This document shows, in pieces, positions 1-43,030 of a stretch of DNA of 43,030 nt. The DNA is from Planctomycetota bacterium (GTDB lineage: Bacteria; Planctomycetota; Planctomycetia; Gemmatales; Gemmataceae). Position 1 is the stretch's first letter. Every line of letters starts with the position of its first letter. The position numbers and the translations under genes were made by a program. The stretch lies in NCBI GenBank assembly GCA_021809185.1, contig JAKBAI010000016.1:1-43030 (forward strand). The letters run 5' to 3'. The notes under the pieces were generated by a model. That model was not told the origin of the DNA. It searched no databases and was given only the letters and a program-made list of their open reading frames with translations.

Positions 1-314
1 TTCTTAGCATCCCCACGATAATCGAGCACTTGAAGGAAAATCAGCGTGAGAACATTATCCTGGTTGGTATCGAGACCCATATTTGTATTTTACAGACTGC
101 TTTTGATTTGATGGAATCTGGTTTTAATGTCTTTATCCCTTGCGATGCTGTTTCAGCTAGGAACAAAAGTGATAGCGATATTGCTTTACTGCGATTAAAT
201 TCTGCGGGGGCAATTCTTACTTCTTCAGAATCGACCATCTTTGAATGGCTGCAAACCTCCGAACATCCCCAGTTTAAAGCAATCTCTAAATTAGTTCAGG
301 ATCGTATGAACTAA
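1..314 (+). CDS. Isochorismatase-family cysteine hydrolase, C-terminal part (5' end outside window)
   Basis: The reading frame is open to the left edge, so the gene begins before the window; the TTG at 30 is internal. The visible ~104 residues match the C-terminal half of the isochorismatase/nicotinamidase-like fold. The segment GIETHICILQTA carries the family's nucleophilic cysteine (usually G-[VI]-E-[TS]-H-[VI]-C), followed by the usual helix with 'FDLMESGFNVFIPCDAVSAR' character, a conserved D..AL.R....GA stretch, a Thr/Ser-x-E segment and the FK.I..LV tail that closes YcaC/isochorismatase-like proteins. Such enzymes hydrolyse amide or vinyl-ether bonds in small cytoplasmic molecules; the substrate cannot be told from this half. 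Family call is firm, function is not. No clear terminator follows the stop. Confidence 0.85.
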   Translation, partial: LSIPTIIEHLKENQRENIILVGIETHICILQTAFDLMESGFNVFIPCDAVSARNKSDSDIALLRLNSAGAILTSSESTIFEWLQTSEHPQFKAISKLVQDRMN

Positions 315-460
315 GATAAAATCTAGAGTCTTTTCTCTTTGCCTATTTTACTCAAGCTATTTCTTTTCTAATCTAGAAACGGGTTGATATTGCAATTTTT
401 ACTTTCTCTATTTATCTTTGAATTTAACCTGATTATACTATATTTCCAAGTTGATCATTT

Positions 461-498
461 AGATCGATTTTCATCTTGTAGATCGATTTTCATCTTGT
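461..498. repeat. Perfect 19-bp tandem duplication
   Basis: AGATCGATTTTCATCTTGT occurs at 461-479 and again, with no gap, at 480-498. It lies in the 274-bp AT-rich space between the hydrolase and the next gene, about 90 bp ahead of the 589 start. It could be a recent slippage product or a duplicated regulator site; nothing else in the gap was recognised. Confidence 0.9.
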
Positions 499-588
499 GA
501 AAAAGATAGCTTTAGTTGGAAGATATTCATAATACAGTCTCGATGTTCTAAGGATTGAACATCGTTTGCAACGCAAGGAAGTTAAAAT

Positions 589-2382
589 ATGAGTTGGATA
601 AGTTTAGCAAGAATATCATTTTTTTTAATCATTTTGGAAATTGTTTCTAATTTAAACGCCGATGAAAAACAGATTCAACAAATTATTGAAGTTCAACAAA
701 CCATGCGGATAGCAAGACAAGCGATCGACGATCATCGACTCGTGGAAGCGATCGAGCTTCTAGAAAAAAATCTTATAAAAGCCGATGGCAGTAGAAAATA
801 TCTAGATTTATTACGCACTGCTTATCAAGCTCGTCTCCAAGAGCTCAAAATGCAAAATGCCCCTTCTGAATTATTAAAGCCGATCGAAAGAAATTTAGCG
901 ATTCTAAATCCCGTTTCGAACGCAAACCAAGAAAACGATTCTATCGCATCATCTACCAAGAATTCGTCTCCCAAGAATGAAAATATCATCAAAAAACCTT
1001 TACCGAATTTAAGATCGACAACAGAGACCAATATCGGCACGATTTCTAAGGAAACACCTGAACGGGCGAACGTTACGACAATTCCCCCTCCTGATCCCGC
1101 CCCTCTCTCTTCGAATCTTATTTTAGACAAAAACCGACTCATCAAAAACAAGCAAAATAACGATCTGATCCTCCCATCCTCTCCATTAAAACTTGAATCT
1201 TCAGATTTAATCAACCCCGAGCCAAAAACAACGAAGCAATCTGTTTCGAGTGTTAATACGTCAAAATCGAATCAATCGATCAATGACAATTCAGATCCTT
1301 TCAACCAGATACCGCTTGATCGAATGGATCAGACGAATTGGGTCTCTAGAGCTGTTGAAGCTTTTGAAAAGAAAAAATATAACGAGGCCGAGAGATTTTT
1401 TACTCAGGCGGATCGTGGCAGTAATATACTTTCCTCAGAACTCCAAGAGGCTTGGGGTTTTTGTAAATTACACCAGTCAGCATTGATCCTGAATCAATCG
1501 GATGTAAAATTGGATCGATGGAAAGTAGAACAACAGATTCAGACCGGTATGCGACTTTGTGGAACAAAAGGTCAAAATTGGGGGAATCAATTATTAATAA
1601 AATTATCTAGCCAATCTGATAAAACAACATCAATATCCAATAATGTGAAACCATCTCAGAACAACAAATGGCAATCCCTTTCATCCAAAAATTTCAAACT
1701 ATTTTTCAGTAATGATGAATCATTAGCACAAGAGACTCTCGAACTAGCTGAAACCATTCGAAGGAAGACCTTATCGGAATGGGATAGTTCTCCGATTAAC
1801 GACTGGAAAATCCGTTGTGAAATCTATCTGTTCAATGATCCGCAAGAATTCTATCAGATAACCAAGCAGCTTCGGGAAACAAAAAGTTATTCATCGATCC
1901 AGATGAAGGGGAACCAAGTATTAAGTCGGCGCATCGATTTACTGGCCGATTCGACCATTTATAAAGAAAGTGCTTTACCACATGAAATCGCCTTTTTAAT
2001 GCTTGTCGATCTCTTTCAAAATAGTTGGGTACCCCTATTTGCGGAAATAGGAATAACAGTCTTAGCCGAATCACCGATCGAACAGGACAGGTATCATCGA
2101 ACCATGTTGAGACAATTAAAGGATCGCCAATTGCTATCCCCGCAAGTAATTTTCAATTCATCTAAATTCCCGCAAGGGGATCAAGGAGGATTTTTTTGTG
2201 TTCAAAGTTTTTCCATGGTCGATTATTTGGTACATTTAAAAGGGAAAAAACACTTTTTGCTATTTCTTCGAGAAGTCCCGCGCCGTGGCATTGAAGATTG
2301 CCTAAGAAGATATTATGGATTTTCAAATTTAGATTCGCTGCAAAAGAAATGGCTTGACAATATTAAAAAGAAGAACGGGTAA
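589..2382 (+). CDS. Secreted protein with degenerate peptidase-MA-like (gluzincin) C-terminal domain
   Basis: 597 residues. Residues 1-24 form a signal peptide or anchor (hydrophobic FFLIILEIVSNL core). A low-complexity Ser/Asn/Pro/Lys-rich linker spans roughly 105-240, a TPR-like helical part 245-345, and a globular C-terminal domain 365-597. That last domain resembles planctomycetal proteins with an LPHExxH...EG zinc-peptidase motif. Here the motif reads L-P-H465-E466-I-A-F469, so the second zinc histidine is Phe, and the downstream 'DEG' region reads A-E486-I-G. This points to a protein that kept the fold but probably not catalysis. The ATG at 589 is preceded by AAGGAAG at good spacing. 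The gene stands alone; the next gene is 253 bp downstream. The fold assignment rests on motif memory only and is moderate. Confidence 0.7.
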   Translation: MSWISLARISFFLIILEIVSNLNADEKQIQQIIEVQQTMRIARQAIDDHRLVEAIELLEKNLIKADGSRKYLDLLRTAYQARLQELKMQNAPSELLKPIERNLAILNPVSNANQENDSIASSTKNSSPKNENIIKKPLPNLRSTTETNIGTISKETPERANVTTIPPPDPAPLSSNLILDKNRLIKNKQNNDLILPSSPLKLESSDLINPEPKTTKQSVSSVNTSKSNQSINDNSDPFNQIPLDRMDQTNWVSRAVEAFEKKKYNEAERFFTQADRGSNILSSELQEAWGFCKLHQSALILNQSDVKLDRWKVEQQIQTGMRLCGTKGQNWGNQLLIKLSSQSDKTTSISNNVKPSQNNKWQSLSSKNFKLFFSNDESLAQETLELAETIRRKTLSEWDSSPINDWKIRCEIYLFNDPQEFYQITKQLRETKSYSSIQMKGNQVLSRRIDLLADSTIYKESALPHEIAFLMLVDLFQNSWVPLFAEIGITVLAESPIEQDRYHRTMLRQLKDRQLLSPQVIFNSSKFPQGDQGGFFCVQSFSMVDYLVHLKGKKHFLLFLREVPRRGIEDCLRRYYGFSNLDSLQKKWLDNIKKKNG

Positions 2383-2635
2383 TAGAATAAACTAATAAAA
2401 GAAACAAATAGAATAAACTTGATTGAGCAAAAACTGCTCGTCTATTGCGTATATATGCAATTCCAGGAATATGGAAACAAGTAACGAATTAAAAGCCGCT
2501 CGATTTTTCAACGATTAGGTATGGAAATATAACGAAATTTTCTGTTCGACTTGTCCTATATTATCTAGAATTCATTCTTATAAAAATATAAAATGAATTG
2601 GTGATTCGTAAAACAGAAAACAAGGAACTACTCCT

Positions 2636-3247
2636 ATGAAGTTTGATCTTCATCTTCATACATGCCGTTATTCGCCCGATGCGACAATGACCCCCGAAGA
2701 ATTAGTTCATCAAGCCCTAGCTATTGGGTTGGATGGAATTGTCATTACCGAACACGATCGGCTGTGGCCAGAATCGGAATTAAATAAACTTCGATCATTG
2801 GCTGGAAATTTAACGATTCTCGCCGGTGTAGAAATCACAGGTTCGGGTGGCGATATGCTTTGCTATGGTGTGCAGAACCTTGATCATCTTCAACGTGGAG
2901 TTTCGTGGGATAAATTAGTAAAAGAAGTTCATAAACAAGGGGGTGTTTGTGTAGCAGCTCATCCGTATCGTTGGAATCAACCTATCGAATCGCTCTTACT
3001 GTCGCTCCCTGAGGCGATCGATGGTCTAGAAATGATGTCCAAAAATATGGATCATTCTATGCGAAAAAAAGCAATTCAACTAGCCAACAAGGATTCATCG
3101 CTTGCTCAGTTAGGGAATAGCGATGCCCATGAAACGGAAAATGTAGGTTGTTGCTATACCTGGTTTGATGATCCTATTTCAAGTACTTCTGAACTTGTCT
3201 GTGCAATTCGAAATAGAAAATGCAAACCAATGGAAAATCTGAGATGA
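2636..3247 (+). CDS. PHP-domain metal-dependent phosphoesterase
   Basis: 203 residues. It starts with the PHP signature D4-L-H6-L-H8-T, followed by TEHD (residues 38-41), an AAHPYRW segment near 110 and GNSDAHE near 160-166, giving the usual set of His/Asp metal ligands. This family includes histidinol phosphatase, the polymerase PHP domain, YciV/RNase AM-type 5'-3' exonucleases and stand-alone 'PHP domain-containing' proteins. At about 200 residues without extra domains, and with the CRYSPDA motif, it fits the stand-alone class, whose substrate is often unknown. The start at 2636 has AAGGAACTA upstream. It is monocistronic, closed by a hairpin at 3278-3301. Family certain, substrate unknown. 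Confidence 0.9.
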   Translation: MKFDLHLHTCRYSPDATMTPEELVHQALAIGLDGIVITEHDRLWPESELNKLRSLAGNLTILAGVEITGSGGDMLCYGVQNLDHLQRGVSWDKLVKEVHKQGGVCVAAHPYRWNQPIESLLLSLPEAIDGLEMMSKNMDHSMRKKAIQLANKDSSLAQLGNSDAHETENVGCCYTWFDDPISSTSELVCAIRNRKCKPMENLR

Positions 3248-3270
3248 TTACTTTTCTTTCTTAGCTCATA

Positions 3271-3303
3271 AAAAATCGGTTGAATACTCAACCAAATTTT
3301 TGC
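3271..3303 (+). terminator. Intrinsic terminator after PHP gene
   Basis: GGTTGA (3278-3283), loop ATAC, TCAACC (3288-3293), then AAATTTTT. The flanking A-run (3271-3275) can extend the stem against the T-run. It is 23 bases after the PHP stop codon. Confidence 0.6.
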
Positions 3304-3828
3304 TTAATCGGATTTATTCTAATGAAAGTGGGGAAGAATCAGATTTTAACGAAGAATTGAATTAATGGTGCAAATTAATTTTTACTAATTATTCCAGATT
3401 TTACCAATCATTCCTAGTCTGATTTAAGGATCTAATCTCACAAGACAAAATGTTTGGAATATTCCTTAGGATGAGACTAAGATCTTCACTCCTACTGAAA
3501 AATGGGAGAATTAAGAACAGATTGTTTAACGCATTGGGACTATCATTTCAAAAATAATTTATGAGAAAAGCTTTTAGTTTCTATAAAAATTCGCTAAAAA
3601 CTAAAATGAAGTCACTTCACGAAAATTTCTATTAGGATTTGACTAAAACTTGCATCATTTCAAATTCCCTCTATAATATAACTATGAAAGTATTTGGATT
3701 AAATTCCGGGTAATCTCTCCTTACCCATTAACGAAACTTTAAATGTTTGATCAAAAAATACCGAATGCAATCTTATCAGAATCCAAAATCTGGCTTCTAG
3801 ATAACCATTATTTTAAATTGAGAACGAA
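3304..3828. other. Long AT-rich intergenic region
   Basis: No open frame with a plausible start and no tRNA-like cloverleaf was seen. The only items noticed are the promoter-like site at 3650-3677 and the long (about 150 nt) leader between it and the TTG start at 3829. Confidence 0.5.
3650..3677 (+). promoter_or_regulatory. Candidate sigma-70-type promoter for the PAS-GAF-receiver gene
   Basis: TTGCAT (3650-3655), 16 nt, TATAAT (3672-3677). The -10 is perfect, the -35 poor. It would give a leader of roughly 145 nt before the start at 3829. In such AT-rich DNA a chance match is quite possible. Confidence 0.35.
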
Positions 3829-5358
3829 TTGAACGTTGTGGAACCAATAAGCCGAACGAATAAATTGCATCGTGCGGAAGAGATAATCGCTGCACTAGCC
3901 AAAGGAGTGGCGATACTGGATTCTCAACATCGGATCATCTGGGCCAATACGGTATTTAGGTCTTGGTGCTCGGAAGACCCGATTCATAAACAATTTTTAA
4001 ATGCATTAGGAGAGGTATTGATCTGTTCCCCGGAACCGAATTTTCAGAAACTCAGCCCAGAAATCACCCTCTCATTTCGTCTTATTCACCAATCGAGTTA
4101 CATCGATATTCGTATAATCCCAATTACTCATAATAATGAGGAAACATCAGAATTTATTGCGTTATGTGAAGATGTGACCGACTTGCAGATCCGTCAACAG
4201 AAACTCAATGCACTCCACCAAGCAGGGCATGAATTAGCCGATCTCGATCCAGGTCAACTTGCAGAAATGACGGTGGACACTCGGATTGAATTGCTCAAGA
4301 AAAATTTGAAGCGACATATACACGATCTCCTCCAATACAATGTCATTGAAATACGCTTATTGAATAGCCAAACTCAACGACTAGAACCGCTTTTATCGGA
4401 AGGGATGACGAGTGAAGCTGCTGATCGAGAACTCTTTGCGAACATAGAAGGAAATGGGGTTACTGGTTATGTAGCAGCAACCGGAAGAAGTTATCTTTGC
4501 ACAGATACTTCAAATGATCCATATTACATTCTTGGGGCTTCGAACGCCCGCTGTTCTATGACGGTTCCCATCATCTATCAAGATCAGGTAATCGGAACAT
4601 TCAATGTAGAAAGCCCAAATCCAAATTCATTTAAGCAAGAAGATCTCCAATTTGCGGAACTATTTAGCAGAGAAATCGCTCGAGCACTTCATACCCTCAA
4701 CTTGCTCTCCGCCCAACAAAATTGTACCATAACGCAGTCGATCGATTCGATCAACCGTGAAATCGCCGCGCCTGCCGATGAATTAATGGTATTAGCTAGC
4801 ACTCTAATAGCTCAAATTCGCGGAAAAGAATCAGATATGATGCTCAAATTGCAAGCTATTTTAGAGAATGCCCGTGCTATTAAACACGCGATTCATAAAG
4901 TCGGGTTCAGTTTGGGGAATCGATCCATCCACCTAGATCCTCGTGGTTCTCTCATCAAAGGTTATCATATTCTAGTCATTGATAGCGATGAACAAGTTCG
5001 AAGATCAGCTCACGCCATTCTGGAAAAGTATGGCTGTGAAGTCGAAACAGTTCATTTTGGTAAAGAGGGAATTTTCCTTGCAGAAACGGGAGAATTTAAC
5101 GCTATCTTATGCGATATTCGACATCCGGACGAAAGGGGCACTATTATTTATCGTTCTCTACGAAGAATTCAACCGAACGCAAGAATTATTCTAACTCAGG
5201 CTTTTGGATATGATTCTGAACATACGGTGGTCAATGCTCGGCAAGATGGCTACTGGTTACCTGTAATATTCAAGCCTTTTAGAGTGGAACAACTATTAAA
5301 TGCTCTGACCTGCTCCCCTCCTATAGGGAAATACACACATTCAAGCGAGTGTAAATGA
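3829..5358 (+). CDS. PAS-GAF-receiver signalling protein lacking a working kinase core
   Basis: 509 residues with a TTG start (GTG at 3838 is an alternative; no strong Shine-Dalgarno decides it). Order of domains: PAS-like sensor (about 15-120, with 'CEDVTDLQIRQQ' leading out), GAF domain (about 155-290, including GVTGYVAATGRSYLC and GTFNVESP), a helical hairpin (about 300-365) and a receiver (378-500). The helical hairpin sits where HisKA would be, but has INREIAAPADEL around residue 308 in place of SHELRTPL, with no histidine and no ATPase domain after it. The receiver has D385/D387 for the acidic pocket, D429 as phosphoacceptor, a Thr in ILTQAFG and K482. It probably receives phosphate from, or reports to, another kinase. 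Cytoplasmic; no membrane segment seen. Confidence 0.8.
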   Translation: MNVVEPISRTNKLHRAEEIIAALAKGVAILDSQHRIIWANTVFRSWCSEDPIHKQFLNALGEVLICSPEPNFQKLSPEITLSFRLIHQSSYIDIRIIPITHNNEETSEFIALCEDVTDLQIRQQKLNALHQAGHELADLDPGQLAEMTVDTRIELLKKNLKRHIHDLLQYNVIEIRLLNSQTQRLEPLLSEGMTSEAADRELFANIEGNGVTGYVAATGRSYLCTDTSNDPYYILGASNARCSMTVPIIYQDQVIGTFNVESPNPNSFKQEDLQFAELFSREIARALHTLNLLSAQQNCTITQSIDSINREIAAPADELMVLASTLIAQIRGKESDMMLKLQAILENARAIKHAIHKVGFSLGNRSIHLDPRGSLIKGYHILVIDSDEQVRRSAHAILEKYGCEVETVHFGKEGIFLAETGEFNAILCDIRHPDERGTIIYRSLRRIQPNARIILTQAFGYDSEHTVVNARQDGYWLPVIFKPFRVEQLLNALTCSPPIGKYTHSSECK

Positions 5359-5524
5359 TCCTTAAAAATAATTAACAGAACTCTTAGTTAATAGAACACT
5401 TAACTACCTCAAAATAGATCAGCACCCGCCGTTTTTAGGTTACCCCCTTTATGCCCCATCAGTAATCTTTCATTTTACGTGTTTAATCTTTTTAAAATTA
5501 TTGAAGCCCGATTTTGAACTCAAT

Positions 5525-6709
5525 TTACCTCTCCTGGTTTTCAAGGCAATCCTTCAATAATCCAAGATAACTTTGATAACGTCGCACCGCTATTTGATGC
5601 CGATCTACTGCTATCTTTACCGCGCACTTGTCCTCATGAGTATGTGTACAATCGGGATAGGAACAATGAGGAATAAAGGGATAAAATTCGGTAAAAAATC
5701 CTTCGACTTCATTCGGTTTGACCTGCCATAATTGGAGTTGTCGAATTCCCGGTGTATCGACTACCCAGCCTCCAAATGAAAGTTGAATGAATTCAGATGT
5801 TGTTGTTGTATGACGCCCTTTTTGGTTCAGCTCACTTACTTGTCCCACCCGAAGCTTAAATCCCGGTTGAATGGCATTTAGCAACGAAGATTTTCCAACA
5901 CCACTCTGACCTGAAAAGACACTGGCCTTATTTACTAATAATCCCCGAAGTTCTTCAATCCCTTCCCCAGTAATGATCGAAGTTAAAATCGTCTTTATGC
6001 CGAGCTGAGAATATGCTCCAAGTAATGGTTGAATTGATGGAATTCGAATCCGATCTGCTTTGTTCAGACAAATAATTGCTTTCAGCTTGCCGAGCTGCGC
6101 TGAGGCAAGATAACGGTCGATAAGATGAACCTTTAAATCAGGTTCTACCAGCGACATAACAATAACAACTTGATCGACATTAGCAACAAGAATGTGTTCC
6201 GATCGGCGTGAAGCTCGAGTTAATACCGATTTTCTAGGTTCAACACGCTCAATAACCCCTTCTAAACAATTAGGATCATCTCCAGGCCGAATCCAAACAA
6301 TGTCCCCCGTTGTTAAAATCGATCGAGACTCCGTCATTAAACTCTTTAGTACTCTTCGGATGGTGCATTGAAATAATTTGCCCGATTCGAGTTCAACCGT
6401 AGAGTGAAGCCCTTGTACTCGAATAACTCGTCCTCTTAAACATTCATTCGCATCAACTGCAGGCATAATAAAACCGATGTTCGTTGTCCCATTCTGGTGA
6501 TTCGAAGGCATCGATTCTTTGGTTTCAACTTCTTCAATAATCGTTCTGTATCTGGAAATATCCCCTTTTGCCCGCACTCGCTCCTGCTGAACGGTTCGGT
6601 CTTCTTCAAATTGTTCCGTGCGAAACTCACGGGTAAATTGGCGATCTCGAGGTGGTTTACTTCGATTTTTTCGCAATTCTACTCTTATTTTTTTCTTTTT
6701 ACTCATCAT
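5525..6709 (-). CDS. rsgA: Ribosome small-subunit-dependent GTPase A
   Basis: 394 residues. RsgA (YjeQ) is a circularly permuted GTPase that helps late maturation of the 30S subunit. Seen here: OB-fold (about 85-165, GRVIRVQGLHSTVEL...), then G4 NKAD (near 223), G1 GQSGVGKSS (267-275, Lys273), the switch segment KGRHTTT, G3 DTPG, and the C-terminal zinc knuckle with Cys-His ligands in HCSYPDCTHTHEDKC. The permuted G4-G1-G3 order is diagnostic. The first ~80 residues are a basic, charged tail (KKKKIRVELRKNRSKPPR) not present in E. coli but familiar from planctomycete homologues; it probably touches rRNA. Two ATGs lie side by side at the start. It is transcribed against the preceding gene, with a 166-bp convergent gap. 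Confidence 0.96.
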   Translation of the reverse strand: MMSKKKKIRVELRKNRSKPPRDRQFTREFRTEQFEEDRTVQQERVRAKGDISRYRTIIEEVETKESMPSNHQNGTTNIGFIMPAVDANECLRGRVIRVQGLHSTVELESGKLFQCTIRRVLKSLMTESRSILTTGDIVWIRPGDDPNCLEGVIERVEPRKSVLTRASRRSEHILVANVDQVVIVMSLVEPDLKVHLIDRYLASAQLGKLKAIICLNKADRIRIPSIQPLLGAYSQLGIKTILTSIITGEGIEELRGLLVNKASVFSGQSGVGKSSLLNAIQPGFKLRVGQVSELNQKGRHTTTTSEFIQLSFGGWVVDTPGIRQLQLWQVKPNEVEGFFTEFYPFIPHCSYPDCTHTHEDKCAVKIAVDRHQIAVRRYQSYLGLLKDCLENQER

Positions 6710-7252
6710 TACAACTTATCAGATTACAGCTTGGTTTGCAATTGTTTTCAAATGTCAAGGCAAAACAATTTATCAGATAGATGATTACTCGCTCTCCAAT
6801 TGGAACCAAATTGTATGAATAATCGAAAGATTATACTTAGTACTATACAGATTTATCATTATGGTGATGAATTCTAGGTTGTTGTATCAACAATTTTATT
6901 CAAAAGAAGACTTTTAAACCTTATCAGATTGTTATACCAAAGAAAATGAGAATATCTTTTCAAGGTATTCTATTTCGAATTAAATATAGACCAAAAAAGC
7001 AACTATCAGATATTCATTTTAATAAATTTTATTCTATTAAAATTTAATTTATGAGAATCATTAATTGCTCATTTCAATTTTAGATACATCAGCTCTCGCC
7101 AAAAAAGTTCCATCCTTGAGATAAAAAATTCTAAAATAGTCAAAAAAAAAGAAGAAAATGCCGAATTTTAATAAAATAATCATTGACATTTGATTAGAAA
7201 CCGCTCAGAATTAGAAATAGAAAATGATTATTCTTTAATTTAAGGAGTTTTT
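6710..7252. other. 543-bp AT-rich divergent intergenic region
   Basis: This region separates rsgA (minus) from the DUF1559 gene (plus) and must hold promoters for both. It is unusually A/T-rich, with poly-A and poly-T runs (e.g. 7141-7160). Only one promoter-like site (7183-7211) was recognised; no gene or structured RNA was seen. Confidence 0.5.
7183..7211 (+). promoter_or_regulatory. Candidate promoter for the DUF1559 gene
   Basis: TTGACA (7183-7188), 17 nt, CAGAAT (7206-7211): a perfect -35 with correct spacing and a 4/6 -10. It would start transcription about 35 nt ahead of the ATG at 7253, which is preceded by a strong TAAGGAG ribosome binding site (7241-7247). Confidence 0.5.
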
Positions 7253-8203
7253 ATGACCTCTCTAAAGTCTCGAAGAGGATTCACCCTCATCGAGTTACTC
7301 GTTGTTATTGCTATCATAGCCATTTTAATTGGCCTTTTATTACCAGCAGTCCAAAAAGTCCGAGAAGCAGCGGCTCGAGCTCAAAGTCAAAATAATTTAA
7401 AACAAATAGGACTTGCTCTTTGGAATGCAAATGATGCCGTTCTGAAGGCGCCACCCGGTTTCGGTTGTTATCCATCTACGGTAGTTTGCGAAAATGGAGA
7501 AACTCCAGCAAACCAAGGGGATCTCTTCTATTTTATTCTTCCGTACATGGAACAACAAAACTTGTATAATCGTTGTACAAATGCCTCGTGGTATTTAGCA
7601 TGTAATTCGGCACCAACTGCAATCATGAAACAGGAATCTGTAGTTAAAGCATTCATTGCCCCTGCTGATCCTAATTCGGGGAATCCACTCGATTCAGGAA
7701 CAGGCAATCGTCAAGTTGGTTCTTATCTTTCGAATGGCTCCGTATTTGGTCCTATTGGGACTGGATGGGCAGATCACAATCCTTCTCGTGGGAATATGGC
7801 AGTAATTATGCCCGATGGTACCAGCAATACCATTACGGTTATGGAACATTTGATTATGTGTACTTATACTAACTCGAGTGGTTCGCTTGTGACTTTGACT
7901 TCCAGTGCATTTGAATCCCATAATAATGGATATTATGGTACAACCTTTCCAACCGGAACAAATTCTCCTGATGTTTGGGGTGCTCCATACAGCTTTGGAA
8001 ATATGAATTCTATTCCTTTGCCTCAGGTTGCACCTCCTGTCAATCAATGTAATCCTTTCACAGCTCATGGGGTAACCGCTGCTGGGATTATGGTAGGTTT
8101 AGGCGATGGATCTGTTCGCTTAGTTTCACGTGGTATTAGCCAACCAACTTGGGCACGAGCCATTATTCCTAATGATGGTTTGGTTCTTGGGCCAGATTGG
8201 TAA
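7253..8203 (+). CDS. DUF1559 protein with type IV pilin/pseudopilin N-terminus
   Basis: 316 residues. It opens with a prepilin leader, SRR-G9-F10-TLIE14, with Glu at +5, then a hydrophobic helix ([18 protein letters not shown]) and the [20 protein letters not shown] segment. The body ends with [13 protein letters not shown]...W.RAI......V, the usual DUF1559 finish. Planctomycetes carry many copies of this family; the leader should be cut by a prepilin peptidase and the protein held in the inner membrane or assembled into a pilus-like structure. Its precise role is not established. The body contains several Cys residues (positions near 79, 86, 109, 117) that could form disulfides. Strong TAAGGAG ribosome binding site; perfect terminator behind it; a small lipoprotein gene follows, a pairing often seen in this phylum. 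Confidence 0.95.
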
Positions 8204-8227
8204 TATACTCACTCATTTATTTTGGCT

Positions 8228-8276
8228 AAAAAGTGAAGTTTGGTCATATTCACCCTATGCTAACTTCACTTTTTTT
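8228..8276 (+). terminator. Intrinsic terminator with 13-bp perfect stem
   Basis: AAAAAGTGAAGTT (8228-8240) pairs perfectly with AACTTCACTTTTT (8262-8274), followed by more T. It lies 25 bases after the DUF1559 stop. The A/T symmetry may let it work in both directions. Confidence 0.85.
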
Positions 8277-8392
8277 AGTTTCATTTGCAACAGTCTTTTG
8301 AGTTTTTTCTTTAGCCCCTTATTTAAATAACATCGAATCTGATTAAGTAACACACCGTTTTATACACAAAAATAAATTCTCTCTCAAAGTTG

Positions 8393-8893
8393 ATGAGTAA
8401 ATACAAAATGATTTTACGACGAACGTATTTTTTCTTATTTCTAACGATGGCTCTCCTTCTACCTTTGGGTTGTTCAGGTGGTACTGATCCCACAAAGGGA
8501 CGTTCCACGATCAAAGGAAAAGTTACCTACAAAAATAAACCGGTGACAGGTGGAAAAATAACTCTGTTTCTAGGTGAAAAAGAGACTCCTATCCCTGGAA
8601 CACTGAGTCCCGAAGGGGATTACAAATTTTCCAATATCCCCGAGGGAAAATATAAAGTATGTATTTCAACTGCCGATGTTCCAGATGAGTCCAAAATGAA
8701 AGCGATTATGGCAAGGATGAATCAAGGGAATAAATCGGCAGATACCCAGGGGGATATGAACAAAGTATACGGAGCTAAAGGGAGCGGTGTTCGGGTCATA
8801 ATCCCTGAAAAATATCAAAATCTAAAAGCGACTACGATTGAAGTCGTAGTTGGTAAAGGGGAAACCGAGAAGAATATCGATTTGCCAGATTGA
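8393..8893 (+). CDS. Small lipoprotein with carboxypeptidase-regulatory/transthyretin-like domain
   Basis: About 166 residues. The N-terminus has basic residues (ILRR), a hydrophobic core and a lipobox ending L-P-L-G-Cys27, so it should be a lipoprotein. The rest reads like a small beta-sandwich: 'STIKGKVTYKNKPVTGGKITLF', 'GTLSPEGDYKFSNIPEGKYKVCIST', and a last strand 'TTIEVVVGKGETEKNIDLPD'. This matches the ~150-residue carboxypeptidase-regulatory-like lipoproteins commonly found behind DUF1559 genes in planctomycetes. A TTG three bases earlier (8390) and an ATG at 8408 are other possible starts; none has a good Shine-Dalgarno, and all keep the lipobox. It has its own terminator, and a terminator separates it from the DUF1559 gene, so it is probably transcribed separately. 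Function unknown. Confidence 0.88.
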   Translation: MSKYKMILRRTYFFLFLTMALLLPLGCSGGTDPTKGRSTIKGKVTYKNKPVTGGKITLFLGEKETPIPGTLSPEGDYKFSNIPEGKYKVCISTADVPDESKMKAIMARMNQGNKSADTQGDMNKVYGAKGSGVRVIIPEKYQNLKATTIEVVVGKGETEKNIDLPD

Positions 8894-8995
8894 TTATTTT
8901 CTAATAAAAATATTTTAAAACGATAAGCAGGCAATCGATCTCTTTAGTATCTTAAGCTGTTAACTATCCAAAGAATTGTTTTGTGACCTTCGATG

Positions 8996-9033
8996 AGGAT
9001 AAACGATTGACGTATCAGTCGTTTATCCTTTTA
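8996..9033 (+). terminator. Intrinsic terminator, long stem
   Basis: AGGATAAACGATTGA (8996-9010) pairs with TCAGTCGTTTATCCT (9015-9029) with one G-T wobble and a CGTA loop, then TTTT. It closes the lipoprotein gene about 100 bases after its stop. Confidence 0.85.
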
Positions 9034-9136
9034 CAAATAATGACTGATTCAATTAGGATAAATCGAAAGGGGTGCACAAAACAAAAAACGAAATTGAATC
9101 TCATAGAAACGAATTCAATTCTTGTGGAGAGGCTCT

Positions 9137-10465
9137 ATGTTCAGACTTCGTCGATCAACGCAGGAGAATCTTAAACAAGTCTCTTTTTTTAACCGGAACA
9201 GACTAATCAAATTATTTCTGGGATTCATCTTTTTTATAGGTCTTGGCGTTGCCACACTTCACTTTTATGCAAATAATCAGATTAACAAAGCAAAAGATCT
9301 TTTAATCAATAATCGAATGTCTGAAGCGATCGAGCATCTACATCGAGCAGAAAAAATAAAATGGAATGACCCAGAAATTTATTTTTTATTAGGTCGAGCA
9401 GAGCGGATGCGCGGTCAATATAGCCAAGCAGAAGCAGAACTAAAAAAAGCAACAAAACTGCTGAACAACAAACCAACAGAACTAATCCAACTCGAATTTA
9501 TGTTATTACGCGCTCTGAGAGGGGATCTAAGCGAAGTGTATCCAAATTTGGAACATTTCATCGAGTCTGGTCATCCCGATCGGTTTTTAATTCTCGATAC
9601 GATTATTTCCATTTATTTATATAAACATTACTATAATTTAGCACTGAAACAATTAGATGTTTGGCTGAGCCTGGATCCAACTTCCGGAAAAGCGTATCAT
9701 CGCAAAGGTTGGATTTTGGAGAGTTTACAACAACGGGTGGAAGCAATCGAAGCTTATAAAAAAGCGGTGGAATATGAACCGGATCAACCGGACTACCGGA
9801 TGCAGCTCATCATCTTGCTCGTTGATATGAAAAGATTCACAGAATGCACGGAACATATAAACTATCTCCTCGAACATTTCCCCAATTATTCGAAAGCTTG
9901 GTATTTTGCAGGAAAATTATGGTTTTCTCAGTCTGCCCTCGAGCCAGAATATTTAGATAAAGCACGAGATATATTAAATAAGCTACTTGTCAAAGAACCT
10001 GATAACGATGGTGCTATGGCTCTTTTGGGGGAAATTGAATATCAAACAAATCAATTCGTAGAAGCAGAAGCCCTGCTACGTAAAGCGATTGAATTACGCC
10101 CTTCTGAACTGCCAAACTATCATCTACTTTCTCAAATTTTGGTCTCCTTGGGTAAAAATGAGGAAGGAGAGAAGCTCTTGAATAAATACGAAAAACTAAG
10201 AAAACTATCCCAAAGGGCTCATGAAGTAATCAATAAAGTTATCCCTAAAAATCCCAGAAATCCCGCTGGATATATTGAAGCTGGGGAAACCTATCTACAG
10301 ATATTCCGCCCAGATGAAGCAATTATTTGGGTTCAGCACGGTTTAGAAATTGCCCCACAAAGCCAGAAATTGCATCTGCTTGCAGCGGAAACTTATCAGC
10401 AGTTAAACCGCGACAAAGATGCGGAGTTCCACACCGCACTAGCAAAAAAATATTCAAAAAATTAA
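9137..10465 (+). CDS. Membrane-anchored TPR protein (copy 1 of a tandem pair)
   Basis: 442 residues from the ATG at 9137, chosen because GGAGAGG (9126-9132) sits at the right distance; a TTG at 9122 would add five residues but has no such site. One transmembrane segment (about 26-46, LFLGFIFFIGLGVATLHFYA) anchors it, with the TPR part outside the cytoplasm by the positive-inside rule. TPR-like helical pairs run to the C-terminus, e.g. AIEHLHRAEKIKWNDPEIYFLLGRAERMRGQYSQAEAELKKA and later AEALLRKAIELRPSELPNYHLLSQIL. TPRs are protein-binding scaffolds; no enzymatic domain is seen. The same layout, including an odd 'QLE..LLRAL.G.L..V...L' segment, is shared with the next gene, so the two arose by duplication. 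Role unknown. Confidence 0.85.
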   Translation: MFRLRRSTQENLKQVSFFNRNRLIKLFLGFIFFIGLGVATLHFYANNQINKAKDLLINNRMSEAIEHLHRAEKIKWNDPEIYFLLGRAERMRGQYSQAEAELKKATKLLNNKPTELIQLEFMLLRALRGDLSEVYPNLEHFIESGHPDRFLILDTIISIYLYKHYYNLALKQLDVWLSLDPTSGKAYHRKGWILESLQQRVEAIEAYKKAVEYEPDQPDYRMQLIILLVDMKRFTECTEHINYLLEHFPNYSKAWYFAGKLWFSQSALEPEYLDKARDILNKLLVKEPDNDGAMALLGEIEYQTNQFVEAEALLRKAIELRPSELPNYHLLSQILVSLGKNEEGEKLLNKYEKLRKLSQRAHEVINKVIPKNPRNPAGYIEAGETYLQIFRPDEAIIWVQHGLEIAPQSQKLHLLAAETYQQLNRDKDAEFHTALAKKYSKN

Positions 10466-10507
10466 TGTTTATCAATGACTCTCCCTATTGCTTAAATATT
10501 GACACCA

Positions 10508-10538
10508 GTTCGATTCGGTTCTAGTTTTGGAATCGAAC
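10508..10538. repeat. 9-bp inverted repeat between the two TPR genes
   Basis: GTTCGATTC (10508-10516) and GAATCGAAC (10530-10538) are perfect complements with a 13-base loop. There is no T-run after it, so it is not a standard terminator. It may shape the transcript between the paralogues or be a protein site. Confidence 0.6.
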
Positions 10539-10575
10539 ATTAAACTCGATCCAAGTAATTATTAGGCAAAAAGTC

Positions 10576-11862
10576 ATGAAACGCAAAGGGTTTTATCTCA
10601 CAACTGCAATACTCTTATTCATTGCCGGTCTCGCCGGAGCTATATACTTCTGGGGAGAAAATCAGTTCCAGTTGGGAGAAGAGGCAATGCGCCATTACCA
10701 ATTTGAAGAAGCAATTGTCTATTTCAAAAAAGCTCAAAGATCCCCTTTTACTCCTGCGGACATTCATCGAAAACTTGCTCGAGCGTATCGGATGAATGGG
10801 CAAATTCCAGAAGCAAAAGAGGAAATCGAAAAAGGGAAAAAAGTATTTGGCCCTGCTGATGAAAAACTGCAGCTAGAGAGTATCCTCATTCGCGCCATTC
10901 AAGGCGAATTAAATGATGTTTTAGCAGGATTATGGACTTGTATCCATCACAATGATCCCGAAACTGTCCCTATTTTCGATACGATGGTCGATGCCTATAT
11001 ACAGATGAAAGATTTTAATCACGCCTTTTTGGTATTAGAGACCTGGAAGGCTCGAGCACCTAATTCCCCTTATTACTTTTTTCGAGAAGGTGTTGTATTT
11101 GAAAATATGCAACAATCGATTCAAGCATTAAACGATTTTGAAGAGGCTTTAACTCTCGACCCAGATTTCTTACCCGCTCGAACTGAAGCGATTCAAATCG
11201 CATTTGAACAGAAAAAAATCGAAACAGTCAAAAAACTTATTCCCTACTTAGAGACGAACTTTGCAAATCGGAAAGAAACGATCTTTGCTCAAGCAAAAAT
11301 CTATTTGATGGAAGGAGATGAGGAAAAATGCCGTAGTAAACTGAAAATGTTGGAGAATATTGATGCCGATTATATTCCAATGATCATCTTACGAGGAGAA
11401 TTAGAATACAGCTCTAGCAATTTTTCGGAAGCGATTCGCTGGTTAACTTTATCGAATGAAAAGATTCCAGGAATAATTCATACTCATTATTTGTTGGGTC
11501 TCTGCTATCGGGAAATACCAGGTGAAGAAAAAAAAGCAGATTACCATACCAATCGTTATGAAGAGTTAAAAAAGCTTTACTACCGAATAGGAGACTTAGT
11601 CGCTCATCAACTTTCGCGGAATCCTAACAATATCGAACTTATCGAACAAGCTGTTACTGATTATTTCGCAGCAGAACAATATGACGATGCCCTGGCTTGG
11701 GGCAGCAGAGGGTTACTGCTCGACCCCGGCAATCGAACTATTCGAAAAGCATTTGCCAATTACTATCACCAAAAAAATGATCCCATTCTGGAAAAATATC
11801 ATATCGATCAGATCGATAATAAAAGATCCCAAAAGTCGATAAAGGACAATTTGAATAAATAA
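10576..11862 (+). CDS. Membrane-anchored TPR protein (copy 2 of a tandem pair)
   Basis: 428 residues with an ATG start and a weak Shine-Dalgarno (AGGCAAA). A single N-terminal transmembrane helix (about 8-27, LTTAILLFIAGLAGAIYFWG) is followed by TPR-like helices: 'FEEAIVYFKKAQ', 'AYRMNGQIPEAKEEIEKGKK', 'AYIQMKDFNHAFLVLETW', 'ALNDFEEALTLDPDFLPART'. It aligns end to end with the preceding gene in spacing of the anchor, of the LQLE.ILIRAIQGEL segment and of the last TPR (..ALAWGSRGLLLDPGN versus ..AIIWVQHGLEIAPQS). Identity is modest, so the duplication is old. The gap is only 110 bp, so the two may be co-transcribed. Probably an envelope scaffold; no further function is supported. Confidence 0.85.
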   Translation: MKRKGFYLTTAILLFIAGLAGAIYFWGENQFQLGEEAMRHYQFEEAIVYFKKAQRSPFTPADIHRKLARAYRMNGQIPEAKEEIEKGKKVFGPADEKLQLESILIRAIQGELNDVLAGLWTCIHHNDPETVPIFDTMVDAYIQMKDFNHAFLVLETWKARAPNSPYYFFREGVVFENMQQSIQALNDFEEALTLDPDFLPARTEAIQIAFEQKKIETVKKLIPYLETNFANRKETIFAQAKIYLMEGDEEKCRSKLKMLENIDADYIPMIILRGELEYSSSNFSEAIRWLTLSNEKIPGIIHTHYLLGLCYREIPGEEKKADYHTNRYEELKKLYYRIGDLVAHQLSRNPNNIELIEQAVTDYFAAEQYDDALAWGSRGLLLDPGNRTIRKAFANYYHQKNDPILEKYHIDQIDNKRSQKSIKDNLNK

Positions 11863-12301
11863 TTTCCATCTACTAAAAGTTTCGGATTATTGAACTATTC
11901 TGAAGATCTAATTCTTTGAATTTCATATTGTTAATGGGAGCATCATTCCATGAAAAGTTTAAATACCATTAAAATAATGTTTATCCGCCAAGACTGAAAT
12001 TTACCGTAAGTGAGAATATGATAAGAATTGAAAGAATATTTGACTTTTTACATAAACATCTCAACTAGAATTCTTGGTACTAAGATCCAATGAATCCCAG
12101 TACTAAAGCAAATGAAGAGTAACGAAGTTTAACGATGGGTTCAATTCAAAATCTCATTTACTAAACACAAAGAATCGAATAAAATAAAGGATATATTATG
12201 TGCGAAATCGATAAATGAGTAATCTTAATTTCAATGATTTGATCGACAAACTTGAAAATCGCAGGATTATAGAAGGATAAAGAAGGATAAGAGGGATTTA
12301 G
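11863..12301. other. 439-bp intergenic region with doubled SD-like decamer
   Basis: AT-rich, with no gene or clear terminator seen. Just before the next start, AGAAGGATAA is repeated directly at 12271-12280 and 12281-12290, followed by GAGGGATTTAG and the ATG at 12302. Each decamer contains a Shine-Dalgarno-like AGAAGGA, so the leader offers two or three possible ribosome contacts. Confidence 0.6.
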
Positions 12302-15265
12302 ATGAAAGAATATTTTTTCCATTTCACAGGTCGTCTCCTCCTTTTATTCGCGATCCTTCTGTATGGCGTATTCGTTCCAGGCAGGGGTGATACTCGGTTA
12401 AACGTCCCCATTTCGGAGGAAGTCGATAAGCCGAAAGTTCAGGGTACGAAAAATATTCAGAAAATGCACTTCGCCAGGCGGGATATAGTCAACAAAAAAG
12501 CTCAAGAACAAAAAACAGAATCCTCCTCAACCGTGATCCCGACTCCCGAAGAAATTCAGAAAGAAATCAATAATCTGGGTCATCGTATATTTAGAATCCG
12601 AGAAAGAGCAACCGCAAGAATCTGGAAGATAGGAAAACCAACTCTTCCATTTTTACAAAAGGCCCTTAGTAATTCAAATCAAGAAATTCGCACCAGAGCA
12701 AAAGATTTGTGGGAAAAGATGCGTTGGGGAATTTACAGCGATACTCCTAAAGATTTAGCGGTGCAACTGGATAAATTTCGCAATGGTTCAACTCCTGATA
12801 AGTTAGAGGTGATTAATTCTCTGTTTGATCAAAAAAAAGATCTTGAAATTGTTGCTAATTTATTTGATCAACTCGGGCAAGATTTACAAAATAATCCTAC
12901 TGCCGATAAACCGGATGAATACAAAGAGTTATATGTCCAACTAAACAAGCAAATTCGGCTAAGTGCTCTGGATTGGCTAAACAACGGCAAAGAACGAGAA
13001 CTGGAATCTTTATTGCTAGCTGGGGTACGAATGGCAAGGAACGATTCGCTCAACGATTATGCTGCTTTTGCGTTTTTCGATCAATCACTAGATGAGAAAA
13101 TAAAATATTGGCAAAAACAATTACGCAATAATGACAAGATCGATCTAACAACCAATATGATTCTCCTCTATTTATATCATCTCAAAATGGATTGGAAAAA
13201 CGCTCGAGAAATAACAGAAAAATTGAATCAGACAGAGTTTAAATGGAAAATAGCAATTGCTTCGGAAGATTGGCAAAGAATGACTTCTGGAATTCTTAAA
13301 CCAATCCCATCGAACAAGCAACAAGCGATCAAAGCATTTCTCTTTCAACTAATGAATGAAAACGAGAAAGCAGAAAAAATTTGGAAAGAGGAGCTAAAAT
13401 CTGCCACCTCTGTCCAACCCGATCGAAAACAGATTTTATCACTCGGGCAATCTTTAATCTTAACTGGCCATTTAGAAACAGGATTAGAACTAATTAAAAA
13501 TCATGGAGATGAACCAGTTACATTCTTTGATTTCCTTTGCCAGTCCTACCAATTTGTCGAAGCATTTCAATATATGGATCAACAAAAGAGATTGATCGAA
13601 AAAAAGCTCCAAGCAATCGACCAGGGCGTACCGGATCCCAATTCCGATAAAAATAGTCTAGAACGAAACTTGTATCAGCTCGGCGTTCATCAAATAAAAC
13701 AACTCTTTTTTCTAGGGGAACGTGATTCGGCCTTACAGCTGAGTAACGAGCTGATCAAGAAAATAAGTTATCTCTACTACCCCGAGGTTCTGGCCGAATT
13801 AATAAGCATCTTGTGTGAATTTGGCCAAGAAATCAAGGCGATCGATATAATCGCGAGCATTCAAGAAAATAACTCCAAAGGGGATATTTATGTTGAAATC
13901 GAATTGCTTGCTGTTTTATTAAAGGCCCTTTTTCAAGAGGAGACCAGTACCGCAGAATTGCTGTTAACCCATATGAATCTAGAAAAAATTGGGAAGAATT
14001 TTAAAGATCGACTCACCATGTTATATGAACTGTTAATAGGTAATCATATCGAGCACTTAGACAAGATCAGCAGATTTATAGAAAAATTAGCAATCAGTCG
14101 GAAAACCGCTGCGAAAAAAATTCAAAAAGAGTCTAAATCTCGTCGATTCGAATCATTAAATACAAATCAGATTTACTTGATTCTAGCTAAATTGTATGAA
14201 AAATATAATAAAAATGATCAAGCATATCAGATTTATGAAAAAATACTGCTCCTCTCCCCTATTCCTGAAAGCTTTGTGAATGGATATATCTATCTCGAAT
14301 TTGGCGATTTCTTAATTCGTCAAAAAAAGTTTGCTGACGCAGAGAAAAAACTTGCAAAAAGTGTAGCACTCAACGGAGATTTAATCTCAAAATTAACCTC
14401 TCAAGCCTTACAGAGTTATGTGCTCGAAAAGTTAGGTAAACATCAACAAGCAAAAAGCTTGATGAGGAACGTCGATTGGTCTATGCTAGGCGATGGAACG
14501 ATACGGTCTCAACTTCTCTATGAACTATCTCGTAGACATTACGAATTTCTTCCACCTGAAATAATTCGATCGAGTGCACAAATTCTTTGGTCTAGCGATT
14601 GGAATTACACCAATGTGATGATTCATTATGGGAGACTAAATGAACAAAACAAACAGTTCCTCCAAGCGAAAAAAGCCTATGAAAAAGCAATATATATGAT
14701 TTTAGAAAATAACTGGGAGTTCCAGAACCTTAATTCGTATATAAAGTTCCCGGCAAATTATATCTCTTTGGACATACAAAATTCGATCCAGAAAAATGAA
14801 ATGGATGAGGCGTTAAATAAAATCGAAAAAGAGATTTTAATCCCCTCTCTCCAGACAGATCTCTGTTTGAAAATCCTCAGTAAAATCAAAGATAAGAACC
14901 AAGATCGTTCCTTTAAAAAAGCCTTAAAAATCGCCCAAAAACCTTATCAAGATATATTGATTCATTATCCAAAAAATGCTTTATCTTATAACACCATCGC
15001 TTGGATCTTGGCCACAACAGATACAGATCTACCAAAGGCACTAGAACATGCTCAAAAAGCGGTGCGATTAGAACCCCGAAATGCAGGTTATCTGGACACC
15101 TTGGCAGAAGTCTATTTTCATATGGGAAACAGAACAGAAGCAATCGAATTGTCAAAAAAAAGCATCCATCTAAATCCGAAGCGCAATTATTACAAAATGC
15201 AGCTAAACCGGTTTAAGACGCAAAGCCCCTCGACTCACGTCCCTCAAGATGATGAAGATAATTAG
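12302..15265 (+). CDS. Large exported TPR protein
   Basis: 987 residues. Residues 1-30 form a signal peptide or anchor (RLLLLFAILLYGVFVPGRGD). A short HEAT-like part follows (about 80-150: EIQKEINNLGHRIFRIRERATARIWKIGKPTLPFLQKAL), as in planctomycetal proteins that pair a HEAT-like 'distance/length factor' segment with TPRs. The remainder is helical; clear TPRs are at about 625-720 and at the C-terminus (SYNTIAWILATTDTDLPKALEHAQKAV, then YLDTLAEVYFHMGNRTEAIELSKK). The final motif, N.IAWILAT...PKALE.A.KAV.LEPRNAGYLDTLAEV, is a familiar signature for this group. Starts at ATG 12302 behind GAGGGAT. It is close to the TPR pair but with a 440-bp gap, so probably its own transcript. Likely an envelope scaffold; partners unknown. 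Confidence 0.85.
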   Translation: MKEYFFHFTGRLLLLFAILLYGVFVPGRGDTRLNVPISEEVDKPKVQGTKNIQKMHFARRDIVNKKAQEQKTESSSTVIPTPEEIQKEINNLGHRIFRIRERATARIWKIGKPTLPFLQKALSNSNQEIRTRAKDLWEKMRWGIYSDTPKDLAVQLDKFRNGSTPDKLEVINSLFDQKKDLEIVANLFDQLGQDLQNNPTADKPDEYKELYVQLNKQIRLSALDWLNNGKERELESLLLAGVRMARNDSLNDYAAFAFFDQSLDEKIKYWQKQLRNNDKIDLTTNMILLYLYHLKMDWKNAREITEKLNQTEFKWKIAIASEDWQRMTSGILKPIPSNKQQAIKAFLFQLMNENEKAEKIWKEELKSATSVQPDRKQILSLGQSLILTGHLETGLELIKNHGDEPVTFFDFLCQSYQFVEAFQYMDQQKRLIEKKLQAIDQGVPDPNSDKNSLERNLYQLGVHQIKQLFFLGERDSALQLSNELIKKISYLYYPEVLAELISILCEFGQEIKAIDIIASIQENNSKGDIYVEIELLAVLLKALFQEETSTAELLLTHMNLEKIGKNFKDRLTMLYELLIGNHIEHLDKISRFIEKLAISRKTAAKKIQKESKSRRFESLNTNQIYLILAKLYEKYNKNDQAYQIYEKILLLSPIPESFVNGYIYLEFGDFLIRQKKFADAEKKLAKSVALNGDLISKLTSQALQSYVLEKLGKHQQAKSLMRNVDWSMLGDGTIRSQLLYELSRRHYEFLPPEIIRSSAQILWSSDWNYTNVMIHYGRLNEQNKQFLQAKKAYEKAIYMILENNWEFQNLNSYIKFPANYISLDIQNSIQKNEMDEALNKIEKEILIPSLQTDLCLKILSKIKDKNQDRSFKKALKIAQKPYQDILIHYPKNALSYNTIAWILATTDTDLPKALEHAQKAVRLEPRNAGYLDTLAEVYFHMGNRTEAIELSKKSIHLNPKRNYYKMQLNRFKTQSPSTHVPQDDEDN

Positions 15266-15622
15266 GTTTTCGAGTTATTCAACAAAAACATGATGAACTT
15301 TTTATTAAGCTGAATATAAGTTTTAATACGCTCAAAATTAAAAGTACTTGTCTTAGGAGAATAAATTCCCCCAAAAACCTCATTATTACTTGCAGATTTT
15401 CGCAGAAATGTTCCCTGAAAAATTTGTTAAGACAAAATCTAAATATCCTAACTCAAAATGAATTAGGATATTTAGATTACGAAGGGAAGGAATCTCAGAC
15501 TAACTACATCTCAAATTTAAATTAGAAATAACAAATCTAATTATATCACCTTTTCTTTAACCCCATCTTGAATATAAAAAAAGAAGGTTTCGGAGCATTA
15601 TTCCAATTTTGGGAGAAAGATC
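15266..15622. other. 357-bp intergenic region with a 16-bp inverted repeat
   Basis: No gene recognised. AATCTAAATATCCTAA (15436-15451) and TTAGGATATTTAGATT (15463-15478) are perfect complements around an 11-base loop. On the plus strand no T-run follows; on the minus strand the hairpin would be followed by TTTTG. It could be a weak terminator or a symmetrical regulator site upstream of the S46 peptidase gene, whose ribosome site GGGAGAAAG is at 15611-15619. Confidence 0.55.
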
Positions 15623-17743
15623 ATGGTTCGAATTCGTCAATTGGGTATGATTGTCGTTATAATAGGGTTATATATGGGTGATCCAACTCAATCCATACTA
15701 TGCGGAGATGAGGGGATGTGGTTGTTTAACAATCCCCCTAAAAAACATTTGAAGGAGAAGTACAATTTCGATGCCACCAAGGAATGGTTAGAACATGTAC
15801 AAAAATCTTCCGTCCGATTTAATAGTGGCGGTTCAGGTTCGTTCGTCTCTCCCGATGGATTGGTAATGACCAACCACCATGTCGGTGCTGATGATTTGCA
15901 AAAATTGAGTAATGAGAAAAAAAATTATTTGCGCGATGGTTTCCATGCGAAAACCTTAGCCGAAGAAATTCCATGCAAGGCACTGGAATTAAATGTGCTT
16001 TTAAGCATCAAAAATGTGACGGACCAAGTAAACCAAGCTGTCCCCAAAAATCTAAGCGGTAAAGACGCATTTGCCGCACGCCAAAAAATCATCAGTGAAA
16101 TTGAAAGCTCTGTTGCAGATGAAAAGAATTCGATAAGAGCCGATGTAGTAACCCTTTATGCGGGCGGGGAATATCACCTCTATACTTTCAAGAAATATAC
16201 CGATATTCGTCTCGTTTTTGCCCCAGAACAACAAATTGCCTTTTATGGTGGGGATCCAGATAATTTCGAATACCCTCGTTTTGATTTGGATATGTGTTTT
16301 TTCCGCGTTTATGAGAATGGCAAACCTGCTAAAATCGAACATTATCTGAAATGGAGTGCCAATGGAAGTAAAGAAGATGAACTCGCATTCGTCTCTGGCC
16401 ACCCTGGTCGAACGAATCGCCAAAATACGATTGCTGAATTAGAGTATCTACGCGATATCGGCTACCCCTATTTGCTCCAACGCCTCAACCGTTACGAAGT
16501 ATTGCTTGGCTCTTGGAGCGAAAGAAGCGAAGAAAATCGCCGCCGGGCTAGAGAACTGATGTTTGGTGTTCAAAATAGCCGAAAGGCACGTGTAGGCGGA
16601 CTCGCTGGTCTACTCGACCCAACCATTATGGCCCGTAAAATCAAAGAAGAAACCCAATTACTAGAATTCATCAAAAACAATGATAAACCAGAGATTAAAG
16701 AACTAGGATCGGCTTTCGACGTAGTCAAAAAGGCCGAAAAACGCCGAGCCGAGCTGATCAAAGATTATACCATGCTCGAAGCGGGAAGCGCGTTTTTCTC
16801 CGCTCATTTCAACTATGCTCGTGCTTTATTGCGAGCTTCAGAAGAATTGCCTAAACCAAACGGCGAACGATTACGGGAGTTTTCAAATGCTCGTTTACCT
16901 TCTTTAAAGCAACAGCTCTTTTCGGATGAACCGATCTATGACGATTTTGAAACGTTGAAGTTAGCAGATGGTTTGAGCCTTTTTGCCACTCAGCGCGGAG
17001 CCAATGATCCAATGATCCAAAAAATCCTCAATGGCAAATCGCCACGCGATCGCGCTTTTGAACTCATCAGTAAATCAAAAATGAAAGATCCTGAATTTCG
17101 CAAAAAATTATTCGAAGGGGGTAAGAAAGCAGTCGACGAAGCCAATGACCCCATGATCGAATTGGCTCGATTGGTCGATGCCGATTCGCGTAAACTTCGT
17201 CAAGAAATGGAATCCGAAGTCGAAGAACCTAAACGGCAAGCCTATGCTCAATTAGCGAAAGCTCGATATGCACTCTATGGAAGTTCTACCTATCCTGATG
17301 CCACATTTACGCTACGCCTTGCATTTGGGCAGGTCAAAGGCTATACCGAAGATGGGCAAAAAGTCCCTGCTTTCACCACCATGTCAGGCCTTTATCAACG
17401 TTCGAAAGAACATCAAGACAAACCACCATTTGATCTGCCTCCGCGATTTGTTGCCTGCAAAGATAAACTAGATTTGACTACTCCTTTCAACTTTGTTTGC
17501 ACAGCGGACATCATTGGAGGGAATTCAGGTTCTCCAGTGATTAACAAAAATGCCGAAGTAGTTGGCTTGATTTTTGATGGTAATATTCAATCGCTGGTGC
17601 TCGATTTTATTTATGACGATGTGCAAGCTCGCGCACTCTCTGTTGACTCTCGCGCTATTCTCGAAGCTTTGAGAAAAGTCTATGAAGCAAACGACATCGC
17701 CGATGAATTGACAGGTAAAAAGCGAATCGCTCCTCAAAATTAA
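15623..17743 (+). CDS. S46-family dipeptidyl-peptidase-like serine protease, exported
   Basis: 706 residues, the usual length for S46 (DPP7/DPP11/DAP BII). A signal peptide covers about 1-28. Catalytic residues by motif: H86 in VMTNHHVG, D223 in YPRFDLDMCFFRVYENGKPA, and S635 in GGNSGSPV; these spacings fit the known S46 triad. The opening GMWLFNNPP and 'EWLEHVQKSSVRF.SGGSGSFVSPDGLV' are also typical. S46 enzymes are chymotrypsin-fold exopeptidases that release dipeptides from the N-terminus of peptides, acting in the periplasm. They help peptide use in Bacteroidetes and occur widely in planctomycetes. P1 specificity (hydrophobic versus acidic) depends on a residue near the C-terminus that I cannot align safely here. 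It is single-gene, closed by a strong terminator. Confidence 0.93.
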   Translation: MVRIRQLGMIVVIIGLYMGDPTQSILCGDEGMWLFNNPPKKHLKEKYNFDATKEWLEHVQKSSVRFNSGGSGSFVSPDGLVMTNHHVGADDLQKLSNEKKNYLRDGFHAKTLAEEIPCKALELNVLLSIKNVTDQVNQAVPKNLSGKDAFAARQKIISEIESSVADEKNSIRADVVTLYAGGEYHLYTFKKYTDIRLVFAPEQQIAFYGGDPDNFEYPRFDLDMCFFRVYENGKPAKIEHYLKWSANGSKEDELAFVSGHPGRTNRQNTIAELEYLRDIGYPYLLQRLNRYEVLLGSWSERSEENRRRARELMFGVQNSRKARVGGLAGLLDPTIMARKIKEETQLLEFIKNNDKPEIKELGSAFDVVKKAEKRRAELIKDYTMLEAGSAFFSAHFNYARALLRASEELPKPNGERLREFSNARLPSLKQQLFSDEPIYDDFETLKLADGLSLFATQRGANDPMIQKILNGKSPRDRAFELISKSKMKDPEFRKKLFEGGKKAVDEANDPMIELARLVDADSRKLRQEMESEVEEPKRQAYAQLAKARYALYGSSTYPDATFTLRLAFGQVKGYTEDGQKVPAFTTMSGLYQRSKEHQDKPPFDLPPRFVACKDKLDLTTPFNFVCTADIIGGNSGSPVINKNAEVVGLIFDGNIQSLVLDFIYDDVQARALSVDSRAILEALRKVYEANDIADELTGKKRIAPQN

Positions 17744-17767
17744 TGGGTACCATCATTCATTATTTTT

Positions 17768-17814
17768 CTCACACGATTGTCAAAAAATGAAATCGTGTGA
17801 GTTCTTTCTCTTTT
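17768..17814 (+). terminator. Intrinsic terminator after S46 peptidase
   Basis: CTCACACGATT (17768-17778) pairs perfectly with AATCGTGTGAG (17791-17801), followed by the T-rich TTCTTTCTCTTTT. It lies 25 bases after the stop. Confidence 0.85.
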
Positions 17815-17897
17815 ATAATTTCTAAGATCAAAAGAAATAAATCACCAGGTGACATTCATTACTCTCTTGATCGTTTTTTGAAAAAGGAATGTTTAGA

Positions 17898-19103
17898 ATG
17901 ACAAATACACCTAGTCAATCGACTAGCTCTTCTTCCGATTCCCCCTTTACACTCTCTCCATCATTCGTCCCTCAGTTTCATTATCCAGACCGATTGCTTG
18001 TTGGTCCTGGTCCAAGTAATGTCGATCCTATCGTCCTATCGACCATGAGCCGGCCACTCTTAGGTCACTTAGATCCTGATTTCCTTCATTTAATGTCCAT
18101 GACTCAGGATATGTTGCGTCACCTCTATCGAACGGATTATCCTCTGACCATACCCATTAGCGCAACAGGAATGGCAGGAATGGAATGTTGCTTTGTCAAT
18201 TTAATCGAGCCTGGAGATACCGTTATCGTTTGTTGTAATGGTTTCTTTAGTCAACGAATGGTAGATATTGCGACTCGGGCAGGAGCCAAAGTAATTACTT
18301 TTCAACGTCCATGGGGAGAGGTTTTCGAAGAGAATGATCTCAATGCGATAGAAGAAATCTTAAAAAAAGAAAAACCTAAAGCTCTGGGAATTGTTCATGC
18401 CGAAACATCGACCGGAGCTTGTCAGCCTTTGGATAGACTTGGAAAACTTTGTCACCAATACGGAACGCTTTTGATTGTCGATGCGGTCACCTCCCTAGGA
18501 TGTATTCCATTGGAAGTAAAAAAATGGGAAATAGATGCCGTTTACAGTTGTTCGCAAAAAGGGTTGAGCTGTCCCCCTGGGTTATCCCCAGTTAGCTTTA
18601 GTCCCCGCGCGGAAGAGGTAATGGCCGGTCGAAAAACAAAAGTGCAAAGTTGGTATCTAGACCTCACCATGATCCGCCAATATTGGAATAGCGACCGTGC
18701 TTATCACCACACCGCTCCGATAACGATGATTTTTGCACTTTTTGAAGGTCTCCGGCTTATTTTTACCCAAGGACTGGAAAACCGCTGGGAGATGCATCAA
18801 AAGAATCATCTTGCCCTGAAAGCTGGTCTTGAAGCAATAGGACTTGAATATCAAGCAAATCCTAAATATCAACTTCCTCAACTCAACGTTGTGAAGATCC
18901 CCATCGGAATTGAAGATCTAAAATTCCGGAAGACACTATTAAACGAGTATCGAATGGAAATTGGGGGTGGATTGGGAGAATTCAAAGGAAAAGTATGGCG
19001 AATCGGTCTCATGGGGTGCAATTCAAATCCAGCGATTGTAAGCAAAATTCTATCAAACATGGAGCAATGTTTAATCTCGCAAGGGAAAGCTATCCCAAAA
19101 TAA
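17898..19103 (+). CDS. PLP-dependent aminotransferase, alanine-glyoxylate / serine-pyruvate type (class V)
   Basis: 401 residues from the ATG at 17898. That start has AAGGA (17884-17888) nine bases upstream, whereas the ATG at 17889 directly abuts it; the earlier start would add three residues. The N-terminal motif LLVGPGPSNVDPIVLSTMSRPLLGHLDP and the lysine motif CSQK221GLSCPPGLSPVSFS are those of AGXT-like class V aminotransferases, which transfer an amino group from alanine or serine to glyoxylate or pyruvate. AVTSLG, at the end of the VDAVTSLG strand, places the PLP-ring aspartate. The first ~25 residues are a Ser/Thr-rich tail not present in most homologues. It may belong to glycine-serine or glyoxylate metabolism, but no pathway neighbour is present. 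The substrate pair is inferred from family only. Confidence 0.92.
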   Translation: MTNTPSQSTSSSSDSPFTLSPSFVPQFHYPDRLLVGPGPSNVDPIVLSTMSRPLLGHLDPDFLHLMSMTQDMLRHLYRTDYPLTIPISATGMAGMECCFVNLIEPGDTVIVCCNGFFSQRMVDIATRAGAKVITFQRPWGEVFEENDLNAIEEILKKEKPKALGIVHAETSTGACQPLDRLGKLCHQYGTLLIVDAVTSLGCIPLEVKKWEIDAVYSCSQKGLSCPPGLSPVSFSPRAEEVMAGRKTKVQSWYLDLTMIRQYWNSDRAYHHTAPITMIFALFEGLRLIFTQGLENRWEMHQKNHLALKAGLEAIGLEYQANPKYQLPQLNVVKIPIGIEDLKFRKTLLNEYRMEIGGGLGEFKGKVWRIGLMGCNSNPAIVSKILSNMEQCLISQGKAIPK

Positions 19104-19120
19104 AGTGTTTAACCCTGCGA

Positions 19121-19209
19121 AAGGCGGGGAAAGTAGGCGGGGAAAGTAGGCAGTAGGCAGATGGCAGTAGGCAGTAGGCGGGGAAAGTAGGCAGATGGCA
19201 GTAGGCAGA
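19121..19209. repeat. GTAGGCA-type heptad repeat block (copy A)
   Basis: A chain of seven-base units GTAGGCA, GATGGCA and GTAGGCG, broken by GGGAAA spacers. 38 bases (19132-19169) are identical to 34203-34240 in this window. On the other strand the units spell a run that would translate as PTAYC/LPTAY-like peptides, but nothing suggests it is coding. It resembles the heptamer 'short tandemly repeated repetitive' elements known from other bacteria, notably cyanobacteria. It starts within 20 bases of the aminotransferase stop. Confidence 0.85.
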
Positions 19210-19249
19210 GGAAAGCAAGAAGAGGAAATTAAGAATAGGAAAGTAGGTC

Positions 19250-19350
19250 GCCGAAACCATCTTATTGCCGAAACCATCTTATTGCCGAAACCATCTTATT
19301 GCCGAAACCATCTTATTGCCGAAACCATCTTATTGCCGAAACCATCTTAT
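19250..19350. repeat. Six tandem 17-bp units
   Basis: The unit GCCGAAACCATCTTATT starts at 19250, 19267, 19284, 19301, 19318 and 19335; the copies are identical except for the very end of the last. There are no spacers, so it is a minisatellite and not a CRISPR array. The identity suggests recent expansion or constant homogenisation. It follows the heptad block with about 40 bases of GA-rich DNA between. Confidence 0.95.
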
Positions 19351-19812
19351 CTAAAACATTTAAAGTTAGATTATCTCCGTTTGAGTTGCAATTTTTCCAA
19401 TTGATTCTTATCTAAATCGCCACATTTCATTGCAACAGAAATCCGAGTAAAAATTGAGATTTTTTACTAAGTCGAAGTTCAAAGAAAATTTTTCTTCTGC
19501 TCAAATCTTCGACCAAATCGATCCCCATTTCCTATGAAAACTTTATAAGTTTTCTGGGCTAGCTAGTCAAAACAGTTTAAATCAAACGTTATACCTATTA
19601 ATATAAAGAGGATTTTATCATTTGCTCACTTTGAGGTCATCTTCATCGATATATAATAATAAAACAGTAAATAAAGTTGAATGCAAGGAAAGTCCCTATT
19701 CCATCCCCAAAATAGTAATTGAAGTTATGTGTGGTATTTTCGTCGATTAATAATAATGAGATTATCTCTAAAGATGTAATCCATAAAATTAAAAACGGAG
19801 AGAGGTTTTTCA
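19351..19812. other. 462-bp AT-rich leader region of the two-component operon
   Basis: No gene or terminator was recognised. One promoter-like site is at 19630-19657. The ribosome site GGAGAGAGG (19797-19805) for the TTG start at 19813 lies at its end. Confidence 0.5.
19630..19657 (+). promoter_or_regulatory. Candidate promoter for the two-component operon
   Basis: TTTGAG (19630-19635), 16 nt, TATAAT (19652-19657). The -10 is perfect, the -35 weak. It would leave a leader of about 150 nt before the response-regulator start. Confidence 0.35.
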
Positions 19813-20553
19813 TTGTCTGTTAAAATTTTGTTAATTGAAGATGATACAGAAATTGCAGAATTTATCAGTCTCGGCTTAAGAGATGAAGGATTTTCTATTG
19901 AACACGTTCGTGATGGACATTCGGGAGAAGATCGTTTACTCAAAGAGTCTTGGGATTTGGTCATTCTCGACTGGTGGATTCCTGGACCAGATGGGGTGAC
20001 ATTATTGAAATCTTTCCGTGCCGCAGGTAAAACAACTCCTGTATTATTCTTAACCGCTCGAGATACAATCGCCAATCGAGTCGAAGGTTTGAACACAGGT
20101 GCAGATGATTATTTATGCAAACCATTTGCCTTTGAAGAATTGCTGGCTCGTTCGAAAGCGTTATTGAGGAGATCGACTTCAGCGCCGGGAACCCTTTGGA
20201 AATATAAAGATGTTAGCTTTGATCTTTCGACGAATCGAGCAGAACGAGCGGGAAATATTTTATTATTGACAGCTAGGGAACAATCGTTACTCTTTTTTTT
20301 CATTCGACATCCAGATGAAGTCTTATCGAGAACTCGACTTTATGAACATGTCTGGCAAGAGCAATATGATGGCCTATCGAATACTCTTGAAGTTCACATC
20401 ATGGAATTAAGAAGAAAATTAGAAGCCCATGGTCCGCGTATCATCCATACCGTCCGGGGGCGAGGATATATGCTGGGGGAACCACTTCCGGGAGAATCGC
20501 TTAGCGAAATGGTCTCAGAGAATTCACCGGATTTCTCTTTGAAATCCTCTTGA
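19813..20553 (+). CDS. OmpR/PhoB-type response regulator
   Basis: 246 residues. The start is TTG at 19813, fixed by GGAGAGAGG seven bases upstream and by the immediate SVKILLIEDD receiver opening. Receiver domain 1-120: acidic pocket D10/D11, phosphoacceptor D53 (LVILDWW), T81 and K103 (CKPF). Winged-helix DNA-binding domain about 130-225, with the LTAREQSLLFFFIRHPDEVLSR and YEHVW...SNTLEVHIMELRRKLE...IHTVRGRGYML motifs of the family. It is followed 63 bp later by its histidine kinase and then an RND efflux operon, an arrangement like CusRS or CzcRS next to their pumps. It probably activates the downstream operon on signal; direct target sites are not proven here. A short tail after 228 is variable. 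Confidence 0.95.
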   Translation: MSVKILLIEDDTEIAEFISLGLRDEGFSIEHVRDGHSGEDRLLKESWDLVILDWWIPGPDGVTLLKSFRAAGKTTPVLFLTARDTIANRVEGLNTGADDYLCKPFAFEELLARSKALLRRSTSAPGTLWKYKDVSFDLSTNRAERAGNILLLTAREQSLLFFFIRHPDEVLSRTRLYEHVWQEQYDGLSNTLEVHIMELRRKLEAHGPRIIHTVRGRGYMLGEPLPGESLSEMVSENSPDFSLKSS

Positions 20554-20616
20554 GTTAAATACAAATTTAAAGAAGATGAAAAAATCAGATCCATTTCATT
20601 ATAAGAGCAAGAAAGT

Positions 20617-22254
20617 ATGAGTATTACGAATCGGCTCTCTATTTTTTTCCTATCTACACTAGCAATAGTTCTCTTCGGTTTTTCTTTAACCATTTATGTC
20701 CTTGGAGATCGTTATCTGCATCAGCAAGAAAATGATCGACTGGAACATTCGGAACAAACACTCGTTGCAGCGATTGAGATCCATGCGGAGGATGTCGAGT
20801 GGGAACCGTTGGAAAGAAAAGTTTTTCTTGGAGAATATTCAACCCTAGATCAGATACGATGGGCACTGCACGATGAAGAAGGAAATTTAATTGATTGTTC
20901 GCAAAATTTAGAAATTCCTGATGAAACCAGAGAATGTCGCGGTTGGTTCGTTAGGAAATGTCTCATTACTGCTGGCAAATTTGAACCGCTGAAATCAGCG
21001 AAAGGTCCTGTGTTTATCGAAGGGGCCCTTTCTGATGTTTTCGTTAAAAAGGTGATTCCAGGAAATATCCAATTACCCACGGACCGAACGTATCATGGAT
21101 CTAGTCTACGCATAACAGTTGCCACTTCGAGCATTCCTTTAAAAACAACTCTCTATCGATTTGGTCTAACGCTCCTTGTCCTCCCTTTAATCATCTTGTT
21201 CCTTGCAACAATCTGGGGTCGATGGTTATGCCGAAGAGCTTTGAAGCCGGTTTTTGAAATGGTTGAAACTACTCGAACCATCCAGAATCAGCTGGAGTCT
21301 AAATGTTTGCTTCATATTCCCAATAGTCACGATGAATTACAAGAATTGGGCATTGCGTTTAATGAAATTCTACAAGCTTTGCGATTAGCGTTAGATCGAG
21401 AAAGGCGATTTACGGCGGATGCCTCCCATCAACTTAGAACTCCTTTAACTGCCATTTTGGGCCAGATCGATGTTGCTTTGAGAAAAGAGCGTACTATCTC
21501 AGAGTATAAGCGCTTACTCGCAATCTTGAAAAATCGCGGTCAAGAATTACATCAAATCATCGAGTCGCTACTGTTCTTGGCCAGAGCCGATTCAGGTGAA
21601 TCGGTCCCAGATTTAAGAATCATCGATCTCCGAGATTGGTGCGATACTTGGATGGAGAAGTGGCGCGATCGCCCGCGCAGTAACGATCTTAAAATAATCT
21701 CTCCCACTTGTAATGTTTTAATTTATGCCCAACCTTCGTTACTTGGCCAAATCCTCGATAACTTAGTCGATAATGCCATCAAGTACAGCCCTTCGGGGAG
21801 TGAGATCCTAATTCAAATTAAGCTATGTTCACTTCCTAAGCCTACTGGCGATTCAGCAGAGCTGGAATTCCTCAATAACGTGAATTCGCATCAAAAATCG
21901 GAAGCAGATCTTGGAGCCGACCATGCGATTCTTTCCACATGCTTAGCCCAGCAGAATCCCCCTTTACCGAATTCCCAAACCACATCGAAACCCCTGTTCT
22001 CTCCTACAGATTACGTTTCTTTATCGGTTATTGATCATGGGAGCGGGATTGAAAAGGAAGATTTGCCACTAATTTTTCAGCCATTTTATCGCTCTAAAAA
22101 AGCAAGATGGGTCGGAACTCCAGGGATAGGATTAGGTTTAACACTTGTTGACCGGATTACCCATTTACTCCATGGTAAATTGACCGTCTTGAGTGAATCT
22201 GGAAAAGGGAGTGAATTTCAACTCTGCTTTCCCAGAGTAATCAAAGAAAATTAA
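20617..22254 (+). CDS. Membrane sensor histidine kinase with enlarged ATPase domain
   Basis: 545 residues. Two transmembrane segments (about 10-32 and 186-206) bracket a periplasmic sensor of about 150 residues. Then a HAMP-like linker (LCRRALKPVFEMVETTRTI), HisKA with H271 in ASHQLRTPLT, and HATPase_c: N box LDNLVDN386AIKYSP, G1 D473HGSGI, F box FQPFYRSK and G2 GIGLGLTLV. Between N386 and D473 there are 86 residues; about 35 is usual, so an insert of roughly 50, rich in Ser/Asn/Gln/Pro, sits between ATPase strands. All catalytic boxes remain, so it should be active. Partner is the preceding response regulator. The architecture (QseC/CusS-like, with two helices and a periplasmic loop) fits sensing of an envelope signal such as a metal ion or toxic compound; the ligand is unknown. 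Confidence 0.93.
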   Translation: MSITNRLSIFFLSTLAIVLFGFSLTIYVLGDRYLHQQENDRLEHSEQTLVAAIEIHAEDVEWEPLERKVFLGEYSTLDQIRWALHDEEGNLIDCSQNLEIPDETRECRGWFVRKCLITAGKFEPLKSAKGPVFIEGALSDVFVKKVIPGNIQLPTDRTYHGSSLRITVATSSIPLKTTLYRFGLTLLVLPLIILFLATIWGRWLCRRALKPVFEMVETTRTIQNQLESKCLLHIPNSHDELQELGIAFNEILQALRLALDRERRFTADASHQLRTPLTAILGQIDVALRKERTISEYKRLLAILKNRGQELHQIIESLLFLARADSGESVPDLRIIDLRDWCDTWMEKWRDRPRSNDLKIISPTCNVLIYAQPSLLGQILDNLVDNAIKYSPSGSEILIQIKLCSLPKPTGDSAELEFLNNVNSHQKSEADLGADHAILSTCLAQQNPPLPNSQTTSKPLFSPTDYVSLSVIDHGSGIEKEDLPLIFQPFYRSKKARWVGTPGIGLGLTLVDRITHLLHGKLTVLSESGKGSEFQLCFPRVIKEN

Positions 22255-22256
22255 AA

Positions 22257-22295
22257 ACTTGAATGAATTTTTAATCATTCAGTTAATTTTTGTGT
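22257..22295 (+). terminator. Probable intrinsic terminator after the kinase gene
   Basis: TGAATGA (22260-22266) pairs with TCATTCA (22275-22281), extendable outward through AAC/GTT with one bulged base, followed by TTAATTTTTG. It begins right at the stop, suggesting the regulator pair and the pump genes are separate transcripts. Confidence 0.55.
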
Positions 22296-22472
22296 GTTTC
22301 GTAATTATTTTTATCCAAGATTTAGTATTATCTTTTCCAGAATTAATAAATGATAAACAAGAATATCCGATATGATTGCTATAAGTCGAATAATTTGATT
22401 TAAAACTTAAAGATAAATTCTAAATTTGTTAATCTGGTGAAAAAATAAGGGTTATTACAAATTTATATTCGT

Positions 22473-22500
22473 ATTCTTGAATTTCAAAAAGTTCAAGAAT
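22473..22500. promoter_or_regulatory. Perfect inverted repeat upstream of the efflux operon (possible operator)
   Basis: ATTCTTGAA (22473-22481) and TTCAAGAAT (22492-22500) with a 10-base spacer lie about 190 bases before the likely start of the outer membrane factor gene, in the 325-440-bp region that must hold the pump promoter. The half-site spacing of 19 bases centre to centre would put both on nearly the same DNA face. OmpR-type regulators more often use direct repeats, so its user is unknown. The rest of the gap is AT-rich with nothing recognised. Confidence 0.4.
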
Positions 22501-22693
22501 CGAGTTGAATAATCTTAAAAGTCTTTAATTAAAAGAGGTTTAGAGTACCTCTAGCTCATTCTATTCTCTTTATGAAGAAATGAAAAATTTCAGGATGTTT
22601 TTTGTTCATTCGAAAATTCGATCATCAAGAATAATGAAGAAGATACACATGGAAAAGCACAATAGTCAAGCTGATACAATCAAGGAAGGTCAA

Positions 22694-24616
22694 ATGTTGA
22701 TTTCTTCATTCCTTACACCCACCCTTTCCAAAAGATCGAGGTATTTGAGATGGGGAATCTTCGGAATTAGTTTTGGATGCTTTCTGGGGTGCCAAACTCC
22801 AAAACGATTACAAGAGATAATGCCTGATGCTGCTCTTTCACCCAAACTCTCCCTTACCCCGCAACAAAACGATAGTCAAAACCAAGTGATTAAACGAACA
22901 CTAGCAACAGATACCAATGCCTCAGGGAGTTCGGGATCATCGAAGACGATCGGGAATAATGACCCATCTCTTAAACAAATAGGGTTTACGACAAAGGGGG
23001 AAGAAATAACTCCAGAGGAAGGTACTGAAACCGGCACTACTTTTGCAACAGGAGATGGTAATTACCAATCCGTTAAAGCCGTGGAGAAGAAGCCAAAAAC
23101 TGAATTTCCGATAACAAATCCATACGACACAAAAAGTAGAATCTCTCCTCAGAATCTCAAAGTGAATCAAGCCCTGAATCCGATCGTAAATCCAGAAATG
23201 GGTGGAGTTACGGTACAACCGGTTAATCGATCGGCTAATTCTGGAACCATGGACAATCAGGAAATTCCTAAAGAATTAAATCTCCCTACGGCAATAACTC
23301 GATCACTCCTATCAAATCCTGATTTGACAACTCTCCGTGGTCAGCTCAATGTCAACCAAGCCATGGTTGGGGTTTCTAAAGTATATCCTTGGAATCCATT
23401 CGTCCAAGCAGAGTATTTCCCCACGGGTAGACCATTTGTAGCCAGTACTCCTGGTCAACCTGCCTCGGGAGCTGGGTATGCAAACTATTATATTTGGGTC
23501 ATGCAACGATTTGAGATTGCCCATCAGAGACGCTATCGCGTTCAAAGTGCTATGGCAGGTATGAATCAAACCCAATGGAATATTTTTCAAGGCGAGCTGC
23601 TCAATATTTCGCAAACTTCTCGACTCTATTTTACACTGCTTTATCAAAAAGAATTGGTCAAACTCGCTAAGGAAATCGTCAGCTTGAATGACAGTTTAGA
23701 AAAGACGATCGAAGCTCGATTTAAAGGAGGGTTAGCCAAAGCTGCGGAATTTACGACCGCTCAGGTGGCCGCAAGGCAAGCGCGGCGACAATTAGCACTA
23801 GCAGAAACAAATTATCAGATTGCCCTACGAGGACTAATTCAACAATTGAATTTACCATCCAATCATGAACTAGTAATTCAGGATCGCTTGACCGATTTTC
23901 AATGGCATACGCTTTCGGGAGAATCGGGTTCAGAAGATATAACTGCTGTTGCTGCACAATCCATCGAGGGAAGACCGGATATTCTTGCAGCCCAAGCTGG
24001 GTTTCGAGTATCACTTGCCAATTATCAGCTGGCCAAAGCGGCTATGATCCCAGATATTCAGGCAGGTCCTATATACCAAACCGCGGATGATACGACGAGC
24101 TATCTCGGTTTCCGTTTTCAGATGGATATTCCTGTTTTTAATTCGGGAGCACCATTACGCAGACAACGCTTAGCCGAAATGAATCAGCAAAATCTCACCG
24201 TTCAGCAACTGAAACAGCGAGCCTTACGCGAAGCAGAATCAGCACTGACCCAATTCGAAGAGATTCTGAAAATGGTCAAGAAAATGCAAGCGACCTCAAC
24301 AGATTCTTCCAAAGAATTAGCTCTGATGACGAAACAATTCGAAGCAGGTCAGACCGATATTCTTTCTATATTGACCTTGCAAACCAATTTGGTCCAAGAA
24401 CAAAGGGCCTATATCGACTTATTGAATCAGCTCGCACAAGCAGCGGCAAATGTGGTTCAAACTACCGGCTTACCCCCTGTTCGAATTGTTCAATCGTCTG
24501 CTCAAAATCCAGCAGTATCTGATTCCGGAACCACTCCTCCAACATCTAAAGAGCCTGTAGAAAAGAAATCGAAACCTAAAATAATTGAAAACAAAATCCC
24601 TGGATTAAAAGATTAA
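22694..24616 (+). CDS. TolC-family outer membrane efflux lipoprotein
   Basis: About 640 residues from the ATG at 22694. This start is chosen because AGGAAGG lies four bases upstream and because it gives a normal lipoprotein signal: basic residues (SKRSRYLR), a hydrophobic stretch, and a lipobox ending F-L-G-Cys33. Earlier in-frame ATGs (22580, 22634, 22649) would add up to 38 hydrophilic residues. A low-complexity linker spans about 40-190. The OMF domain follows: two outer membrane efflux repeats with long coiled coils (e.g. LNDSLEKTIEARFKGGLAKAAEFTTAQVAARQARRQLALAE and the later KQFEAGQTDILSILTLQTNLVQEQRAY). As trimers these form the exit duct of tripartite pumps, docking to the adaptor encoded next. 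The stop is 88 bp before the adaptor gene. Confidence 0.92.
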   Translation: MLISSFLTPTLSKRSRYLRWGIFGISFGCFLGCQTPKRLQEIMPDAALSPKLSLTPQQNDSQNQVIKRTLATDTNASGSSGSSKTIGNNDPSLKQIGFTTKGEEITPEEGTETGTTFATGDGNYQSVKAVEKKPKTEFPITNPYDTKSRISPQNLKVNQALNPIVNPEMGGVTVQPVNRSANSGTMDNQEIPKELNLPTAITRSLLSNPDLTTLRGQLNVNQAMVGVSKVYPWNPFVQAEYFPTGRPFVASTPGQPASGAGYANYYIWVMQRFEIAHQRRYRVQSAMAGMNQTQWNIFQGELLNISQTSRLYFTLLYQKELVKLAKEIVSLNDSLEKTIEARFKGGLAKAAEFTTAQVAARQARRQLALAETNYQIALRGLIQQLNLPSNHELVIQDRLTDFQWHTLSGESGSEDITAVAAQSIEGRPDILAAQAGFRVSLANYQLAKAAMIPDIQAGPIYQTADDTTSYLGFRFQMDIPVFNSGAPLRRQRLAEMNQQNLTVQQLKQRALREAESALTQFEEILKMVKKMQATSTDSSKELALMTKQFEAGQTDILSILTLQTNLVQEQRAYIDLLNQLAQAAANVVQTTGLPPVRIVQSSAQNPAVSDSGTTPPTSKEPVEKKSKPKIIENKIPGLKD

Positions 24617-24704
24617 AAAATAGAACTCTAATAATTTAGAAATGAATGGAAGTAAACCTTAACTTTCAAACTTGATTCACTACTCCTTAGGAAAATGAAG
24701 ATTT

Positions 24705-26390
24705 ATGTATTCCATGAAAAAGCTGCGATTTTATTTTTGTCAGATAATACTATGTGCATTGCTTATCACCATTGCCAGTTGTAAACAAGAATCAGCTGCG
24801 CAACCAGAAGAGGAAGTTAAAGTTGCTCCGGTCAAAATGGAATCGGCCAAAAAGATCAAATTGGCTGAATGGACCGAACTATTCGGAACTATAATTCCTC
24901 TCCCAAACCACTCAGCGAAAGTAAGCGCGGTTCTAGAGGGGCATGTTCTTACTGTATTTAATAAGGGGAGTGGTGCCGATATCAGCGAAGGGAAACAGGT
25001 CAATAAAGGGGATTTGATTGTCAAATTAGATGATCGGATCCTGAAAGTCAATGAACAAAAAATCAAAGACACGATCGAAGATTTAGAAGAACAATATAGC
25101 CAAGCAGGTTTTGTCAAAGATCTTGCCCTGATCGATGTTGACCGTTTTAATAAACTACTTGCCAAGGAAGATCCTGGCAGCAAACTCCCCCTCATCTCTG
25201 AAATTGAATATAAAAAGGCAATCGTTCTGCAAAAAGATGCGGAATCTAAAATGCGATCGGTTCAATCCAAAATCAAAGCGGCTCAGGCCGATCTTAAAGC
25301 AGTCGAAGAGCAGATCGAATTTTACTCTTTGCGTGCTCCTATTTCGGGTAATTTAAGTATCGTCCAAGCTGTCCCCGGTCAAACACTTACCCCAGGCACC
25401 GTTGTGGCAGAAATCGTCGACCTGAATTGGATCGATGTTTTGTGCTATGCGCCTCCAGAAATTATATCTAAGATAGCAGTTGGCAAACCGGCTAAACTTC
25501 TTCTAGAATCGGTCCAAGGGGAATCTCATGAACACGATTCTCCCCATGAAAAAGAAAAAAAAGAGCCAGAAACTAAAGTAGAAAAGAAGGAAAAGGAAAA
25601 AGAAAAGGAGAAGGAAAAAGAAACTGAAGCAAACGAAATTGAAGGGAAAGTGGTATATATCGCTTACCAAGCTCAACCAGAAACTGGGAACGTCCCCGTC
25701 AAAATAAGATTTCCAAACCACGATCACAAATTGCATATTAATTTAATTGTTCGAGTTGAAATTCAGACTCAGCAGGAAAAAGAGAGATTCGTCATCCCTG
25801 ATAGCTCGATCATGGAAGATCAAGAATTTGCTTCCGTCATTATTGCCGAAGAAGAGCACGATAAAAAAGATGATCACGATAAAAAAGACGATCACGATAA
25901 AAAAGACGATCACGATAAAAAAGACGATCACGATAAAAAAGACGATCACGATAAAAAAGATGACCACGATAAAAAAGATGACCACGATAAAAAAGATGAC
26001 CACGATAAAAAAGATGAGAAAAAATTCAAAGTAAAACGATTGCAAATTGTGCTTGGTATTCGTGACCGAGAACATCATCGAAGCGAGATCATCGAGTTGA
26101 TCGATCCTGAAAAAAAAGAAAAAATTCCTTTAAGCGAGGAACTGATATTCGTCGTTGAAGGAGGAAATGGTCTTAAAAACGACGATTTAGTGAAACAGAT
26201 AGAAGAAAAAGAAGAAGAGAAAGAAGCTAAAGAAAAGGAAGCAGATAAGGATCAAAAAAAATCTAAGAACTCTAAAGAGTCGCAAGAAGAAGATGATCCA
26301 AAAAATGAAAAGAAATCAAAAGTATCAAAAACCAATTTGCCAAAAGTAGGGGTAGCCCCTCAACCACGTGAAGTATCCAGTGACAAATAA
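24705..26390 (+). CDS. RND efflux periplasmic adaptor (MFP) lipoprotein with His/Asp-rich repeat
   Basis: 561 residues (ATG at 24714 is an equally good start, three residues shorter). Lipobox I-A-S-Cys at the end of a hydrophobic stretch (IILCALLITIASC) marks an anchored lipoprotein. Then barrel-sandwich/lipoyl halves around an alpha-hairpin (about 70-235: VSAVLEGHVLTVFNKGSG... and SLRAPISGNLSIVQAVPGQTLTPGTVVAEIVDL), and a beta-barrel. Two inserts are unusual: a His/Glu/Lys-rich one near 270-310, and at 385-438 nine tandem HDKKDD units with 9 His and many Asp. A last E/K/D-rich tail (about 495-545) is highly charged. CzcB- and CusB-type adaptors can also bear metal-binding extensions, so the repeats suggest metal capture in the periplasm. 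That is inference; a non-metal role is possible. It lies between the outer membrane factor and permease genes. Confidence 0.92.
   Translation: MYSMKKLRFYFCQIILCALLITIASCKQESAAQPEEEVKVAPVKMESAKKIKLAEWTELFGTIIPLPNHSAKVSAVLEGHVLTVFNKGSGADISEGKQVNKGDLIVKLDDRILKVNEQKIKDTIEDLEEQYSQAGFVKDLALIDVDRFNKLLAKEDPGSKLPLISEIEYKKAIVLQKDAESKMRSVQSKIKAAQADLKAVEEQIEFYSLRAPISGNLSIVQAVPGQTLTPGTVVAEIVDLNWIDVLCYAPPEIISKIAVGKPAKLLLESVQGESHEHDSPHEKEKKEPETKVEKKEKEKEKEKEKETEANEIEGKVVYIAYQAQPETGNVPVKIRFPNHDHKLHINLIVRVEIQTQQEKERFVIPDSSIMEDQEFASVIIAEEEHDKKDDHDKKDDHDKKDDHDKKDDHDKKDDHDKKDDHDKKDDHDKKDDHDKKDEKKFKVKRLQIVLGIRDREHHRSEIIELIDPEKKEKIPLSEELIFVVEGGNGLKNDDLVKQIEEKEEEKEAKEKEADKDQKKSKNSKESQEEDDPKNEKKSKVSKTNLPKVGVAPQPREVSSDK
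25857..26018 (+). repeat. Nine in-frame 18-bp repeats encoding HDKKD[DE]
   Basis: Units start every 18 bases from 25857. The coding pattern CAC GAT AAA AAA GAY GAY is constant in protein, but third bases fall in blocks: unit 1 ends GATGAT, units 2-5 end GACGAT, units 6-8 end GATGAC, unit 9 ends GATGAG. Blocks of identical neighbours indicate stepwise slippage or unequal crossing-over, so copy number probably varies among strains. Confidence 0.97.
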
Positions 26391-26427
26391 AATGGAACTT
26401 ACGGTCAAAAAACAAATTCCTAGAAGT

Positions 26428-26459
26428 CCGATTCGAAATCGGTTTTGTGGAAAATCCAC
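26428..26459 (+). promoter_or_regulatory. Two adjacent hairpins between adaptor and permease genes
   Basis: CCGATT (26428-26433) pairs with AATCGG (26437-26442) and is followed by TTTT; directly behind, GTGGA (26447-26451) pairs with TCCAC (26455-26459). The 144-bp gap contains no other feature. The first could be a weak terminator or attenuator that lowers permease output relative to the adaptor, or an RNA-stability element. Confidence 0.4.
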
Positions 26460-26534
26460 CTAATCACGCAAAACGCTAATAGTTCGTTATCTCTGAATAA
26501 GTATTTATAATAAATCGTAAACGGAAAATCATCT

Positions 26535-29500
26535 ATGCTGAATCTTGCATCTAGAGCAAAGCCTGTGTTTGGTGCAGTTTTATTAACAACTATATTACTT
26601 ACCATAGGGGGCATCTATTGTGTGATGCAGATGCCTTGCGGGATCTATCCCGAAGTTACTTTCCCTCGAATTGGCGTGGTGGGAAAAAAACCGGGACTGG
26701 ATTTAGTAAGTATGGAATTACAAGTAACACGCCCACTAGAATCTGCCGTTAGTTCTGTACAAGGGGTGCGATCGGTCCGCTCTTCGACGATCCGAGGCGG
26801 GAGCGAATTATCTCTCGATTTTGCTCCGGGCACCGACATGGTTCAGGCATTGCAATTAACCTGGAATCGCATAGGTGCAGCTCGAGGTCAATTACCCCCC
26901 GATATCGATTTGAGTGTCGAACAGATGACACCATCGATCTTCCCGATAATCTCGGTGGTGCCCACCGGGGGAAGTAGCTCATCACAATTGCGTGATTACG
27001 CTTTTTACGATCTCTCGCAAATGATGAAAACAATTCCCGATGTGCTCTATGCCAACGTCGCGGGGGGGGATCTTAGGGAAATTGAAGTTATCGCGAAACC
27101 CGAACGATTATTAGCAGCAGATCTATCCGCAGCAGACTTGGCTGATCAAATAAGCAAAGCTCATCGCCTGCAACCTGTCGGGCGTGTCGAAGGTTCCCCT
27201 TTGGCATTCCAGATTATGGTCAATACTCAAACCGCGAAAGCATACGAGATCGAAAACTTGGTCATTGCCACCAAAAACGGTCAGCCTTTGCGAGTCAAAG
27301 ATCTAGCCGAAGTCAAAATTCGCTATCAGGATCGAGTGCAGTCCGTTGGATTTGAAGGGAAAGACGCTGTGGTGGTCACTATTTTCCGACAGCCTAAAGG
27401 GAACACCTTACAAATTTCTAAAGATGTTCGCGCTTTACTTAAAAGACAACCACCCCCCGGAAATATAAAATACACCATCGTCTACGACCAATCGCACTTT
27501 GTTCGTACCGCTGTGGATAACGTTCGTGACGCCATTGTTGCTGGAAGTATATTCAGTATTTTAATTCTCTTTTTATTCTTGCGCAGTGTTCGAGCTACTC
27601 TTATTTCTGCCATTGCTATCCCGGTTGCCGTGGCCATCACCTTTTTAATTCTCTACTGGGTTGGCGAAACATTAAATCTGATGTCACTAGGGGGGATTGC
27701 CGTTGCCATCGGTTTGATTATCGACGATACGGTTGTCGTTATCGAAAATATTGCCAGACATTTGACCCCTGGCCACCAAGACCGATTACGGCAAGGTCGG
27801 CAAGCCAAAATCAAGAAGAGAATTTGGTTTCTCCCTTGGACTTGGCTCCGAAAAAAAATGCCTCCTCAACCAAGTCAAGAGGCGCATAAAAACTCTTCGG
27901 ATAGCAATGAATTGCATAAAAACAATCAAGATCCGGTTGACATTGCCTCTTCGGAAATAACCGGCGCTGTCATCGGATCGACTTTAACAACCGTTATCGT
28001 CTTCGTACCCTTAGCTTTAATCGTTGGGGTTTATGGGCAATTTTTTGCTTCGCTTAGTTGGGCATTATCGACAGCAGTTTTAGTTTCGATGGTGATCAGT
28101 TTAACCGTTATTCCCGTCCTCGCAGCCAAGTTCCTCGCGGGCAGGCCGATGCCTGAGCCAGGTATATTCTACCGCTTCTTTGCCGATCGCTATGAACGGC
28201 TTTTTGAAGCAACCTTGAAATTCCCTTTATTTACAATGATGATTTCGTTCTTGGCGATGATTGGTGGATATATTTTACTTACCGGAATTCAAGATAATAC
28301 TCCTCAAGAAAAACCGGGAGCAAAAAAATTTCTTTTCAAGCCGATTGAAACAGGATTGATGCCTATAATGGATGAAGGTTCATTAACAGTCGACTACCTC
28401 GCCCCTTCGGGCACTCCGCTCAGTCGAACCGAGGAAATGGCCAAAGTCCTCGAAGAGATACTTTTGGATAACCCCGATGTCGATGTCTATGTCCGTCGAA
28501 CCGGAACGCAAATGGGTCTATTTGCCACCAATACCAATCGCGGGGACATTCAAGTCTCTTTACGTCCTGCGGAAGAGGATATCGTCAGTCTATTTACGAA
28601 ACCGATGCGGCCAAAAATGTCTGATAAGGAATTTGAAAAAGAATTGAAATTAATCGGTAAAGAAGGGGTCCGTAAGAAATATCGCCGCCGACCGATCGCC
28701 GATATTATGAAAGAACTGGAAGATGAGACCGATGAACATTTTACCGATAACCAATTTAAAACAGAACGTATCCAGATTATGCAAGATCAATTAAACGATC
28801 TTTCTGGACAAAATAAACCGTTAGAGATAAAAGTATTCGGTCCAGACTATTCGGTTTTAAGACCTATTGCCGAACAGATTGGCGAACTCTTCGAGAAGAA
28901 AGGGAAAGGCAAGGGAATCAAAGAGGTAGATACCCACATTCGCGAAGGGAATCCAGACCTCAATGTTCAAGTGAAAGGTTTTTGGGCAGCGCGGGGGCTG
29001 ACCGCTATGGATGTTGAACGGCAATTGCGTGCCATGTATCTCGGTCAGATTGCAACCCAAGTTAAAGAGTCTTCCATGCGCATGACCGATGTCCGCGTTC
29101 GCTATGCCGATGATATTCGCTTTGGACGAGACCGATTCGACCCTGATCTCTTACTCAAACAATTAATCCTCTTACCGCCAAGCGTCTTGACAAATACCGG
29201 GCTATCGCCAATCGCAGGATCAGCAGGGATGCCGGTTATGCCTTTACCTGGACCAGCACGAGCGGTCCCTCTAAACACCATTGCCAAATTAGAAAGATTA
29301 CGTTCTCCCGATGAACAGTTCCGCGAAAATCAGCAACCTTGTGTTATTATTACTTCAGAACAGGATGAAAATGAAGCGGGGCTGGGCACCATCATTTCAA
29401 ATATCCGCGACTGGATGAAAGAAGTTCATCTCCCTGAAGGTTACCACTGGGAATTGGGAGGTCATTTTCTTAAACAACAAGAAGCGTTTCGCAGTTTGAC

Positions 29501-30041
29501 GATCGTGATGATTGTTGCAATATTTCTTATTTATATCTTATTGGCTTTTCAATTCCGATCGATGATTTTACCACTACTGATCTTTTTGGAACAGCCTTTG
29601 TCTTTAGTTAGTGGGCTCTTTGCGTTATGGATTACCGATACCCCTCTCAATGTCTCCAGTTATATGGGGGCTATCCTCCTGATCGGTCTCGATATGAAGA
29701 ATGGGATTCTCCTTGTCGAGTATATCCAACAACTCCTCCACGAAGGCATGGATCTAAAACCGGCTTTGCTCTTAGCAGGTCGAGTTCGATTCCGTCCTAT
29801 TTTAATGACGAGTTTAGCTGCGATATTGGGTCTGCTTCCTTTGGCTTTCGGTATTGGACCTGGTGCGCAAATGCAACAACCATTAGCTATTATGGTTATG
29901 GGCGGTTTAATTGCGAATATGCTCTTTACTCGTATGGTTATCCGTGCCGGTTATCTCCTCCTCGAACGTAGGAAAGTCCGCAAACAACGATTGCAAATAG
30001 GTTTACAAACAAACCCTGAGAATAAAAATTCGATAATCTAA
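26535..30041 (+). CDS. RND-family efflux permease
   Basis: 1168 residues, longer than the usual 1020-1060. N-terminal TM1, a porter domain (YPEVTFPRIGVV, then VQGVRSVRSST...), TM2-6 with GLIID397-D398-TVVVIEN in TM4, a second periplasmic loop (about 605-985), and TM8-12 with GLDMK1055NGILLVEY. The TM4 Asp-Asp and TM10 Lys match the proton relay of drug-type (HAE1/AcrB) pumps, not the classical CzcA/CusA pattern. Extra length is in a cytoplasmic loop after TM4 (about 407-463, with basic KKRIWFLPWTWLRKK) and a charged stretch of the second periplasmic loop (about 690-755). It should form the trimeric inner membrane engine with the preceding adaptor and outer membrane factor. The ATG at 26535 has only a weak Shine-Dalgarno. 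Closed by a terminator 20 bases downstream. Confidence 0.95.
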   Translation: MLNLASRAKPVFGAVLLTTILLTIGGIYCVMQMPCGIYPEVTFPRIGVVGKKPGLDLVSMELQVTRPLESAVSSVQGVRSVRSSTIRGGSELSLDFAPGTDMVQALQLTWNRIGAARGQLPPDIDLSVEQMTPSIFPIISVVPTGGSSSSQLRDYAFYDLSQMMKTIPDVLYANVAGGDLREIEVIAKPERLLAADLSAADLADQISKAHRLQPVGRVEGSPLAFQIMVNTQTAKAYEIENLVIATKNGQPLRVKDLAEVKIRYQDRVQSVGFEGKDAVVVTIFRQPKGNTLQISKDVRALLKRQPPPGNIKYTIVYDQSHFVRTAVDNVRDAIVAGSIFSILILFLFLRSVRATLISAIAIPVAVAITFLILYWVGETLNLMSLGGIAVAIGLIIDDTVVVIENIARHLTPGHQDRLRQGRQAKIKKRIWFLPWTWLRKKMPPQPSQEAHKNSSDSNELHKNNQDPVDIASSEITGAVIGSTLTTVIVFVPLALIVGVYGQFFASLSWALSTAVLVSMVISLTVIPVLAAKFLAGRPMPEPGIFYRFFADRYERLFEATLKFPLFTMMISFLAMIGGYILLTGIQDNTPQEKPGAKKFLFKPIETGLMPIMDEGSLTVDYLAPSGTPLSRTEEMAKVLEEILLDNPDVDVYVRRTGTQMGLFATNTNRGDIQVSLRPAEEDIVSLFTKPMRPKMSDKEFEKELKLIGKEGVRKKYRRRPIADIMKELEDETDEHFTDNQFKTERIQIMQDQLNDLSGQNKPLEIKVFGPDYSVLRPIAEQIGELFEKKGKGKGIKEVDTHIREGNPDLNVQVKGFWAARGLTAMDVERQLRAMYLGQIATQVKESSMRMTDVRVRYADDIRFGRDRFDPDLLLKQLILLPPSVLTNTGLSPIAGSAGMPVMPLPGPARAVPLNTIAKLERLRSPDEQFRENQQPCVIITSEQDENEAGLGTIISNIRDWMKEVHLPEGYHWELGGHFLKQQEAFRSLTIVMIVAIFLIYILLAFQFRSMILPLLIFLEQPLSLVSGLFALWITDTPLNVSSYMGAILLIGLDMKNGILLVEYIQQLLHEGMDLKPALLLAGRVRFRPILMTSLAAILGLLPLAFGIGPGAQMQQPLAIMVMGGLIANMLFTRMVIRAGYLLLERRKVRKQRLQIGLQTNPENKNSII

Positions 30042-30061
30042 TCCTCTTTATTTTGCGAAAT

Positions 30062-30082
30062 ACTTTCCTTGGGAAGTTTTTT
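30062..30082 (+). terminator. Terminator of the efflux operon
   Basis: ACTTTC (30062-30067) pairs with GGAAGT-type bases (30072-30077, one G-T wobble), followed by six T. Short stem but well placed. A second, longer imperfect hairpin follows (TTTTACAAGATCCC at 30092-30105 against GGGATTTTTGTAAAA at 30114-30128). Confidence 0.55.
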
Positions 30083-30129
30083 AGCTATGATTTTTACAAG
30101 ATCCCGTCGAAATGGGATTTTTGTAAAAG

Positions 30130-30580
30130 TACTGGAACGCAATTGATTAACGGAATACGAGCCGATCTTTGATCCAAAATCTTTCGTTCGAGATAGTCAT
30201 TATCGATTCAATGACCTATCTATCGAGTTGGCCCTCTTGCCTGCCAACCTATTATGATAGGTCATCTCCCTAGGAAAATTGCCAAGCTGAATTTTTAGAC
30301 GATCGGGGTTGTAATCTCTCTAATGCTCATTTCAACATAAGCGCCCACCGACTTCAGCTCGGAAGTCGGTGGAACTGCAAACCTCTCTATATCGAGCGAA
30401 TCAGATGAAAACCATCTTGCCTAAGAAAGGCTAAATTTTAATTATCAGACAATTAAAAGAAAATCGGCTTTTCTTGCGATTTATTTTACTTTCTCGCTCA
30501 ATACCCCTTGACTATCAACCTCATCTTCCCAAACTTTCTTAAGGAACTAACTGTTAGTAATTCATTCCTCGAGGATATTT
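30130..30580. other. Intergenic region before the double amidohydrolase
   Basis: No gene recognised in about 450 bp. It holds the GC-rich palindrome at 30345-30372; the amidohydrolase ribosome site GAGGATATTT is at its end. Confidence 0.5.
30345..30372. repeat. REP-like GC-rich palindrome
   Basis: CCACCGACTTC (30345-30355), loop AGCTCG, GAAGTCGGTGG (30362-30372): an 11-bp perfect stem, much more GC-rich than its surroundings, without a T-run. It has the look of a repetitive extragenic palindrome. Only one copy was noticed in this window. Confidence 0.6.
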
Positions 30581-33331
30581 ATGATTCGAAATTTGATTTT
30601 TTCCCTGGCTCTCATTCCGCTATTACCCTCTCTTATTTTTTTTCTTTCTCCTATATTCCATCCCATTTTATCCGCTTACTCCCCTACGGCCCTCCGTACT
30701 CCTTCAGAAAGTGCGATAAATCAAGAGGGAGGGATCGTTGCCTACTATGTCGGCAGAATTTATCCTGTCTCTTCTGCTCCAATTGATAATGGTTTATTGA
30801 TGATTCAGGGGGGTAAAATTTTAGCCGTGGGGAGTCAAAAAGATATTCCGATCCCCGATAACGCTATTATCAAACGAATGCCTAATGCGGTGATCATTCC
30901 AGGTCTTGTCGATTCTCATTCCCATATCGGGATCTATCCACGTCCATCGGTTACCGCTCACTCCGATGGGAATGAAATGAGTGGGCCTATCCAATCCGGT
31001 TTACGTGCTCTCGATGCCATTTTTCCTGACGATCCGGGAATAAGAATGGCAGTAGCCGGTGGAGTAACTACGGCGAATATCATGCCCGGTTCCGGAAATG
31101 CGATTGGCGGTCAAACACTATACGTTAAACTGCGTGGCAACACCATCGAAGAGATGCAGATCAAAGACGATAAAATTCTAGGCGGATTGAAAATGGCGAA
31201 TGGCGAAAATCCGAAAGGATACGGCAGGCGAAATCAGGCCCCTTATACCCGAATGAAAATAGCAGCCCTTCAGCGAGAACAATTTATCAAAGCAAGGGAT
31301 TATCAGAAAAAATGGCAAACCTATCGTGAGCAGGCCAAAACGAAAAAAGAGACTCCTCCCCCTGAAAAAGATTTAGCGCTGGAGCCTCTGGTCGAAGTTT
31401 TGGAAAAGAAGCGAACGGTGCATTTTCACTGCCATCGAGCGGATGACATTTATACAGCGATGCGCCTAGCGAAAGAATTCGACTTTGAACTCGTTATTCA
31501 ACACGGCACAGAATCGTATCGCATTGCTGATGAAATTGCCAAAAGAAAAATTCCGGTTTCATTAACTTTAGTCGATAGCCCCGGCGGCAAAGCCGAGGTA
31601 ATGGCTTTGCTCGAAGAAAACGCCATGATCCTCGAAAAAGCTGGGATCGATGTCGCCATCAACACCGATGACTTTATAACCGAATCCCGCTTTTATCTGC
31701 GTACAGGTTCCTTAGCGGTTCGTGGCGGCATGAGCGAAAGCGGTGCCTTGAAAGCCTTGACACAGGTTCCCGCAAAATTATTACATCTCGACCATCGGCT
31801 TGGTAGTCTCCAAAAAGGCTACGATGCCGATTTTGTAATTCTTTCTGGCTCCCCCTTTTCGGTTTATACTCAAGTTCTTGAAACCTATATTGACGGGATT
31901 CAGCGTTACGACCGCAATAAGAAAAACGATTGGTTATATTCAACGGGAGGCTATGGTATTGCCAACCGTGATCGTCTTCCTGAAGTGATTCCACCCCAGA
32001 AACCCTTAATAAGCACTACAGAGAAAATGGGAAAAGAGAAAATGGGGAACCAATCGCTGCAAAAACCTAAAGAAGTAATCAAAAACCGGTTTGCTGTGCA
32101 AGCGAAACGATTACATCTAGGCAATGGCAAGATGCTTCTCAATGCCGTAGTAATCGTTCAGGATGGGCATATTCAACAAGTTGGGGAACAGAGTAAAGTT
32201 GTCATCCCCAAAGATATACCCAGTTTTTTTGCTCCAGATGTCACACCCGGATTAATCGATGCCAGTACGGTTGTTGGTCTTAGTGGCTCTTATAATATTC
32301 CTGCTGATCAGGATCAGGATGAACGTTCCGACCCGATCCAACCCGATTTGCGCGTCTTGGATGGCATCAATCCCAGCGAAGGATTTATGGAATTTTTGCG
32401 TAGTAATGGGATAACCACTATCCATACGACACCGGGACATACGAATGTCATCGCTGGTCAAAGTGGGATCTTTCGAGCACTGGGAACCACGGTCGATCAG
32501 ATCACGTTGCGCTCTCCAGCAACATTGGTCATCAATCTGGGGGAAACTCCCAAACGTGCCTACAGCAGTACCAATCGCCCTCCCCTCACTCGAATGGGAA
32601 CAGCCAATCTCGTCCGATCTCAATTTTTAACCGCCCAAAATTATCTAGAAAAACGAAAAACTGCTGAAGGGAAAAAAGCTCCAAGAAATCTGAAAGCGGA
32701 AGCATTGATACCAGCTCTTGAAGGGAAAATCCCAGTGCTCTTTAATGCCCATCGTGCCGATGATCTACTCACCGCTCTACGCTTAGCCAAAGAATTCCAT
32801 CTCAAGCCGATTTTAAATCTCGCTACCGAGGGTTATCTCATCGCGGATGAATTAAAAGCTGCTAAAGTCCCGGTGATTGTCCACCCGACTTTACAACGTT
32901 CAGCGGCAAGTATGGAAACTCTTAATTCTTTTACCCCAAATGCTGCTATGCTTGCAAAAAAACAGATTCCCATCGCTATTTGCACCAGTTATGAAGGCTA
33001 TGTTCCTAAAACAAGGAATCTTCGAACCGAAGCCGCTTATGCCATGACCAATGGTCTTGGCCATGCCGCAGCAATGAAGGCCATCACTCTCGATGCAGCT
33101 AAGATCTTGGGAATCGATAAACAATACGGTTCTCTCGAAGTTGGAAAGATTGCGGATCTTGTGCTATTCGATGGCGACCCTTTTGAAAACAACACCCATG
33201 TTCTTTTCACGTTTATGAATGGTAAAATTGTTTATAGCCGAGAAGATTACCTCAAACTCCCTTTTAGTCGCCGAATTCTCCCTCTGCTTAGTGGGATTGG
33301 AGAACCTGCCTGTTGTCTAGGTAGTTGGTAA
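30581..33331 (+). CDS. Exported tandem amidohydrolase, second half catalytically degenerate
   Basis: 916 residues. A signal peptide or anchor (about 1-30) precedes two homologous amidohydrolase halves. Half 1 (about 45-480): PGLVDSH113SH115IG metal motif, HFHCHRADD, IQHGTES and INTDD, the standard ligand set of imidazolonepropionase/prolidase-like amidohydrolases. Half 2 (about 505-900): PGLIDASTVVG replaces HxH (S562 and V564 in the His places), FNAHRADD keeps one His, ILNLATEG replaces QHG, and ICTSYEG replaces the catalytic Asp. Both share GV/ITT....PG..N.I.GQ and P..TRM....L.R.QF..A..Y, so the gene arose by internal duplication. Half 1 is probably active on a C-N bond in the periplasm; half 2 probably structural or substrate-binding. 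Substrate unknown. Start fixed by GAGGATATTT-ATG. Ends before a bidirectional-looking terminator. Confidence 0.9.
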   Translation: MIRNLIFSLALIPLLPSLIFFLSPIFHPILSAYSPTALRTPSESAINQEGGIVAYYVGRIYPVSSAPIDNGLLMIQGGKILAVGSQKDIPIPDNAIIKRMPNAVIIPGLVDSHSHIGIYPRPSVTAHSDGNEMSGPIQSGLRALDAIFPDDPGIRMAVAGGVTTANIMPGSGNAIGGQTLYVKLRGNTIEEMQIKDDKILGGLKMANGENPKGYGRRNQAPYTRMKIAALQREQFIKARDYQKKWQTYREQAKTKKETPPPEKDLALEPLVEVLEKKRTVHFHCHRADDIYTAMRLAKEFDFELVIQHGTESYRIADEIAKRKIPVSLTLVDSPGGKAEVMALLEENAMILEKAGIDVAINTDDFITESRFYLRTGSLAVRGGMSESGALKALTQVPAKLLHLDHRLGSLQKGYDADFVILSGSPFSVYTQVLETYIDGIQRYDRNKKNDWLYSTGGYGIANRDRLPEVIPPQKPLISTTEKMGKEKMGNQSLQKPKEVIKNRFAVQAKRLHLGNGKMLLNAVVIVQDGHIQQVGEQSKVVIPKDIPSFFAPDVTPGLIDASTVVGLSGSYNIPADQDQDERSDPIQPDLRVLDGINPSEGFMEFLRSNGITTIHTTPGHTNVIAGQSGIFRALGTTVDQITLRSPATLVINLGETPKRAYSSTNRPPLTRMGTANLVRSQFLTAQNYLEKRKTAEGKKAPRNLKAEALIPALEGKIPVLFNAHRADDLLTALRLAKEFHLKPILNLATEGYLIADELKAAKVPVIVHPTLQRSAASMETLNSFTPNAAMLAKKQIPIAICTSYEGYVPKTRNLRTEAAYAMTNGLGHAAAMKAITLDAAKILGIDKQYGSLEVGKIADLVLFDGDPFENNTHVLFTFMNGKIVYSREDYLKLPFSRRILPLLSGIGEPACCLGSW

Positions 33332-33405
33332 CTTCTACTCAAGCTGTAGCTTAAAGAAATTAAGCAATAGATTCTACTTCGTATCAACCATGAATCGGGT
33401 GAAGA

Positions 33406-33458
33406 AAGCTAGAGAGTTATCTTTCGAAATCTCTCTAGCTTCTAGTTTTTTATTTTAT
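33406..33458. terminator. Terminator between convergent genes
   Basis: AAGCTAGAGAG (33406-33416) pairs perfectly with CTCTCTAGCTT (33431-33441), with an inner TTTCGAAA palindrome, and is followed on the plus strand by TTTTTTATTTTAT. It lies between the amidohydrolase stop and the DJ-1-like gene's stop, so the hairpin may serve both. Confidence 0.75.
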
Positions 33459-33493
33459 CCTCTTATCTTTTTTATCTTATGATACTCTCTGGT

Positions 33494-34066
33494 TTATTCT
33501 GCTAATAATTGCAAAAATGCTCTTAACCAACTAGGGTGAGCAGGCCAAGCCGGAGCTGTCACAAGATTCCCTTCTCGGAAAGCTCCATCAATCGCAATTT
33601 CTGGCACCTTCCCCCCCGCGGCAATTATATCTGGACCGACCGCTGGGTATGCCGAACAGGTTCTATTTTTCAGAACCCCCGCAGCGACCAATAATTGCGG
33701 ACCATGACAAATTGCCGCTATCGGCTTATTCTTATCTGCAAAATATTTTACCATCTTGATGACATCGGTATTCAGCCGGAGATATTCTGGCGCGCGTCCA
33801 CCCGGTAAAACTAAGGCATCGTATTCTTCTACGGCAATTTCAGAAAATGTCGCATTCAATGTAAATCGATGACCAGGTTTTTCACTGTATGTTTGGTGGC
33901 CTTCAAAATCGTGAATTGCTGTCTGAACGTATTCCCCTTTTTGCTTATTCGGACAAATGGCATGAACGACGTGACCAACCATCTGTAAAGCCTGAAAAGG
34001 GACCATCACCTCATAATCTTCCACGAAGTCGCCAACAATCATTAATATTTTTTTCGTCTTCATCAT
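33494..34066 (-). CDS. DJ-1/PfpI-family protein
   Basis: 190 residues from the ATG at 34066 (the GTG at 34081 would add five residues; both lack a strong Shine-Dalgarno). The nucleophile elbow is AIC120-HGPQ, with the family's acidic partner E16 (GDFVEDYE) and the [11 protein letters not shown] segment at 86-96. These match the PfpI/YhbO/DJ-1 class I glutamine amidotransferase-like fold. Members act as glyoxalase III-type enzymes, protein or nucleotide deglycases (debated) or peptidases, generally in stress response. Cys-His next to each other is the PfpI pattern. Longer than E. coli YhbO by about 18 residues because of an insert near 40-70. No operon partner; it points away from pheT. Confidence 0.92.
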
Positions 34067-34193
34067 TCTTTCGCTTTCCACAATTTGTAGTAGTAGATTT
34101 TAATTCATTTTCTATCGTAGATCTAGAAAATGATGAACCAAACCTTTTCCCTCGTGTTAATATAGAGAAATCGATCCCTTTTTCCATCCGGAA

Positions 34194-34245
34194 GCAGTAG
34201 GCAGTAGGCGGGGAAAGTAGGCAGTAGGCAGATGGCAGTAAGCAG
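34194..34245. repeat. GTAGGCA-type heptad repeat block (copy B)
   Basis: GCAGTAGGCAGTAGGCG and following units, ending in a degenerating GA-rich stretch to about 34285. 38 bases at 34203-34240 are identical to 19132-19169. Same orientation as copy A. The flanks are unrelated, so this is a dispersed element. Confidence 0.85.
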
Positions 34246-34343
34246 AGAAGAGTAGAAAGTAGTAGGGGAAGTAGGAAGTGATCAAGAGTACACATACTGC
34301 TCGCTTTGTCTTTTCCGTTTGGTATTTATCTTTGAGAAGAGAT

Positions 34344-34360
34344 GATAGATAGATAGATAG
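34344..34360. repeat. GATA microsatellite
   Basis: Four tandem GATA units plus one G. Short enough to be chance in AT-rich DNA, but near the heptad block. Confidence 0.8.
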
Positions 34361-34680
34361 TCCAGATCGGAAAATGGTGAACCAAAAATCGAAGGTCTAA
34401 AGTACAGCAGACTAAATTCCTATCTCGAAATTCGGAATTAGAAAAACAGTTAATCCAAAATTCGATTACGCTCCTTGCTTGATTTGCTGTTCCATAGCTC
34501 TCTAAGATCTCGAATCGTGATCAGCTGAATTTCCAGATTTATTGATGTAAGAATCTGGAATTGAAATAATAAGGACCGGGAATAATAATTTAAGAGGTTC
34601 AGTGATAGAATCTATGGAACTTAGATCAAGAATTTATATAACACTTTTTTATCGATTTATATTGATTTTGAGTGATTTTT

Positions 34681-37290
34681 ATGAAGATATCTGTTGCTTG
34701 GTTAAGAGAATATGTCGAGTGGTCTGGCAGTTTGGGAGAATGGATCAATCAGCTAACGATTGCTGGGTTGGAAGTAATTTCATGTCGATTATACGGGCAG
34801 AAACCGGCAAGTGATTTAAAAGTGAAATTAGAGGAACCTGGTCCGGTTTGGGACAGAGAAAAGGTTGTTATTGCCCAGGTCAAATCGGTAAGTAAACATC
34901 CGAACGCGGATAAGCTCAAGCTGGTGCAGCTCGAATACGGCGAAGGCACAACGAAACAAGTGAAGCAGGTAGTAACTGGGGCACCCAATATTTCAGTGGG
35001 GGATACGGGTCAAAAAGTCGTATTGGGACTATCGGGTTGCCATTATTTTGATGGACATGTAAGCCCAAAAGTGATCAAAGAGCTAAAGCCGAGCGTTTTG
35101 CGTGGGGTTGATAGCGATGCAATGGTAATGTCGAATTTCGAACTAGGAATATCAGATGAACATGAAGGGATTATCATCCTAGAGGACGAGGCCCCCGTAG
35201 GAAAGCCTCTGGTCGATTATTTTGGGGATGCGGTTCTCGAAATCGATATTTTACCAAACATGGCCCGCTGTTTTGCGATGAGAGGATTGGCGCGAGAAGC
35301 AGCAGCGATTTTTGGAGTCAAGCCAAATTTGCCGATTCCGAATCCTAAATTTTCTCGGGAATCAATTACGGATCAAGTAAAAATTGAGATTGAAAATCCT
35401 CAGCAGTGTGGCCGATATACGGCCATGTTGATCCGAAATGTAAAAATAGGGCCTTCCCCAGCATGGTTACAACGGCGGTTGCTGTATTCGGGTATCCGGT
35501 CGATCAATAATGTGGTTGATATTACTAATTATGTTTTGCTCGAATATGGGCAACCATTGCACGCTTTTGATTATGATATTTTGAAAAAACGAGCGAATGG
35601 AAAATTCCCAACCATTCAGATTCGGCAAGCAAAAACTGGAGAAAAATTACAGTCGATCGATCGAGAAAAAGGGGAATTATCTCTGCATCCAGAAATGATC
35701 GTCATCGCGGATGAAAAGGGACCAATAGCGCTCGCAGGAGTAAAAGGGGGAAGCGAGACCGAGGTCACAGCGCAAACTACGAATATATTACTGGAATCAG
35801 CGAATTTTCATCCGGTAGCCATTCGAAAAACAGCTCGGGAACTCGATCTTTTTACGGATGCTTCTACTCGATTTAGTCGTGGTATCCATACCGAAATCGT
35901 TGCTCAAGCAGCGCTTCGTGCTGCGGAATTATTGCAGCAATATGCCCATGGCGAAGTAGTCGATGGCATTGCGGACTGTTACCCTTTGCCCGCTGAAAAC
36001 CGCAAGATATTATTACGCAGTTCAGAAATTAAGCGAATCTTAGGAGTCGATATTCCACATCGAGAAGTAGAGCGGATCTTGGCAACTCTCGATTTCCAGA
36101 TTACGAAAGTAACGGATGGGGAATGGCAAGTAACCGCTCCGACTCATCGAATCGATATTCAAACTGGCTGCGCGGATCTCATTGAAGAAATTGCTCGAAT
36201 TTATGGCTACGACCGATTCCCAGAAACGATGCTCTCAGAACCGATTCCCGAGCAACATCCCGACCCAGCTTTGTCTAAAGAAAATCTAATCCGCGATACT
36301 CTGGTTTCCTTAGGCTTACAAGAGATTATCTCCTATTCCTTGACCTCCCTTACAGATGAACTAGCACTCGATCCCTCGAAGTTAGAGGCTTACCATGTCC
36401 CTGTAGAAGGGAAAAGCCTCGATGACCATCAGATGGCGATGTTGCACAATAGCGATCATGTTCGGCTACTTAACCCTATTAGTCCAGAACGGGCGATTTT
36501 GAGAAAATCTCTCATCCCGCATTTGCTAGGGATCGCTCAGAGAAATTTACAGAAAAGCGCGGAATGGATCGGCGAAGTAAAGATTTTTGAAATCGGTGCC
36601 GTCTATCTGCCTCAGCAAGAGCAAAAGTTACCATTAGAACCCCGCTATTTATCGATTTTGTGCCTTGGCCACCGCCACCCGATCCACTGGGATTCATTAC
36701 ACAAAAAAGAACCAGAACGATTCGACTTCTTTGATATGAAAGGAATTATCGAACAAGTATTTCAGAAATTCCCGAATAATAAGTTGAGTTGGGTGAACTG
36801 CCAAACTATTGCATATTTGCATCCAGCACGAGCTGCCGAACTCTATCTCGGTAATGAAAAAATCGGTGTTGTGGGTGAACTACATCCGTTAACCGCTCAA
36901 CATTATCATTTACAGAATCAGCATGCCCTTGTTGCAGAGATCGATCTAGATATCGTCTTTAATGGCCTACAGGAAAAATGGGCAGTTCAATCGATTTCGA
37001 TTCATCCCCCGGCGATTCGAGATATTGCTTTTGTCGTCGAAGAGACAATATCGAATCAACAGGCAGTGCAAGAAATTCAGATTGCCGGTGGGGATTTGTT
37101 AAAGAAAATCGAATTGTTCGATCTTTATCGAGGAGAACCGATCCCTAGTGGCAAGAAAAATCTTGCTTATACCCTTACCTATCAATCCGCTCTAGCGACC
37201 CTAAGCGATAAAGATGTTGATAAGATTCATAAAAGGGTAATCGATGCTCTAAAACAAAAATTAAAAGCTCAAATTCGCGGATTGGATTGA
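34681..37290 (+). CDS. pheT: Phenylalanine-tRNA ligase beta subunit
   Basis: 869 residues from ATG 34681, giving the canonical MKISVAWLREYVEW opening; a GTG at 34672 is in frame but unlikely. Domains: EMAP-II-like tRNA-binding OB-fold (about 45-155; VSKHPNADKLKLVQ and VVTGAPNI), B3/4 editing domain (about 215-405; RSINNVVDITNYVLLEYGQPLHAFD), B5 (about 415-490), the catalytic-like core (about 500-745) and the C-terminal ferredoxin-fold anticodon-binding domain (about 775-868; SIHPPAIRDIAFVVEE). It pairs with PheS to charge tRNA-Phe, with editing of mischarged Tyr done in B3/4. Length is slightly above the usual ~800, partly through a longer OB-fold region. pheS is not next to it: the upstream gene runs the other way, so the two subunits are encoded separately. 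Confidence 0.97.
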   Translation: MKISVAWLREYVEWSGSLGEWINQLTIAGLEVISCRLYGQKPASDLKVKLEEPGPVWDREKVVIAQVKSVSKHPNADKLKLVQLEYGEGTTKQVKQVVTGAPNISVGDTGQKVVLGLSGCHYFDGHVSPKVIKELKPSVLRGVDSDAMVMSNFELGISDEHEGIIILEDEAPVGKPLVDYFGDAVLEIDILPNMARCFAMRGLAREAAAIFGVKPNLPIPNPKFSRESITDQVKIEIENPQQCGRYTAMLIRNVKIGPSPAWLQRRLLYSGIRSINNVVDITNYVLLEYGQPLHAFDYDILKKRANGKFPTIQIRQAKTGEKLQSIDREKGELSLHPEMIVIADEKGPIALAGVKGGSETEVTAQTTNILLESANFHPVAIRKTARELDLFTDASTRFSRGIHTEIVAQAALRAAELLQQYAHGEVVDGIADCYPLPAENRKILLRSSEIKRILGVDIPHREVERILATLDFQITKVTDGEWQVTAPTHRIDIQTGCADLIEEIARIYGYDRFPETMLSEPIPEQHPDPALSKENLIRDTLVSLGLQEIISYSLTSLTDELALDPSKLEAYHVPVEGKSLDDHQMAMLHNSDHVRLLNPISPERAILRKSLIPHLLGIAQRNLQKSAEWIGEVKIFEIGAVYLPQQEQKLPLEPRYLSILCLGHRHPIHWDSLHKKEPERFDFFDMKGIIEQVFQKFPNNKLSWVNCQTIAYLHPARAAELYLGNEKIGVVGELHPLTAQHYHLQNQHALVAEIDLDIVFNGLQEKWAVQSISIHPPAIRDIAFVVEETISNQQAVQEIQIAGGDLLKKIELFDLYRGEPIPSGKKNLAYTLTYQSALATLSDKDVDKIHKRVIDALKQKLKAQIRGLD

Positions 37291-37428
37291 TTACCGATTC
37301 GTTGATAAGCAATTGAAGAATTGTTTTGTGATCGCCCCGCATCAATCATAGAAATAATATTTGCTTTAGATTGTTATCTGTTGAATAAGACTTTGAATCT
37401 CCATGAAAACTAATCATCCGGAAAATTC

Positions 37429-38910
37429 ATGAATCGTCAACCAAGGTGGTTAATCGTTGGTGCGGGGCTTAGTGGTCTGGCACTCGCTTTTGAATTAAAA
37501 TGTTTGCAAGCAAAGATAGATCTGACGATCATAGAATCGGCGAATCGTGCGGGGGGTAAAATTTGGACCGAAGAGCAAGAAGGCTTTCGATTCGAATGGG
37601 GACCAAACGGGTTTCTCGATAGTAAACCATCTACAATAGATCTGTGTAAAAAGTTAGGGATAGATGGAGCATTGATCCCTGCCAGCGAGGGGGCAAGAAA
37701 ATATAGATATGTCCATTGGCGTGATACGATTCAAGTCTTACCCAATTCGTTGTTCTCTTTTTTGAACTCACCACTATTATCCTGGCGGAGCAAATGGCGA
37801 TTATTGACAGAAAAGTATCGCCATTCGGTGGCTACCTCGAATGATGAATCGGTTTATGAATTTGCCGTTCGGCGCACCAACAAAGAAATAGCCGATCTTT
37901 TTGCCGATTTGATGGTGACCGGCATCCATGCCGGGGATCCGAAGCAGTTGAGTGTCAAAGCAGCCTTTCCTCGTTTATATCGTTGGGAGAAAGATTTCGG
38001 AAGTGTGATGCGTGGCATGAACATGAATCGCCAACTTCGACGAAAAGAGGCTCGGCGGCAGCAAACCAAACTAGAACCTGTGCGGATGTGGTCGTTCCCA
38101 ACAGGGTTGAGATTTCTAGTCGATCAGCTTACAGAAAAATTGGCTAGCTCGATTCAATTTGGTCAAATAATCCAGAAAATCGAAAAAATATCACCATCAG
38201 CTGTCGCAATGAAAGATTCAAACTCAGCTAATTATTCCGATACCGAAAAAAAACAACCGGCCCCTGAAAACCCGACTTATAGAGTTGAATTTTCAGATGG
38301 GAGGGAGCAGTTTTTTGATGGGGTGGTGCTAACGTGCCCCAGTTATATTCAAGCCGATCTCTTGTTATCGCTCGATTTAGAATTAGCGAAGAAATTGCAA
38401 GAGATTGTTTATAATGCAATTGTCGTAGTAGTCACTGGCTACGATCGGGGATCGATCGGCTCGTCTTTTGATGGCTTTGGCTTTATATCCCCCCAAGCCC
38501 AGGGCGGAAATATTCTCGGAACTCAATGGTGCTCTTCTATTTTTACCGATCGAGCACCATCCGGATGCGTTTTATATCGGACACTTTGCGGTGGAGTAGC
38601 ACGTCCAGAAATAATCGAGTGGTCAGATGAAAAATTGCTGGAAACTGTTCATCAAGAGCTTGCTAGATTAATGCAAATAAAGGAAAAACCGAGATTTGCA
38701 CGCATTATTCGTTGGCCAAAAGCGATCCCGCAATATCTCCTGGGCCATACACAAAGAAATCAGCAGATTCAAAACTTATTGAAACGCCACCCCAATTTTT
38801 ATCTGAGTGGTAACGCCTTCCAAGGAGTTGCTATGAATGATTGCACCGAAAATGCCCTCACTCTTGCCAAGCAAATCGAACAAGATCTATTGGGCCAAAC
38901 GAATAATTGA
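37429..38910 (+). CDS. hemG: Protoporphyrinogen oxidase, oxygen-dependent HemY/HemG type
   Basis: 493 residues. N-terminal dinucleotide-binding motif VGAGLSG (10-16), then ESANRAGGKIWTEE (FAD ribose Glu), FEWGPNGFLDSKP and, at the C-terminus, the second FAD-contact motif LSGNAFQGVAMNDCTENALTLAKQI. These together are typical of HemY-type protoporphyrinogen IX oxidases, which make protoporphyrin IX, the last step before iron insertion in heme synthesis (cytoplasm or inner-membrane surface). The middle segment IHAGDPKQLSVKAAFPRLYRWEKDFGSVMRGM is also family-typical. Residues about 260-285 form a low-complexity Ser/Asn/Lys insert. No other heme gene is in view. Starts 138 bp after pheT; a shared transcript is possible, though a weak CAATT/AATTG hairpin with TTTT sits between at 37310. 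Confidence 0.92.
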   Translation: MNRQPRWLIVGAGLSGLALAFELKCLQAKIDLTIIESANRAGGKIWTEEQEGFRFEWGPNGFLDSKPSTIDLCKKLGIDGALIPASEGARKYRYVHWRDTIQVLPNSLFSFLNSPLLSWRSKWRLLTEKYRHSVATSNDESVYEFAVRRTNKEIADLFADLMVTGIHAGDPKQLSVKAAFPRLYRWEKDFGSVMRGMNMNRQLRRKEARRQQTKLEPVRMWSFPTGLRFLVDQLTEKLASSIQFGQIIQKIEKISPSAVAMKDSNSANYSDTEKKQPAPENPTYRVEFSDGREQFFDGVVLTCPSYIQADLLLSLDLELAKKLQEIVYNAIVVVVTGYDRGSIGSSFDGFGFISPQAQGGNILGTQWCSSIFTDRAPSGCVLYRTLCGGVARPEIIEWSDEKLLETVHQELARLMQIKEKPRFARIIRWPKAIPQYLLGHTQRNQQIQNLLKRHPNFYLSGNAFQGVAMNDCTENALTLAKQIEQDLLGQTNN

Positions 38911-38922
38911 ATTCAGGTTTCC

Positions 38923-38945
38923 GAAGGTGCTTCCCCTTCATTTTT
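38923..38945. terminator. Short hairpin between convergent hemG and UDPGP genes
   Basis: GAAGG (38923-38927) pairs with CCTTC (38935-38939), followed by ATTTTT on the plus strand. The gap between the stops is only 56 bases. Weak stem. Confidence 0.45.
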
Positions 38946-38966
38946 CAAAAAAGCCTCAAACAATAA

Positions 38967-40406
38967 TCATTCACTGATTAATAACAATGGTTGATCGATT
39001 ACCAGCCCTGGATCGATTTTGCCATGGAGATCTTCAAGAGAATTAGCGAATAATGGGGAAATTTCAATAGGATGTTTCGCGTGCCCCGAATCATCTTTTT
39101 CGATAATGGCACCATGTTGTTCAAGCCAATGGGCGTGTAAATGGATGAGAGCTTTCTTGCATGAATGAGGGGAATCTGCTCCAGTCGCATTTTTAACAGG
39201 TGCGAATTCTTCGTGGCGGCGATTTTCCATAATCAGCCAACGACTCGCTAATGGCAACGCATCAAAAATAAACATTTCAAATTTGAGAGCGTTCTCTTTT
39301 TCAGGCTCAATAAACTGGCCAGAGAGATTCATAAATGGGACTTTTTTGCGTGCCAGATGAAACGGCAAACTACACGGATTTTCAGTTATTTCGGCCAAAA
39401 ATGCCACATCGAAAATGTGAATGGCCGGATTACCATAGCGATAAAGAAGATTACCAGCATTATCTAACTCGTGCTGTTTGTCCGCAGGCATATCGGAATA
39501 TTCTATGATTCCGCAACGACTCTGTTTTTCGATAAAAACACCCATTTTCTCTCCAGGTGAAACTTTAGTAATCGCTTTGGAAGAGACCTGAATATTGCGT
39601 TCAATATGTTCGCCGAGAAAGCGCTCGTCCAAAATATGGACCAGAGGATTGTCGACCTGAAAATAGAAAAGATGTTTTACGCCTCGATCACTCAATACTT
39701 CAAGTAAGCCAGAGTGGGCTAAAGCAGTCAAAGTCCCCCCATGACCATTAGGACTTGTAAAGATTTTTCCAGGAGCTTCCAGGATGATTTTGCCTGTGAG
39801 TAGATCAAGGGCGGGCATCGTTCCCTGCTGAAAGAAGAAAACATCTTCACTCGGTAATCCAAAAAATTTTGCATCTTCAAAATAATCGACCGTATCCTGA
39901 TGAGTCGCAGGACTAGTCATAATGAGCAATGGTATCCGGCACTGATGTTTTCTGCGTAGAGCAAGAACTTTTTCGCAATGGATTTGAAAGAGGGTATTTT
40001 CACTTATCGGGGCGATTGGGAACATCCCCTTCGGCTTATCAAAGCCCAATCGGCTACCTTGGCCACCCGCAACTAAGAGAACCGCTGTTTGATTATTGGC
40101 AATAGCGGCGATTCCCTTTTGACGAGAAGTTGAAGAAATCAAATCCACATGAGCTGCTTGAATCGGTTGAATTTCCTCCCAATTTATCTTTTCTGCATGC
40201 TGATCTCGTTGGTGGTACAGCTGAAGAAGCAAATGGAAATCGATAGACTCGATCTGCTGAAGCAAAGCAATCTGATCGTTCGCTTCTAAATCGGCCCAAC
40301 CCAAAAGTAGATGACGTTGATGAAAACGATCTAATCGCTCAACCAAATCATGTGGGGGTAATAACATAGTAGACTCTATAGTACTCTCACCAGACGGTTT
40401 AAACAT
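38967..40406 (-). CDS. UDP-sugar pyrophosphorylase (UDPGP family, UAP1-like)
   Basis: 479 residues. The nucleotide-binding signature LLVAGGQGSRLGFDKPKG is at 110-127, followed by LFQIHCEKVLAL, the PLLIMTSPATH segment, FFFQQGTMPALD, PNGHGGTLTAL and FYFQVDNPLVHILD. This series belongs to the eukaryote-type UDP-GlcNAc/UDP-GalNAc pyrophosphorylases, which make UDP-N-acetylhexosamine or UDP-glucose from UTP and the sugar 1-phosphate. Bacterial homologues are frequent in planctomycetes, which also use the unrelated GlmU. Sugar specificity cannot be settled from motifs; GlcNAc-1-P is likeliest. Cytoplasmic, feeding cell envelope or glycan synthesis. The metallo-hydrolase gene lies upstream on the same strand, with a 169-bp gap. 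Confidence 0.93.
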   Translation of the reverse strand: MFKPSGESTIESTMLLPPHDLVERLDRFHQRHLLLGWADLEANDQIALLQQIESIDFHLLLQLYHQRDQHAEKINWEEIQPIQAAHVDLISSTSRQKGIAAIANNQTAVLLVAGGQGSRLGFDKPKGMFPIAPISENTLFQIHCEKVLALRRKHQCRIPLLIMTSPATHQDTVDYFEDAKFFGLPSEDVFFFQQGTMPALDLLTGKIILEAPGKIFTSPNGHGGTLTALAHSGLLEVLSDRGVKHLFYFQVDNPLVHILDERFLGEHIERNIQVSSKAITKVSPGEKMGVFIEKQSRCGIIEYSDMPADKQHELDNAGNLLYRYGNPAIHIFDVAFLAEITENPCSLPFHLARKKVPFMNLSGQFIEPEKENALKFEMFIFDALPLASRWLIMENRRHEEFAPVKNATGADSPHSCKKALIHLHAHWLEQHGAIIEKDDSGHAKHPIEISPLFANSLEDLHGKIDPGLVIDQPLLLISE

Positions 40407-40575
40407 TCTCTTTTATCTCACCTATTTTAGTTTACCAGTAAATCTCTCAAGAATTAAATTGTGATGAAAAATTTATATTTCTTGGTACGAAACCGATAAG
40501 AGAATTTAGAGTCTGTTTTTGAGAAATGCTTCATGAAACTAAGAAAAAAATAAAAATTTCTTCGGAAAATCATTT

Positions 40576-41355
40576 CTAAAACATAATTCTTAAACCATCA
40601 TAGGCCATTTCAACCCCTCCTGGAAGCGAGGGATTGACCAGATCATAATCGAATTCGTGAGACATATGGGTCAAATAGGCATTCTCGGGCTGAAGGCGAT
40701 CAATAATTTCCAGCGCTTGGTCTAAACATAAATGAGCAGGGTGAGGTTTATATCTCAGAGCATCGATGATTAAGATTCGAACTCCTTCGAGAAGAGGCCA
40801 GCTCGATGCAGGAATCTCTGAAACATCGGTACAATAGGCTAAATCGTTTATACGAAAGCCAAGAACATTAAAGCGAGAATGAATTAAAGGGATTGGCACA
40901 ATCTGATCCCCCAGAACTGTAAAAGGATCTTGTTCAATATTATGAAAAGCTAATTTTGGAATCGATCCTAGAACTGCATCCGTTTCCGAAAAAGCATAAG
41001 GAAAAACTTGACGGATGACCCCTTCCACCTCGTTCGAGCAATAGATCGGGATAGGGCCACCGAGTCCGCGTGCCATCAGGCGCAAATCGTCCATACCAAA
41101 AAGATGGTCTACATGATAGTGAGTGTATAATACCGCATGCACTTGCTGAATCTGTTCGCGCAGAAGTTGTAATCGTAATTCAGGCGAAGTATCAATCAAA
41201 ATATTTCCCTGCGGCGTGCTTATCAATACAGAAGAACGATAACGATGATTCCGTGGATTGGTCGAACGGCACACGGAACAATCACAGGTTAGCATCGGCA
41301 CTCCAACAGATGTGCCCGTCCCTAAAAATACCAGACTACGACTTTGCAAAATCAT
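40576..41355 (-). CDS. MBL-fold metallo-hydrolase, PhnP-like
   Basis: 259 residues. The opening LGTGTSVGVPMLTC24-D-C26-SVC29 with NHRYRSSVLI matches PhnP-type phosphodiesterases, in which the cysteines bind a structural zinc; HYHVDH (H79, H81, D83, H84) is the catalytic metal site, and later LTHMSHEFDYD supplies another His. PhnP cleaves 5-phosphoribosyl 1,2-cyclic phosphate in phosphonate breakdown; distant members act on other cyclic phosphodiesters or as nucleases. No phn gene is near, so the exact substrate is open. Cytoplasmic. ATG start with a weak ribosome site. The next gene on the strand ends 234 bp upstream. Confidence 0.88.
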   Translation of the reverse strand: MILQSRSLVFLGTGTSVGVPMLTCDCSVCRSTNPRNHRYRSSVLISTPQGNILIDTSPELRLQLLREQIQQVHAVLYTHYHVDHLFGMDDLRLMARGLGGPIPIYCSNEVEGVIRQVFPYAFSETDAVLGSIPKLAFHNIEQDPFTVLGDQIVPIPLIHSRFNVLGFRINDLAYCTDVSEIPASSWPLLEGVRILIIDALRYKPHPAHLCLDQALEIIDRLQPENAYLTHMSHEFDYDLVNPSLPGGVEMAYDGLRIMF

Positions 41356-41479
41356 CTTCCTGTCTAAGATTTCATCCCTGGTTAATCTTCAAACCGTTCA
41401 AAAAAAATTAATAAACCATTCGCAAACAATTTGAATCCTAGATCCAAGTTTGACACCTATTAAATCAATCTTATTATTA

Positions 41480-41516
41480 GTAGGAGAAGTAATTCATCAA
41501 AATTACTTCATCCTAC
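41480..41516. repeat. Long hairpin upstream of the PhnP-like gene
   Basis: GTAGGAGAAGTAATT (41480-41494) pairs with AATTACTTCATCCTAC (41501-41516), 15 pairs with one bulged A and a 6-base loop. It sits between the MFS stop and the metallo-hydrolase start, both on minus. No T-run follows on the minus strand; on the plus strand ATTTTATT follows. It may end the MFS transcript imperfectly or act as a regulator site or RNA-stability element. Confidence 0.6.
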
Positions 41517-41589
41517 ATTTTATTATAGCATCCAGGAAAGGAATTTCTGAACTAAGCACAGACAAGAAACCGTCGAGCATTGTCTGAAA

Positions 41590-43030
41590 TTAGTGATGTG
41601 GGGTGTTTTCGATATACTTTTGCGTGTATCCCCCCGTTAGCTTAAAGAAAATAATGAGTAATAGATAGCAACATGCCATGGTTGCAGGTACGATAGCAGT
41701 CCATAGTAGAGCTTTCTGTCCACCGTATAATTTGGCTTCGGTGACTTTTGGAAAATCCTCTTCCGCATGGGGTTTGCCTTGAGTTTCCCACCATTCTTTG
41801 GTCGCTTTCAAACTCGCTAAAATATGCCCTTCTTTAGCTTCATTTTTTTGACCAACTTTAAGTTCTCCTTTTTCTAATAGATTTTTGTTAGGATTCGCTT
41901 TGTCCTTTTCTTGCTGTTTCTTCAAAGCCTCTTCCACATTCTTCATATCGATTTCAAATGAAAGGTTTTCGCTTTTGTCTTTCTTCCCCTGATATTCCAT
42001 TAAAACTCCAACCTTGGAATTATCAAGACCCGCGATAAGAGGCAGTTTAACATTATCTTTATCGATTTTCGTCATCAAATTCGTAACGAACGGAAACCCT
42101 TTCTGATCGCTATCAGCAACTTTGTATCTCTGATAAGTCTCTTTGGATAAAGATTCGATCTTCTTGACGGCAAAAAAGTCTTGTTCGTAGCCGATACCAG
42201 GATCCCCTAATAACCCAGCAGAAAGCATGCCAATCCCTCCAACTACGCCCAGAGTTAGTGCTCCTCCCTTAGGGAATCGTTCGGAAACAACACCCAGCAT
42301 TGTTGGCCAAAAAAAGGTTTTCCCCAATCCATAGATCGTAGCTGCAAGGAAACAGATTTCGATCCCTTTTGCTTCATGGAATAAAATCAATCCACATGTC
42401 CCGAGCACAGCAGAAACAAAAAGCAAACCTAGCGGAGAAATCCGATGAACAATAGGACCAGCAAAAAATCGCAAAATAAACATTAATGTCGAGGTCCAGA
42501 TAAACAGGATAGTAGCCTTATCAAGATCGTTTAAAATCAGATTAGTAACGCTGGTCATCCAACTATCTGTTCCCAGTTCGACATAACCGACCATGGCATG
42601 GATAAGCATCAAAAAGAGAAGAATTGGAGAGAAAAATTGCACGAGCATTGTTGTCATCGGTACACCAGAAGCATGGGCTTCTGAAGGGGGAAATGCTCTA
42701 CGAAACATCATCAAACCATATATAATTACGGGAATCAAAAAAATACTTAAACGCTTTTCCCATTCTAGATCTTTTCCAAAGAAGTTATCAAGTCCCATAT
42801 TGGTCAATGACCCCAGAACTAATCCGCCTGGCCAACCGGCATGGAGAATATTCAACCAGTGGGTTTTTTTGTGAGGAAAAAGAGTAGCAGTCAAGGGGTT
42901 GATAACTGCTTCGCAAGTCCCATTGCCAAAAGCAAAAAGCCACATGCCAATACTTAAACAATAGTAAGCCCCATCCCGGCCAAATTGCTTATACATCGGA
43001 GTAGCAAGAAGAGTTACAATTGCAGAACTA
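41590..43030 (-). CDS. MFS transporter with large hydrophilic insert (5' end outside window)
   Basis: The frame is open past the right edge (SSAIVTLLATP before the ATG at 42996), so the N-terminus is missing; about 480 residues are visible. Hydrophobic helices with LFAFGNGTCEAVINPLTATLFPHKKTHWLNILHAGWPGG resemble a planctomycetal branch of the major facilitator superfamily, related to sugar or nucleoside permeases. After YGLGKTFFWPTMLGVVSERFPKGGALTLGVVGGIGMLSAGLLG comes a hydrophilic stretch of about 160 residues (roughly 275-435 of the visible part), with many Lys/Glu, before the final membrane helix (ALLWTAIVPATMACCYLLLIIFF). Such an insert between the last helices is uncommon in MFS proteins. 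The substrate is unknown. Last gene before the long hairpin at 41480. Confidence 0.85.
   Translation of the reverse strand, partial: SSAIVTLLATPMYKQFGRDGAYYCLSIGMWLFAFGNGTCEAVINPLTATLFPHKKTHWLNILHAGWPGGLVLGSLTNMGLDNFFGKDLEWEKRLSIFLIPVIIYGLMMFRRAFPPSEAHASGVPMTTMLVQFFSPILLFLMLIHAMVGYVELGTDSWMTSVTNLILNDLDKATILFIWTSTLMFILRFFAGPIVHRISPLGLLFVSAVLGTCGLILFHEAKGIEICFLAATIYGLGKTFFWPTMLGVVSERFPKGGALTLGVVGGIGMLSAGLLGDPGIGYEQDFFAVKKIESLSKETYQRYKVADSDQKGFPFVTNLMTKIDKDNVKLPLIAGLDNSKVGVLMEYQGKKDKSENLSFEIDMKNVEEALKKQQEKDKANPNKNLLEKGELKVGQKNEAKEGHILASLKATKEWWETQGKPHAEEDFPKVTEAKLYGGQKALLWTAIVPATMACCYLLLIIFFKLTGGYTQKYIENTPHH

Follow-up and report, generated by a model that had tools for sequence, protein, structure and literature searches.

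An RND periplasmic adaptor encoded in the 43,030-nucleotide stretch of planctomycete DNA analysed here (the window) carries, in a β-hairpin turn of its membrane-proximal (MP) domain, a tandem array of nearly identical His-Asp-Lys-Lys-Asp-Asp units. The most probable account, to which we give a probability of roughly 0.7, is that a charged linker already present in the MP hairpin expanded recently and in this lineage alone, and that the resulting array is tolerated as a disordered polyampholyte loop which would be near neutral or at most a mild spacer. The protein is an ordinary adaptor in a new variant, rather than a new system, and no published account of a comparable array in an adaptor came up in a literature search. 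The features discussed below are the following.

19813..20553, + strand: OmpR-type response regulator, nearest NCBIfam model cztR_silR_copR, below cutoff
20617..22254, + strand: sensor histidine kinase, nearest NCBIfam model cztS_silS_copS, below cutoff
22580..24616, + strand: TolC-family outer membrane factor of 678 aa, with an OEP match
24705..26390, + strand: RND periplasmic adaptor (membrane fusion protein), an ORF of 561 aa with a lipoprotein-type N-terminus
25524..25631, + strand: second insert of the adaptor, residues ~274-309 (SHEHDSPHEKEKKEPETKVEKKEKEKEKEKEKETEA), in a length-variable loop between β-barrel strands
25857..26018, + strand: tandem array, 9 x 18 bp, encoding (HDKKDD)8-HDKKDE, residues 385-438, in the MP-domain β-hairpin turn
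26199..26387, + strand: charged C-terminal tail of the adaptor, residues 499-561 (63 aa)
26535..30041, + strand: RND permease of 1168 aa, with AcrB-type proton relay residues and no CusA Met triad

The array and its recent growth

The host protein is, as the earlier note had it, an otherwise ordinary RND adaptor. It scores 96.7 bits against the NCBIfam model TIGR01730 (RND_mfp; cutoff 94.9), contains the Pfam domains HlyD_D23 (PF16576) and HlyD_3 (PF13437) of the barrel-sandwich/HlyD type, has a Cys26 that is conserved in the alignment with homologues, and is encoded next to the RND permease gene. A contig scan with the adaptor as query returned a single distant match, from Aminicenantes, and a structure model computed from the single sequence (pLDDT 41, pTM 0.29) was too poor for use.

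The nine units, each of 18 bp, succeed one another with no indels and with the reading frame kept throughout. The earlier description of residues 385-438 as nine perfect HDKKDD units is right in position and for units 1-8, but unit 9 reads HDKKDE. TRF detects the array independently (period 18, 9.4 copies, 96% match, score 275), and a pattern search for 24-codon runs of K/N/Q/H/E/D codons finds only three loci in the 5.47-Mb genome, in which the reversed control pattern has no match; on these two results a chance repeat was rejected. An RNA element was also rejected, there being no Rfam match in 19000-30600. The 54 residues comprise 9 His, 26 Asp, 18 Lys and 1 Glu (17% His, 48% Asp and 33% Lys), and no HxH or HH motif lies inside the array.

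The history of the array can be read from its codons. Those for the first four positions, H, D2, K3 and K4, are CAC GAT AAA AAA in all nine units; CAC makes up 26% of the His codons in the window, and uniformity of this kind through independent codon choice has p ~1e-4, a rough figure based on window codon usage. The synonymous differences are grouped into the blocks that had been pointed out earlier, the DNA of units 2-5 being CACGATAAAAAAGACGAT throughout and that of units 6-8 CACGATAAAAAAGATGAC. Because the units share codons and their synonymous changes lie in blocks, growth of the array was recent, as the earlier note had also proposed, and the lack of any homologue with an array agrees with this. 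The growth probably took place by replication slippage or unequal recombination of the 18-bp unit, and since the array is recent, perfect repeats would be expected without selection.

The fragmented and probably metagenome-assembled state of the genome (407 contigs, 95% completeness) raises the question of whether the array is real with a wrong number of units, the 162 bp of near-identical units being as long as typical short reads. Synonymous markers distinguish unit 1, units 2-5, units 6-8 and unit 9, so that most junctions in the array can be told apart, and an error of this type would alter the unit count and leave the existence of the array untouched; we regard such an assembly effect as extremely unlikely.

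Site of insertion and charged repeats elsewhere

When 95 family genomes were searched with a profile, 11 orthologues besides the window protein came out (E <= 1.2e-146; next match 3e-41), and a search of 348 genomes from across the class yielded a further 15, more distant, homologues. The array is absent from all 26 when aligned, and a general feature of RND adaptors was therefore rejected. The comparison of homologous adaptors that had been suggested earlier thus yields neither an array nor a His-rich tract in any of the 26, their hairpins having between zero and three isolated His; homologues without such a tract are the first part of what the earlier note said would refute its metal reading. 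In the window protein the array is inserted between the strands ...VVVVEDVK and KVRRLRAVIG.... A profile built without this protein and aligned to AcrA residues 13-385, which include the MP domain, places the insertion between the two strands of a hairpin whose turn corresponds to AcrA GADDK (precursor residues 327-331), within the MP domain. From the domain order of such adaptors, the MP domain lies near the pump and the inner membrane (PMC4446572). The hairpin segment measures 67 residues in the window protein, 23-25 in the 11 family orthologues and 10 in the distant homologues. At the turn the family orthologues have a charged linker of ~13-15 residues (e.g. KVEKNAEGKDEQTG), with two or three isolated His in 4 of the 11, while the distant homologues have ~2 residues there, in the tight 10-residue turn VVREGKSV.

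Two other parts of the adaptor are enlarged. The second His/Glu-rich insert (HEHDSPHEKEKK) that had been noticed near residue 270 is present at residues ~274-309; it is rich in His, Glu and Lys and contains SHEHDSPHEKEKK... with a KE run after it. The barrel loop that contains it has 50 residues in the window protein, against 15-18 in the family and 21-33 in the distant homologues, one of which (G057) has a 33-residue loop with a Glu-rich insert and two His. The long acidic/basic tail, likewise noticed before, spans residues 499-561, its 63 residues comparing with 3-16 in the family orthologues and 12-86 in the distant homologues, where the longest (86 aa) is full of KKDDEHEK-like sequence. 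As length and charge vary among homologues at all three sites, array, insert and tail are to be seen as expansions at sites that were already variable. The permease shares 61-65% of its residues with its counterparts in the relatives G026, G032, G016 and G001 (pairwise columns compared), so that the pump is conserved, while identity of the adaptor is 34-39%.

The following course of events would account for these observations. A charged linker was already in place in the MP β-hairpin turn of an AcrA/MexA-like adaptor belonging to a tripartite pump with a HAE-like permease. An 18-bp unit was then presumably multiplied by slippage or recombination, giving a near-charge-balanced polyampholyte loop beside the inner membrane and the pump, predicted to be disordered from its composition only. 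The loop would be tolerated since the turn of the hairpin faces away from the folded core; it would be near neutral, or act at most as a spacer of an electrostatic or hydration kind. Two observations count against this explanation: with frame and unit perfectly kept over an array of 54 aa, the peptide may be under some selection, and nine His next to Asp could bind divalent metal weakly.

Related repeats are found in other proteins. A search of the 95 family genomes for two tandem X-D-K-K-D-D units, X being any of K, N, Q, H, E or D, gave matches in four genomes from four genera, that of the window included. The others are KDKKDD arrays in the C-tail of a secreted-type protein (G010), at the mature N-terminus of a protein that is TolC-like by eye (G089) and in a small charged protein (G099), and a class-wide scan for the unit pattern added one more case, DDKKDDDDKKDD. 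Among the family and class-wide scans, His occupies the X position in the window alone. His is probably best explained as one of the residues that can occupy X in such a unit, where Lys or Asp stands elsewhere.

Two separate observations concern low-complexity sequence in this and a related genome. A Lys/Asp/Glu-rich run directly precedes an OprB porin barrel both in this genome and in its relative G001 (L071:916-3045 and L073:1678-3258). It is one example of further charged low-complexity runs in this genome, and it suggests that envelope proteins of the group often have charged spacers. Contig C374 of the genome encodes (L070:2112-5489) a protein of 1125 aa with an N-terminal DHHHHDHHHHDHHHHDHHHHDHHHHDH DHHHH-type tract before a twin-arginine-like motif, SRRHFL; this is an iron-sulfur oxidoreductase with 4Fe-4S Pfam domains that looks like an ActB-type subunit of alternative complex III, and its tract would be a far better candidate for metal binding than the HDKKDD array.

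The operon and the rival explanations

The genes lie on the + strand in the order response regulator, sensor kinase, TolC-family channel, adaptor and RND permease. In G026 and G032 the complete set is found together with the regulator pair divergent (response regulator identity 59% and 70%), and in G016 and G001 adaptor and permease are adjacent, without the regulator pair within the 17-19 kb examined. Upstream of the response-regulator gene is an intergenic cluster of tandem arrays (19122-19350). Among them are six near-perfect copies of the 17-bp GCCGAAACCATCTTATT, of which the last differs in its final base; the rest of the genome has no copy. In the TolC-family protein the OEP match is preceded by ~230 additional N-terminal residues (22580-23270), rich in Ser, Thr, Asn, Gln and Pro. 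In the regions of residues ~410-465 and ~680-740 the permease has a basic and polar-rich cytoplasmic loop longer than that of its relatives, and an extra periplasmic segment that is common to the relatives and absent from AcrB and CusA.

Residues D407, D408, K940, R971 and T978, the proton relay of AcrB, are all five identical in the window permease and in its four relatives. The CusA-type residues are Met 573/623/672, D405, E939 and K984. The Met residues, E939 and K984 are missing from the window permease and the four relatives, which have D, V, D, D, K and I at the CusA-type positions; D405 alone of the residues tested is shared by the window, and it is present in AcrB too. Against the CusA/CzcA model TIGR00914 the permease scores 413.1 bits (cutoff 701.45), behind two multidrug models, and its best NCBIfam match, RND_permease_2, gives 509.6 bits (cutoff 1250), so that none of the models reaches its cutoff. 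Identity is 24% to AcrB and 25% to CusA. Its residues and scores thus mark the permease as HAE-like and not of the heavy-metal type, without making it a certified AcrB-like member. The two-component pair also scores below cutoff against TIGR01386/TIGR01387 (kinase 189.5 of 292.55, response regulator 196 of 279.2), and a gap in the alignment of the window sensor kinase lies opposite the Met/His segment of CusS, MMMPGHGHGHMEH; with such scores and this segment missing, the pair does not class with the CusRS/CzcRS metal systems.

These results bear on the proposal of the earlier note that the array is a periplasmic metal sponge or sensor, in which nine His-Asp units would bind Zn, Ni, Co or Cu, buffering the metal or gating the pump, with a capacity tuned by unit number. 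Nine evenly spaced His flanked by Asp, together with HEHDSPHEK in the second insert, speak for it, as do the cztR/cztS-type models nearest to the two-component pair and the fact that metal-efflux adaptors can have extra metal-binding domains, at the N-terminus in CusB and at the C-terminus in SilB (PMC4446572). As far as the sequences indicate, however, positive pointers to metal in the operon are the array itself and the weak resemblance of the regulators, nothing more. The HAE-like permease, with its AcrB relay (D-D...K) and D, V and D in place of the CusA Met residues, the kinase without the CusS segment, the Lys-rich composition without HxH or HH, and orthologues that lack a tract though parts of the operon are conserved all argue against the proposal, and the same unit occurs with Lys for His in unrelated proteins of other genera. 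A metal sponge or sensor is not supported and we consider it quite unlikely, whereas the coil or spacer role that the earlier note offered as a fallback gains support. A slippage-tunable His/Asp loop at the junction of adaptor, pump and membrane might instead respond to divalent metal, or by way of its nine His to pH, and adjust the otherwise HAE-like pump, strains differing in copy number as a form of contingency setting; this appears very unlikely.

A spacer under selection is a further alternative, in which the Lys/Asp repeat and the Lys/Glu runs would form a charged coil or brush docking the adaptor to the pump, to membrane head groups or to peptidoglycan, its length set by slippage. Charged expansions at three separate sites of one protein, the charged hairpin linker of the family orthologues, the tails of the distant homologues, charged and as long as 86 aa, and the position of the hairpin near inner membrane and pump (domain order from PMC4446572) are in keeping with such an electrostatic or structural element. 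However, neither sequence, length nor presence is conserved, and the 11 family orthologues manage with 23-25 hairpin residues, which leaves a selected element unlikely. We accordingly retain the tolerated expansion of a pre-existing linker as the best explanation.

Comparison with known systems

The adaptor is a clean example of how much low-complexity sequence such a component of a tripartite pump can take up, here at three sites in loops or the tail, and it identifies the turn of the MP-domain hairpin as tolerant of indels. A note of caution follows as well: a repeat containing His, when met in part of a transporter, does not on its own show metal handling, as unrelated proteins of related genera have this unit with Lys where the window protein has His.

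With the AcrA/MexA-type adaptors (TIGR01730; MexC-like PDB 9j3d and AcrA 5v5s) the window protein shares the domain order lipoyl, hairpin, β-barrel and MP; it differs from them in having 54 aa of tandem repeats at the turn of the MP hairpin, in a charged insert of ~32-36 aa in the barrel loop and in its 63-aa charged tail. CusB, ZneB and SilB of the HME-RND systems belong to the same adaptor superfamily, some with extra metal-binding termini (PMC4446572); their additions are N- or C-terminal domains that accompany a heavy-metal permease, in contrast to an internal low-complexity loop beside a HAE-like permease. The His-rich tracts of cobalamin-biosynthesis proteins are, like the array, of low complexity and contain His and Asp, but they average 53% His, 23% Asp and 9% Glu (PMC6821194), whereas the array has 17% His, is one third Lys and so is not dominated by His. 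The KDKKDD spacers in envelope proteins of the family have the same tandem hexapeptide unit with Lys for His, and they sit at protein ends or before a barrel, while the array of the window lies inside the β-hairpin of the adaptor.
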